A stretch of 47,367 nt of DNA from Acidimicrobiaceae bacterium (GTDB taxonomy: Bacteria > Actinomycetota > Acidimicrobiia > Acidimicrobiales > RAAP-2): positions 1-47,367 of the forward strand of contig PLON01000028.1 in NCBI GenBank assembly GCA_003142095.1, in the 5' to 3' direction. The notes under the pieces are model-generated. The model searched no databases, was not told where the DNA came from, and was given only the letters and a program-made list of their open reading frames with translations. Each line of letters begins with the position of its first letter. Position 1 is the first letter of the stretch. The translations under genes and the position numbers were made by a program. This document shows positions 1 through 47,367 of the stretch, in pieces.

Positions 1-1798
1 GCGGGTCCTCGACGGCGCGGTCGCGGTCTTTGACGCCGTCGCCGGCGTCGAGCCCCAGACCGAGACCGTCTGGCGCCAAGCCAACAAGTACAACGTCCCG
101 CGCATCTGCTTCGTCAACAAGATGGACCGCCTGGGCGCGGACTTCTTTCGCTGCGTCGAGATGATCAAGGACCGCCTCGACTGCGTGCCGGCCGTCATTC
201 AACTGCCCGTCGGCTCCGAGGGTAACTACCGCGGCGTCGTCGACCTGACCACTATGAAGGCGACGCTGTACCACGACGATAAGGGCGAGGAGTTCGACGT
301 CGTCGACATCCCCGACGACCTCAAAGAGCTCGCCGAGGAGTACCACGCGAAGCTGCTCGACGTTCTGACGACCTTCGACGACGACTTGATGGAGAAGGTC
401 CTCGGTGACGAGGACATATCCGCGGGCGACATTCGCCGCGCGCTACGTCGCGGAACGCTGGAAAACCACTGCGTGCCGATCCTGAACGGTTCGGCCTTCA
501 AGAACAAGGGTGTTCAGCCCATGCTCGACGCCGTGGTGGACTTTCTGCCGTCGCCGGTGGACCTGCCGCCGACCCAAGGCACGAAGCCCGGTAAGGAAGA
601 GACCCTCGAGCGCAAGCCCGACGACGCCGAGCCCTTCTCCGCGCTCGCCTTCAAGATCATGACCGACCCCTACGTGGGCAAGCTCATTTACCTGCGCGTC
701 TACTCGGGCACCCTGGAAAAGGGCGACACCGTGATCAACACCACGAAGGGCATGAAGCGCGAGCGCCTCGGGCGCCTGCTCCTCATGCACGCGAACAACC
801 GCGAGGACCTCGACACCATTCGTACCGGCGACATCGTCGCGGCGGTGGGTTTGAAGCAGGTGACGACCGGTGACACCTTGTCCGACCCCAACCAGCCGAT
901 CCAGCTCGAGACCTTGACGTTCCCCGAGCCGGTGATTCACGTCGCCGTGGAGCCGAAAACCAAGGCCGACCAGGAAAAGCTTGGCAAGGCCCTCTACGCC
1001 CTCTCTGAAGAGGACCCGACCTTTCGCGTGCGCACCGACCAAGAGACCGGCCAGACGGTCATCTCGGGTATGGGCGAGTTGCACCTCGAAGTGCTGGTCG
1101 ACCGGATGCTCCGCGAATTCTCCGTCGACGCCAACGTCGGTAAGCCCCAGGTGGCGTACCGCGAGACGATCCGTAAGAAGGTCGAAAAGGTCGAAGAGAA
1201 GTACGTGCGCCAGACCGGTGGTAAGGGTCAGTACGGCCACGTCGTCATCACCGTCGAGCCCACGGGTCCCGGCGGGGGATACGAGTTCCTCGACGAGACC
1301 AGCGGTGGCGTTATTCCCAAGGAATACATCGGCCCGGTCAACCAGGGCATCACGGAGGCGTTGACTTCGGGCGTGCTGGCGGGGTACCCGATGGTGGACC
1401 TGAGAGTCCGTCTCACCTTTGGTAGCTACCACGACGTCGACTCCTCAGAAATGGCCTTCAAAATCGCCGGCTCCATCGCCGTCAAAAAGGCCACGCGTCT
1501 CGCGAGTCCCGTGCTTCTCGAGCCCGTTATGGCCGTCGAAGTCGTCACCCCCGAGGACTACATGGGCGACGTGATTGGTGACCTGTCGAGTCGACGCGGT
1601 CGCGTCGAGGGCATGGATGCGCTCGGCAATAACCAAGTAATTCGGGCCCTGGTGCCGCTTGCCGACATGTTCGGCTACGCTACTGACCTGCGTTCTCGCA
1701 CTCAGGGGCGAGCGACGTACACCATGCAGTTCAAGTCGTACGCGGAAGTACCTGACGCGATCGCGAAAGAGATCGTCGCTAAGGCCACTGGCGCGTAA
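1..1798 (+). CDS. fusA: Elongation factor G, 5'-truncated by the window edge
   Basis: GTPase that drives translocation of tRNA and mRNA on the ribosome. The reading frame is open from base 2 and the first residues ([20 protein letters not shown]) already lie inside the G domain, so about the first 100 residues are missing. The guanine-specificity motif NKMD is encoded at about 116-127. Domain II ([14 protein letters not shown]), domain III ([14 protein letters not shown]), domain IV ([10 protein letters not shown]) and domain V ([26 protein letters not shown]) follow in order, and the protein ends at a TAA. An ATG at 122 is internal and not the true start. It sits upstream of tuf as in the classical str operon. 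Confidence 0.97.
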
Positions 1799-1803
1799 GA
1801 AAG

Positions 1804-1815
1804 CTGGGAAACCAG
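1804..1815 (+). other. Small GNRA-loop hairpin in the fusA-tuf spacer
   Basis: CTGG, then GAAA, then CCAG forms a four-pair stem capped by a GNRA-type tetraloop, 5 nt after the fusA stop. There is no U-run behind it, so it is more likely an mRNA-stability or processing element than a terminator. A second weak pairing (GACCG at 1859-1863 with CGGTC at 1877-1881) lies just before the tuf ribosome-binding region. Confidence 0.3.
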
Positions 1816-1907
1816 TGAAAAGGTCCAAACCGTCGTCGGGGAGGGCCGAAATAAACCAGACCGATTCACGTAGAAGCGGTCACGAGAGAGAAAGTTAGTC
1901 CCCGACA

Positions 1908-3095
<1,188 letters not shown>

Positions 3096-3103
3096 GTCTG
3101 GTC

Positions 3104-3424
3104 ATGGCCGACAAGCAGATGATTCGAATCCGATTGAAGGCCTTCGACCACGGCGTCTTGGATCAGTCCACCGCGAAGATCGTTCAGACCGTCGAGCGCA
3201 CCAACGCCCGCGTGCAGGGTCCCGTGCCGCTGCCGACCGAGAAGCACCGCTACACGGTGGTTCGCGGTCCCCACAAGCACAAGGACAGCCGCGAGCACTT
3301 CGAGATGCGCGTGCACAAGCGTCTGCTCGACATCGTGGACCACACCGCCAAGACGGTCGACTCGCTCCAGCGTCTCGACCTGCCGGCCGGCGTCGACATC
3401 GAGATCAAGATCCGCCAGAACTAG
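3104..3424 (+). CDS. rpsJ: 30S ribosomal protein S10
   Basis: Small-subunit head protein, also the NusE partner in transcription antitermination. The 106-residue length is normal and the typical segments [25 protein letters not shown] and [14 protein letters not shown] are present. It starts 8 nt after tuf and is followed by a 224-nt gap with a strong hairpin before rplC, so here it appears to be transcribed with tuf rather than leading the S10 operon. Confidence 0.97.
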
Positions 3425-3430
3425 CCTCAC

Positions 3431-3471
3431 CCACTGGGACCCGCGCACTTTGCGTGTGCGGGGCCCAGTGG
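3431..3471 (+). terminator. Strong hairpin after rpsJ, possible terminator or attenuator
   Basis: An 18-nt arm at 3431-3448 pairs with 3454-3471 across a 5-nt loop, with 16 of 18 positions complementary and mostly G-C. No U-tract follows, so intrinsic termination is uncertain. It begins 6 nt after the rpsJ stop and divides tuf-rpsJ from rplC and the rest of the superoperon. A TTGCGT (3450-3455) and TAGGGT (3474-3479) pair spaced by 18 nt overlaps the right arm and could be a promoter for rplC. Confidence 0.5.
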
Positions 3472-3648
3472 TGTAGGGTGAATAGCCCCATTCATTACGA
3501 ATCGGGCGAACAACAGAAGTGTTCAGTTGCCACTCGTGGAACGCTGAACCGAACCAGTCGAGCGCTCCGTTCGGGTTTTCATGGCCCGGCGGAGCGTCTG
3601 TATGTCGGCCCTGGTCGACGTAGAGAAACTAAAGAGGAAGAGGAAAAC
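3472..3648 (+). promoter_or_regulatory. Long rplC leader with a stable hairpin
   Basis: About 175 nt without a credible gene precede the rplC start. The leader holds a stem-loop in which CGCTCCG (3563-3569) pairs with CGGAGCG (3590-3596) and CGGG (3572-3575) with CCCG (3585-3588). A purine-rich ribosome-binding site (GAGGAAGAGG) lies just before the GTG start. The layout resembles r-protein leader RNAs that bind a product of the operon, but no known leader class was recognised; regulation is inference. Confidence 0.4.
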
Positions 3649-4308
3649 GTGGCGACCAAAGCGATCGTCGGCGAGAAGGTGGGCATGACCCAAGTCTGGG
3701 ACGACCAGAACCGGGCGATCCCGGTCACGGTCGTTCGCGTCAGCCCAGCTCGCGTCGTCCAAGTCAAGACGCCCGAAAAAGAGGGCTACTCGGCGGTCCA
3801 GGTCACCTGGGGCACACGGCGCACCTCGACCATGACCAAGCCCGAGCTCGGCCACTACGAAAAGGCGGGCGTCGCTCCGGGCAAGAAGCTCGTGGAGCTT
3901 CGCCTCGACAACGTCACTGGCTACAGCGTGGGCCAGGAGATCCTCGCCAACTCCTTCGAAAAGGGCGAAATGATCGACGCCACCGCCGTGTCGAAGGGCA
4001 AAGGCTTCGCCGGTGCCATGAAGCGCCACAACTTTTCCGGTCAAGGTGCCGCCCACGGTAACCACAAGCACCACCGCGCTCCCGGTTCGATTGGCGCCTG
4101 CGCCACGCCCGGACGCGTCTTTAAAGGTACGAAAATGGCCGGTCGCATGGGCGGAAGCCAAGTGACGACCACCAACCTCGAAGTGATCGGCGTCGACGTC
4201 GAGCGCCACCTCCTGCTCGTGAAGGGCGCCGTTCCCGGCCCGCGCGGGGGAGTCGTGGTGCTGCGCACCTCGGTGAAGAACCCCATGAAGGCCGGAGGTA
4301 ACCGATGA
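3649..4308 (+). CDS. rplC: 50S ribosomal protein L3
   Basis: Large-subunit assembly initiator that binds near the peptidyl-transferase centre. I place the start at the GTG at 3649, giving 219 residues (VATKAIVGEKVGMTQVWDD), because it matches the family N-terminus and follows a purine-rich ribosome-binding site; the frame is open further upstream to 3454, but that extension has no family resemblance. The conserved KGKGFAGAMKRHNF and GSIGACATPGRVFKGTKMAGRMG segments are present. Its stop overlaps the rplD ATG by 4 nt. Confidence 0.96.
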   Translation: MATKAIVGEKVGMTQVWDDQNRAIPVTVVRVSPARVVQVKTPEKEGYSAVQVTWGTRRTSTMTKPELGHYEKAGVAPGKKLVELRLDNVTGYSVGQEILANSFEKGEMIDATAVSKGKGFAGAMKRHNFSGQGAAHGNHKHHRAPGSIGACATPGRVFKGTKMAGRMGGSQVTTTNLEVIGVDVERHLLLVKGAVPGPRGGVVVLRTSVKNPMKAGGNR

Positions 4309-4985
4309 GCGACGTCTTTACCCTCCGTGGTCCCATCAAAAAGGAGCGCCCCGCCCTCGTGGAGCGCACGGTGGAGCGCAAATCGATCGCCGGCGCCTCG
4401 CTTGGCACGGTCAAGCTCGAGCCCGCGTTTTTTGGCATTACACCCAACATGGCCGTGATGCACCAAGTCGTGAAGGCCCAGCTGGCCGCGAAGCGCTCGG
4501 GTACGCAATCGACGAAGACTCGTAAAGAAGTTCGCGGTGGCGGTAGGAAGCCCTTCAACCAAAAGGGCACCGGCGGCGCACGTCAGGGCACGATTCGCGC
4601 CCCGCACTACCCGGGTGGTGGCATTGCGCTCGGACCCAAGCCCCGCAGCTACGAGCAGAAGACCCCGAAGAAAATGATTCGCCTGGCCCTCTGCTCAGCC
4701 CTGTCGGACCGGGCCGAGATCGAGCGCGTGGCTCTTATCGACAGCTTCGACGCGTGGACCACGCCCAAGACTAAGAGCGCAACAGCGTTGTTGGAGACGC
4801 TCGGCCTCGAGGGCAAGATCCTCATCGTGCTCGGTCGCGACGACGACAACGCCATTCGCTCGTTTCGCAACCTCATGAACGTGAAGACCATCAACGCCGG
4901 TGAGCTCAACGCCTACGACGTCCTCGACTGCGACTGGCTGCTCTTCACCGACGCCACGCTGCCCACCGCGAAGGAGCTTGCCTAA
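4305..4985 (+). CDS. rplD: 50S ribosomal protein L4
   Basis: Large-subunit protein lining the exit tunnel. It has 226 residues. The long tunnel loop is seen as TRKEVRGGGRKPFNQKGTGGAR followed by RAPHYPGGGIALGPKPRSY. It overlaps rplC by 4 nt (ATGA) and rplW by 1 nt, so it is probably translationally coupled at both ends. In E. coli L4 is the autoregulator of this operon; whether it binds the leader before rplC here is unknown. Confidence 0.96.
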   Translation: MSDVFTLRGPIKKERPALVERTVERKSIAGASLGTVKLEPAFFGITPNMAVMHQVVKAQLAAKRSGTQSTKTRKEVRGGGRKPFNQKGTGGARQGTIRAPHYPGGGIALGPKPRSYEQKTPKKMIRLALCSALSDRAEIERVALIDSFDAWTTPKTKSATALLETLGLEGKILIVLGRDDDNAIRSFRNLMNVKTINAGELNAYDVLDCDWLLFTDATLPTAKELA

Positions 4986-5275
4986 TGCGCGACGCGATGA
5001 ACATTCTGATCCGTCCGGTGGTCTCGGAAAAGACCTACGCGATGATGGACGTGGGCACCTACGTGTTCGTGGTCGATCCCCGCGCCACCAAGATCGACGT
5101 GCGTAACGCCGTCGAGCAGGCCTTCAACGTGAAGGTCACCAACGTCAACACGCTGAACCGCAAGGGTAAGAACACCCGCAACCGCCGTACCGGCGTTCGC
5201 GGCACCAAGCCCGGCACCAAGCGCGCCATCGTCACCTTGAAGCAGGGTGACACGATCAACCTCTTCGAGAACTAA
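4985..5275 (+). CDS. rplW: 50S ribosomal protein L23
   Basis: Protein at the exit of the nascent-chain tunnel, the docking point for trigger factor and SRP. It has 96 residues. Family segments [43 protein letters not shown] and a basic loop ending in [13 protein letters not shown] are visible. The start ATG overlaps the rplD stop (TAATG). A second in-frame ATG five codons on (MNILIRP) is possible. Confidence 0.96.
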
Positions 5276-5283
5276 GGACTGCC

Positions 5284-6117
<834 letters not shown>

Positions 6118-6124
6118 GTAGACA

Positions 6125-6403
6125 ATGTCACGCAGCCTAAAAAAGGGTCCCTTCATCGACACCCACCTTTTGAAGAAGGTGGACGCGATGAACGCGGCTA
6201 ACGAGAAAAAGGTCATCAAGACCTGGAGTCGTCGCTCGACGGTCATCCCCGACATGGTCGGTCACACCTTCGCGGTGCACGACGGACGTCGTCACGTACC
6301 GGTCTTCGTCAACGAGTCGATGGTCGGCCACAAGCTCGGCGAGTTCGCCCCCACGCGCACCTTTAGGTTCCACGCGGGCCAGGAAAAGACGGGTCGTCGA
6401 TAA
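6125..6403 (+). CDS. rpsS: 30S ribosomal protein S19
   Basis: Small-subunit head protein contacting S13 and the P-site region. It has 92 residues with [19 protein letters not shown] at the N-terminus and the conserved [21 protein letters not shown] and [11 protein letters not shown] blocks. Its stop codon overlaps the rplV ATG (TAATG). Confidence 0.97.
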
Positions 6404-7143
6404 TGACCGCCTCCAAGACCAACGAACGTATCGGGACCCGCGCCACGTTGCGCGGTTACCAGATGTCCGCGAGCAAGGCTCGCGTCGTCCTTAATATCGT
6501 GCGCGGCGAAGACGTCAACACGGCGCGAGAGATCTTGGCCGGCACGACCCGTGAAGCGGCCGACGTCATCGGGAAGGTTCTCGCCTCGGCCGTCGCGAAC
6601 GCCGTCAACAACGACGGCCTGCTCGCCGAAGAGCTCTACGTGTCGGCGGCCTACGCCGACGAGGGCATCACCATGAAGCGCTTCAGCCCGCGCGCGCGTG
6701 GTCGCGCCGGCAAGATCTTCAAGCGCTCGACGCACATCACGGTCATTGTGTCGCGCATGGACGAAGAGCGTCTCGAACACATGCGCAGTGCCCGCAGCGC
6801 CCAGGCCCAAGCCACTCGCTCGCGTCGCGTCGCCTCCTCGCGCCGTCGCGCCGACCAGACCGCCAGCGTCAACAAGCGCGAAGCCGCCCACGAAGCCCAG
6901 GCCGAGCTCGAAGCGACCCAAGCCGCCGAGGCGCTCGAGGCCGAGAACACTGTCACGACCGACGAAGTGACCGAGACCGACGCCGTCACGACGGACGTCC
7001 CGGAGACGGACGACACGGGCACGATCAGTGACTACGACGACGAGACCCCGGCTCCCGAAGCCGTGGAGAAGAACGAAGAGGCGACCGATGTCGTCGAAGA
7101 GAACGAGCCGGTGTCTGAGGACACCACGGAGGAGACCAACTAA
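6403..7143 (+). CDS. rplV: 50S ribosomal protein L22 with long acidic C-terminal extension
   Basis: Tunnel-wall protein of the large subunit. Residues 1 to about 115 are a complete L22 domain ([24 protein letters not shown], then [27 protein letters not shown]). Family members are usually 110-120 residues; here about 130 more follow: first an Ala/Arg/Gln-rich, probably helical stretch, then a low-complexity Glu/Thr/Asp/Val tail ending in [14 protein letters not shown]. The tail is in frame, uses codons like its neighbours and runs to a stop that overlaps the rpsC start, so it does not look like a frameshift artefact. The function of the tail is unknown. Confidence 0.96.
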
Positions 7144-8117
7144 TGGGTCAGAAGGTAAACCCCTACGGTTTCCGTCTCGGCATCACGACGGACTGGAAGT
7201 CGCGCTGGTTCAAAGAGCGCGGCTACAAGGACCTCGTCATCGAGGACTGGAAGATTCGCGACTACCTGACCAAGCAGCTCGAGAGCGCCGCCGTCAGTCG
7301 CATTGAGATCGAGCGCAACTCGGACCGCATTCGCGTGGACATCCACACGGCTCGCCCGGGAATCGTCATCGGACGTCGCGGCGCCGAGGCCGAGCGTCTG
7401 AAGAAGGACCTCGAGAAGATCACCGGTCAGAAGAACAAGATCTCTTTGAACATCCAAGAGATCAAGCAACCCGAGCTCGACGCCGCCTTGATTGCTCAGG
7501 GCATCTGCGACCAGCTACTTCGTCGCGTGGCCTTTCGCCGCGCCATGAAGCGCGGCATCCAGACCGTGCAAAAGGCCGGCGCCATGGGCGTGAAGATTCA
7601 GGCCTCGGGCCGTCTCGGTGGCGCGGAAATGTCGCGTCGCGAGTCCTACCGTGAAGGTCGCGTGCCCCTGCACACACTGCGCGCCGACATTGACTACGGC
7701 TTTCGTGAGGCCCGTACTTCAACGGGTCGCGTCGGCGTGAAGGTCTGGATCTACAAGGGCGACATCTTGCCCTACCAGTTGACCAACGACGAGAAGATCG
7801 TTCGCGAGGCCGCCATGGCGGCCGGCGACGCCATGCCCGTGGGTGCGACGTCGTCGGGCCCGAAGGGTGTCGTGCGCGCCGGTGGCGGCCGCCGCCGCGT
7901 GGACGCCGAACCGACGACCGAAGTGGCCCTCGAAGGCGAAGCCGTGTTGGAGAACGCCGACGCCCTCATTGACGGTGCCGTCGCCGACGTGGCTGTGGCC
8001 GACCTGCTCGCTTCCACCCCCGAGGTCGAGGCCCAGCTCAGCGTCGAAGAAGAGATCGAGCGTCGCACCGCGTCCGAGCACAGTGACGCGCCGCACTTTC
8101 GAAAGGACGCCGAGTAG
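7143..8117 (+). CDS. rpsC: 30S ribosomal protein S3 with acidic C-terminal extension
   Basis: Forms the mRNA entry channel with S4 and S5. Residues 1 to about 225 are a normal S3 with KH-type motif GIVIGRRG at 73-80 and the C-domain signature [14 protein letters not shown] and [13 protein letters not shown]. About 95 further residues form an extension rich in Ala, Glu, Asp and Val (for example [20 protein letters not shown]) and end acidic. The L22 gene just upstream has the same kind of tail. It overlaps rplV by 1 nt; rplP begins 2 nt downstream. Confidence 0.97.
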
Positions 8118-8119
8118 TC

Positions 8120-8557
8120 ATGTTGATGCCCCGTAAAGTCAAGTACCGCAAGCAGATGCGCGGCCGTCGCGCCGGTATGGCCAAAGGCGGCGTTGACCTC
8201 AACTTCGGTGACTTCGGTATTCAAGCCCTCGAGTCCGGTTGGGTCACCGCCCGCCAGATCGAAGCCGCTCGTATTGCCATGACCCGTCACGTTAAGCGTG
8301 GTGGCAAGGTCTGGATCCGAGTCTTTCCGGATAAGCCCGTCACCCAAAAGCCCGCCGAAACTCGCATGGGTTCGGGTAAGGGCAACCCCGAGTTCTGGGT
8401 CGCCGTCGTGAAGCCCGGCCGCATGCTCTTCGAGTTGGGTGGCGTGGACGAGACACTGGCGCGCGCCGCCATGGAGCGCGCCATTCAAAAGCTCCCCATC
8501 AAAGCGAAGTTCGTCGTTCGTCCCGGTACGCACGGCACCCCGGAGGTAACGATCTAA
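8120..8557 (+). CDS. rplP: 50S ribosomal protein L16
   Basis: Binds 23S rRNA near the A-site tRNA elbow and is among the last proteins assembled. It has 145 residues. The N-terminus [19 protein letters not shown] supports the ATG at 8120 over the third-codon ATG. The C-terminal half carries [23 protein letters not shown] and a typical [11 protein letters not shown]. Its stop overlaps the rpmC ATG (TAATG). Confidence 0.97.
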
Positions 8558-8796
8558 TGGCCAAGACCACCGAACACCGCGCGGAGCTACGCCGCCTCGG
8601 CGATAGCGAGCTGCTGGGACGCCTCGGCGAAGCGCGTCGCGAACTTTTCAACCTTCGATTCCAGTTGGCCACCGGCCAGCTCGACAACTCGGCGCGCATC
8701 GGCGCCGTGAAAAAAGACATCGCGCGACTGTCCACCTTCATGCGTGAGCGTGAGATCGCGGCCGCCGAAGCCCTAGAAGAAGGTGCCCAGTCATGA
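8557..8796 (+). CDS. rpmC: 50S ribosomal protein L29
   Basis: Small helical protein near the tunnel exit. At 79 residues it is slightly longer than the usual 60-70. The two-helix pattern is seen in [48 protein letters not shown]. It overlaps rpsQ by 4 nt. Confidence 0.94.
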
Positions 8797-9071
8797 GTGA
8801 CGTAACAGAAAACGAAACGCGCGCCAACCCCCGCAAGGTCCGTGAGGGCATTGTCATCTCGGACAAGATGAACTCGACCTTGGTCGTTGCGGTGAACGAA
8901 CGCGTCAGCCACGCCCGCTACGGCAAGACCGTCCAGCGCACGAAGAAGCTCTACGTGCACGACGAGAAGAACGAGGCGAAGCTCGGCGACAAGGTTCGCG
9001 TCCAAGAGACGCGACCGCTGTCCAAGCTGAAGCGCTGGCGCCTCACCGAAGTCGTGGAGCGTGCGCGATGA
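8793..9071 (+). CDS. rpsQ: 30S ribosomal protein S17
   Basis: 16S rRNA-binding OB-fold protein. It has 92 residues with the family blocks [61 protein letters not shown] polar extension of about 15 residues precedes the core ([15 protein letters not shown]). ATGA overlaps join it to rpmC upstream and rplN downstream. Confidence 0.96.
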
Positions 9072-9436
9072 TTCAACAAGAAAGCCGACTCAAGGTTGCC
9101 GACAACTCGGGTGCGAAGGAAGTTCTCTGCATCCGCGTGCTCGGGGGATCGCGCCGTCGCTACGCCTCGATCGGTGACGTCTTCATCGCCACGGTGAAGG
9201 AGGCCATTCCCGGCGCCGCGGTGAAGAAGGGTGACGTAGTTCGCTGCGTCGTCGTGCGCACCGCCAAGGAGAAGCGTCGTCCCGACGGTTCCTACATCAA
9301 GTTTGACGAAAACGCCGCGGTGTTGATCAACGATCAGCTCCAGCCCCGCGGCACGCGCATCTTTGGTCCCGTGGGCCGCGAGCTGCGCGACAAGAAGTTC
9401 ATGCGAATCGTCTCGCTCGCACCGGAGGTGTTGTAA
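9068..9436 (+). CDS. rplN: 50S ribosomal protein L14
   Basis: Subunit-interface protein and docking site of the silencing factor RsfS. The 122-residue length is standard. [28 protein letters not shown] at the start and [28 protein letters not shown] at the end are diagnostic. The stop overlaps the rplX ATG. Confidence 0.98.
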
Positions 9437-9741
9437 TGAAAATTCGTAAGGGTGATGACGTGCTCGTCCTCTCAGGCAAGTATCGCGGGAATCGCGCCAA
9501 CGTCGAAGAGGCGTTGCCGAGCGTCAACAAAGTAATCCTCGACAACCTCAACGTCGCCAAGCGCGCCACCAAGCAGTCGGGTGCCACCATGCAGGCCGGC
9601 ATCATCGACAAGTTGATGCCGCTCAGCGCGTCGAACGTCGCCGTCTGGTGCCCCAAGCACAAGGGTCCGGCGAAGATCGGCTCCGAGATCGTCGACGACA
9701 AGAAGGTGCGCGTCTGTCGCAAGTGTGGAGAGGTCCTATGA
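9436..9741 (+). CDS. rplX: 50S ribosomal protein L24
   Basis: Early-assembly KOW-domain protein. It has 101 residues. The KOW motif is [30 protein letters not shown]-terminal zinc-ribbon-like segment has Cys in VWCPKH and a CRKCGEV tail. Its TGA overlaps the rplE ATG by 4 nt. Confidence 0.96.
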
Positions 9742-10301
9742 CCACGGCTACTCGACCACGTCTCAAAGTTCGCTACGACGAAGAGATTCGTCCCGCCCTC
9801 AAAGAAGAGCTCGGACTGGCGAATATCATGCAGGTGCCGCGTCTCGAGAAGATCGTCCTCAACTCCGGGGTCGGACGCGCCACCCAGCAGGCGAGCCTCC
9901 TCGAGGGCGCCCAGCGCGACCTCGAACTGATCACCGGCCAAAAGCCGATCGTCACGCGCGCGAAGAAGTCGATCGCGAGCTTCAAGTTGCGCGAAGAGCA
10001 GCCCATCGGCGTGAAGGTCACCCTGAGGGGAGATCGCGCGTGGGAGTTCTTCGACCGCTTGATCAGCCTCGCAATTCCGCGTATCCGCGACTTTCGAGGA
10101 CTGTCCCCCAAGTCCTTCGACGGACACGGCAACTACACCTTTGGTGTGAATGACCAGTTGATCTTCCCCGAGATTGACTACGACAAGATCGACGCGCCCC
10201 GAGGATTCGACATCACCATTGTCACCTCGGCCGCGACCGACGAGCAGGGTCGCGCGTTTCTGCGGGCCTACGGCTTCCCCTTCAAACAGGAGACTCGATA
10301 A
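9738..10301 (+). CDS. rplE: 50S ribosomal protein L5
   Basis: Central-protuberance protein that binds 5S rRNA and contacts P-site tRNA. I choose the ATG at 9738 (187 residues, [19 protein letters not shown]). The frame is open back to 9648, but that extension lies inside rplX and is not L5-like. [41 protein letters not shown] and the terminal [17 protein letters not shown] match the family. Confidence 0.97.
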
Positions 10302-10303
10302 GC

Positions 10304-10489
10304 ATGGCGAAAAAAGCTCTTCGAATCAAGCAAAAGCAGACCCCCAAGTTCTCGACGCGTGCCTACACGCGCTGTGAGCGCTGCGGACGTCCGCGTTCGG
10401 TGTACCGCAAGTTCGGCCTCTGTCGAATCTGCTTGCGCATGATGGTCCACGCCGGTGAGATTCCCGGCGTGACGAAGGCAAGTTGGTAG
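10304..10489 (+). CDS. rpsZ: 30S ribosomal protein S14, type Z (zinc-binding)
   Basis: Small-subunit head protein of 61 residues, the short zinc form (about 61 residues) rather than the roughly 100-residue zinc-free form. The four ligands are Cys24, Cys27, Cys40 and Cys43 in RCERCGRP and GLCRICLR. The C-terminus [11 protein letters not shown] is diagnostic. It sits 2 nt after rplE and 10 nt before rpsH. Confidence 0.97.
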
Positions 10490-10499
10490 GAGGACAGCA

Positions 10500-10904
10500 A
10501 TGACAATGACTGACCCGATTGCCGACATGCTCACACGCATCCGCAACGCGAACGCCGCGATGTTTGACAGCGTCAAAATGCCCTCGTCGAAGTTGAAGGA
10601 AAACTTGGCGAAGGTTCTCCAGAAGGAAGGCTTCATCGCGAGCTACACCGTGACGAAGCTCGACGACAAGCCCGGCGCCCAGCTCGAGATCAACCTCAAG
10701 TACTCCGAAGACCGCAAGAAGACCATCATTGGCATCAAACGCGTCTCGAAGCCGGGGCTGCGCATCTACAAGAAGTCCGATCAGATGCCCAAGGTTCTCG
10801 GTGGTGTCGGCGTGGCCGTCGTCTCGACGAGTCACGGACTCATGACCGACCGCGAAGCCCGCAAGGCCAAGTTGGGTGGCGAGGTGCTCTGCTATGTGTG
10901 GTAG
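10500..10904 (+). CDS. rpsH: 30S ribosomal protein S8
   Basis: Central-domain 16S-binding protein and, in E. coli, translational repressor of the spc operon. It has 134 residues. [30 protein letters not shown] and the terminal [34 protein letters not shown] are typical. Starts at 10500 or 10506 (MTDPIAD) are both possible; an AGGAGG site at 10488-10493 favours 10500. Confidence 0.97.
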
Positions 10905-10928
10905 CCCCGCGCCCGTGGAGGTTCTCTA

Positions 10929-11468
10929 ATGTCGCGTATTGGACGCAATCCCATCACCGTGCCGGGCAACGTCACGGTGAGCGTGGCCGGTGACGTCGTG
11001 ACCGTGAAAGGTCCGAACGCCACCATGACCCGCAACATCCCCGGAGGCATCACCCTCGCCCAAGAGGGTGACACGCTCGTCGTTGACCGCGCGAGCGAAG
11101 AGACCGCGCACAAGGCGCTGCACGGACTCACCCGCACGCTGGTCTCGAACATGGTCGTCGGCGTGACCGACGGTTGGTCCAAGGAACTCGAGATCATTGG
11201 CGTGGGGTACCGCGCCACGGCCTCGGGACCGAGCGCCATCGACCTCGCTCTCGGCTTCAGCCACCCGGTCAAGTTCACCGCCCCCGAGGGCGTGACCTTT
11301 GAGGTACCGACGCCGACCCGGGTCATCATCAAGGGACCCGACAAAGAGATCGTCGGCCAGGTGGCCGCCAACATCCGCAAACTCCGTAAGCCCGAGCCCT
11401 ACAAGGGCAAGGGCGTGCGCTACCTCGGCGAACGAGTGGTGCGCAAGGCAGGAAAGGCCGCAAAGTAA
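10929..11468 (+). CDS. rplF: 50S ribosomal protein L6
   Basis: Two-domain protein near the factor-binding site. It has 179 residues. It begins [19 protein letters not shown] and ends [25 protein letters not shown], both family hallmarks. Its stop overlaps the rplR ATG (TAATG). Confidence 0.97.
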
Positions 11469-11824
11469 TGGCACGCACTACACGTGAACTTCGTCAGCGT
11501 CGTCATCGTCGTCTGCGCAAGGTCCTCTCGGGCACGCCCGAGCGTCCGCGCGTCGCGGTGAGCCGCACGAATAAGCACATCTCCGCCCAGATCATCGACG
11601 ACGTCAACGGGCGCACGCTCGCCGCGGCGTCGTCGGTCGAAGGGGCGTTGAAGGACGCCACCGGCGGCAACATTGAAGGCGCCAAGGCCGTCGCGCAGCT
11701 GCTCGCCAGCCGCGCGAAAGAAGCCAACATCGCCACGGTGGTCTTTGACCGCGGTGGCTTCGACTACCACGGCCGAGTGGCGGCGTTCGCCGACACTCTT
11801 CGCGCCGGTGGACTGGAGTTTTAA
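11468..11824 (+). CDS. rplR: 50S ribosomal protein L18
   Basis: 5S rRNA-binding protein with a basic N-terminus ([23 protein letters not shown]) and core [27 protein letters not shown]. The C-terminus [28 protein letters not shown] matches. It has 118 residues and overlaps rpsE by 1 nt. Confidence 0.96.
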
Positions 11825-12378
11825 TGAGCGAAGTAGAGCAGTACGAAGAGCGCACCATCAAGGTGAACCGCGTGTCCAAGGTCGTCAAGGGTGGACGTCG
11901 TTTCTCCTTCACCGCCCTCATGGTGATCGGTGACGGCAAGGGCAAGGTCGGTCTCGGTTACGGCAAGGCCAAAGAAGCCGGCCTCGCCGTGCAAAAAGGC
12001 ATCGAAGAAGCACGAAAGAACCTCTTCGACGTGCCCCTCGCGGGATCGACCATTGTCTACCCGGTGATCGGCAACGCCGGTGCGGGTCGCGTCCTCATGA
12101 AGCCGGCCGCTCCCGGCACCGGCGTCATCGCCGGCGGCGCCGCGCGCGCAATTCTCGAAATGGCGGGCGTGAAGGACATCATTGCGAAGTCGCTCGGTTC
12201 CTCGAACGGCATCAATGTGGCCCACGCCACCATCGAAGGACTGAAGCAGCTGCGTCGTCCCGAAGAGATCGCCGCGCTGCGCGACAAGACGCCCGAAGAA
12301 GTTGTTCCCTCGGGAACGTTGCGCGCGTATCGCGAGCGCCAGCGCGAGGGCGACCTCTTCAAAGTGACGGAGGGTTAG
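11824..12378 (+). CDS. rpsE: 30S ribosomal protein S5
   Basis: Fidelity protein at the decoding region. It has 184 residues with a double-stranded-RNA-binding-like N-domain ([36 protein letters not shown]) and a C-domain ([31 protein letters not shown]). A short acidic start [15 protein letters not shown] precedes the core. rpmD begins 2 nt after its stop. Confidence 0.97.
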
Positions 12379-12380
12379 TA

Positions 12381-12557
12381 ATGTCGTTGAAAGTTACCCA
12401 GATTCGTTCGTCGATCGCCACGAAGCCCAAGCACCGCGGGACACTGCGAGCGCTCGGACTGCGCGGGATCGGCCAGTCCAACGTGCTGCCGGACCGTCCC
12501 GAGATTCACGGGATGATTGCTCGAGTACCGCACCTGATCAAAGTGGAAGAGGTCTAG
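12381..12557 (+). CDS. rpmD: 50S ribosomal protein L30
   Basis: Small 23S-binding protein of 58 residues, the normal bacterial length. Translation from 12381 gives MSLKVTQIRSSIATKPKHRG at the start, then TLRALGLRGIGQSNVLPDRP and MIARVPHLIKVEEV, ending at TAG (12555-12557). The order rpsE-rpmD-rplO is the standard spc order and confirms it. Confidence 0.96.
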   Translation: MSLKVTQIRSSIATKPKHRGTLRALGLRGIGQSNVLPDRPEIHGMIARVPHLIKVEEV

Positions 12558-12559
12558 AC

Positions 12560-13045
12560 ATGAAGTTGCACGACCTCAAGTCCCCCGAAGGCTCCACGCA
12601 CCGCAAGAAGATTGTCGGTCGCGGCATCGCGGGCAAGGGCGGCAAGACGGCCGGACGTGGCACCAAGGGTCAAAAGGCTCGTCGCCAGATTCGCCCCGGC
12701 TTCGAGGGTGGCCAACTACCCCTCTTGCAGCGCATCCCGAAGTTGAAGGGATTCACCAACCCGTTCCGGGTGGCCTACACGCCGGTCAACCTCGACGCCC
12801 TCGTGGCGCTCGGGGTGAGCGAGATCAACCCCGACGTCCTCGTTAGTCGCGGCCTCGCGCGCAAAAAGGACCTCGTGAAGGTGCTCGGTCGCGGTGGCGT
12901 CTCAGGAGCGCTGCAGGTTTCCGCGCACGGTTTTTCGGCGTCGGCCAAGGCCGCGATCGAAGAGGCCGGTGGGACGGTGACCGTACTCGACCTGCCCTTC
13001 TCCGTTCGTCCTCCCGCGTCGGGTAATCAACACCAGAACCGTTAG
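12560..13045 (+). CDS. rplO: 50S ribosomal protein L15
   Basis: Late-assembly 23S-binding protein. It has 161 residues. The glycine-rich N-terminus MKLHDLKSPEGSTHRKKIVG, GKTAGRGTKGQKAR and GFEGGQLPLLQRIPKLKGF are diagnostic. It lies between rpmD (2-nt gap) and secY (9-nt gap). Confidence 0.97.
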   Translation: MKLHDLKSPEGSTHRKKIVGRGIAGKGGKTAGRGTKGQKARRQIRPGFEGGQLPLLQRIPKLKGFTNPFRVAYTPVNLDALVALGVSEINPDVLVSRGLARKKDLVKVLGRGGVSGALQVSAHGFSASAKAAIEEAGGTVTVLDLPFSVRPPASGNQHQNR

Positions 13046-13054
13046 GGTCGAACA

Positions 13055-14344
13055 GTGTTCCAGCGCCTGGCGAATATCTTTCGTGTCCCGGACCTTCGCA
13101 ACAAGGTCCTCTTCACGATCGGCATTATTTGCCTGTACCAGTTAGGCGCAAACCTGCCCATCCCGGGCGTCAGTTGGCACCAAGTCCAGTCGCTGCAAAA
13201 GCAGGCCGGCGCCAGTGGCGTGCTCGGCTTCTTGAACCTCTTCTCGGGCGGGGCGTTGACGCGCCTCGCCGTTTTCGGCCTCGGGGTCATGCCCTACATC
13301 ACGAGTTCCATCGTGATCCAACTCCTCACGGGTGTTATTCCCAAGCTCGGCGAGTGGCGCGACCAGGGCGCCGTCGGGCAGAAGAAGATCACCCAGACCA
13401 CGCGCTACCTGACCATCGGTCTTGCGCTCTTGCAGTCGACGGGACTCATCTACGCCTTCCACGGCCACGACGAAGCGCTGCTCGGTTTCAACATCAACCT
13501 GATCCCGAAGTTCACTGTCTGGCTCGCACTCTTCATGGTCGTCATCTTGACGGCCGGCACCGCCTTCGTGATGTGGCTCGCGGAGCTCATCACCCAACGC
13601 GGTATCGGCCAGGGCATGTCGCTCCTCATCTTCGCGAACGTGGTCGCGGGACTTCCCGCCGGCGGTAAGGCCGTGTGGGAAGAGGGGGGACCGTACAAGT
13701 TCCTCGTCATTCTGGTGGTGTCACTCGCGCTGCTGGTGCTCATCGTCTTCATGGATAACGGCCAGCGGCGCATCCCGGTGACCTTCGCGCGACGAGTCGT
13801 CGGGCGAAAAGAGATGGGTGGCAATTCGACGTACATCCCGTTGAAGGTCAACCAGTCGGGCGTGATCCCGATCATCTTCGCCTCGTCGGTGTTGTACATT
13901 CCCGTCTTGATGTCCAATATCGTGCCCTGGGCGAGCTTTCAGAATTTCGTGCGCAACTCGCTCACCCCGACGAACTTCTTCTACATCTCGTCGGACTTCA
14001 TATTGATCCTCGCCTTTACGTTCTTCTACGTTTACATCGCCTTCGACCCACACCAGCAGGCCGAGATGCTGCGCCAGCAAGGCGGCTTCGTGCCGGGAAT
14101 TCGACCGGGCATGCCGACCGAGAAGTACTTCTCGCGCATGCTCTCGCGACTCACCGTCGTGGGTGCGGTCTTTCTCGCCTCCGTCGCCGTCACCCCGAGC
14201 GTCTTGATGGCGCTCTGGAGTATTAACCGCTTCCCGTACTACGGCACCACCCTTCTCATCGCCGTGGGTGTCTCACTCGAGACCATGCGCCAGATTGACT
14301 CTCAACTCATGATGCGCAACTACGAAGGCTTCTTGAAGCGTTAG
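13055..14344 (+). CDS. secY: Protein translocase subunit SecY
   Basis: Central channel of the Sec translocon. It has 429 residues with about ten hydrophobic segments. Visible signatures are the N-terminal amphipathic helix, GVSWHQV and the plug region, GVMPYITSSIVIQLL in TM2, and the cytoplasmic loop GGFVPGIRPGMPTEKYFSRML that contacts SecA and the ribosome. The start is a GTG at 13055 (VFQRLANIFRVPDLRNK). It is followed by adk after 2 nt. Confidence 0.98.
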   Translation: MFQRLANIFRVPDLRNKVLFTIGIICLYQLGANLPIPGVSWHQVQSLQKQAGASGVLGFLNLFSGGALTRLAVFGLGVMPYITSSIVIQLLTGVIPKLGEWRDQGAVGQKKITQTTRYLTIGLALLQSTGLIYAFHGHDEALLGFNINLIPKFTVWLALFMVVILTAGTAFVMWLAELITQRGIGQGMSLLIFANVVAGLPAGGKAVWEEGGPYKFLVILVVSLALLVLIVFMDNGQRRIPVTFARRVVGRKEMGGNSTYIPLKVNQSGVIPIIFASSVLYIPVLMSNIVPWASFQNFVRNSLTPTNFFYISSDFILILAFTFFYVYIAFDPHQQAEMLRQQGGFVPGIRPGMPTEKYFSRMLSRLTVVGAVFLASVAVTPSVLMALWSINRFPYYGTTLLIAVGVSLETMRQIDSQLMMRNYEGFLKR

Positions 14345-14346
14345 CC

Positions 14347-15006
14347 ATGTCGGGTCAACTCAATCTTGTCGTCCTGGGAAAACAGGGCGCCGGTAAGGGC
14401 ACCCAGAGCCAGCTCCTCTGCGAGCGTTATGGCCTCGCCCACATCTCGACCGGAGACATTCTTCGCGCGGCCGTCCAAGCGGGGACGACTCTCGGCAATG
14501 AAGTGAAGTCCGTCCTCGACGCCGGCCAACTCGTCTCGGACAACCTCGTGAACAAGCTCGTCGAGGACCGTTTCAAAGAGCCGGACGCCGTAAAGGGCGC
14601 CGTGCTCGACGGCTTTCCTCGCAACACCGGCCAGGCCCAGGCGCTCGGGCGCCTCTTGGGTGAGGGCGGGATCAGGCTCTGCATCTACATCGACTTGGCG
14701 AACGAACTGGTGATTCAGCGGCTCTCGTCGCGCCGCGTCTGTCAAGAGTGCGGAATGACCTACAAGGACACCGACCCCGCGGCGATCTCGGGCACGTGCG
14801 AGGTGTGCGGCGGCGACGTCGTTCAGCGCAGTGACGACACGCCCGACGTGATCGCGAAGCGCCTCGAAACCTTCGAGCGCGACACCTTCCCGCTCCTCTC
14901 CTTCTACGAATCGCGTGACCTTCTGGTGAAGGTGAACGGTGATCAGCCGGTCGAGACGGTCTCGGCGGCCATCGACGAGCTGCTGCACTCTCGGGGACTG
15001 GTGTGA
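14347..15006 (+). CDS. adk: Adenylate kinase, zinc (Cys4) lid form
   Basis: Interconverts ATP plus AMP and two ADP. It has 219 residues. P-loop GKQGAGKGT is at 11-19, the AMP-site segment STGDILR is at about 34-40 and DGFPR at about 88-92. The LID carries four Cys at 132, 135, 151 and 154 (VCQECG and CEVCGG), so it is the zinc-binding form. Its TGA overlaps the map GTG by 4 nt. Confidence 0.98.
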   Translation: MSGQLNLVVLGKQGAGKGTQSQLLCERYGLAHISTGDILRAAVQAGTTLGNEVKSVLDAGQLVSDNLVNKLVEDRFKEPDAVKGAVLDGFPRNTGQAQALGRLLGEGGIRLCIYIDLANELVIQRLSSRRVCQECGMTYKDTDPAAISGTCEVCGGDVVQRSDDTPDVIAKRLETFERDTFPLLSFYESRDLLVKVNGDQPVETVSAAIDELLHSRGLV

Positions 15007-15743
15007 TCCGCAAAAAGGACGAACTGGCCAAAATGCGCAAGGCCGGCAAGGTCGTCGCTGAGATGCACGACGTGACGCGCGCCGCAATCCGACCAGGCGT
15101 GACGACGAAGCAGTTGAACGACCTCGCGGCGGAAGTACTCGCGAAGCGCAACGCACGGTCAAACTTCTTGAACTACCACGGCTTTCCGGCCGTTATCTGC
15201 ACAAGCCCTAACGACATGATCGTTCACGGCATCCCGGGCGACTACGTGTTGCAAGAGGGCGACATCATCTCTATTGACGCCGGCGCCATTATCGAGGGGT
15301 ACCACGGCGACGCCGCGTACACCGCGCCCGTGGGCGAAGTGAGCGCCACCGCGAAACGTCTCATCGAGGTCACCGAGCGCTCGCTCTGGGCGGGCATCGA
15401 CAAGCTCGTCGTGGGTGGACGGCTCCACGAAGTCGGTCGCGCGGTGCAGAACGTCGCCGAGGCGGCGGGCTACTCGGTGGTGCGCGAATACGTGGGCCAC
15501 GCGATTGGTACCGAGATGCACGAAAGCCCGCAAGTGCCGAACTACTGGCCGGGTTCTCCGGGACCGACCCTGAAAGCAGGCATGGTCTACGCCATCGAGC
15601 CGATGGTCAACGTCGGCACCTACGAGACGTACGTTCTCGATGACGAGTGGAGCGTCATGACCGACGACGGTCAACTTTCCGCGCACTTCGAACACACCAT
15701 CGCCGTCACCGACGACGGGCCCGAAGTCTTCACCATTGCGTAA
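15003..15743 (+). CDS. map: Type I methionine aminopeptidase
   Basis: Removes the initiator methionine. It has 246 residues. The five metal ligands can be placed at Asp92 and Asp103 (SIDAG and GYHGDAAYT), His166 (GHAIG), Glu199 (AIEPM) and Glu230 (FEHTI). There is no N-terminal SH3-binding zinc extension, so it is the short bacterial form. GTG start. In many actinobacteria infA comes soon after map; here infA is about 14 kb away. Confidence 0.98.
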   Translation: MIRKKDELAKMRKAGKVVAEMHDVTRAAIRPGVTTKQLNDLAAEVLAKRNARSNFLNYHGFPAVICTSPNDMIVHGIPGDYVLQEGDIISIDAGAIIEGYHGDAAYTAPVGEVSATAKRLIEVTERSLWAGIDKLVVGGRLHEVGRAVQNVAEAAGYSVVREYVGHAIGTEMHESPQVPNYWPGSPGPTLKAGMVYAIEPMVNVGTYETYVLDDEWSVMTDDGQLSAHFEHTIAVTDDGPEVFTIA

Positions 15744-15857
15744 GCGCTTGCGCGCTGAACGTTCATTCTTGAACGACGTGAAGCCAGTCGCCGCAGATGG
15801 TGGTGTTGAAAACTCGCATGATGTCGCCTCAGTGCCGCCAGAGAGAACAATAGAGAC
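15744..15857 (+). promoter_or_regulatory. map-GNAT spacer with weak hairpin and possible -10
   Basis: 114 nt. CGTTCA, then TTCT, then TGAACG near 15760 forms a short stem without a U-run. An AACAAT hexamer at 15846-15851 lies exactly 6 nt before the GTG of the acetyltransferase, matching, though weakly, the leaderless spacing seen elsewhere in the window. No clear -35 is seen. Confidence 0.3.
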
Positions 15858-16382
15858 GTGCCACACGACAACTGGCTGACGTTACGCCGAGCGCGGCCTC
15901 GAGATGCCCACGCCATTGCGGCGGTTCACGTTGGCTCCTGGCAAGTGGCGTATCGGGGACTGGTGCCGGAGAGGTTTCTTGACGCACTTGACGTCGATGA
16001 GCGCGCCAGCAGCTACAGATTTAGCGCGCGCGGGCCCGATGAACCGGTGGTGTGGATCGCGGCACACGGCGCTGATGTCGTCGGTCTCGTCGCGGTAGGT
16101 CGCTGTCGCGACGAGGATGGCATTGGTGCGGGCGAAGTGTGGGCTCTCTACGTGGCGCCGTCGAACTGGCGCTCCGGCATCGGATCGAGACTCCTCGCGA
16201 AGGGTGAGGAGCTCTTGGTGCATCGCGGATTTGCTGATGCGACGATCTGGGTGATTGAGCGCAACACCCGGGCTCGAAGGTTCTACGAGATCGCGGGGTG
16301 GCGCTGCGACGGCAGGGTCCAGACGATTGAAGTAGGTGGACGCGACATCACCGAGGTGCGTTATCACAAGACCTTGTCGTGA
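15858..16382 (+). CDS. GNAT-family N-acetyltransferase
   Basis: Probable acetyl-CoA-dependent acyltransferase of unknown substrate. It has 174 residues. The GNAT fold shows in motif A (VWALYVAPSNWRSGIGSRLLAKGEELL), with the acetyl-CoA pyrophosphate loop in NWRSGIGS, and in ERNTRARRFYEIAGWRCDG near the C-terminus. It starts at a GTG with no Shine-Dalgarno sequence. It is not a ribosomal RimI/RimJ by obvious similarity; the true rimI is at 43611. First gene of the accessory block after map. Confidence 0.82.
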   Translation: MPHDNWLTLRRARPRDAHAIAAVHVGSWQVAYRGLVPERFLDALDVDERASSYRFSARGPDEPVVWIAAHGADVVGLVAVGRCRDEDGIGAGEVWALYVAPSNWRSGIGSRLLAKGEELLVHRGFADATIWVIERNTRARRFYEIAGWRCDGRVQTIEVGGRDITEVRYHKTLS

Positions 16383-16424
16383 CCGAATAACGAAGTGACG
16401 ACCATTCGTTGACTCGATCTCTCG

Positions 16425-16430
16425 TACCCT
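16425..16430 (+). promoter_or_regulatory. Possible -10 box for the serine hydrolase gene
   Basis: TACCCT lies 16 nt before the ATG of the next gene, leaving a short leader that includes a purine-rich ribosome-binding site (AGAGGGGGAG). A TTGACT at 16409-16414 is only 10 nt upstream, too close for a standard -35. Confidence 0.25.
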
Positions 16431-16446
16431 CGAAGAGGGGGAGTGC

Positions 16447-17337
16447 ATGACATTTCGGTTCAAGGCGAGTACGGCTGTCGTAGTAACGATTGCCGCGTCG
16501 TTCGTTCTCTTGTCGACAACGGCCGCGTCGGACAACGGACCTCCGGCGAGTACCGTTCCCATCGCGACGAGTACGACGACCACGACGACGACGACGACCA
16601 CCACGACTCCGCCGATGCACAACCCGGACAATCCCTTCACCAGTCGAGCGACGGCGCTCTACCTAAAGGGACGCGCGGGATTGATCACCGCCGCCGTCTA
16701 TAACGTTGCCACCGGCGCGACGTTCACGTACCACAACGGCTATCACGACCGGACGGCCTCGATTGCCAAGGTCGACATCCTGGCCGACCTGCTGTACGAA
16801 TCTCAACAGAGTGGTCGAGCTCTCACGGCAAAGCAGGAGGCGCTCGCAACGAGCATGATCGAAGCGTCGGACGATAAGGCCGCGACGAAACTGTGGGCGG
16901 AGATTGGTGGCCGCGACGCCATCGATTCGTTCAACGCGCTGATCGGATTCAAATCGACCATACCGAGCTGGTCGTGGGGCGATATCTCAACAACGCCACT
17001 CGATCAGTTGCAGTTGCTCAAGGTCATCGCGTTGCCGAATGGAATTCTCGATACTGCGTCGCGCGAGTACGAAATCGACTTGATGGAGAACGTCATCGGA
17101 GGTCAGCAGGCCGGGCTCGGTTGGGGTTCTCCGGCGCATGCGACCGTCGCCATGAAAGACGGCTGGTACGACGAAATCCCAACCGGGTGGCAAGTGAACA
17201 CGACGGGTTTCGTGCAGTACCAAGGGCGGTTCTACCTCGTGACGATCATGACGGCGAGTGACCCGAATGAGACGTACGGGCTGAACACCGTGACGACGCT
17301 GTCGAGCGATATCTGGAAGTATCTACTGCCGCGATAA
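16447..17337 (+). CDS. Secreted class A beta-lactamase-like serine hydrolase
   Basis: Exported protein of 296 residues: N-terminal signal or anchor segment (about residues 6-27), a linker of twelve consecutive Thr (43-54), then a penicillin-binding/beta-lactamase class A domain. The acylation motif S-x-x-K is Ser105-Ile-Ala-Lys108, the second motif reads Ser141-Asp-Asp, and the third is Lys237-Asp-Gly instead of KTG. I see no clear counterpart of the class A Glu166, so true beta-lactamase activity is doubtful; a peptidoglycan-related hydrolase or a non-enzymatic relative is possible. Its last 15 nt overlap the 3' end of cobQ on the other strand. Confidence 0.8.
   Translation: MTFRFKASTAVVVTIAASFVLLSTTAASDNGPPASTVPIATSTTTTTTTTTTTTPPMHNPDNPFTSRATALYLKGRAGLITAAVYNVATGATFTYHNGYHDRTASIAKVDILADLLYESQQSGRALTAKQEALATSMIEASDDKAATKLWAEIGGRDAIDSFNALIGFKSTIPSWSWGDISTTPLDQLQLLKVIALPNGILDTASREYEIDLMENVIGGQQAGLGWGSPAHATVAMKDGWYDEIPTGWQVNTTGFVQYQGRFYLVTIMTASDPNETYGLNTVTTLSSDIWKYLLPR
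16573..16608 (+). repeat. ACN trinucleotide repeat encoding polythreonine
   Basis: Twelve consecutive Thr codons (ACG, ACC and one ACT) encode a spacer between the signal segment and the hydrolase domain, followed by Pro-Pro. Such Thr/Pro linkers are common in actinobacterial wall proteins. Length changes here would stay in frame. Confidence 0.8.
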
Positions 17338-18816
17338 TCGCATGGTCGGAAGCTCGGTACTTGCGCCACCCAAGAGCGACATCAAAGCGGCCGTGTCGAG
17401 GTGTTCGTCGACGAGGTCGGCCAACGTGTCAAGACGCCCTTCTCGGCGAGTCGCGAAGTTGTGATCAACGTCCGCGACGAAATGTTTGTGAGCTCGTGTT
17501 GCGACTTCCGTCAGATACGCGCGACGCCACCCATCGTTCTCGAAGAGTCCGTGCCACAGTGTTCCCGAAACGGGACCGCGCGCGCATCCTTCGTCGGCGA
17601 AGAAAGCGTCGCCGTCAACGAAGACTCGACCGTGATGGATCTCGTAACCGTGCACGGTTGATCCATCATCCAACGTGGCCTGGACCTGAGTGAGAACTTT
17701 GTCACGTTGAAAAACGGTGCGTGTCGGCAGGAGGCCGAGCCCGTCGACGGAGCCCTTCGCGCTTTCAACCTCATCGTCAATTCGGGTGCCGAGCATTTGA
17801 TATCCGCCGCAGAGACCGAGCACCGAGCCACCGGCCACGACTCGACTTACGAGTGCGTCATCGAAGCCCCGCTCGCGCAACCAGGCGAGGTCATTCACGG
17901 TCGCGCGAGTCCCGGGAATGACTACGAGATCGCAGTCGCGCATCTCTTCAGGTCGATAGAGCGGTCGCAGCACCACGCCCGGCTCGTCGACGAGGGGATC
18001 GAAGTCGGTCAAGTTGGACGCACGCGGCAATGCGATCACGCCCACCGAGAGGACATCCTCGCCACACGGAGCGGTTGCGTCGAGCCACGACGTGAAGTCA
18101 GTCGCGTCCTCGGCGTCAAGTTCGAGACCTCGTCGAAAGGGAAGTACGCCAAAGGTAGGGCGACCGGTGAGATCCGAGAGTTGATCAACGCCTGGTTGAA
18201 GCAGTTCCTTCGATCCACGGAACTTGTTGACGACGAATCCGCGCACGAGATGTTGGTCTTCGGGTGCGAGGACGGCGAGTGTGCCCACAATGGAGGCGAA
18301 CATTCCACCGCGATCGATATCGCCCACGAGGACCGCCGGTACATTCGCGGCGCGCGCGAAGCCGAGATTTGCGATGTCGCTGCGGCGAAGGTTGATCTCC
18401 GCGGGGCTTCCGGCACCCTCGCAAATCACGACGTCGAAACGACGACGTAGTTTGGCGTGCGCCTCGACAACGACCTCCAGCAGATCTCGCTTCTCGTGCC
18501 AGCCCGTCGCGGCGTCGAGGTCGCTAACGGGATGGCCAAGCACGATCATCTGGCTGGTCGAGTCGGAACCGGGCTTTAAGAGCACCGGGTTCATCAGTAC
18601 GTCGGGTTCGACGCCGGCCGCTTGAGCTTGGATGACTTGGGCGCGTCCCATTTCGCCACCGTCTCTCGTGACGTAGGAGTTGAGCGACATGTTCTGCGCC
18701 TTGAACGGTGCAACCGAGACGCCCTGTCGCGCGAGCCATCGACACAACCCGGTGACGACCGTGCTCTTGCCGGCGCCTGACGAGGTCCCGAGGACGAGCA
18801 GCGAACCTGATGTCAC
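17323..18816 (-). CDS. cobQ: Adenosylcobyric acid synthase (glutamine-hydrolysing)
   Basis: Amidates adenosylcobyrinic acid a,c-diamide at four side chains to give cobyric acid. It has 497 residues. The N-terminal ATPase domain has GTSSGAGKST at 10-19 and the AQNMSLNSYVT segment. The C-terminal class I amidotransferase domain has its nucleophile Cys336 in GLCGGYQML and a His in LWHGLFEN at about 422. Last gene of the corrinoid operon; its ATG overlaps the permease stop by 4 nt. It is the only upper-pathway step in the window, so either the ring is made elsewhere in the genome or CobQ repairs partly amidated corrinoids. Confidence 0.97.
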   Translation of the reverse strand: MTSGSLLVLGTSSGAGKSTVVTGLCRWLARQGVSVAPFKAQNMSLNSYVTRDGGEMGRAQVIQAQAAGVEPDVLMNPVLLKPGSDSTSQMIVLGHPVSDLDAATGWHEKRDLLEVVVEAHAKLRRRFDVVICEGAGSPAEINLRRSDIANLGFARAANVPAVLVGDIDRGGMFASIVGTLAVLAPEDQHLVRGFVVNKFRGSKELLQPGVDQLSDLTGRPTFGVLPFRRGLELDAEDATDFTSWLDATAPCGEDVLSVGVIALPRASNLTDFDPLVDEPGVVLRPLYRPEEMRDCDLVVIPGTRATVNDLAWLRERGFDDALVSRVVAGGSVLGLCGGYQMLGTRIDDEVESAKGSVDGLGLLPTRTVFQRDKVLTQVQATLDDGSTVHGYEIHHGRVFVDGDAFFADEGCARGPVSGTLWHGLFENDGWRRAYLTEVATRAHKHFVADVDHNFATRREGRLDTLADLVDEHLDTAALMSLLGGASTELPTMRLSRQ

Positions 18817-20222
18817 AGACTCGCCTCGGCGCGCAGTAGAGCTGCGTCACTACGGGCAATGGCGCGCGCCTCGCCTGCGAGATCGAGGTGACGGGTGCTG
18901 AGGAAGTACACCGTGCCCGCGATGACCAGGCCGATGAGCCAGGAGATGTCGACGCCGCCGAGCCACGTAGCGCCGGGGCTCTGGTAGACGTTGGGAATTA
19001 GCATGAAGGGAATCTCGACGGCGATACCGAGGAGGTAGGCGCTGAGACCTCTGATGCCCCAACGACCGTAGATGCCCGTGGGTGTAAAGAGATCAGTGAT
19101 GGCGAAGCGCCCGTGACGCACGAAGTAAAAGTCAATGAGGTTCACGCTCGTCCACGGAGCGAGCAGATACAGCATCACGATCAGCCAGTCGTTGAGTACC
19201 GTCGTTGCGTTGGTACACGCGAGACCGACGACAAACCAGACCACCGCGAGGCTCACAATGGTGGCGACGCGCACCGTTGAACCCGATCGCACAGGGCGGA
19301 ACGAGTCCATGATGGTGACGATCGAAAGCATGCCGCTGTAGGCGGCGATGCCCATCGCCGCCACCAATGCCGCGACCGCGACTAGCGCGAGAGCCGTCCC
19401 GAGATGCCAGAGAGTGGCGTTCCCTGCGGCGTTGATGCCGCTCAGTGCGTCGGTGACGCGTAGTCGCGTGGCCATCCACGCGCCCAAGGGAATCAGCCAA
19501 ATCGGTGAACCGACGGCACCGAGAAACACGGCCGTCGTGATGTGCCGGCGCGGAGTGTCGCGCGCGAGGTATCTCGAATAGTCCGACACGCACGGCGCGT
19601 AGGTGATGTTGTACGACGCCGCCACAGTGAACATGGCGAAGAAACCGACGGCGTTGAAACCTCCGGTCAGCGGACCGGTACCGCCCGCGTGGCCGAAGAT
19701 AATGCCCCAGGTCACCAGGATCCACAGTGGCAGCGAAACCCAAAAGACGCCGAGGACGACTTTGTGGATCCAGTCGTGGCCGTAGATGGCGAGCGCGGCC
19801 GCGATCACCGTGACGGCGATCGCAACAGCGACGGTATTCCAGTGAAAGACATCAAACAGGCCCTGTTTGATGATGACGAGCGTCACCACGTTAAAGCCGA
19901 CGAAGGTCAACGTCGTGGCGGTGACGGGCACGACCACGCCGGAGTAGCCAAACTGCGCGCGCGACTGAATCATCTGGGGCAGACCCAGCGCGGGACCCTG
20001 CGCCGCGTGCGCGGCCATGAACATGGCCCCGAACAGAATGCCCGCGACGCCGGCGATCGACGTCCAAAGACCGTTCAGACCGACGACGGGTCCGAAGAAG
20101 GCGAGGGCCAACGTGAAGGGTTGAAAGTTGCCGAGGAACCAGAACGGTCCTTGGCGCCACACCCTGCCGTGCCACTCGTCGTCGGGAATGTGGTCGAGGT
20201 GACGACCTTCGATGACGCTCAC
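18813..20222 (-). CDS. NCS1-family permease inside the corrinoid operon
   Basis: Integral membrane transporter of 469 residues with about twelve hydrophobic segments. It resembles the nucleobase-cation-symport-1 family (cytosine, purine, allantoin, hydantoin): the CVSDYSRYLARDTPRR segment after the mid TMs and LIDFYFVRHGRFAITDLFTPTGIYGRW near the end are family-like. The ATG overlaps the cobT stop by 4 nt and its stop overlaps the cobQ start by 4 nt, so it is co-translated with both. NCS1 substrates are flat N-heterocycles, and CobT uses 5,6-dimethylbenzimidazole, a purine-like base. A role in lower-ligand base uptake is my inference; nucleobase or thiamine-precursor transport is the fallback. 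Confidence 0.85.
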   Translation of the reverse strand: MSVIEGRHLDHIPDDEWHGRVWRQGPFWFLGNFQPFTLALAFFGPVVGLNGLWTSIAGVAGILFGAMFMAAHAAQGPALGLPQMIQSRAQFGYSGVVVPVTATTLTFVGFNVVTLVIIKQGLFDVFHWNTVAVAIAVTVIAAALAIYGHDWIHKVVLGVFWVSLPLWILVTWGIIFGHAGGTGPLTGGFNAVGFFAMFTVAASYNITYAPCVSDYSRYLARDTPRRHITTAVFLGAVGSPIWLIPLGAWMATRLRVTDALSGINAAGNATLWHLGTALALVAVAALVAAMGIAAYSGMLSIVTIMDSFRPVRSGSTVRVATIVSLAVVWFVVGLACTNATTVLNDWLIVMLYLLAPWTSVNLIDFYFVRHGRFAITDLFTPTGIYGRWGIRGLSAYLLGIAVEIPFMLIPNVYQSPGATWLGGVDISWLIGLVIAGTVYFLSTRHLDLAGEARAIARSDAALLRAEASL

Positions 20223-21289
20223 TCGGCGTCTCGCTCGCTGACTCCCGCCGAGTCGAACGTGGCCATCTCGCGCAGGACCTTCGCGGCTGCCTGGACAATT
20301 GGAACGGCTAACGCCGCGCCACTGCCTTCGCCGAGACGTAGTCCGAGATCTAACACCGGCGTGAGGTGCAGATATTCGAGACCGGCGCTCGCCGCGGGTT
20401 CGCTTGAGCGGTGCCCCGCGATGAGGTAGTTCGGAACCTCGGGCGAAAAGGCCGACGCCACGACAGCCGCCGCAACGGCAATGACGCCGTCGATGACGAT
20501 GGGCACACGCGCGGCGGCACCCGCGACGATGAATCCGGCCAACGCCGCGATCTCAAGGCCGCCCACTTCGGCGAGGATCGCGAGGGGCGACGCATCGGAA
20601 GAGAGGCGAGCGAGTGCCGTCTCGATAACGCGGGTCTTGACCGCCAGCATGTCGTCGTCAATACCCGTTCCGCGTCCGGTGACGACGCGCGCGCTCGTGT
20701 GAGTGAAGGCTGCGATGAGAGCGGCCGACGGTGTGGTGTTGCCAATGCCCATGTCGCCGGTGACGAGGAGACCGGCGCCTTCTTGGATGGCGCCCCGTGC
20801 GACATCAGCGCCAACGTTGAGTGCCTCCATGGCCTGCGCTTCGCTCATCGCGGGGCCGGTCGCCATGTTCGCGGTACCGGCCGCGACGTTGCGTCGCACG
20901 AGACCGACGGCGTCTCCGGGAACGGGAGTCGCGACTCCGACGTCAACAATGACGACGCGCGCGCCGACGTGTCGAGCGAGGACATTGATCGCGGCGCCAC
21001 CGCCGCAGAAGTTGGCCACCATTTGGGCCGTGATCTCTGACGGCCATGGCGTCACCCCCGCATCGACGACCCCGTGATCACCGGCGAAGACCGCGATGGT
21101 CGCCGGCTCAGGTACGAGGGGTGGACAGACACCGGCGATACCGGCGAGCTGCACACTGAGCGTCTCGAGAAATCCGAGCGACCCTTGCGGTTTGGTGAGT
21201 CGGTCTTGCAGCTCGCGCGCTGACGCTACCGCAGCGACGTCGATCGGCGTGACGCGGTTGGCGAGCTCCGTGAAGGTCTCGTTGTTCAT
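20219..21289 (-). CDS. cobT: Nicotinate-nucleotide:dimethylbenzimidazole phosphoribosyltransferase
   Basis: Makes alpha-ribazole phosphate from a benzimidazole-type base and NaMN, activating the lower ligand. It has 356 residues, the family length. KPQGSLGFLE at 33-42, AGDHGV at 69-74, TGDMGIGNTTPSAAL at 177-191 and the catalytic Glu321 in LGEGSGAAL are all visible. ATGA overlaps link it to cobD upstream and the NCS1 permease downstream. Confidence 0.97.
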   Translation of the reverse strand: MNNETFTELANRVTPIDVAAVASARELQDRLTKPQGSLGFLETLSVQLAGIAGVCPPLVPEPATIAVFAGDHGVVDAGVTPWPSEITAQMVANFCGGGAAINVLARHVGARVVIVDVGVATPVPGDAVGLVRRNVAAGTANMATGPAMSEAQAMEALNVGADVARGAIQEGAGLLVTGDMGIGNTTPSAALIAAFTHTSARVVTGRGTGIDDDMLAVKTRVIETALARLSSDASPLAILAEVGGLEIAALAGFIVAGAAARVPIVIDGVIAVAAAVVASAFSPEVPNYLIAGHRSSEPAASAGLEYLHLTPVLDLGLRLGEGSGAALAVPIVQAAAKVLREMATFDSAGVSERDAE

Positions 21290-22194
21290 TGCTCTCCTTG
21301 GTGATGAGTCGAAGAGCGGATGCTCTCAAGTGCCTCGCCGAGGCGCGTTAATCCGGATTCGTTAGGTACGGCAATGCGCACAACACCATCCAGCCCGAAG
21401 CTGGCGCAGTCGCGCACCACGACGCCCGTGGGCGCCAGGGCTTCGCGTAGCCCCGGTGCGTCGACGAGCAGCCAGTTCGCGTCCGACGGATGGGCGTGCC
21501 AACCGTGAGTCGCCAAAAGGTCGGCGAGCTGCGCACGCAACGCTCGAATGCGCACGGCGTCGTGTTCGAGGTCGAGCGTCGCCAAGAGGTCAGGCAACGC
21601 GTCGGCCGCGAGGCCGTTGAGCGACCATTCGTACTGGCTGGCGCGTAAGTCCGCAATGAACGACGACGTCGCCAGCACGTAGCCGACCCGAAGGCCCGGG
21701 CACGCCAGCACCTTCGTTAACGATCCCACCACCACCGCCTCGGTGTCGCCCCTCGTCCATTGGCCGGTCGCGAGTGGGTAGAACGCCTCGTCCCAAACAA
21801 CAGCTCGATCGTCTTTCGCGGCGAGCAGCCCGCTCGGGCTGTGGGGATTCGATCGCCAGAGCGGTCCGTCGCCACGCGGGTGCAGCGAGAACTCCGGTTC
21901 GACGACGGAACCGCCGAGGCGGGCCGCCACGAGCGCAATGGCCTCGGCGCCACCGTTGGTAAGAAGGAGGCGGTCGGGGTCGACGTTCATGGCGTCAGCC
22001 AGGGCGTCGCGAGCGGTCGAGGGATCGGGGTAGCGACCGAGCGCGTCGAGGTGCGCCGCGACAATCGTTCGCGGATCTACCGCGACGGGGTTGAGCGACT
22101 GCGAAAGATCCAGGATTGAGGCGGGGTCGAGGCCGAGAGCGCGAGCGACTCGCGCTCCGTCGCCACCGTGCCCTTGTGCGGGAGGTACTTTCAT
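21286..22194 (-). CDS. cobD: L-threonine-O-3-phosphate decarboxylase-like aminotransferase (CobD/CobC)
   Basis: PLP enzyme of the class I aminotransferase fold, expected to supply (R)-1-amino-2-propanol phosphate for the nucleotide loop. I start it at the ATG at 22194 (MKVPPAQGHGGDG, 302 residues) because this gives the same 4-nt ATGA overlap with cbiB as most junctions here; an ATG at 22206 is also in frame. HGGDG near the N-terminus, SQSLNPV, TNGGAEAIAL and the PLP lysine at about residue 161 in SLTKVLACPGLRVGY are present. It is somewhat shorter than Salmonella CobD. It could be named cobC in the Pseudomonas scheme. Confidence 0.9.
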   Translation of the reverse strand: MKVPPAQGHGGDGARVARALGLDPASILDLSQSLNPVAVDPRTIVAAHLDALGRYPDPSTARDALADAMNVDPDRLLLTNGGAEAIALVAARLGGSVVEPEFSLHPRGDGPLWRSNPHSPSGLLAAKDDRAVVWDEAFYPLATGQWTRGDTEAVVVGSLTKVLACPGLRVGYVLATSSFIADLRASQYEWSLNGLAADALPDLLATLDLEHDAVRIRALRAQLADLLATHGWHAHPSDANWLLVDAPGLREALAPTGVVVRDCASFGLDGVVRIAVPNESGLTRLGEALESIRSSTHHQGEQ

Positions 22195-23105
22195 CGACGG
22201 CGCCACCAGAGTGCGAGCCCGACGACGCCGAGCGTCGAAGCAAGTGCGTAGGTCACGTCGCGACTCAGTCGGATCGCCTCGTTGATATCCGACGTCCGAG
22301 CGGTGCGACCGAACCCGAGTGGAATTCGATCTTCGATTCGCTCGCCGTATCGGTTGCGGCCTCCAAGCTGAATACCGAGTGCGGCCGCGAACGCGGCTTC
22401 CGCAACGCCGGCGTTTGGCGAAGGGTGCTGAGGTGCTTGGGTTGTGACGGCCTTTCTGATCTCACGCGCCGACGTCACGCGCACCATCGCCACGAGTGCC
22501 GCCGTTACGCGAGCTGGCACCCAATTCGCGACGTCGTCGAGTCGAGCGCTCGGCGCACCGTAGTGCTCGTAGCGAGGTGAGTGGTGTCCAACCATGGCGT
22601 CCATCGTGTTCACCGCTCGGTAGCCGAGCGCACCGGACGCACCGGCGAAGGCCGCCCATAGGGCCGGCGCGACGATGGCGTCGACGGTATTCTCGGCGAC
22701 CGATTCGACGACGGCTCGTGCGATCTCAGATTCGTCGAGGTCACTCGGATCGCGCCCAGCCAGGCTGGGTAAGCGAGAGCGCGCAGTGTCGAGATCGCCA
22801 GTGGCGAGGGCGTCACCGACATCGCTCGCCGCTCGCCACAGCGCTCGGCCGCCCGCGGCGAGACCGGTCGCGAGTGTTGTTGAGCGAAGAGCGCGTCCGG
22901 CCACAACGCCGAGGCTTGTCCCGAGAATCGCGTGCGTCACGCCCGGACCGACACGGTCGACGTAGTTACGACGTTCGAAGTCAGACATGACTCGACCAAA
23001 GTGTGCGACCGGGTGGACGGACGTCGCCGGCTCTTCGAAGAATTGATCGAGGGTGAGTCCTGCTGCAGCGCCCAACGGTCGAGGCACCATCGAACGCCGC
23101 CTCAT
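22191..23105 (-). CDS. cbiB: Adenosylcobinamide-phosphate synthase
   Basis: Membrane enzyme that condenses adenosylcobyric acid with aminopropanol (phosphate). It has 304 residues with several hydrophobic segments. Family blocks are LDQFFEEPATSVHPVAHFGRVM, AVVESVAENTVDAIVAPALWAAFAG, YRAVNTMDAMVGHHSPRYEHYGAPSARLDDVANWVPAR. Called cobD in the Pseudomonas naming. Its start overlaps the cobS stop by 4 nt. Confidence 0.96.
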   Translation of the reverse strand: MRRRSMVPRPLGAAAGLTLDQFFEEPATSVHPVAHFGRVMSDFERRNYVDRVGPGVTHAILGTSLGVVAGRALRSTTLATGLAAGGRALWRAASDVGDALATGDLDTARSRLPSLAGRDPSDLDESEIARAVVESVAENTVDAIVAPALWAAFAGASGALGYRAVNTMDAMVGHHSPRYEHYGAPSARLDDVANWVPARVTAALVAMVRVTSAREIRKAVTTQAPQHPSPNAGVAEAAFAAALGIQLGGRNRYGERIEDRIPLGFGRTARTSDINEAIRLSRDVTYALASTLGVVGLALWWRRR

Positions 23106-23818
23106 CGTGTCGCCAAGATCAAGAGTCCAATGGTCTCGCCGACGACGCCGGCCGCACCGAGAACGTCGCCGGTGTAGCCGCCGAGTCGGTGTCGCGAGAA
23201 TGCGGCGACCACAGCAATGGCGAGCAGTTCAGCGCCTAAGGCGACGAGTCCGTGCAGACCGCGTCCGACCACGACAAGACCGACCGATAGGGCGGCTCCC
23301 GCCACGATGGCGCCGCGTTTGAGTGCGCGTTGGTGACCATTGGTGCCAAGAAACGTTTGCACGAGTCCGGCTGGACGGGCGTAGGGCACGAACTCGGTGA
23401 TCGCGATCATTGAGGTACGTGATGCGCACCACAGACCCGCGACGACGAGGGGTGCGGGACGCAATGACGCGAAGGCGCCCCAGCGCAGAAGGAGAACAGC
23501 ACCCACGGTGATCGCGCCGAATGCGCCAATCGCGGGGTCAGCCATCACTTCGAGACGTCGAGCTCGCGACATCGGAGCGATCAAACCGTCGCCGGCGTCA
23601 GCGAGGCCGTCGAAGTGCAAGAGACCCGTCGCGGCCAGGTCGGCGATCACGGCGACGGCCCCGGCGAGTAGCGCCACCCACGCTTTCGCGGCGAGCCACC
23701 ACACACCACCGACGATGAATCCAATGACCGCACCGACGAGCGGGAACCACGCCAAGGTTGTGGCTGTCGGTGTGTCAGAGACACCGAACGGAGTGAGAAA
23801 CGAGATGGCTCTTCTCAC
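23102..23818 (-). CDS. cobS: Adenosylcobinamide-GDP ribazoletransferase (cobalamin synthase)
   Basis: Membrane enzyme joining adenosylcobinamide-GDP and alpha-ribazole (phosphate) to make adenosylcobalamin (phosphate). It has 238 residues with multiple TMs. The acidic metal-binding signature HFDGLADAGDGL at 68-79 and FGAITVGAVLLLRWGAF are typical. 4-nt overlaps at both ends. Confidence 0.96.
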   Translation of the reverse strand: MRRAISFLTPFGVSDTPTATTLAWFPLVGAVIGFIVGGVWWLAAKAWVALLAGAVAVIADLAATGLLHFDGLADAGDGLIAPMSRARRLEVMADPAIGAFGAITVGAVLLLRWGAFASLRPAPLVVAGLWCASRTSMIAITEFVPYARPAGLVQTFLGTNGHQRALKRGAIVAGAALSVGLVVVGRGLHGLVALGAELLAIAVVAAFSRHRLGGYTGDVLGAAGVVGETIGLLILATR

Positions 23819-24315
23819 TCGTCGCGATCCTTCGCGAGACTGATGACGCGTCCTGCTACGACGAACAGCACGTCATTGCAGACAGTGGCAATGCGTTGAT
23901 TCAGAGTCCCAAGCGCATCGCGAAACTCTCGACCGACTCGCGTTTCGGGATGCACGCTGAGCCCGACTTCGTCTGACACGATGATCGTGTCGCCGTGTCG
24001 CGCGACAATCGCGTCGCAGAGCGCGCCCGCATGCTCACGCCACTCGGTTAGATCGGCGAGCCAGGGTCCGAGCGAATCGACCAACGCCGTTCCCGACGTT
24101 GATCTCAGGAGCGCTGCGAGGTCGTCGCCACATTCAACGGTCGCCCAATCTGAGGGGCGGCGTCGTTGATGTTCGTCCACTCGCGCGGCAAGATCGACGT
24201 CATCGCCGACGCGCACCGTCGCAAGGTATGTCACGGGCGCAGATCCCCGCGACGCGAGACGCTCCGCCACGAGTGACTTGCCCGAACGAGCTCCGCCCAG
24301 GACGAGCGTTTTCAC
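23815..24315 (-). CDS. cobU: Adenosylcobinamide kinase / adenosylcobinamide-phosphate guanylyltransferase
   Basis: Bifunctional enzyme that phosphorylates adenosylcobinamide and transfers GMP to form adenosylcobinamide-GDP. P-loop GGARSGKS lies near residue 7. The conserved YLATVRVGDD, VDEHQRRRPSDWATVEC and VSDEVGLSVHPETRVGREFRDALGTLNQRIA follow. I choose the GTG at 24315 (166 residues) because it gives the GTGA overlap with the cbiZ stop; GTG 24324 is an in-frame alternative. Known as cobP in the aerobic naming. Confidence 0.95.
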   Translation of the reverse strand: MKTLVLGGARSGKSLVAERLASRGSAPVTYLATVRVGDDVDLAARVDEHQRRRPSDWATVECGDDLAALLRSTSGTALVDSLGPWLADLTEWREHAGALCDAIVARHGDTIIVSDEVGLSVHPETRVGREFRDALGTLNQRIATVCNDVLFVVAGRVISLAKDRDE

Positions 24316-24941
24316 GACGACCACGCTCTCGCGCCGGCGAGCACCGAGTCGTGCACGGCGCGAGCGAGACGGGCTCCCCAGAGCGAACGAGGACCGCAGA
24401 AGTCCTGCGCGTCGCCGTCGACGGGACAGAAGATGGCGAGGGCATCACTCGGCGTACCCGTCGCTGAAATCGACGAGTTAAACAACGCTTGGGCTTTTGC
24501 TTCAGTCGCCGTCGCGACCGCGTTGATGAGCGCGCTCTCGCTGAGTCGCGCCGGAAGGAAAGCCACGATGTTGATCGTGCCTACTGCACGAGACGTCTCG
24601 TCCTCAGCGCTCGCGGCCCACGTGGGATGGCTGAGACCGACCGTGGCTTCAACGTCCACGCCGTTGTGACTCGCGCTCTGGCGACGCTGCACGGTTGCGG
24701 CGGTGAACATGCCCACGCCATGTCCTTCCAGATGAAACGTCGAGGCCAATTCGCTGACGTGAGTTCCGAGGTCTTCTCTCAGGTAGTTGGATGGGACCTG
24801 CGCATTCAGAGCCCAGTTCCGTGGACCGAGACCTCCACCCGCGGCGGCGCTCGAAACGCCGAGCAACGTGGTCGCAAAGTGATAGACCAGCGCGTCGAGG
24901 TCAGCGTCGTCCTCGTGACGAGAGGTCAACTCGGCGAACAT
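24312..24941 (-). CDS. cbiZ: Adenosylcobinamide amidohydrolase
   Basis: CbiZ family: cleaves the aminopropanol side chain of adenosylcobinamide-type corrinoids, returning adenosylcobyric acid so that CbiB can rebuild the loop with the cell's own lower ligand. It has 209 residues. Recognised by VGLSHPTWAA, GTINIVAFLPARLSESALINAVATATEAKAQALF and GTPSDALAIFCP. It sits between the adenosyltransferase gene and cobU, the right place for salvage. Its ATG overlaps the cobO TGA (TGATG). Confidence 0.92.
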   Translation of the reverse strand: MFAELTSRHEDDADLDALVYHFATTLLGVSSAAAGGGLGPRNWALNAQVPSNYLREDLGTHVSELASTFHLEGHGVGMFTAATVQRRQSASHNGVDVEATVGLSHPTWAASAEDETSRAVGTINIVAFLPARLSESALINAVATATEAKAQALFNSSISATGTPSDALAIFCPVDGDAQDFCGPRSLWGARLARAVHDSVLAGARAWSS

Positions 24942-25507
24942 CAGTACTCGATACCCTTCTTTGCGCGAATACCTTGCTGGTACGCGTGCTTGATCATGGT
25001 CATCTCGGTGACGGTGTCGGCGAGTTCGATGACCTCAGCGGGTGCGTTACGCCCCGTGACGATGACGTTCGTTTTGGCGGAACGCTGGGTGAGAGCGTTG
25101 ACGACGTCGCTGACTTCGATCCAGCCATAGGAGACGGCGTAGGTGACTTCGTCCAAGATGACGAGGTCGTAGTCACCGCTCGCCAACTTCTCCTTCGCGA
25201 CGTCCCACGCGTGGCGGCCCTTTGCGATCGTCTCATCGAGATCCGTGGACTCCCAGGTGAAGCCGTCGCCCATGGTGTGCCATTCGATCCCGAGGTGTTC
25301 CGCCAGTTTCTTCTCGCCGACTTGCCACTTACCACTCTTGACGAACTGAACGACGACGACTCGCCAGTCGCGGGCCCACGCGCGCCCCATGACGCCGAAA
25401 GCCGACGACGACTTGCCTTTGCCGTCACCCGTGTTGACGATGATGATGGAATCGGCGCGAATGAGTTTCTCGGGTACGGGCGGGACGTCACGCTGGGGCT
25501 CGGGCAT
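24941..25507 (-). CDS. cobO: Cob(I)alamin/corrinoid adenosyltransferase, CobO/CobA type
   Basis: Transfers the 5'-deoxyadenosyl group from ATP to Co(I) corrinoids. It has 188 residues from the ATG at 25507 (MPEPQRDVPPVPEKLIRADS); the frame stays open to 25645, but that part lies inside btuD and is not conserved. P-loop-like NTGDGKGKSSSAFGVMGRA begins at residue 25, then VQFVKSGKW and LVILDEVTYAVSYGW. It overlaps the btuD end by 20 nt. Confidence 0.96.
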   Translation of the reverse strand: MPEPQRDVPPVPEKLIRADSIIIVNTGDGKGKSSSAFGVMGRAWARDWRVVVVQFVKSGKWQVGEKKLAEHLGIEWHTMGDGFTWESTDLDETIAKGRHAWDVAKEKLASGDYDLVILDEVTYAVSYGWIEVSDVVNALTQRSAKTNVIVTGRNAPAEVIELADTVTEMTMIKHAYQQGIRAKKGIEY

Positions 25508-26321
25508 GGGATCCTTTGGGTTTGGTGCGTCGGGGTACGACGATGAGTTCGCCGTCGTCGGTTCGAAGAATCTGTACTCGCGTTCCGAAGTGAAAGTCGA
25601 GAGAGCTCTCTTCGAACACTTCGTCGGCGCTGCCCGTCGCGACAATCTCGCCGCCTGAGAGGAGCGCTAACTCGTCGGCGAACTGTGCGGCGAGGGTCAG
25701 ATCGTGCATCGCGCTGATGACGGTGAGGCCGCGTTCGATGCGAAGCTCGTCCACGAGCTCGAGCGCCTCGACGCGTCGACCCAAGTCCAGTGCGCTCGTC
25801 GGTTCGTCGAGCAGAAGGACAGGTGCCTCTTGGGCTAAAGCGCGCGCGAGGACGAGACGTTGCAACTCACCGCCCGACATAGTCGAGAGGTGTCGTGTAG
25901 CCATCGCACTGAGCGAGAGGCGCTCGAGTAACTCGAGCGAGTGAACGCGGTCACGGGGGCCCTCGGCGCCAAAATATCCGAGATGAGGCAGGCGACCCAG
26001 CGCTACATAGTCGACCGCACGCATTTCTGGTGGAAACTCAGGCTTCTGGGGAACGTACGCGACGAGTTGGGCGAACTCGCGACGGGATAAATCGAGCGTC
26101 GAGCGCCCTTCGACATACACCGCGCCTTCAAAGTCCACGAGCCGGGCGAGCGCTTTCAGCAGAGATGTCTTGCCGGCGCCGTTCGCACCGATGAGACCGA
26201 GCCAACGGCCGCGCTCGACGGAATAGTTGATGCTGTGCAGCGCGGTGGATTCCGCGTAGCGCACGAGAAGATCGCGGAACTCGACAATTGCCCGAGGCGA
26301 TTCGATCTCGCGCGCCGCCAT
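25488..26321 (-). CDS. btuD: Corrinoid (B12/iron-type) ABC transporter ATP-binding protein
   Basis: ATPase of the import system. It has 277 residues from the ATG at 26321. Walker A GANGAGKTS is at 45-53, signature MSGGELQRLVLARAL, Walker B VLLLDEPTSALD and switch His in SAMHDLTLA. The FecE/BtuD type cannot be told from siderophore transporters by motif; the riboswitch and gene context point to corrinoids. It starts 2 nt after the permease stop. Confidence 0.93.
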   Translation of the reverse strand: MAAREIESPRAIVEFRDLLVRYAESTALHSINYSVERGRWLGLIGANGAGKTSLLKALARLVDFEGAVYVEGRSTLDLSRREFAQLVAYVPQKPEFPPEMRAVDYVALGRLPHLGYFGAEGPRDRVHSLELLERLSLSAMATRHLSTMSGGELQRLVLARALAQEAPVLLLDEPTSALDLGRRVEALELVDELRIERGLTVISAMHDLTLAAQFADELALLSGGEIVATGSADEVFEESSLDFHFGTRVQILRTDDGELIVVPRRTKPKGSHARAPA

Positions 26322-26323
26322 CG

Positions 26324-27391
26324 CTACAGGACACCCTGTTGGGCGCGACGCGAGCGCAGCACGAAAATGAAGAAGGGGGCACCGACGAAGGCGGTGACCA
26401 CCCCGAGCGGCACCTCGGCCGGAGATTCGATCGTGTGCGCCGCCAGATCCGCGAGGATGAGAAATGCGGCACCGCCCACGATGGAAACCGGCATCACCAC
26501 TCGATAACTCGCATTGGTGGTGAGGCGAACCATGTGGGGCACAATGATGCCCACAAAACCGACGAGACCGCTCACCGACACCGCCGCAGCGGTACCGAGC
26601 GTCGCGGCGGCGACCACGACTAGTCGCACGCGACGGGTATTGACGCCCAAGCTCGCGGCTTCTTCCTCGCCCAGGCGCAGCACGTCGAGCAGACGACGGT
26701 GCATTAGCAACACGACCGCGCTCACGACGGCGTACGGCAGGATGAGCCATACGTTGGACCAGGTCGCGGCCGCCAGGCTACCGAGGATCCACGAGTACAC
26801 GTTCTGGAGATCGGGGGCGTGCTGTTGTAGGAGCAGCGTTTGCACCGCCGTGAAGAGCGCGGCGACCGCGACTCCCGCCAGCACGACGGAGGTTCCCGAG
26901 GAACGGCCGCCGAACTTGGCGCCCACGACGTACGTCAACGTCACCGCTGCCGCACCGCCGATGAATGCGGCAGCGGGCAACCAGGAGGTCGATCCCGAGC
27001 TCGCCACAATCACGATGGTCGCGCCGAGCCCCGCCCCCGCGGCGATGCCGAGGAGATAGGGGTCGGCCAGCGCGTTGCGAAACACTCCTTGGTAGGAGGC
27101 GCCGCCGGCCGCGAGCATCGCGCCGACGATGCCGCCGAGAATGACGCGCGGCAGACGTATGTCCCACACGATCCCCTGATTGATCGCCGACGCCGACGAG
27201 TGGTAGTGGACGAGCGGAACGTGGGAGAGCAGAATCCCCGCGACCGTCAATATCGAAAGATCCGCGGGTCCAATGGCGGTCGAGACGAGGATGACCACCA
27301 CGAGGCCGAGTCCCGTCACGAGCAGCGGAACGCGAGGCGAGACCGGTGACGTCGCGAGTCGAACTGCTCTCATTCGGCGACCACCGCTCAC
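26324..27391 (-). CDS. btuC: Corrinoid ABC transporter permease, FecCD/BtuC family
   Basis: Type II importer permease of 355 residues with about ten TMs. Family blocks WDIRLPRVILGGIVGAMLAAGGASYQGVFRNALADPYLLG and GLVGFVGIIVPHMVRL are clear; GEEEAASLGVN is the coupling region to the ATPase. It overlaps the btuF stop by 4 nt. One permease gene suggests a homodimeric channel as in BtuCD. Confidence 0.94.
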   Translation of the reverse strand: MSGGRRMRAVRLATSPVSPRVPLLVTGLGLVVVILVSTAIGPADLSILTVAGILLSHVPLVHYHSSASAINQGIVWDIRLPRVILGGIVGAMLAAGGASYQGVFRNALADPYLLGIAAGAGLGATIVIVASSGSTSWLPAAAFIGGAAAVTLTYVVGAKFGGRSSGTSVVLAGVAVAALFTAVQTLLLQQHAPDLQNVYSWILGSLAAATWSNVWLILPYAVVSAVVLLMHRRLLDVLRLGEEEAASLGVNTRRVRLVVVAAATLGTAAAVSVSGLVGFVGIIVPHMVRLTTNASYRVVMPVSIVGGAAFLILADLAAHTIESPAEVPLGVVTAFVGAPFFIFVLRSRRAQQGVL

Positions 27392-28323
27392 GACGTTACC
27401 GGCACGTGCTTGCCTTCGAGTGCGTCAGCGGCGTCTTGCAGCAGTATCGTGATTCGCGGTCCCCAGCGAGAGGCGATGTCGTCATTGAGCGGCACGATGC
27501 GATGATCCTTCACGGCGTTCAGCGCCGACCAGCCAGGTCGGGCGGCGACGGAGGCCGCCGTTGCCTCGCAGCAAATGGTGTCGGCGAGAAAGATGTAGGT
27601 GGGATTCGCCTTCAAGATGAACTCGGCGTTCAATTGCGGATACCCGCCACTTGATGCGAGGCCTTTGGCGCTGTCGGCGATCGAGGCGAGACCCAGAAGT
27701 GAGAAGAGTTTTCCGACGAAGGTTGCCGAGGTCGCAGAGTAGTAGTCCGGCTCGAGTTCGTAGTAATACGTCGTGCCCTTTTTCGCGTGCGGTGCGGTTG
27801 CGACGATGTGGGCGATCTTCGCCTTGATCGACGCGACTTCCTTCTTGGCCTGTGCGACGTGGCCGGTTGCCTTTCCGAGGGGACCGTATTGGGCGTACGC
27901 CTGCGAGAGGTTCGCCGCCGCGGGAGCGTAGAGCACCGGAATCTTGAGCGCGGCCATCTGAGTATTAAAACTGGAGGCGTCAGACGCCACGATGACGAGG
28001 TCCGGGTTATATTTCGCGATCGCCTCGACGTTCGGCTGGTATCCACTCAGCGTCGTTTTCGGTGCGTTCGGCGGATAGTCGGAGTAGCTGTCCACGGCCT
28101 TTACCTGGGGCCCCGCGCCAATGGCGTAGAGCATTTCCGTAGAAGTGGGAGAGAGTGAAACGATGGCGTCGGGACGCGTCTTGAAGGTAAAGGTGCCGTC
28201 GGCCAGTTTGAGGGTCACCGGAAAGCTCGTGGTACTTGATGCTCCTGAGGCACCCGACACGAGTGGTATCGAGAAGCCGCCAAGAACCAAAAGAGCCAAC
28301 AGGCTCTTTGGAAGGGAACGCAT
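27388..28323 (-). CDS. btuF: Corrinoid-binding ABC transporter substrate-binding protein
   Basis: Extracellular solute-binding protein of the BtuF/FhuD class. It has 311 residues: signal peptide about 1-28 (RSLPKSLLALLVLGGFSIPLVSGASG), then RPDAIVSLSPTSTEMLYAIGAG and PNVEAIAKYNPDLVIVASD typical of the fold, and a C-lobe ending LLQDAADALEG. There is no Cys in the signal region, hence no lipobox, which is unusual for a monoderm importer. A Cys-Cys pair (DTICCEATAA) sits in the C-lobe. First gene of the operon, 7 nt after a GGAG site and about 100 nt after the riboswitch core. Confidence 0.92.
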   Translation of the reverse strand: MRSLPKSLLALLVLGGFSIPLVSGASGASSTTSFPVTLKLADGTFTFKTRPDAIVSLSPTSTEMLYAIGAGPQVKAVDSYSDYPPNAPKTTLSGYQPNVEAIAKYNPDLVIVASDASSFNTQMAALKIPVLYAPAAANLSQAYAQYGPLGKATGHVAQAKKEVASIKAKIAHIVATAPHAKKGTTYYYELEPDYYSATSATFVGKLFSLLGLASIADSAKGLASSGGYPQLNAEFILKANPTYIFLADTICCEATAASVAARPGWSALNAVKDHRIVPLNDDIASRWGPRITILLQDAADALEGKHVPVTS

Positions 28324-28324
28324 A

Positions 28325-28510
28325 GTTAATCTCCGTTAGCTAGATCGGAGGAAAACCTTTCCGCCCGCTCCAACGGAGTGGAACGAATCGTCCTTCCACC
28401 GAGGACTGATTACGTCGATGTAGGGAAGGCGACCGGACTCGACCCCAAAAAGGGCATTACCGTTGCGGGACAGCGCCGGGATTTCACCGGACTTCGCTAC
28501 GACTACATCA
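28325..28510 (-). promoter_or_regulatory. Cobalamin riboswitch controlling the corrinoid operon
   Basis: On the minus strand the conserved core CCGGTGAAATCCCGG (28490-28476) and GTCCCGCAACGGTAA (28471-28457) match the cobalamin aptamer. A B12-box-like AGTCCGGTCGCCTTCCC follows at 28439-28423. Closing stem GATGTAG (28509-28503) pairs with CTACATC (28423-28417). Downstream, CTCCG (28350-28346) can pair with CGGAG (28335-28331), which contains the btuF ribosome-binding site, while GGAAA and TTTCC just upstream could form a competing hairpin. This suggests translational OFF control by B12. The core is recognised by eye; a covariance search would settle the class. Confidence 0.88.
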
Positions 28511-28536
28511 CCTCGACGTGGAGTCGAAGTGACTCG

Positions 28537-28542
28537 ATCCTA
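28537..28542 (-). promoter_or_regulatory. Candidate -10 box for the corrinoid operon
   Basis: TAGGAT on the minus strand, about 28 nt before the closing stem of the cobalamin riboswitch, would start transcription near 28530. No good -35 is at the standard distance; TTGACC lies 24 nt upstream, too far. Confidence 0.35.
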
Positions 28543-28598
28543 GTCACGAACGTCGCGACGCGCGAGGGTCAACGCATCGTGGCGCCGGCGCTCCTCGT

Positions 28599-28604
28599 TA
28601 CGCT
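28599..28604 (+). promoter_or_regulatory. -10 box for a leaderless phosphatase transcript
   Basis: TACGCT lies 7 nt before the GTG at 28612. Together with the absence of a Shine-Dalgarno sequence it fits the leaderless pattern at four other genes here, and it supports GTG 28612 over earlier in-frame starts that would run through the riboswitch on the other strand. Confidence 0.45.
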
Positions 28605-28611
28605 GGCTCAA

Positions 28612-29355
28612 GTGACCAATCGACTCGTGCCCTTTGAGGGCGTACTCAACTTTCGTGATCTCGGAGGTTACGAGAGCGAGGACGGACGGCGCACTCGTTG
28701 GGGTCGGCTCTTTCGTAGTGACGCGATGCACGATCTCACCGAGGACGACCTCGTGGTGTTCCGGGGACTCGGTATTGCGGCCGTCGTCGACCTGCGCAGC
28801 GTGTCAGAGGTTGAGCGCACGGGTCGTGGACTGCTCGCCCTGGAAGCGCAGAAGTTCGTAAACGTTCCGGTCCTGTCGAATTACGAGATCCATGAGCCTC
28901 GTGAAATCGCCTTCGACGAGGATTATCTGTCGCGCCGATATCTGCAGTACCTCGACGTTGGCGCACCGGCTTTCGTGCGCGTGATCGAGGAGATGACGAT
29001 CGCCGATAACTATCCGCTGGTCTTTAACTGCTTTTTGGGCAAGGACCGAACCGGCGTCCTCGCGGCCCTCGTACTCAGTTGCCTGGGCGTCGAGCGCTTG
29101 ACCGTCGTCGAGGATTACGCCCTCACTGACGCCCGGGTGGCCTTTATTGTGGAGAAACTTCGCCGTGATCCCGTCCAGAGCGACACGATCGACCAGACCG
29201 ATCCGGTGTTGCTCGCTGCCCGCGAAGCGACGATGACGAGCTTTCTCGCCGAAGTCGACGAACGCTTTGGGGGACCCGTCGCCTGGGCTCGCCGTGCGGG
29301 CGTCTCGAGTGACAGCATCGAACGCCTTCACGATCTTCTCCTTGATGAGGGGTAA
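28612..29355 (+). CDS. Tyrosine/serine protein phosphatase, PtpB-like
   Basis: Dual-specificity-type phosphatase of 247 residues from GTG 28612 (VTNRLVPFEGVLNFRDLGGY). The signature loop is Cys140-Phe-Leu-Gly-Lys-Asp-Arg146 (NCFLGKDRTG), the CX5R active site with the GKDRTG form typical of the family; the usual His before Cys is Asn. NFRDLGGY and RWGRLFRSDAMHDLTEDD are also family hallmarks. The frame is open upstream to 28378, but that part opposes the cobalamin riboswitch and is not conserved-looking. It is divergent from btuF; no functional link to corrinoids is evident. Confidence 0.88.
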   Translation: MTNRLVPFEGVLNFRDLGGYESEDGRRTRWGRLFRSDAMHDLTEDDLVVFRGLGIAAVVDLRSVSEVERTGRGLLALEAQKFVNVPVLSNYEIHEPREIAFDEDYLSRRYLQYLDVGAPAFVRVIEEMTIADNYPLVFNCFLGKDRTGVLAALVLSCLGVERLTVVEDYALTDARVAFIVEKLRRDPVQSDTIDQTDPVLLAAREATMTSFLAEVDERFGGPVAWARRAGVSSDSIERLHDLLLDEG

Positions 29356-29375
29356 CACCCTGTCCGAGTTCGTTG

Positions 29376-29390
29376 AGTGTTCGCGACACT
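29376..29390 (+). terminator. Short hairpin after the phosphatase gene
   Basis: AGTGT, TCGCG, ACACT forms a perfect 5-bp stem 20 nt after the stop. No U-run follows, so a terminator role is weakly supported. The remaining spacer to the infA promoter shows nothing else I recognise. Confidence 0.25.
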
Positions 29391-29502
29391 AGCTAGGCCG
29401 CTCCTCAGACCCGCCGGAGTGGAATTTACGGCCGACCCGTAGACTGAATGAGCACAAATTCACGAAGTCGAGTGGGTGAGGTATCGGGAAAGTGCCGTTA
29501 TT

Positions 29503-29530
29503 TTGCGTTTTTCAAATTTTCCGGTAGAAT
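29503..29530 (+). promoter_or_regulatory. Promoter of the infA-alpha operon
   Basis: TTGCGT (29503-29508), 16 nt, TAGAAT (29525-29530) inside an unusually AT-rich stretch. It restarts transcription for infA-rpmJ-rpsM-rpsK-rpsD-rpoA-rplQ, needed because these genes are cut off from the spc operon. The start would be near 29537, placing the next hairpin at the very 5' end of the mRNA. Confidence 0.6.
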
Positions 29531-29538
29531 AGAAAGCC

Positions 29539-29563
29539 GACCTCGGGGCAGGACTCCGAGGTC
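29539..29563 (+). promoter_or_regulatory. 5'-terminal stem-loop in the infA leader
   Basis: GACCTCGG (29539-29546) pairs perfectly with CCGAGGTC (29556-29563) across a 9-nt loop. It would sit within a few nucleotides of the mRNA 5' end and may stabilise the transcript. Further on, AGGAG (29573-29577) can pair with CTCCT (29583-29587), which could alternatively pair with the infA ribosome-binding site at 29611-29615. Confidence 0.45.
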
Positions 29564-29622
29564 TATCCGTGAAGGAGTTTTGCTCCTGCACGCCCCGTAG
29601 TGAAGATACAAGGAGAAAGAAC

Positions 29623-29847
29623 CTGAGTAAGCCTAAGGAAGATGCGTTCACCGTAGAGGGAACCGTCGTTGAGCCACTACCGAACGCCATGTTTCGTGTC
29701 GAGTTGGAGAACGGGTACACCGTCCTCGCTCACAGTTCGGGGAAAATGCGCATGCACCGCATCCGTATTCTTCCCGGCGACAAGGTCCAGGTAGAGATTA
29801 CGCCCTACGACATGACTCGCGGCCGCATTACTTATCGCTACCGCTAA
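29623..29847 (+). CDS. infA: Translation initiation factor IF-1, probable CTG start
   Basis: Blocks the A site during initiation. The OB-fold protein reads (M)[70 protein letters not shown], all canonical, 74 residues from CTG 29623. The codon at the family start position is CTG, with AGGAG (29611-29615) 7 nt before it. The only upstream standard start in frame is GTG 29569, which would add 18 residues unlike IF-1 ([15 protein letters not shown]). I favour CTG. Confidence 0.9.
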
Positions 29848-29879
29848 CTCACGTTCTTCTAGTTCGAGAAAGTAATTAA

Positions 29880-29996
29880 ATGAAAGTTCGCGCGAGCGTC
29901 AAGCCCATCTGTGAGAAGTGCAAGGTCATTCGACGGGCCGGGGTCGTTCGCGTGATCTGTGAAGCAAACCCACGCCACAAGCAGCGTCAGGGTTAG
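29880..29996 (+). CDS. rpmJ: 50S ribosomal protein L36, zinc form
   Basis: Smallest large-subunit protein, 38 residues: [20 protein letters not shown] then [18 protein letters not shown]. The zinc ligands Cys11, Cys14, Cys27 and His33 are all present, so it is the zinc-dependent form. Standard position between infA and rpsM. Confidence 0.97.
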
Positions 29997-30006
29997 GAGA
30001 AAAACG

Positions 30007-30384
30007 ATGGCTCGTATTGCTGGTGTTGACATTCCGCGCGACAAGCGCACGGTGATTTCCCTTACCTACATCTTCGGCGTTGGTCCCACCAAGGCCCAAC
30101 AGATCTGCGCCGCGACGGAGATTAATGAATCCACTCGCGTCAAGGACCTCACCGAGTCCGAAGTCAACGCTCTTCGTACGTACATTGACCAGAACATCAC
30201 CGTCGAAGGTGACCTTCGTCGCGACGTCGCACAAGACATCAAGCGCAAGATGGAGATCAACTGTCTCCAGGGAATTCGCCACCGCAAGGGCCTGCCCGTT
30301 CGCGGCCAGCGCACTCGCACTAACGCTCGCACCCGCAAGGGACCCAAGCGCACTGTCGCCGGTAAGAAGAAGGTAACGAAGTAA
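30007..30384 (+). CDS. rpsM: 30S ribosomal protein S13
   Basis: Head protein bridging to the 50S subunit and P-site tRNA. It has 125 residues from ATG 30007 ([26 protein letters not shown]), after an AGGAG site; the frame is open upstream to 29959 inside rpmJ, which is ignored. C-terminal [23 protein letters not shown] is diagnostic. The stop overlaps the rpsK ATG. Confidence 0.97.
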
Positions 30385-30779
30385 TGGCTAAGCCCACTAC
30401 GGCTCGCAAGGTCCGCAAGAAAGAACGCAAGAACGTCGCCTTCGGCGTGGCGCACATCAAGAGCTCGTTCAACAACACGATCGTCTCGATCACGGACCCC
30501 GAGGGCAACGTGCTCTCGTGGGCGTCGTCGGGCCAGGTCGGCTTCAAGGGATCGCGCAAGTCCACGCCCTACGCGGCGCAACTCGCCGCAGAGAAGTGCG
30601 CGCGTGCCGCCATGGAGCACGGTGTGAAGAAAGTCGATGTGCTGGTGCGCGGTCCGGGATCGGGTCGCGAGACGGCCATTCGCTCCATTGCCGCCGCCGG
30701 TATTGAAGTAGTGGCGATCAAGGACGTGACGCCGCTGCCGCACAACGGATGTCGCCCCAAAAAGCGGCGTCGAGGTTAA
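30384..30779 (+). CDS. rpsK: 30S ribosomal protein S11
   Basis: Platform protein near the E site. It has 131 residues with [29 protein letters not shown] and the C-terminus [21 protein letters not shown]. It overlaps rpsM by 1 nt. Confidence 0.98.
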
Positions 30780-30788
30780 GGAACAGTT

Positions 30789-31433
30789 ATGGCTCGTTAC
30801 ACAGGACCCGTTTGTCGACTCTGTCGACGTGAGCGCACGAAGCTCTACCTGAAGGGTGAGCGCTGCTTCACCTTGAAGTGCCCCGTCGCCGAGAACTCGG
30901 ATCGTCGCATCCGCGCCTTTCCGCCCGGCATGCACGGCCGCGACCGCCAGCGTCAGGGTTCGGAGTACTTGACCCAGTTGCGCGAGAAGCAGAAGGCTCG
31001 TCGCATCTACGGCGTGCTCGAAAAGCAGTTCCGCAACCTCTACGAAGAGGCCAACCGTCGCCCCGGCATGACCGGCGTGAACTTGCTGCAGTTCCTCGAG
31101 ACCCGTCTCGACAACGTGACGTATCGCGCCGGTTGGGGTGCCTCGCGCTCCCAAGCCCGTCAGCTAGTGCGCCACGGGCACGTCAGCATCAATGGCAAGC
31201 GCGTCGACATTCCCTCGTACCGCGTGCGTCCCGGCGAAGTCGTCACCTTGAAGGCCGCGACCCGTGAGAACTTCAACGTGAAGCGCAACCTCGACGTTCT
31301 GGACCGTAGCGTCCCGGGCTGGCTGGAAAAGGGCGACAACGGCTTCAGCGTCACCGTGCGCGTGGTACCCCAGCGCGAGCAGATCGACGAGTCGATCCAA
31401 GAGCAACTCATCGTCGAGTTGTACTCCAAGTAA
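30789..31433 (+). CDS. rpsD: 30S ribosomal protein S4, four-cysteine form
   Basis: Primary 16S-binding protein and assembly initiator. It has 214 residues. Cys9, Cys12, Cys26 and Cys31 at the N-terminus (VCRLC and RCFTLKC) indicate the zinc-binding form. The S4 RNA-binding domain RLDNVTYRAGWGASRSQARQLVRHGHVSINGKRVDIPSY follows, ending EQLIVELYSK. Confidence 0.97.
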   Translation: MARYTGPVCRLCRRERTKLYLKGERCFTLKCPVAENSDRRIRAFPPGMHGRDRQRQGSEYLTQLREKQKARRIYGVLEKQFRNLYEEANRRPGMTGVNLLQFLETRLDNVTYRAGWGASRSQARQLVRHGHVSINGKRVDIPSYRVRPGEVVTLKAATRENFNVKRNLDVLDRSVPGWLEKGDNGFSVTVRVVPQREQIDESIQEQLIVELYSK

Positions 31434-31464
31434 CCGATCTTTTTACATACCTTTAGGAGTCCCT

Positions 31465-32406
31465 ATGTTGATCATCCAACGACCCACTATCGAAGCCCTC
31501 GGCGACGAAGTCAACAACCGCCAGTCCTTTGGCATCGGCCCGCTCGACCCGGGCTTCGGCCACACGCTGGGTAACTCGCTGCGCCGTACGCTCTTGTCGT
31601 CGATTCCTGGCGCAGCTGCCACGCGCGTCAAGTTCGACGCCGTATTGCACGAATTCGGTGTCATCGAAGGCGTGAAGGAAGACGTGCAGGACATCACGCT
31701 GAACCTGAAGGATCTCCTTCTTCGCGTGCACTCCGACGAGCCCGTCACCTTGCGTATGGACAAGCGCGGTGAGGGCCCGGCCCTTGCTTCGGATCTGTCT
31801 ACGACGGCCGACGTCGAGATCTTGAACGGCGACCTGCACCTGGCCTACCTGACCAACGCCCGCAGCGCTTTGACCTTCGAGTTGACTGTTGAGCGCGGTA
31901 AGGGCTACGTCGGCGCCGAGGGCAACAAGGGTTCTTCGACCATTGGCGTGATTCCCCTCGACGCGATCTTCTCGCCCGTGCGTCGCGTGAGCTTCGAAAT
32001 CGAGCCCGTGCGCGTCGAGCAGAGCAAGGACTTCGACCGCCTGGTGATCGACATCGAGACCGACGGCTCTATCTCGCCGCGCGAGGCGCTCGCTTCCGGC
32101 GGCAAAACCCTCGGTTCGCTCGTCGAACTGATCGCCAGCTTCGACGAAGAGGCACCCTCGCTCGAACTCGGTGACGTGGGCTCGGCCCAGGCCGCCGCCA
32201 GCGAGCTCGACATCCGCATCGAAGAGCTCGGCCTCACCGAGCGTTCGCGTAACTGCCTGAAGCGCGCCGGTATCAACACCATCGCGCAGCTCGTCAACGC
32301 CACCGAGCGTGACCTGACCTCGATCACCAACTTCGGCGCGACGTCGCTGAAGGATGTGAACGACCGTCTCGAAGAGCGCGGCCTGTCGCTGCGAGCCGAG
32401 GACTAG
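31465..32406 (+). CDS. rpoA: DNA-directed RNA polymerase subunit alpha
   Basis: Assembly platform of RNA polymerase and contact for UP elements and activators. It has 313 residues. N-domain signature GPLDPGFGHTLGNSLRRTLLSSIPG, and the C-terminal domain IEELGLTERSRNCLKRAGINTIAQLVNATERDLTSITNFGATSL. An AGGAG site precedes the ATG. Single alpha gene in the usual place between rpsD and rplQ. Confidence 0.98.
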   Translation: MLIIQRPTIEALGDEVNNRQSFGIGPLDPGFGHTLGNSLRRTLLSSIPGAAATRVKFDAVLHEFGVIEGVKEDVQDITLNLKDLLLRVHSDEPVTLRMDKRGEGPALASDLSTTADVEILNGDLHLAYLTNARSALTFELTVERGKGYVGAEGNKGSSTIGVIPLDAIFSPVRRVSFEIEPVRVEQSKDFDRLVIDIETDGSISPREALASGGKTLGSLVELIASFDEEAPSLELGDVGSAQAAASELDIRIEELGLTERSRNCLKRAGINTIAQLVNATERDLTSITNFGATSLKDVNDRLEERGLSLRAED

Positions 32407-32408
32407 AG

Positions 32409-32771
32409 ATGCGCGGTACCCCGACCAAGGGCAAGCGTTTCGGTGGTAACTCGGCGCACCAGAAGGCGATGATGGGAAACCTCGTCGCTTCGATGATCGC
32501 GGCCGAATCCATCGTGACGACCGAGGCCAAGGCCAAGGCGCTGCGACCCATCGTGGAGAAGGTTGTCACGGCCGCGAAGAACTCGCCCGAAGACTCCGTT
32601 CACGCGAACCGTCGCGTGGTGGCGTTCATTCGCGACAAGGACATGACCCACAAGCTCTTCACCGAGATTGCGCCGCGCTACACGGATCGTCCCGGCGGCT
32701 ACACGCGCATCTTGAAGCTCGGTCCGCGTCAGGGCGACAACGCGCCGATGGCGCGCATTGAGTTCGTCTGA
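32409..32771 (+). CDS. rplQ: 50S ribosomal protein L17
   Basis: Tunnel-exit protein. It has 120 residues. It starts MRGTPTKGKRFGGNSAHQKAMMGNLVASMI with IVTTEAKAKALRPIVEKVVTAAK, close to actinobacterial L17, and ends GYTRILKLGPRQGDNAPMARIEFV. It overlaps truA by 14 nt. Confidence 0.96.
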   Translation: MRGTPTKGKRFGGNSAHQKAMMGNLVASMIAAESIVTTEAKAKALRPIVEKVVTAAKNSPEDSVHANRRVVAFIRDKDMTHKLFTEIAPRYTDRPGGYTRILKLGPRQGDNAPMARIEFV

Positions 32772-33591
32772 TCCACTTGGCGCCACGCAACGCTGGCGCC
32801 TCGACCTGGCCTACGACGGCCAGGCTTTCAGTGGGTTTGCGTACCAACCTCAACACGACACCGTGGTCGGACTACTGCGCTCGACCCTGGTGTCGACACT
32901 TCGCCTGAGCGAGGAGCCGGTCATCGTCGGCGCGGGGCGCACCGACGCTGGGGTTCACGCCTTTCATCAGGTCGTCCACGTCGATCTACCGCGAACGACG
33001 AACGTGCGCGTCCTCGAGGGGGATCGTCTCGCGAATTCGCTGAACAAGCAGCTGCGCGGTCGGGTGCAGATCCTTCGCGCTGAACCCGTCAGCGACGACT
33101 TTCACGCGCGTTTTTCCGCCACGTGGCGTGAGTATCGGTACTTGGTCTTGGAGAACAACGCACCGGGACTCAACGCGACGAACACCTGGGCCTGGTCGGT
33201 GGCCGGTCCGCTCGATCTCGCGGCGATGAACCGCGCCGGTGAGGTGATTCTCGGCACACATGACTTTCGCGCCTTTTGCCGCCGACCATCGAACTCTGTG
33301 GCGGGCGAGCCGTTGCTGCGCAAAGTACTCCTGGCGCACTGGGACCGTATTGATGACCAGTGGGCGATGAGTCCGCGCCACGTGCCGGTGCTTCGTCTCA
33401 CCATTCGAGCTCAATCGTTCTGTCACAACATGGTGCGCTGTCTCGTGTCGTCGATGGTGGCGATCGGGCGCGGTGCGCTCGATGAGAACGAGATTGCGAA
33501 GCGTCTCGAAAGTGGGGATCGCCACCAACTTCCCCAGCCCGCCCCGGCGGCCGGACTGGCGCTTATCGACGTTGGCTACGACGACGCCTGA
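32758..33591 (+). CDS. truA: tRNA pseudouridine(38-40) synthase
   Basis: Forms pseudouridine in the anticodon stem of tRNAs. It has 277 residues. The catalytic Asp63 lies in GAGRTDAGVHAFHQV; RRPSNS and QSFCHNMVRCLVSSMVAIGRG are typical. The start appears to be TTG 32758 inside the end of rplQ; no ATG or GTG is available before the conserved WRLDLAYDGQAFSGFAYQ. Confidence 0.95.
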   Translation: MSSSDPLGATQRWRLDLAYDGQAFSGFAYQPQHDTVVGLLRSTLVSTLRLSEEPVIVGAGRTDAGVHAFHQVVHVDLPRTTNVRVLEGDRLANSLNKQLRGRVQILRAEPVSDDFHARFSATWREYRYLVLENNAPGLNATNTWAWSVAGPLDLAAMNRAGEVILGTHDFRAFCRRPSNSVAGEPLLRKVLLAHWDRIDDQWAMSPRHVPVLRLTIRAQSFCHNMVRCLVSSMVAIGRGALDENEIAKRLESGDRHQLPQPAPAAGLALIDVGYDDA

Positions 33592-33617
33592 GAGGGAACG
33601 CCGCGCAAAGTGCTCGG

Positions 33618-33623
33618 TAGGCT
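33618..33623 (+). promoter_or_regulatory. -10 box for leaderless M13 peptidase mRNA
   Basis: TAGGCT ends exactly 6 nt before the ATG at 33630, so transcription would begin at or next to the A of ATG. No Shine-Dalgarno sequence is present in the 6-nt gap. No strong -35 was found. Confidence 0.5.
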
Positions 33624-33629
33624 GGCGCC

Positions 33630-35615
33630 ATGTCTGAACCCACTTCCGCTGGAATAAACGTCGACGAACTGAGCGACGAGATTCGTCCCCAAGACAATCT
33701 GTACCGTCACATGAACAACAACTGGATGAAGCGAACGCCTATCCCCGCCGACAAGGCCGGTTACGGCGCCTTCGAAAAGCTGCGCGAAGAGTCTGAGGCG
33801 GCAATTCGCACCATCGTGGACGAGGCGAGCACCGCGTCCGACAGTTCCGAGGCTCGAAAGTTCGGAGACCTCTACGCCAGCTTCATGGACGAAGCGCGCA
33901 TCGAAGCGCTTGGGGCGGAGCCGTTGGCGAACGACCTCGCGCTCGTTGACGCGGTGACCTCCGTCGAGCAGTTAGTGAGCGTGACCGGTCAACTTCAGCG
34001 CGGGGGCCTCTCGGGTTTCTACGGCGTCTTCGTGGACAATGACCCGGGCAACCCCGAGCGCTACCTCGTCTTCTTCGAACAAGGCGGGATTTCACTCCCC
34101 GACGAGAGCTACTACCGCGAAGAACACTTCGCCTCGGTGCGCGACGCCTACGTCCTTCACATTCAGCGCATGTTCGAGCTCGCGGGTCTCGAGGACGCGC
34201 CGGCTCGCGCGAAGCGCGTCTTCGACCTTGAAACCGAGATTGCCCACCGCCACTGGGACAACGTGGCGACACGCGACAGCGAGAAAACGTACAACCCAAT
34301 GACCTGGGAGCGCGCACGCGACCTTTTCGCCTCGGGTGTGCCGAGTGGCAACGAACCGGCCAGCCTCGACCAGTGGTCGGGCGCCTTTGACGCGCCGGTT
34401 CACGCCTTCGACGAAGTCGTTATCCGCCAGCCCAGTTTCGTGCACGATCTCGGTGAGCTGTTCGACGAATCTCACCTTGACGCGTGGCGCGACTGGCTGC
34501 GTTGGCAGGTCGTGCACGGCTATGCGCCCTATCTTTCGTCGAAGTTCGTGGACGAGCAGTTCGATTTCTATGGACGTACGCTCACCGGCGCCCCTCAACT
34601 GCGCGAGCGTTGGAAGCGCGGCGTTTCGCTCGTCGAGGGAGTCCTCGGCGAAGCGGTTGGTCAGATCTACGTCGAACGCCACTTCCCACCTTCGGCGAAG
34701 GCGCGCATGGATAAGCTCGTCGCCAACTTGGTCGAAGCGTACCGACAGAGCATTTCGACGCTCGAGTGGATGACGCCCGCAACGCGCGAGCGAGCGCTCG
34801 AGAAACTCGAAGCCTTCACGCCGAAGATCGGCTACCCCGCGAAGTGGCGCGACTATTCCGCGCTGTCCATCGACGCGGGCAGCCTGATCGCGAACGTGCG
34901 CGCGGCGAATGAGTTTGAGTTCCGCCGCCAACTCGCCAAGATCGGTGCGCCCATCGACCGCGACGAGTGGTTCATGACGCCCCAGACGGTGAACGCGTAC
35001 TACAACCCCGGCTTTAACGAGATCGTCTTTCCGGCGGCGATCCTCCAATGGCCGTTCTTTGACGCCACGAGAGACGACGCGGCGAACTACGGCGGAATCG
35101 GCGCGGTCATCGGCCACGAGATCGGTCACGGCTTTGACGACCAGGGCTCGAAGTTCGACGGCACCGGACGACTCACCGACTGGTGGGAGCCGGCCGACCG
35201 CGAAGCGTTCGAAGTTCGTACGCGATCGCTGATCGATCAGTACAACCAGCTCTCACCCGAGGAGACCCCCGACCAGCACGTGAACGGCGCGCTCACCATC
35301 GGAGAGAACATTGGCGACTTGGGCGGACTCGCCATTGCGTGGAAGGCGTATCTCATTGCTTTAAAGGGAGAGACGCCACCGGTCATCGACGGACTCAGCG
35401 GCGCCGAGCGATTCTTCCTCTCGTGGGCCCAGGTCTGGCAGTACCAGGCGCGCAGCGAAGAGGTGGCGCGACGACTCGCCACCGATCCTCACTCACCGCC
35501 GGAGTTTCGCTGCAACCAGATCGTGCGCAACATCGACGAGTTTTACGAGACGTTCGGCGTCAGCGTAGGCGACGAGTTGTGGCTCGAGCCAGCCCAACGC
35601 GTGACGATCTGGTGA
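33630..35615 (+). CDS. pepO: M13-family zinc metallopeptidase (PepO/neprilysin-like)
   Basis: Oligopeptidase of 661 residues. The zinc motif is His496-Glu-Ile-Gly-His500 in VIGHEIGHGFDDQGSKFD, with the third ligand Glu559 in GENIGDLGGLAIAW. The substrate-binding NAYYNPGFNEIVFPAAILQWPFF segment and the N-terminal M13 domain (RPQDNLYRHMNNNWMK-like region) are intact. No signal peptide or TM anchor is seen, so it is probably cytoplasmic. Monocistronic; the neighbours are unrelated. Confidence 0.93.
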   Translation: MSEPTSAGINVDELSDEIRPQDNLYRHMNNNWMKRTPIPADKAGYGAFEKLREESEAAIRTIVDEASTASDSSEARKFGDLYASFMDEARIEALGAEPLANDLALVDAVTSVEQLVSVTGQLQRGGLSGFYGVFVDNDPGNPERYLVFFEQGGISLPDESYYREEHFASVRDAYVLHIQRMFELAGLEDAPARAKRVFDLETEIAHRHWDNVATRDSEKTYNPMTWERARDLFASGVPSGNEPASLDQWSGAFDAPVHAFDEVVIRQPSFVHDLGELFDESHLDAWRDWLRWQVVHGYAPYLSSKFVDEQFDFYGRTLTGAPQLRERWKRGVSLVEGVLGEAVGQIYVERHFPPSAKARMDKLVANLVEAYRQSISTLEWMTPATRERALEKLEAFTPKIGYPAKWRDYSALSIDAGSLIANVRAANEFEFRRQLAKIGAPIDRDEWFMTPQTVNAYYNPGFNEIVFPAAILQWPFFDATRDDAANYGGIGAVIGHEIGHGFDDQGSKFDGTGRLTDWWEPADREAFEVRTRSLIDQYNQLSPEETPDQHVNGALTIGENIGDLGGLAIAWKAYLIALKGETPPVIDGLSGAERFFLSWAQVWQYQARSEEVARRLATDPHSPPEFRCNQIVRNIDEFYETFGVSVGDELWLEPAQRVTIW

Positions 35616-35640
35616 TGTCGGGGCGTCACAGGGTTATCGG

Positions 35641-35646
35641 TACGAT
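35641..35646 (+). promoter_or_regulatory. -10 box for leaderless DinB-like gene
   Basis: TACGAT followed by exactly 6 nt and the ATG at 35653. No ribosome-binding site is visible, so a leaderless transcript is likely. Confidence 0.5.
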
Positions 35647-35652
35647 TTTCGA

Positions 35653-36147
35653 ATGACGGACATAAAACAGTTTCTCCTCGAATCGCTTGACACTGACCGC
35701 GAGCACGTGTTGTCGACGGTCGAGGGACTGAGCGACGAGCAAATGCGCGAAGCCAAGCTGCCCTCGGGCTGGAGCTGCATGACGATGCTCAAGCACTTGG
35801 CTCTCGGCGTGGAGCACTACTGGTTCTCGTGCATCTATGGGGGCGAATCGCTCGACTTCTTTGACAGCGACGAACTACGCGACAACGGCGAATGGCGAGC
35901 TGACCCGGGCGATACCGGTGACGCGCTGCGCGCTCTCTATCGAGCCGAGTGGGCGCGCTCGAACGAGGTCATCGCTCGGCTGGACCTCGACGCTACCCCG
36001 GTCTTCCGTGACCCGATGTGGGGTGAATGGGAGGTGGGCGACCTATTGTTCATCCTGATGCACGTCGTCGAGGAGACGGCCACGCACGCGGGGCACCTAG
36101 ACGCCGTTCGTGAGCTCATCGACGGGCACCAGCACATCGTCCTTTGA
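35653..36147 (+). CDS. DinB-like / DUF664-type four-helix protein
   Basis: 164 residues, cytoplasmic, helical. The pattern of His in MLKHLALGVEHYW (48 and 55) and HVVEETATHAGHLDAVREL (137, 145 and 148) fits the metal site of DinB-superfamily proteins, which include mycothiol- or bacillithiol-dependent transferases. The Asp-rich middle (SLDFFDSDELRDNGEW) is typical of the DUF664 branch. A thiol-transferase role is possible, but the substrate is unknown. Confidence 0.75.
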   Translation: MTDIKQFLLESLDTDREHVLSTVEGLSDEQMREAKLPSGWSCMTMLKHLALGVEHYWFSCIYGGESLDFFDSDELRDNGEWRADPGDTGDALRALYRAEWARSNEVIARLDLDATPVFRDPMWGEWEVGDLLFILMHVVEETATHAGHLDAVRELIDGHQHIVL

Positions 36148-36226
36148 CCCGGCGGGAGCGTCGGGATCCTGAAAGTGTCTCTAAGGCGGTTTAAATGCCT
36201 CTCACGGGGGTCGGGCGAGCACGGTG

Positions 36227-36271
36227 CAACTAGTTGAACCATCCGTTTTTGAGGGAACGAGTTCGCGAACT
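36227..36271 (+). promoter_or_regulatory. Two palindromes upstream of rplM, possible operator
   Basis: CAACTAGTTG (36227-36236) and AGTTCGCGAACT (36260-36271) are perfect palindromes with centres 34 bp apart, about three helical turns. The second abuts the likely -35 box. No regulator was recognised. Confidence 0.35.
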
Positions 36272-36300
36272 TGCTAACCCGAAGGAAAAATCCGTAAGAT
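36271..36300 (+). promoter_or_regulatory. Promoter of the rplM-rpsI-glmM operon
   Basis: TTGCTA (36271-36276), 18 nt, TAAGAT (36295-36300). A leader of about 50 nt follows, with a hairpin built on CCCC-GTT-GGGG near 36314-36324, before the GTG start of rplM and its AAGGAAG ribosome-binding site. The rest of the 211-nt spacer after the DinB-like gene shows nothing else I recognise. Confidence 0.5.
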
Positions 36301-36358
36301 AGAGAGTCCCCTCGGACCCCGTTGGGGCTGATCCGAAGATTTCGCTGAAGGAAGAACT

Positions 36359-36805
36359 GTGAAGACGTATTCACCAAAGCCCGCCGAGTTGACCCGTGAC
36401 TGGCTGGTCATCGACGCCGAAGGCCTCGTGCTCGGGCGCGTCGCGACCGTCGCCGCGTCCCTGCTGCGCGGAAAGCACCGCACGTTCTTCGCCCCCCACG
36501 TGGACACCGGCGACTACGTCATCATCGTGAACGCCGACAAGGTCGTCGTCACGGCCAACAAGGCGGCTCAGAACTTCCACTACCGCCACTCGGGATATCC
36601 CGGCGGGCTGCGTGCCACCTCATGGCAGACATTGATGGACACCGACCCGGAGAAGCTCGTGACGAACGCCATTCGCGGCATGATCCCGAAGAATCGCCTG
36701 GGGCGCGCGCAGATGGACAAGCTGTTCGTCTACGCCGGTGCCGAGCACCCGCACACGGCCCAAGGGCCTAAGAGTTTTGACACCTCGGCAATTCGCCGCG
36801 GTTAA
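36359..36805 (+). CDS. rplM: 50S ribosomal protein L13
   Basis: Early-assembly large-subunit protein. It has 148 residues, GTG start. DWLVIDAEGLVLGRVATVAASLLRGKH, DYVIIVNADKVVVTANKA and AIRGMIPKNRLGRAQMDKLFVYAGAEHPHTAQGP are diagnostic. It begins a second ribosomal operon with rpsI 9 nt downstream. Confidence 0.97.
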   Translation: MKTYSPKPAELTRDWLVIDAEGLVLGRVATVAASLLRGKHRTFFAPHVDTGDYVIIVNADKVVVTANKAAQNFHYRHSGYPGGLRATSWQTLMDTDPEKLVTNAIRGMIPKNRLGRAQMDKLFVYAGAEHPHTAQGPKSFDTSAIRRG

Positions 36806-36814
36806 GGAGCGACG

Positions 36815-37207
36815 TTGACTAAACCCCTCACCCAGACCACCGGCCGCCGCAAAGAAGCCGTTGCGCGCGTGCGCTTGCGTCCCGGGACCGGCACTATCAC
36901 GATTAACTCGCGTGCCTTCGACAACTACTTCACCTCGGCCACGCACCGCCAGATGGTGATGGAGCCGCTGCGCCTCATTGACGCCCAACAGACCTACGAC
37001 ATCGACGCCACCATCGAAGGTGGCGGCGTTGCGGGCCAGGCCGGCGCGCTGCGCCTCGGCATCTCACGCTCGCTGCTCGAAATCGATGAGGGCGTACGCC
37101 CGGCGCTGAAGAAGGCCGGACTGTTGACTCGCGACTCGCGCAAGAAGGAGACCAAGAAGTACGGTCTCAAAAAAGCGCGCAAGGCTCCTCAGTACTCCAA
37201 GCGTTAA
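36815..37207 (+). CDS. rpsI: 30S ribosomal protein S9
   Basis: Head protein whose C-terminus touches P-site tRNA. It has 130 residues, TTG start after [30 protein letters not shown] at the start and the universal [12 protein letters not shown] end are present. Its stop overlaps the glmM ATG (TAATG). Confidence 0.97.
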
Positions 37208-38505
37208 TGGTTATGCCCGTGCGCTTTGGCACGGACGGCATCCGAGGGCGCGCGAGCGACGAGATCACCACGGACATCGCGTACCGACTCGGTTGCGCCG
37301 TCGCGACTGTCTTTTCCGTGCCGATCTTCGTCGGCTACGACACCCGTGAAAGTTCACCCACGCTGGCCGCGGCCGTGCTCGCGGGACTGAGCGACGGCGG
37401 AGCGCAGGGTGTCAACCTCGGTTTCTTTACGACGCCCGGTGTCGCGGTCATTGCCCAACAACGTGGCGGCGCGGGGATTGTCGTGTCGGCCTCGCACAAC
37501 CCCTACTACGACAACGGACTGAAGGTCCTTGGCGTGGGCGGCGCGAAACTTGACCACGCCACCGAAGCCGCCGTCGAAAGTGCGCTGAACGTCGCCGAGA
37601 GCCCGACGTCGAAGGAGTTCGCGGCGGTAGAGATCGACGAATCGGCCGAACACGACTACGTGAAGCACCTGCGCGAGCTCGCCCCGAGTGACCTTTCGTC
37701 TTTGTCAATCGTCGTCGACTGCGCCAACGGCGCGGCCTCACACGTCGCGCACGAATTATTTGACTCAACGGGCGCGACGCTGACGATCATCCACGACGAA
37801 CCCAATGGACGAAATATCAACGAAGGATCTGGATCGACGCACGTCGAAAGCCTCGTCGCGGCGGTGCGCGATATCGGCGCCGATCTCGGACTCGCGTTCG
37901 ACGGTGACGCCGACCGGCTCATCGCGGTGGACTCGGAAGGTACGGTGCGCGACGGCGACGACCTCATGGTGCTTTTCGCCCTAGACCGACTCGAACGAGG
38001 GGTTCTGGGCGGTGGCGTCGTCGTCACTTCGATGAGCAACCTCGGCCTCAAACGCGCCCTCGATGCGGCGAAGGTGGAGATCGAAGAGACCGACGTCGGC
38101 GACCGCAATGTCTTGCTCGCGCTTGAGGAAAAGTCTTGGATTCTCGGCGGTGAGCAGTCGGGTCACGTCATCTTTCGCGACCTCGCCCCGACCGGCGACG
38201 GACTGTTAACGGGTCTGTTGCTCGCCGAGCTGATCGTGCGGCGCGGACCACTCGCGGAAGTTGCCGGAGGTGCGTGGCGTCGTGTGCCCCAAGAGTTGTT
38301 CAGCGTGTCGCTCGAACACTTCAGCGACGACGTCGTCCAAGAGATCTTCAACGAGCTGCTCGAGGTCTACGGAGTCGAGCGCAGCGACGTCCGTCTTCTC
38401 GTGCGTCCGTCGGGAACCGAGCCACTCGTGCGCATCATGATCGAAGCACTCAACGCCGAATTCGTCGAAGTCTTCAGCGAACGTCTCACCTCGCTGTACG
38501 CCTAA
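37207..38505 (+). CDS. glmM: Phosphoglucosamine mutase
   Basis: Converts glucosamine-6-phosphate to glucosamine-1-phosphate for peptidoglycan precursors. It has 432 residues. RFGTDGIRG at the N-terminus, phosphoserine loop SASHNPYYDNG (Ser96), the metal loop DGDADRLIAVD and the phosphate-binding RPSGTEPLVRIMIE are visible. An ATG at 37213 is an alternative start. Works directly with GlmS, the next gene. Confidence 0.97.
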   Translation: MVMPVRFGTDGIRGRASDEITTDIAYRLGCAVATVFSVPIFVGYDTRESSPTLAAAVLAGLSDGGAQGVNLGFFTTPGVAVIAQQRGGAGIVVSASHNPYYDNGLKVLGVGGAKLDHATEAAVESALNVAESPTSKEFAAVEIDESAEHDYVKHLRELAPSDLSSLSIVVDCANGAASHVAHELFDSTGATLTIIHDEPNGRNINEGSGSTHVESLVAAVRDIGADLGLAFDGDADRLIAVDSEGTVRDGDDLMVLFALDRLERGVLGGGVVVTSMSNLGLKRALDAAKVEIEETDVGDRNVLLALEEKSWILGGEQSGHVIFRDLAPTGDGLLTGLLLAELIVRRGPLAEVAGGAWRRVPQELFSVSLEHFSDDVVQEIFNELLEVYGVERSDVRLLVRPSGTEPLVRIMIEALNAEFVEVFSERLTSLYA

Positions 38506-38517
38506 AGCGTCTGGAGA

Positions 38518-38532
38518 GGGCGAAAATCGCCC
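38518..38532 (+). terminator. Inverted repeat between glmM and glmS
   Basis: GGGCGA, AAA, TCGCCC is a perfect 6-bp stem, 13 nt after the glmM stop and just 5 nt upstream of the glmS -10. It could end glmM transcription or act as an operator on the glmS promoter. No U-tract. No sign of a glmS ribozyme, which would need about 150 nt. Confidence 0.35.
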
Positions 38533-38536
38533 AGAG

Positions 38537-38542
38537 TAGGCT
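38537..38542 (+). promoter_or_regulatory. -10 box for leaderless glmS mRNA
   Basis: TAGGCT is followed by exactly 6 nt and the ATG at 38549; the same hexamer and spacing occur before the M13 peptidase gene. No ribosome-binding site. Confidence 0.5.
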
Positions 38543-38548
38543 GGCTAT

Positions 38549-40390
38549 ATGTGCGGCATCATCGGAGTCGTGGGCTCCACGGACACACTGGAGACGCTGC
38601 TCGAAGGCTTGGCGCGCCTCGAATATCGTGGCTACGACTCAGCCGGAATTGCCCTTGTTCGCGCCGGGGAAATCTGGCGAGCGCGTACTGCGGAGGGTAC
38701 CGAATCAGTACGGGCCCTCAAGCTCGAGTGCGAGTTGGCACCCACAGGCTTTACCTCAGGAATCGGCCACACGCGATGGGCGACTCACGGCGGCCCAGAT
38801 ACGGTGAACGCCCATCCTCACCTCGACTGTTCGGGCAACGTCGCCATCATTCACAACGGCATCATTGAAAATCACACGGAGTTACAAGAGGCTCTAGAGT
38901 CGCGCGGTCATCTCTTTAGTTCACGCACCGACTCCGAAGTTCTCGCGCACCTCATAGAAGAGGCTCGTGCGCAAGGCCTCGAGCTCATCGAAGCGGTTCG
39001 CCAAAGCCTCCTCGTCGTGCGAGGCGCCTTCGCGGTCGCGGCTATGGACGCGACCGAACCAGACGTCATCGTGGCGGCGAGGCGCATCTCGCCGCTCATC
39101 GTGGGCACGGCTCCCGGCGTGACGTATCTCGCGAGCGACGTTCCCGCGATCTTGGATCGAGCGACGTCGTTCTACGCCGTGAACGACGACGAGATTGTGC
39201 GACTTGGGCCGGAGGGCTTTCGCGCAATCGATCTCGAGGGCGTGCCCGTTCGCTTGCATCAGCTCTCTATCGATTGGGACCTTGAGACAGCCGAGAAGGG
39301 TGGTCACGAGGACTTCATGACCAAGGAGATCAACGAGCAGCCCGAGGCCATTCGCGCCACCTTGCTTGATCGACGTCGTCGCGACGGAACCATCACTTTC
39401 GACGAGATGCGCATCTCCGACGAAGAGCTGCGTGACGTTAATCGCGTCGTGATCGTGGCCGCCGGCACGTCGCATCACGCGGCCCAGGTGGCCAAGTACG
39501 CCATCGAGCGCTGGGCGCGATTGAGCGTCGAGGTCGATATCTCAAGCGAGTACCGCTACCGCGACCCCATTGTCGAAGTGGGCACCCTGGTCATTGGTGT
39601 CTCGCAGAGTGGTGAGACGATCGACACCATCCAGGCCATTCGCGAAGCCAAGCGCCGTGGCGCGCGCGTCGTGGGCGTGTCCAATATCGTCGGTTCGTCG
39701 CTCGCGCGAGAGTCCGACGCCGTCATCTACACCCGCGCGGGGTTGGAGGTATCGGTCGCCTCCACCAAAGCCTTCGTCGCCCAGGTCGCGGCTCTCGAAC
39801 TCCTGGCGCTGCGTCTCGCGCAACTTCGTGAGACTCTGCCGCCGGACGATGTCGACGCGCTCTTCAAGGGCATCAACGCGGTGTCCGCCCAGGTAGCGAC
39901 GGCTCTCGAGCGTCGCTCCAGTGTCGAAGACGTCGCGAAACAACTTCTCGGCGCGCGAGATTTCTTTTTCATCGGCCGCCACGTCGGCTTTCCCACCTCG
40001 CTGGAGGGAGCTTTGAAACTGAAGGAGCTCACTTATCTGCACGCGGAAGGATATCCGGCGGGCGAATTAAAGCACGGGCCGCTTGCGCTCATTGAGCCCG
40101 GCGTCGTCGTCGTCGCCGTCGTCACCGACCCGGCCATGCACGAGAAGATGCTCTCCAACTTGGCTGAAGTGAAGGCGCGCGGCGCCACGGTCGTCGCGGT
40201 CGCGACGGATGACGATGAGTACGTCGACGCGATTGCCGATTACGTGCTGCGAGTACCCGCGACGGAACCGCTTTTTACGCCAATGGTCGACGTGGTGCCG
40301 CTGCAGATCTTCGCCTACTCCATGGCGCGCGGTCTCGGTCGCAACGTCGATCGTCCGCGCAACCTCGCCAAAACCGTGACGGTGGAGTAG
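38549..40390 (+). CDS. glmS: Glutamine-fructose-6-phosphate aminotransferase (isomerising)
   Basis: First step of UDP-GlcNAc synthesis. It has 613 residues: N-terminal amidohydrolase with nucleophile Cys2 (MCGIIGVVG) and GIGHTRWATHGGP, followed by two SIS domains (VAAGTSHHAAQVAKYAIERWA, VISQSGETIDT-like GVSQSGETIDTIQAIREAK, and FFIGRHVGFPTSLEGALKLKELTYLHAEGYPAGELKHGPLALIE). It ends RNLAKTVTVE as the family does. The acpS GTG overlaps its stop. Confidence 0.97.
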   Translation: MCGIIGVVGSTDTLETLLEGLARLEYRGYDSAGIALVRAGEIWRARTAEGTESVRALKLECELAPTGFTSGIGHTRWATHGGPDTVNAHPHLDCSGNVAIIHNGIIENHTELQEALESRGHLFSSRTDSEVLAHLIEEARAQGLELIEAVRQSLLVVRGAFAVAAMDATEPDVIVAARRISPLIVGTAPGVTYLASDVPAILDRATSFYAVNDDEIVRLGPEGFRAIDLEGVPVRLHQLSIDWDLETAEKGGHEDFMTKEINEQPEAIRATLLDRRRRDGTITFDEMRISDEELRDVNRVVIVAAGTSHHAAQVAKYAIERWARLSVEVDISSEYRYRDPIVEVGTLVIGVSQSGETIDTIQAIREAKRRGARVVGVSNIVGSSLARESDAVIYTRAGLEVSVASTKAFVAQVAALELLALRLAQLRETLPPDDVDALFKGINAVSAQVATALERRSSVEDVAKQLLGARDFFFIGRHVGFPTSLEGALKLKELTYLHAEGYPAGELKHGPLALIEPGVVVVAVVTDPAMHEKMLSNLAEVKARGATVVAVATDDDEYVDAIADYVLRVPATEPLFTPMVDVVPLQIFAYSMARGLGRNVDRPRNLAKTVTVE

Positions 40391-40776
40391 TGGCCACGAC
40401 CGGAGTCGGCATCGACCTCGTGGACGTCGATCGCTTTCGCCTCGCGCTCGAGCGCCATCCGCGCATCGTCGAGCGACTCTTCACTGACGGCGAACGCCGC
40501 GATGCTCATTCGCAGCCCGAACGTCTGGCCGCGCGATTTGCCGCGAAAGAAGCGGTCCTGAAGACGCTGCGCATCGGTGCGGGCGTGACGTCGTGGCGCT
40601 CGATCGAGGTGACTCTCAATGACGCGGGCGCCCCAAGCGTGGTGCTACACGAGCATGCGAGTGAGATCGCCGAGGCCCTTGGTATCGACGCGCTGCATCT
40701 CTCCATGACGCACACGGACCACCTCGCCGCCGCCTTCGTCGTCGGCTCGTCGAGGGATGAGCTCCGTGGTGGTTGA
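40390..40776 (+). CDS. acpS: Holo-[acyl-carrier-protein] synthase
   Basis: Transfers phosphopantetheine from CoA to acyl carrier protein. It has 128 residues. The magnesium/CoA ligands are Asp9 in GVGIDLVDVDRF and Glu54 in RFAAKEAVLKTL. HLSMTHTDHLAAAFVV near the end is typical. GTG start overlapping the glmS TAG by 1 nt; its end overlaps alr by 20 nt. Confidence 0.95.
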   Translation: MATTGVGIDLVDVDRFRLALERHPRIVERLFTDGERRDAHSQPERLAARFAAKEAVLKTLRIGAGVTSWRSIEVTLNDAGAPSVVLHEHASEIAEALGIDALHLSMTHTDHLAAAFVVGSSRDELRGG

Positions 40777-41917
40777 GGGCGTACGCCGTCCGGCCTGGGC
40801 GGAAGTCTCTACCTCGGCCATTAGCCACAACGTTCGGGCGCTGCGCGCCGTTGTTGGTGAGGCGTCCATCTGCGCGGTCGTCAAGGCGAACGGATACGGA
40901 CATGGTGCGGTAGTGGTCGCGAACGCGGCTTTGCAGGGTGGGGCGACGTCGCTCGCCGTCGCCCTCGTGGACGAGGGTCTCGAACTACGCCACGCCGGCG
41001 TCACGGCGCCGATTCTGCTGTTGGCCGAAATTCCCGCTGAGACGATCCCCGACGCGTTTGGCGACAACATCACGTTGACCATCGGGTCGATCGAGGGCGC
41101 GCGAGCGGCGGTGCGCTGGGCGAAGACCGTTGGCGGAACCCACGCGGTTCACGTCAAAGTCGACACGGGCATGCACCGCATGGGTGTCGCGCCCGACGAG
41201 CTCGATGACGTCGTCGATCTCCTCGCCGCATCCTCGAACGTGGAGCTCGAAGGCATCTACACCCACTTCAGTGTCGCTGACGGGCCAAGTCCCGCCGATC
41301 GCGCCTTCACCGAATCGCAGATTCAACTGTTCGACGAACTCGTGGCGGGTCTCGCGGCGCGAGGCATCACCCCCTCCGTCGTACACTGTGCGAACTCGGC
41401 GGGCGCCCTCGGGTACCCGACGTCGCGGCACACCATGGTGCGCGTTGGTCTCGCCATCTACGGCTACGTGCCGAGCGAATGGCTCACCGCGGCTCTCGAT
41501 GAAAAGGGTCAGCATCTACGACCCGCGCTCGCGCTTCGCGCCCAAGTAGTGGCCGTTCATCGCGTTAAGGCGGGGGCTCGCCCCAGTTACGGGCGCCGCC
41601 GCGCGTTGGAACGTGACGCCACCGTCGTCACCGTGCCCTTCGGCTACGCCGACGGATACCCGCGGCATCTCTTTGAGGGCGGAGCCGAGGTTCTGATTAA
41701 CGCGAAGCGCTATCGCGTCGCCGGCAATGTCACCATGGACCAGCTCGTGGTCGACGTGGGTGACGACGACGTTTCGCCCGGCGACGACGTTGTCTTGCTC
41801 GGGCGCCAGGGGAGCGAAGTCGTGAGCGCCGACGACTTGGCCGAGTGGGGAGACACCATCACCTGGGAGATTCTCGCGAGCCTTGGCGCGCGCGTTCCTC
41901 GAATCCTCGTGGACTGA
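40757..41917 (+). CDS. alr: Alanine racemase
   Basis: PLP enzyme making D-alanine for the cell wall. It has 386 residues. The PLP lysine is Lys43 in CAVVKANGYGHGA; the catalytic Tyr side is marked by the KVDTGMHRMG and HCANSAGAL segments and GYADGYPRH, and the domain ends GDTITWEILASLGARVPR. Overlaps acpS by 20 nt from the ATG at 40757; later in-frame GTGs are possible starts. Confidence 0.95.
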   Translation: MSSVVVEGVRRPAWAEVSTSAISHNVRALRAVVGEASICAVVKANGYGHGAVVVANAALQGGATSLAVALVDEGLELRHAGVTAPILLLAEIPAETIPDAFGDNITLTIGSIEGARAAVRWAKTVGGTHAVHVKVDTGMHRMGVAPDELDDVVDLLAASSNVELEGIYTHFSVADGPSPADRAFTESQIQLFDELVAGLAARGITPSVVHCANSAGALGYPTSRHTMVRVGLAIYGYVPSEWLTAALDEKGQHLRPALALRAQVVAVHRVKAGARPSYGRRRALERDATVVTVPFGYADGYPRHLFEGGAEVLINAKRYRVAGNVTMDQLVVDVGDDDVSPGDDVVLLGRQGSEVVSADDLAEWGDTITWEILASLGARVPRILVD

Positions 41918-41918
41918 C

Positions 41919-42464
41919 GTGGGCGAGTTCGAAGAAATGTCGACGTGCACGCGCTGTGTTCTTGCGGCGACTCGCCAGCGAGTGGTGGTCGGATCGGGGC
42001 CTCTCGAGGCGCGCCTCATGATCGTGGGTGAGGCCCCCGGTCGCACCGAAGACGAAGGCGGCGCGCCCTTCATTGGACGAAGCGGTCGACTCTTCTTTAC
42101 GTTGCTCGAAGAAGAGGTCGGCCTGACGCGCGAAGAGTGCTACGTGACCAACGTCGTGAAGTGTCGTCCGCCCGCGAACCGAACACCGACACCCGTGGAA
42201 ATTGCCACCTGTCGACCCTGGCTGATCGAACAGTTAGATCGAGTGGCTCCGAGCTTCATCTTGACCCTCGGTAATACCGCGGGACGAGCCATCTTCTCCT
42301 ACCAATCGGGAATCGGCCAAGTGCACGGCCACGTGTTTCGCTCCGGAGCGATCCGAGGCGTCCCCACGTATCACCCGGCGGCGGCGCTTCGTGGAGGTCC
42401 GAGCGTTGTCGGCGTCATGCGCGCAGACCTTGGCGTTATCAAACGCCTCATCGAGGCGTCGTGA
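41919..42464 (+). CDS. udg: Family 4-type uracil-DNA glycosylase, iron-sulfur
   Basis: Removes uracil from DNA. It has 181 residues from GTG 41919, 1 nt after the alr stop. Cys10, Cys13 (CTRC), Cys82 (VKCRPP) and Cys98 (ATCRPW) fit the 4Fe-4S ligands. The active-site motif GEAPGRTEDEGG (37 on) and the C-terminal TYHPAAALR with its His are present. The frame opens earlier at 41883, but that lies in alr. In several actinobacteria this position carries other genes, so the insertion is notable. Confidence 0.9.
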   Translation: MGEFEEMSTCTRCVLAATRQRVVVGSGPLEARLMIVGEAPGRTEDEGGAPFIGRSGRLFFTLLEEEVGLTREECYVTNVVKCRPPANRTPTPVEIATCRPWLIEQLDRVAPSFILTLGNTAGRAIFSYQSGIGQVHGHVFRSGAIRGVPTYHPAAALRGGPSVVGVMRADLGVIKRLIEAS

Positions 42465-42937
42465 GCTGGCGACGGTACGGCGCGAGTGCCGAGGAGACCC
42501 AGGCCGCCGGCGAGGCCTTCGCGTTCGTCTTGCGACCTGGCGACATCGTGCTCTTGAGTGGACCGCTCGGCGCGGGCAAGACAACGTTCACCCAGGGCGT
42601 GGGGCGCGGCCTCGGAGTTAGAGAGCGCGTGACGAGTCCCACCTTCACGATGGTGCGACAACACGAGTGTGTCAACGACCTTGGAATTATGACTCTGCAC
42701 CACGCCGACGTGTACCGAGTGGGCTCGCTCGGCGAAGTGGACGACCTCGCGCTCGGCGAACTGGTCGAGGAGTCTGGCGTGGCTCTCGTTGAATGGGGCG
42801 ACATCGCACCGTCGGTCTTCGGACTCGACGTCATCACCGTCGTGTTCGTCATCGACGAACACGACGGTCGCACTCTCGAAGTGGACGGCGCATTGAGTGG
42901 CCGCGAGGCGGCTCTCGACGCGTGGGCCCAGTCGTGA
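42461..42937 (+). CDS. tsaE: tRNA t6A biosynthesis ATPase TsaE
   Basis: P-loop ATPase that resets the TsaBD complex making N6-threonylcarbamoyladenosine at tRNA position 37. It has 158 residues. Walker A GPLGAGKTT is at 34-42; VTSPTFTMV and HHADVYRV follow, and VALVEWGD marks the Walker B-like region. GTG start overlapping udg by 4 nt. Confidence 0.94.
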   Translation: MSWRRYGASAEETQAAGEAFAFVLRPGDIVLLSGPLGAGKTTFTQGVGRGLGVRERVTSPTFTMVRQHECVNDLGIMTLHHADVYRVGSLGEVDDLALGELVEESGVALVEWGDIAPSVFGLDVITVVFVIDEHDGRTLEVDGALSGREAALDAWAQS

Positions 42938-43614
42938 ACATCCTCGCGATCGAGACGGCGACGACGGCGTGCGCTATTGCGCTACGCGTCGCGTCGGGCG
43001 AAGAGTTCGAGGTCATTCTCGACGACGAACGCCACCACACCGAGTCCCTCACCCCGGGCATCCGCGATCTGCTCGCGCGCGTCGGCCTCGCGGCCAAGGA
43101 CCTCGATCGGGTGGTCGTCGATCGTGGACCCGGTCTCTACACCGGGCTGCGCGTGGGCGTCGCGACGGCAATCGGGCTTAGCCTCGGGGCCAGCGCCGAA
43201 CTCGTGTCGGTGACGTCGCTCGAACTGTTGGCCCACGGCGCACACCGCAGTGGTGTACGCGGAACATTCGTGAGCGCCGTCGACGGTCGTCGCGGCGAAC
43301 TGTTCGTGCAGACATTCTCGTTGGGCGACGAGGTGAGCCCACGAAGTGAGCCCGAAGTGACCCGGCCGGATGCTTTGCGAGATGAGTGGGCTCAGCGCGA
43401 CGAAACCGCGACCTTCGGCGGTGACGGCGTCGCGCGCTACGAGGCCGCGTTTCGAGAACTGTCGCGCGCGACGCTCCTCGACCTACGCGTCCCTCCGCCC
43501 ATCGAAGCGTTGAGCCTCGGTGCGATTCGGCCACCTGAATCTCTCGTTTCGCCGATGTATCTGCGTGAAGCGGATGCCGTCGCGAACTTTTCGACGCGAG
43601 AACGATCGTCGTGA
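42934..43614 (+). CDS. tsaB: tRNA t6A biosynthesis protein TsaB
   Basis: Non-catalytic partner of TsaD in the t6A complex. It has 226 residues from GTG 42934 (VNILAIETATTACAIALR), overlapping the tsaE stop by 4 nt; an earlier open frame inside tsaE is ignored. The ASKHA-type N-domain shows VVVDRGPGLYTGLRVGVATAIGLSLG. GTG of rimI overlaps its stop by 4 nt. Confidence 0.94.
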   Translation: MNILAIETATTACAIALRVASGEEFEVILDDERHHTESLTPGIRDLLARVGLAAKDLDRVVVDRGPGLYTGLRVGVATAIGLSLGASAELVSVTSLELLAHGAHRSGVRGTFVSAVDGRRGELFVQTFSLGDEVSPRSEPEVTRPDALRDEWAQRDETATFGGDGVARYEAAFRELSRATLLDLRVPPPIEALSLGAIRPPESLVSPMYLREADAVANFSTRERSS

Positions 43615-44060
43615 GCGATTGGATCATTCGCTTGGCCGAACGTCGCGACGTGCCCGAGTTACTCGTCATCGAAGTCGCTCAGTTTCCGGAGCCGTGGTCC
43701 AGGGCCATGTTGCTCGACGAGATCAACAACGTGGAGAACCGCCGATACACCGTCGCGATAGAAAACAAGACGATCATCGGGTACCTCGGTGTCATGTTCG
43801 TTATGGACGAACTGCACATCAACACGCTCGGCACACTAACGGGCCACGAAAGTCGTGGAGTCGCGACGTCGTTGATGGACGAGGCCTGGATCGACGCCCA
43901 GGCGCGGGGCGTTCTTCGCGCCACCCTAGAAGTCGCCGTCTCAAACAACCGCGCGCAAGCCCTCTATGCGCGCTACGGCTTTCGACCGGTGGGAGTTCGC
44001 AAGAACTACTACGAACGCACGCAGGAAGACGCACTCATTCTTTGGGCGGACCTCGACTGA
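43611..44060 (+). CDS. rimI: Ribosomal protein S18 N-alpha-acetyltransferase-like GNAT
   Basis: GNAT enzyme of 149 residues. IEVAQFPEPWSRAMLLDEINN at the front, LTGHESRGVATSLMDEAWIDAQARG (acetyl-CoA site) and LEVAVSNNRAQALYARYGFRPVGVRKNYYERTQEDALIL are RimI-like, including the Tyr-Tyr near the end. Set between tsaB and tsaD as in many actinobacteria. The protein substrate is inferred from the name of the family only. Confidence 0.9.
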   Translation: MSDWIIRLAERRDVPELLVIEVAQFPEPWSRAMLLDEINNVENRRYTVAIENKTIIGYLGVMFVMDELHINTLGTLTGHESRGVATSLMDEAWIDAQARGVLRATLEVAVSNNRAQALYARYGFRPVGVRKNYYERTQEDALILWADLD

Positions 44061-44078
44061 GCTGAGCGTGGCGCGCTT

Positions 44079-44084
44079 TACGCT
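44079..44084 (+). promoter_or_regulatory. -10 box for leaderless tsaD mRNA
   Basis: TACGCT, then exactly 6 nt, then the GTG at 44091. No ribosome-binding site in the 30-nt gap after rimI. This may give tsaD-pdxH its own start despite the closely packed genes. Confidence 0.45.
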
Positions 44085-44090
44085 ATTCGG

Positions 44091-45098
44091 GTGGCGTTAG
44101 TCCTGGGCATTGAGACGAGTTGTGACGAGACGGCCGCCGCCGTGGTGGACGACGAGTTTCGTGTGCATTCGTCGGTCGTCGAGTCCTCGATTGATCTACA
44201 CCGGGCCTTTGGTGGAGTCGTACCCGAACTGGCCGGTCGCGCGCACGTCGCAACGATCGGACCCGTCGTGCGTCGCGCTCTCGACGACGCCGGCCTCGAT
44301 CCCAGTTCGCCCGCGATTAGCGGCGTCGCGGTCACGAGCGGTCCGGGCCTCATTGGCTCGTTGCTGGTCGGACTTTCGAGCGCGAAGGCGCTCGCCTACG
44401 CGTGGGACGTGCCCTTCATTGGAGTCAATCACCTCGAGGGCCACCTTTTCGCGCCGCTCCTTGAGGCGAGGGATCTTCAGTGGCCTCTCATGACGCTGCT
44501 CGTCTCGGGTGGTCACAGTCTCATTGTCCTGCAACCTGGCCCGGGACAACACGACGTACTCGGAGAGACGATCGACGACGCGGCGGGCGAGGCCTACGAC
44601 AAGGTGGCGCGCTGGCTCGGACTTGGTTACCCCGGGGGGCCCGAGATCGATCGACTCGCTAAAGAAGGTTCGCCTGAAGCGATGAAACTCCCGGTCTCCA
44701 TGATCGGCGACGACTTTGACCTTTCGTTCTCGGGACTGAAGACCGCGGTCGTTCGCGCCACCGAGGCGCACCGCGAGATCGCGCTCGCCGACGTAGCGGC
44801 GTCCTTTCAGGCGGCGCTCTCAGAACAACTTCTTCGAAAGTTGCGCCACGCCCTTGAGCGATACGACGTGGCGGGAGTGGCTCTCGCCGGGGGAGTCGCG
44901 GCGAACTCGGCGCTACGTGCGGGCGTCACGCAGTTGGCCAAAGAGTTCGGTCTCGTGGTCCACCTGCCCACAATGGCGATGTGCACCGACAACGCGGCCA
45001 TGATCGCTGCCGCAGGTTTGCACCGCTTGGCGACGAGTGGACCGAGCCCGCTTGATCTCTCCGCGCGACCGAACTGGCAACTGGCGGACGTCTCGTGA
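44091..45098 (+). CDS. tsaD: tRNA N6-adenosine threonylcarbamoyltransferase
   Basis: Catalytic subunit that attaches threonylcarbamoyl to A37 of ANN-decoding tRNAs. It has 335 residues. GIETSCDETAAAVVD is at 6-20, metal ligands His114 and His118 in NHLEGHLF, GGHSLIV, and AGGVAANSALR near the C-terminus. GTG start. The pdxH GTG overlaps its stop by 4 nt. Confidence 0.97.
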   Translation: MALVLGIETSCDETAAAVVDDEFRVHSSVVESSIDLHRAFGGVVPELAGRAHVATIGPVVRRALDDAGLDPSSPAISGVAVTSGPGLIGSLLVGLSSAKALAYAWDVPFIGVNHLEGHLFAPLLEARDLQWPLMTLLVSGGHSLIVLQPGPGQHDVLGETIDDAAGEAYDKVARWLGLGYPGGPEIDRLAKEGSPEAMKLPVSMIGDDFDLSFSGLKTAVVRATEAHREIALADVAASFQAALSEQLLRKLRHALERYDVAGVALAGGVAANSALRAGVTQLAKEFGLVVHLPTMAMCTDNAAMIAAAGLHRLATSGPSPLDLSARPNWQLADVS

Positions 45099-45706
45099 CA
45101 GAGCGCTGGGTACCGTTCGAGCTTGACGATCTTGACCTCAACCCCTTCGTTCAATTCGATCGCTGGTTCGATGACGCGAAAGACGTTATGGCCGAGCGAG
45201 AAGCGATCGCTCTGGCCACGGCGTCGAGCGAGGGAGAGCCGAGCGCGCGCATGGTGCTCTTACGTCATCATGACGGATCGTCTTTTGGCTGGTACACGAA
45301 CTACGACTCACGAAAGGGCGACGAGCTCGCAGCGAATCCGAAAGCCGCACTTCTCTGGTACTGCGAAGCGCTCGGTCGTCAGATTCGCATCGAAGGAACG
45401 ATCACGAGGGCGTCGGCCGAGGAGTCCGACGCCTATTTCGCGACGCGTCCGCGCGGCAGTCAACTGGGCGCCTACGCGAGCCACCAGAGCGAGCCCCTCG
45501 CGAGTCGGGAGGAGCTCGAGGCGGCCGTGCGCGGTCTCGATCGGCAGTTCGAGGGAGTGGACGTCCCTCGTCCGTCCAATTGGGGCGGGTACCGACTGAC
45601 GGCAAATCGCTTTGAGTTCTGGCAACACCGCGAGGACCGCCTCCACGACCGCGCGGTCTATGTGCCCGATGGATCCTCGTGGCGCCGGGAGCGCCTGTCG
45701 CCGTAA
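45095..45706 (+). CDS. pdxH: Pyridoxamine/pyridoxine 5'-phosphate oxidase
   Basis: FMN enzyme producing PLP. It has 203 residues. EREAIALATASSEGEPSARMVLLRHHDGSSFGWYTNYDSRKGDEL, QIRIEGTITRAS, RPRGSQLGAYASHQSEPL and the terminal NRFEFWQHREDRLHDRAVYVPDGSSWRRERLSP match the family. PLP would serve Alr and CobD in this window. Confidence 0.95.
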   Translation: MTERWVPFELDDLDLNPFVQFDRWFDDAKDVMAEREAIALATASSEGEPSARMVLLRHHDGSSFGWYTNYDSRKGDELAANPKAALLWYCEALGRQIRIEGTITRASAEESDAYFATRPRGSQLGAYASHQSEPLASREELEAAVRGLDRQFEGVDVPRPSNWGGYRLTANRFEFWQHREDRLHDRAVYVPDGSSWRRERLSP

Positions 45707-45722
45707 ACCCGTAATTCGGGTT
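45706..45722 (+). terminator. Hairpin directly after pdxH
   Basis: AACCCG, TAATT, CGGGTT forms a perfect 6-bp stem starting on the last base of the pdxH stop codon. No U-run. Likely 3'-end stabiliser or weak terminator before the heat-shock promoter. Confidence 0.4.
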
Positions 45723-45779
45723 CGGTTGAGTGATTTCAGACGGAAATCGGGGAGACCGCGTGGCCCTGGAGATCTTCTG

Positions 45780-45809
45780 TTGGCACTCGGGGCCTTCGGC
45801 TGCTAAATT
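45780..45809 (+). promoter_or_regulatory. groES-groEL promoter
   Basis: TTGGCA (45780-45785) and TAAATT (45804-45809) spaced by 18 nt, with a TG before the -10 (TGC-TAAATT, extended -10). Transcription would start near 45816, inside the CIRCE element. Confidence 0.6.
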
Positions 45810-45834
45810 GGCAGTCGCAAGTATCGAGTGCTAA
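45808..45834 (+). promoter_or_regulatory. CIRCE operator (HrcA site)
   Basis: TTGGCAGTC, 9 nt, GAGTGCTAA. The right arm is identical to consensus and the left arm differs at two positions, with the canonical 9-nt spacer. It overlaps the -10 end and the start site, so HrcA binding would block transcription of groES-groEL and heat would relieve it. hrcA itself is not in the window. Confidence 0.88.
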
Positions 45835-45854
45835 TTGCTCAGGAGGCAAGAACA

Positions 45855-46148
45855 ATGAAGTTGCACCCACTAGAAGACCGCATCGTCGTTCGTCCCAACA
45901 GCGCGGAGGCCACCACGGCGTCTGGCCTGGTGATTCCCGACACCGCCAAGGAAAAGCCCCAGCAGGGTGAAGTGCTCGCTACCGGTCCCGGTCGTCGTAC
46001 CGACTCCACCGGCGAGATCATCCCCACGGGCGTTTCGGTTGGCGACACCGTCGTCTACTCGAAGTACGGCGGCACGGAGATCACGGTCGACGGCGAAGAC
46101 CTGTTGATTCTGTCCGGCCGCGACGTATTGGCGACCGTCTCTAAGTAG
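45855..46148 (+). CDS. groS: Co-chaperonin GroES
   Basis: Lid of the GroEL folding chamber. It has 97 residues from ATG 45855 ([24 protein letters not shown]), 8 nt after an AGGAGG site; the upstream open frame from 45828 lies in the CIRCE arm. The mobile loop and [33 protein letters not shown] are typical. Confidence 0.97.
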
Positions 46149-46151
46149 TCC

Positions 46152-46170
46152 GTGACGAGTGTCTCGTCAC
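46152..46170 (+). other. Perfect hairpin between groES and groEL
   Basis: GTGACGAG and CTCGTCAC pair perfectly over 8 bp with a TGT loop, 3 nt after the groES stop. Probable mRNA processing or stability element, or partial attenuator, in an operon where the groEL level should exceed or match groES. Confidence 0.5.
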
Positions 46171-46174
46171 CTAA

Positions 46175-47367
<1,193 letters not shown>

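Follow-up and report, generated by a model that had tools for sequence, protein, structure and literature searches.

The DNA analysed here, referred to as the window, is a stretch of 47,367 nucleotides from an Acidimicrobiaceae bacterium (GTDB lineage Bacteria; Actinomycetota; Acidimicrobiia; Acidimicrobiales; RAAP-2), comprising positions 1–47,367 of the forward strand of contig PLON01000028.1, assembly GCA_003142095.1. It carries on its minus strand a 12-gene operon which, judging by gene content, is of the corrinoid salvage/remodelling type, with the order btuF, btuC, btuD, cobA, cbiZ, cobU, cobS, cbiB, cobD, cobT, NCS1 and cobQ counted from an AdoCbl (cobalamin) riboswitch at its head (28382..28514, minus strand). 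The riboswitch fits the full-length Rfam model RF01482 with 47.9 bits (E 9.3e-7), slightly short of the gathering score of 50, and a default Rfam scan leaves it out; the same family precedes btuF in seven relatives with 42.1–45.9 bits (G040, G086, G117, G139, G114, G137 and G142), and in G091 and G096 btuF follows an RF00174 match above its gathering score. An operon of 12 genes under a riboswitch had been read from the sequence in an earlier note, and this reading is confirmed.

Corrinoid import is assigned to a BtuF-like corrinoid-binding protein (27388..28323; Pfam Peripla_BP_2 116 bits, NCBIfam BtuF 74 bits against a cut-off of 234), the ABC importer permease BtuC (26324..27391; Pfam FecCD 294 bits) and the ATPase BtuD (25488..26750), whose match to the NCBIfam corrinoid ABC ATPase model (208 bits, under the cut-off of 537) covers residues 155–394. 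Since the longest btuD frame has 420 codons and the domain begins at about residue 155, the real start is probably near 26327. Next come the corrinoid adenosyltransferase CobA/CobO (24941..25645; NF004637 232.7 bits, above the cut-off of 185, with the domain starting at residue 63 when the longest frame is translated), the adenosylcobinamide amidohydrolase CbiZ, an enzyme of old nucleotide loop removal (24312..24941; Pfam CbiZ 160 bits), the kinase-guanylyltransferase CobU/CobP (23815..24324; Pfam CobU 155.6 bits), cobalamin synthase CobS (23102..23818; TIGR00317 102.7 bits, cut-off 110), adenosylcobinamide-phosphate synthase CbiB (22191..23105; TIGR00380 179 bits, above the cut-off of 165.9) and a CobD/CobC-like threonine-phosphate decarboxylase (21286..22206; TIGR01140 153.5 bits, under the cut-off of 290.55). 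The NaMN:DMB phosphoribosyltransferase CobT (20219..21289; TIGR03160 410 bits, above the cut-off of 319.3, with solved CobT relatives) and cobyric acid synthase CobQ (17323..18816; NF001989 592 bits, above the cut-off of 273) enclose the NCS1-fold permease. Divergent from the operon and beside the riboswitch, a tyrosine-phosphatase gene is found on the plus strand (28378..29355; Pfam Y_phosphatase3 198.5 bits, domain from residue 85).

The permease gene occupies 18813..20222, exactly where the earlier note had placed a protein of 469 residues, leaving unsaid that it lies on the minus strand; there the frame is open from a GTG start, whereas the plus-strand translation of the same span contains several stops. 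The 4-nt overlaps described with both neighbours were found as GTGA junctions, one joining the cobT stop to the permease start (20219..20222), which recurs in L124 and L129, and the other joining the permease stop to the cobQ start (18813..18816), which recurs in L129; the contig of L124 yielded no cobQ. All three species of the cob-linked clade have the permease directly after cobT with the same GTGA overlap, the other two proteins being 72% and 63% identical to that of the window. The cobT–NCS1 adjacency is more than chance, as it recurs with this overlap in two further species. Among the three permeases dN/dS is 0.17–0.26, and their sequences indicate that they are under purifying selection.

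The protein is a member of the NCS1 superfamily (Pfam Transp_cyt_pur PF02133, 97.7 bits over residues 12–431, cut-off 23.5). Its predicted structure (pLDDT 91.6) finds Mhp1 and CodB as the best PDB folds, with TM-scores by query length of 0.69–0.73 against Mhp1 (2jln, 4d1a, 2x79) and CodB (7qoa) at 15–17% identity; a 30-row profile of the permease also matches Mhp1 in the PDB (55.7 bits), and a four-row profile gave no PDB match. Homology to the curated transporter families is weak, with scores far under the cut-offs of both the NCS1 symporter model TIGR00800 (63 against 353.1 bits) and TIGR02358, the predicted HMP transporter CytX (35.8 against 309.85 bits). Although the fold is that of Mhp1 (hydantoin) and CodB (cytosine), the pocket residues differ, and none of the 12 operon genes is a hydantoin or cytosine gene. 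By profile alignment, W117, Q121, W220, N314 and N318 of Mhp1 correspond to F110, T114, N205, A293 and G297, the codon of T114 being at 19881..19883 (minus strand). At the Q121 position, 16 of 17 relatives lacking cob neighbours have Asp and the three cob-linked permeases have T, T and I, so the substrate-site comparison with Mhp1 proposed earlier did reveal a changed residue.

In a tree of NCS1 proteins of at least 380 residues and free of internal stops, from which five of 61 sequences (duplicate, partial or run-on frames) were excluded, the three cob-linked permeases (type A) form one clade with support 100/99, which joins L123 and L125 at the starred node (100/97). The earlier note had proposed looking for such a clade and had counted a firm placement among known cytosine, allantoin or thiamine-precursor permeases without cob neighbours against its own reading; the clade exists, but it is nested within non-cob relatives, most of which adjoin a ureohydrolase gene, and the nesting thus speaks in part against that reading. 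The window permease shares the phylogenetic position of this ureohydrolase-linked group but has neither the adjoining ureohydrolase nor the TM3 Asp. All eight genomes of the genus in which a non-cob relative is known have a ureohydrolase ortholog (at least 60% identity), and none was found in the three cob-linked genomes G000, G116 and G125. Three further genomes, G142, G121 and G107, have the ureohydrolase and yielded no type A match that reached 49%.

The absence of bluB from the window, pointed out earlier, extends to the whole genome (96% complete), in which the best match to the BluB model TIGR02476 scores 40 bits against the cut-off of 150 that defines absence here (within the genus, no match at E 1e-20); weaker matches of 74–95 bits occur in the class. 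BluB was not detected in any of the three cob-linked genomes, although these calls come from drafts (G125 is 86% complete and, elsewhere in the genus, G139 82%). CbiC was not found in the window's genome, nor in any of the 23 genus genomes searched, with controls positive in 7/14.

A second, B-type lineage of NCS1 bears on this absence. That all B-type proteins are cob-linked was considered and rejected, since 93 of 99 genus genomes have a B-type match and only the B2 subgroup, found in seven of the 99, lies near cob genes, never more than some 10 kb from the cob operon. B2 is upstream of the riboswitch in five genomes and about 9 kb past cobQ in two, so there is no sign that the riboswitch controls it. 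The NCS1 genes near btuF in G040 and G086 encode not the window's protein but one of a distantly related lineage (23–26% identity). Directly upstream of the riboswitch and btuF there is a slot holding bluB in three genomes and B2 in five, bounded on its far side by the same phosphatase gene in six of these eight; in the window the phosphatase gene abuts the riboswitch, and the slot is therefore empty.

Genus genomes with a cob operon and no detected BluB have a cob-linked NCS1 in 9/9 cases (three type A, six B2), against 1/7 of those with BluB, the exception being G091, which carries BluB plus B2. These counts include G114 by virtue of its cob operon, no cobT being on its contig, and omit G165 and G167, which have cobT but lay outside the BluB search, as well as G123, in which BluB is at a contig end and no CobT was found; in G116, G125 and G145 the upstream end of the operon is missing from the contigs. 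Fisher's test, which does not correct for kinship, gives 0.0009 (0.0023 minus G114 and G145), and a phylogeny-aware test is not significant, there being three independent pairs, two opposite and one without difference (sign test p 0.5).

Beyond the genus, a missing BluB is not generally accompanied by an NCS1. No NCS1 match was found in 75 of 80 class genomes having CobT and no BluB over the cut-off, and in the other five the match (at E 1e-8) is never on the cobT contig. The 80 were drawn from 85 such genomes, leaving out G470, G477, G493, G497 and G517, and the CobT counts in the class include 17/114 matches under the curated cut-off. A generality of the BluB-or-NCS1 pattern was thus looked for in these 80 genomes and not found; the base can evidently be obtained without NCS1.

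We put at about one in two the probability that the permease imports the lower-ligand base, the likeliest cargo being benzimidazole or DMB. BtuFCD would take up corrinoids and CbiZ would strip them of the old nucleotide loop, which CobA, CobD, CbiB, CobU, CobS and CobQ would rebuild, with CobT needing a supply of free base in a cell in which no BluB was detected. The permease, presumably coupled translationally to CobT, would bring this base in, with 5,6-dimethylbenzimidazole or a closely similar benzimidazole as the likeliest candidate, probably by ion-coupled symport with alternating access as in Mhp1 and CodB, and B12 would repress its synthesis through the riboswitch. It may have been recruited once from an NCS1 lineage serving a ureohydrolase (guanidino-compound) pathway, losing the acidic pocket residue. 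The comparative evidence supports base import, short of proof. Of the earlier proposal that the protein supplies CobT with its base, the clade, the absence of BluB and the pocket change are in favour, the embedding of the clade is against, and a benzimidazole substrate remains a prediction; the adenine-like cargo also proposed is unlikely because cells make adenine themselves. DMB is small and may cross membranes by diffusion, which counts against the need for an importer.

As the permease adjoins cobT and shares an operon with cbiZ, its cargo could be another small molecule of the nucleotide loop, such as nicotinate or nicotinamide riboside for the co-substrate of CobT (a yeast NCS1 carries nicotinamide riboside), or it could export bases or loop fragments freed by CbiZ. 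We consider this unlikely, since the BluB-or-NCS1 pattern of the genus is best explained by base supply and the bluB-bearing genomes G091, G137 and G142 have cbiZ in the operon and no NCS1 between cobT and cobQ.

Somewhat less probable is that the permease came to the cob operon by accident and transports what its parent clade transports, such as a guanidino compound or a related source of nitrogen. Its position among mostly ureohydrolase-adjoining relatives would fit, and so would MetT, an Aminobacter NCS1 transporter of metformin whose close homologs cluster with metformin hydrolase (PMC13390362), an enzyme placed in the ureohydrolase superfamily (PMC11271267). MetT resembles our protein in having acquired an unusual cargo and in this clustering, which recalls the parent clade; its cargo, however, is a cation, whereas the cob-linked permeases lost the conserved pocket Asp. 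The partner ureohydrolase, moreover, was not found in any of the three cob-linked genomes, and the position after cobT is retained across divergent species.

Import of alpha-ribazole, the DMB nucleoside, or of the lower ligand in some other form of nucleoside, a task supposedly performed in Firmicutes by CblT, an ECF-type S-component that goes with the kinase CblS, is improbable as well. Some NCS1 members do carry nucleosides. Marine dissolved organic matter is reported to contain a mass formula that fits alpha-ribazole, and uptake of this compound by a bacterium is reported too (PMC9296465). The operon, however, includes cobT, whose product starts from free base to yield the phosphorylated form, and none of its 12 genes resembles the kinase gene cblS. 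CblT/CblS, as described in PMC6461909 and PMC8123684, likewise supplies an external lower ligand to a non-producing cell but is nucleoside-specific and works with a kinase, whereas here a protein of NCS1 fold stands beside cobT. Least probable of all, the exchanges among bluB, B2 and type A in the vicinity of btuF and cobT might be a few inherited events of no functional meaning, as the handful of independent events, the sign test and the 75 genomes outside the genus would allow, but two distantly related NCS1 lineages reached the same operon and type A has tight GTGA overlaps and low dN/dS.

BluB is also among the nearest known systems. It makes the base from flavin where the permease is proposed to import it, its gene accompanies this operon in relatives, and the outcome would be the same, a base for CobT. 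Many bacteria that rebuild B12 have no BluB, and their source of free lower-ligand base is an open question; a dedicated importer, if real, would explain part of this supply. It could then serve to mark cross-feeding of lower ligands and as an example on which to study how transporters switch substrates. It would be, to our knowledge, the first transporter of free lower-ligand base. In the literature searched, in part and with most subscription journals outside its coverage, no transporter of free DMB was found. One survey, in the portion available, gives 42% of predicted cobamide producers as lacking a known benzimidazole-making or phenol-attaching gene (PMC6461909), and cblTS is the only system for DMB uptake named in the accessible part of the review PMC8123684.

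We further propose, tentatively, that two distantly related NCS1 lineages may each have been recruited in one actinobacterial genus as importers of free lower-ligand base, replacing BluB at the salvage operon. If so, it would be on record how a pocket charged by an Asp, in TM3 or in TM8, became neutral. Two of the six Mhp1 pocket positions named in PMC13390362 are group-specific in type A (p 0.007–0.012), and the same two are so in B2 (p 0.028–0.037). Over the whole protein, the overlap between A- and B2-specific positions is weak (p 0.03 to 0.35 depending on threshold), and convergence at that scale was given up; position 293 is group-specific for A at looser thresholds only. From B1 to B2, D changes to V at the position of Mhp1 N314 in 7/7 proteins, and E changes to A in 6/6 at the position of residue 36 of the window's permease, which falls in the region of TM1.

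The reading frame at 20222 to 18813 on the minus strand encodes a 469-aa protein with an NCS1 domain across most of its length (97.7 bits in the profile search). It is gene 11 of the 12 in the order btuF-btuC-btuD-cobA-cbiZ-cobU-cobS-cbiB-cobD-cobT-NCS1-cobQ, sharing 4 nt with cobT and 4 nt with cobQ at GTGA junctions, so that ORF translation and junction sequences bear out the earlier note's description of an NCS1 permease (18813-20222) overlapping both neighbours within a 12-gene operon. An AdoCbl riboswitch lies ahead of the operon (28514-28382, minus strand; 47.9 bits where the gathering score is 50, E 9.3e-7). The adjoining CobT scores 410 bits (cut-off 319.3) as a complete DMB-type phosphoribosyltransferase, and it has solved relatives. 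A Beta-lactamase2-like gene (16447-17337, plus strand) is convergent with cobQ and overlaps its end.

CbiZ is a sign of nucleotide-loop removal and rebuilding. CbiC was found in none of the 23 genus genomes searched, the permease's own genome included, and in 7 of 14 control genomes; judged from its gene content, the cell is a corrinoid salvager. The earlier note saw no bluB in the window; in the own genome, too, the DMB synthase BluB was not detected, the best match scoring 40 bits where the cut-off is 150.

The genus sample comprised 99 genomes, 17 of them with CobT, and the BluB state was established for 15 of these 17, taken from the family search, plus G114 (operon present, no cobT on the contig). 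The bluB gene stands immediately upstream of the riboswitch and btuF in G091, G137 and G142, and immediately before cobT in G096, G107, G121 and G124; these last four (L105-L108) represent a second, divergent cob operon type, their CobT being 40-45% identical to that of the window. A second NCS1 lineage, B2, which shares 23-26% identity with the window protein, occupies the position upstream of the riboswitch and btuF in G040, G086, G117, G139 and G114, and lies about 9 kb beyond cobQ in G145 and G091. The tyrosine phosphatase gene abutting the window riboswitch also borders bluB in G137 and G142 and B2 in G040, G086, G117 and G139 (it was not found on the loci of G091, G114, G145, G096, G107, G121 and G124), and therefore the slot between phosphatase and riboswitch holds bluB, B2 or, in the window, nothing.

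All nine operon-bearing genomes without detected BluB carry either a permease of the window type, here type A (3), or B2 (6), as against one of the seven with BluB (Fisher 0.0009, or 0.0023 without G114 and G145, kinship being ignored in both). The case of G145 is weak, since the contig stops at cobS and leaves the bluB slot out of view. The cob-gene tree offers only three independent pairs, two opposite and one without difference (p 0.5). A B-type query matched 93 of the 99 genus genomes, and the B2 paralog (at least 60% to that of G040) occurs in seven, always near cob genes. Its widespread paralog B1 adjoins a family-5 solute-binding protein and an MFS protein at L116:4933-9992, with the same order by eye in L118, L100 and L101.

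In the class sample CobT was found in 114 of 395 genomes (E 1e-10), and BluB over the cut-off in 26, all within the 114. Among the CobT-positive non-genus genomes without BluB over the cut-off, 5 of 80 (of 85) had an NCS1 match, none on the cobT contig; the cob link therefore does not, so far, reach beyond one genus, and genomes elsewhere acquire a base without an NCS1.

Across 150 family genomes the permease has matches of at least 49% identity in G116 (73%), G123 (71% and 51%), G125 (64%), G062, G138, G084 and G102 (55-56%), G091 (51%) and G092 (49%), below which identity drops to 33-34%. The surroundings of the NCS1 gene are the same in G123 (L088, G123:C60) and G091 (L086, G091:C51) and the proteins nearly identical, possibly a sign of mixed bins. 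In G116 and G125 the gene directly follows cobT, as in the window; the cobT/NCS1 GTGA overlap is identical in all three genomes and the NCS1/cobQ one in the own genome and G125, cobQ not being found on the G116 contig. Of 19 relatives from a scan of the genome collection, two are cob-linked and lie on the G116 and G125 contigs, 13 have a ureohydrolase at the same locus, one has a SnoaL-like gene and amidase only, and three have none of these. The ureohydrolase is agmatinase-type (308 bits, cut-off 302), and further neighbours of the non-cob relatives are SnoaL-like, amidase and Pfam cyclase genes, the last weakly arylformamidase-like. The conserved cluster of NCS1, SnoaL-like, amidase and ureohydrolase genes, often joined by the cyclase (L083:9311-14279; L125, L130, L131, L133, L134, L136, L141), probably serves the breakdown of some nitrogen compound.

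The expectation that cob-adjacent NCS1 proteins form their own clade held in part: the three group as a single clade (support 100/99) in a 56-protein NCS1 tree, but one nested among non-cob, mostly ureohydrolase-linked relatives and joined there to the ureohydrolase-linked L123 and L125 (100/97). A ureohydrolase ortholog (at least 60%) was found in all eight genus genomes with a known non-cob relative (G062, G138, G084, G102, G123, G091, G092, G165) and in none of the three cob-linked genomes, which carry only a 40-43% paralog common to most genomes searched. Among the three permeases dN/dS is 0.17-0.26, indicating purifying selection.

The predicted model (pLDDT 91.6, pTM 0.90) best matches Mhp1 and CodB (TM 0.69-0.73). 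Mapping Mhp1 residues through a 30-row profile, the substrate-site comparison proposed earlier, revealed a changed pocket: the position of Mhp1 Q121 is T114 in the window (T, T, I in cob rows), and, among 17 non-cob relatives of which 15 have a ureohydrolase close by, D in 16 and Q in one; that of N314 is N or G in non-cob relatives and A, S, S in cob rows. From B1 (28 rows out of the B-type matches) to B2, the same two positions change G to A (6/6) and D to V (7/7), and a TM1-region glutamate is lost (E in 28/28 B1 rows, A in 6/6). Of the six Mhp1 pocket positions that PMC13390362 names, two are group-specific in type A (p 0.007-0.012) and likewise two in B2 (p 0.028-0.037); over all columns the overlap of the two position lists is not strong (p 0.03-0.35). 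These residues suggest a pocket turned from charged to neutral, and hence a neutral cargo.

Going beyond gene order and homology, we infer a route in which low B12 would open the riboswitch and allow the operon to be made, BtuFCD would admit corrinoids for CbiZ to trim, the permease would bring in a benzimidazole, and CobT, coupled in translation, would activate it for CobS to join. In our literature search no title or abstract opening presents a transporter of free DMB; in their accessible parts, PMC8123684 names cblTS for DMB uptake, PMC6461909 describes CblT/CblS and CbiZ, PMC10468695 names no DMB importer, and PMC13390362 shows an NCS1 protein carrying metformin, so the fold is able to switch cargo.

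The operon is flanked on one side by EF-G, EF-Tu, ribosomal proteins L3, L2 and S3, SecY, adenylate kinase and an M24 peptidase, and on the other by the tyrosine phosphatase, then ribosomal proteins S13, S11 and S4 and RNA polymerase alpha, a location inside a ribosomal-protein block that argues against a stray contaminating contig. A weak Vibrio RNA AS7 match at L192:3918-4086 (47.7 bits, gathering 90) is probably due to chance. The position of the cob operon (minus strand, 17323-28514) within the plus-strand block of these elongation-factor, ribosomal-protein, SecY, adenylate kinase and RNA polymerase alpha genes (122-33591) is an unusual site for a vitamin operon.
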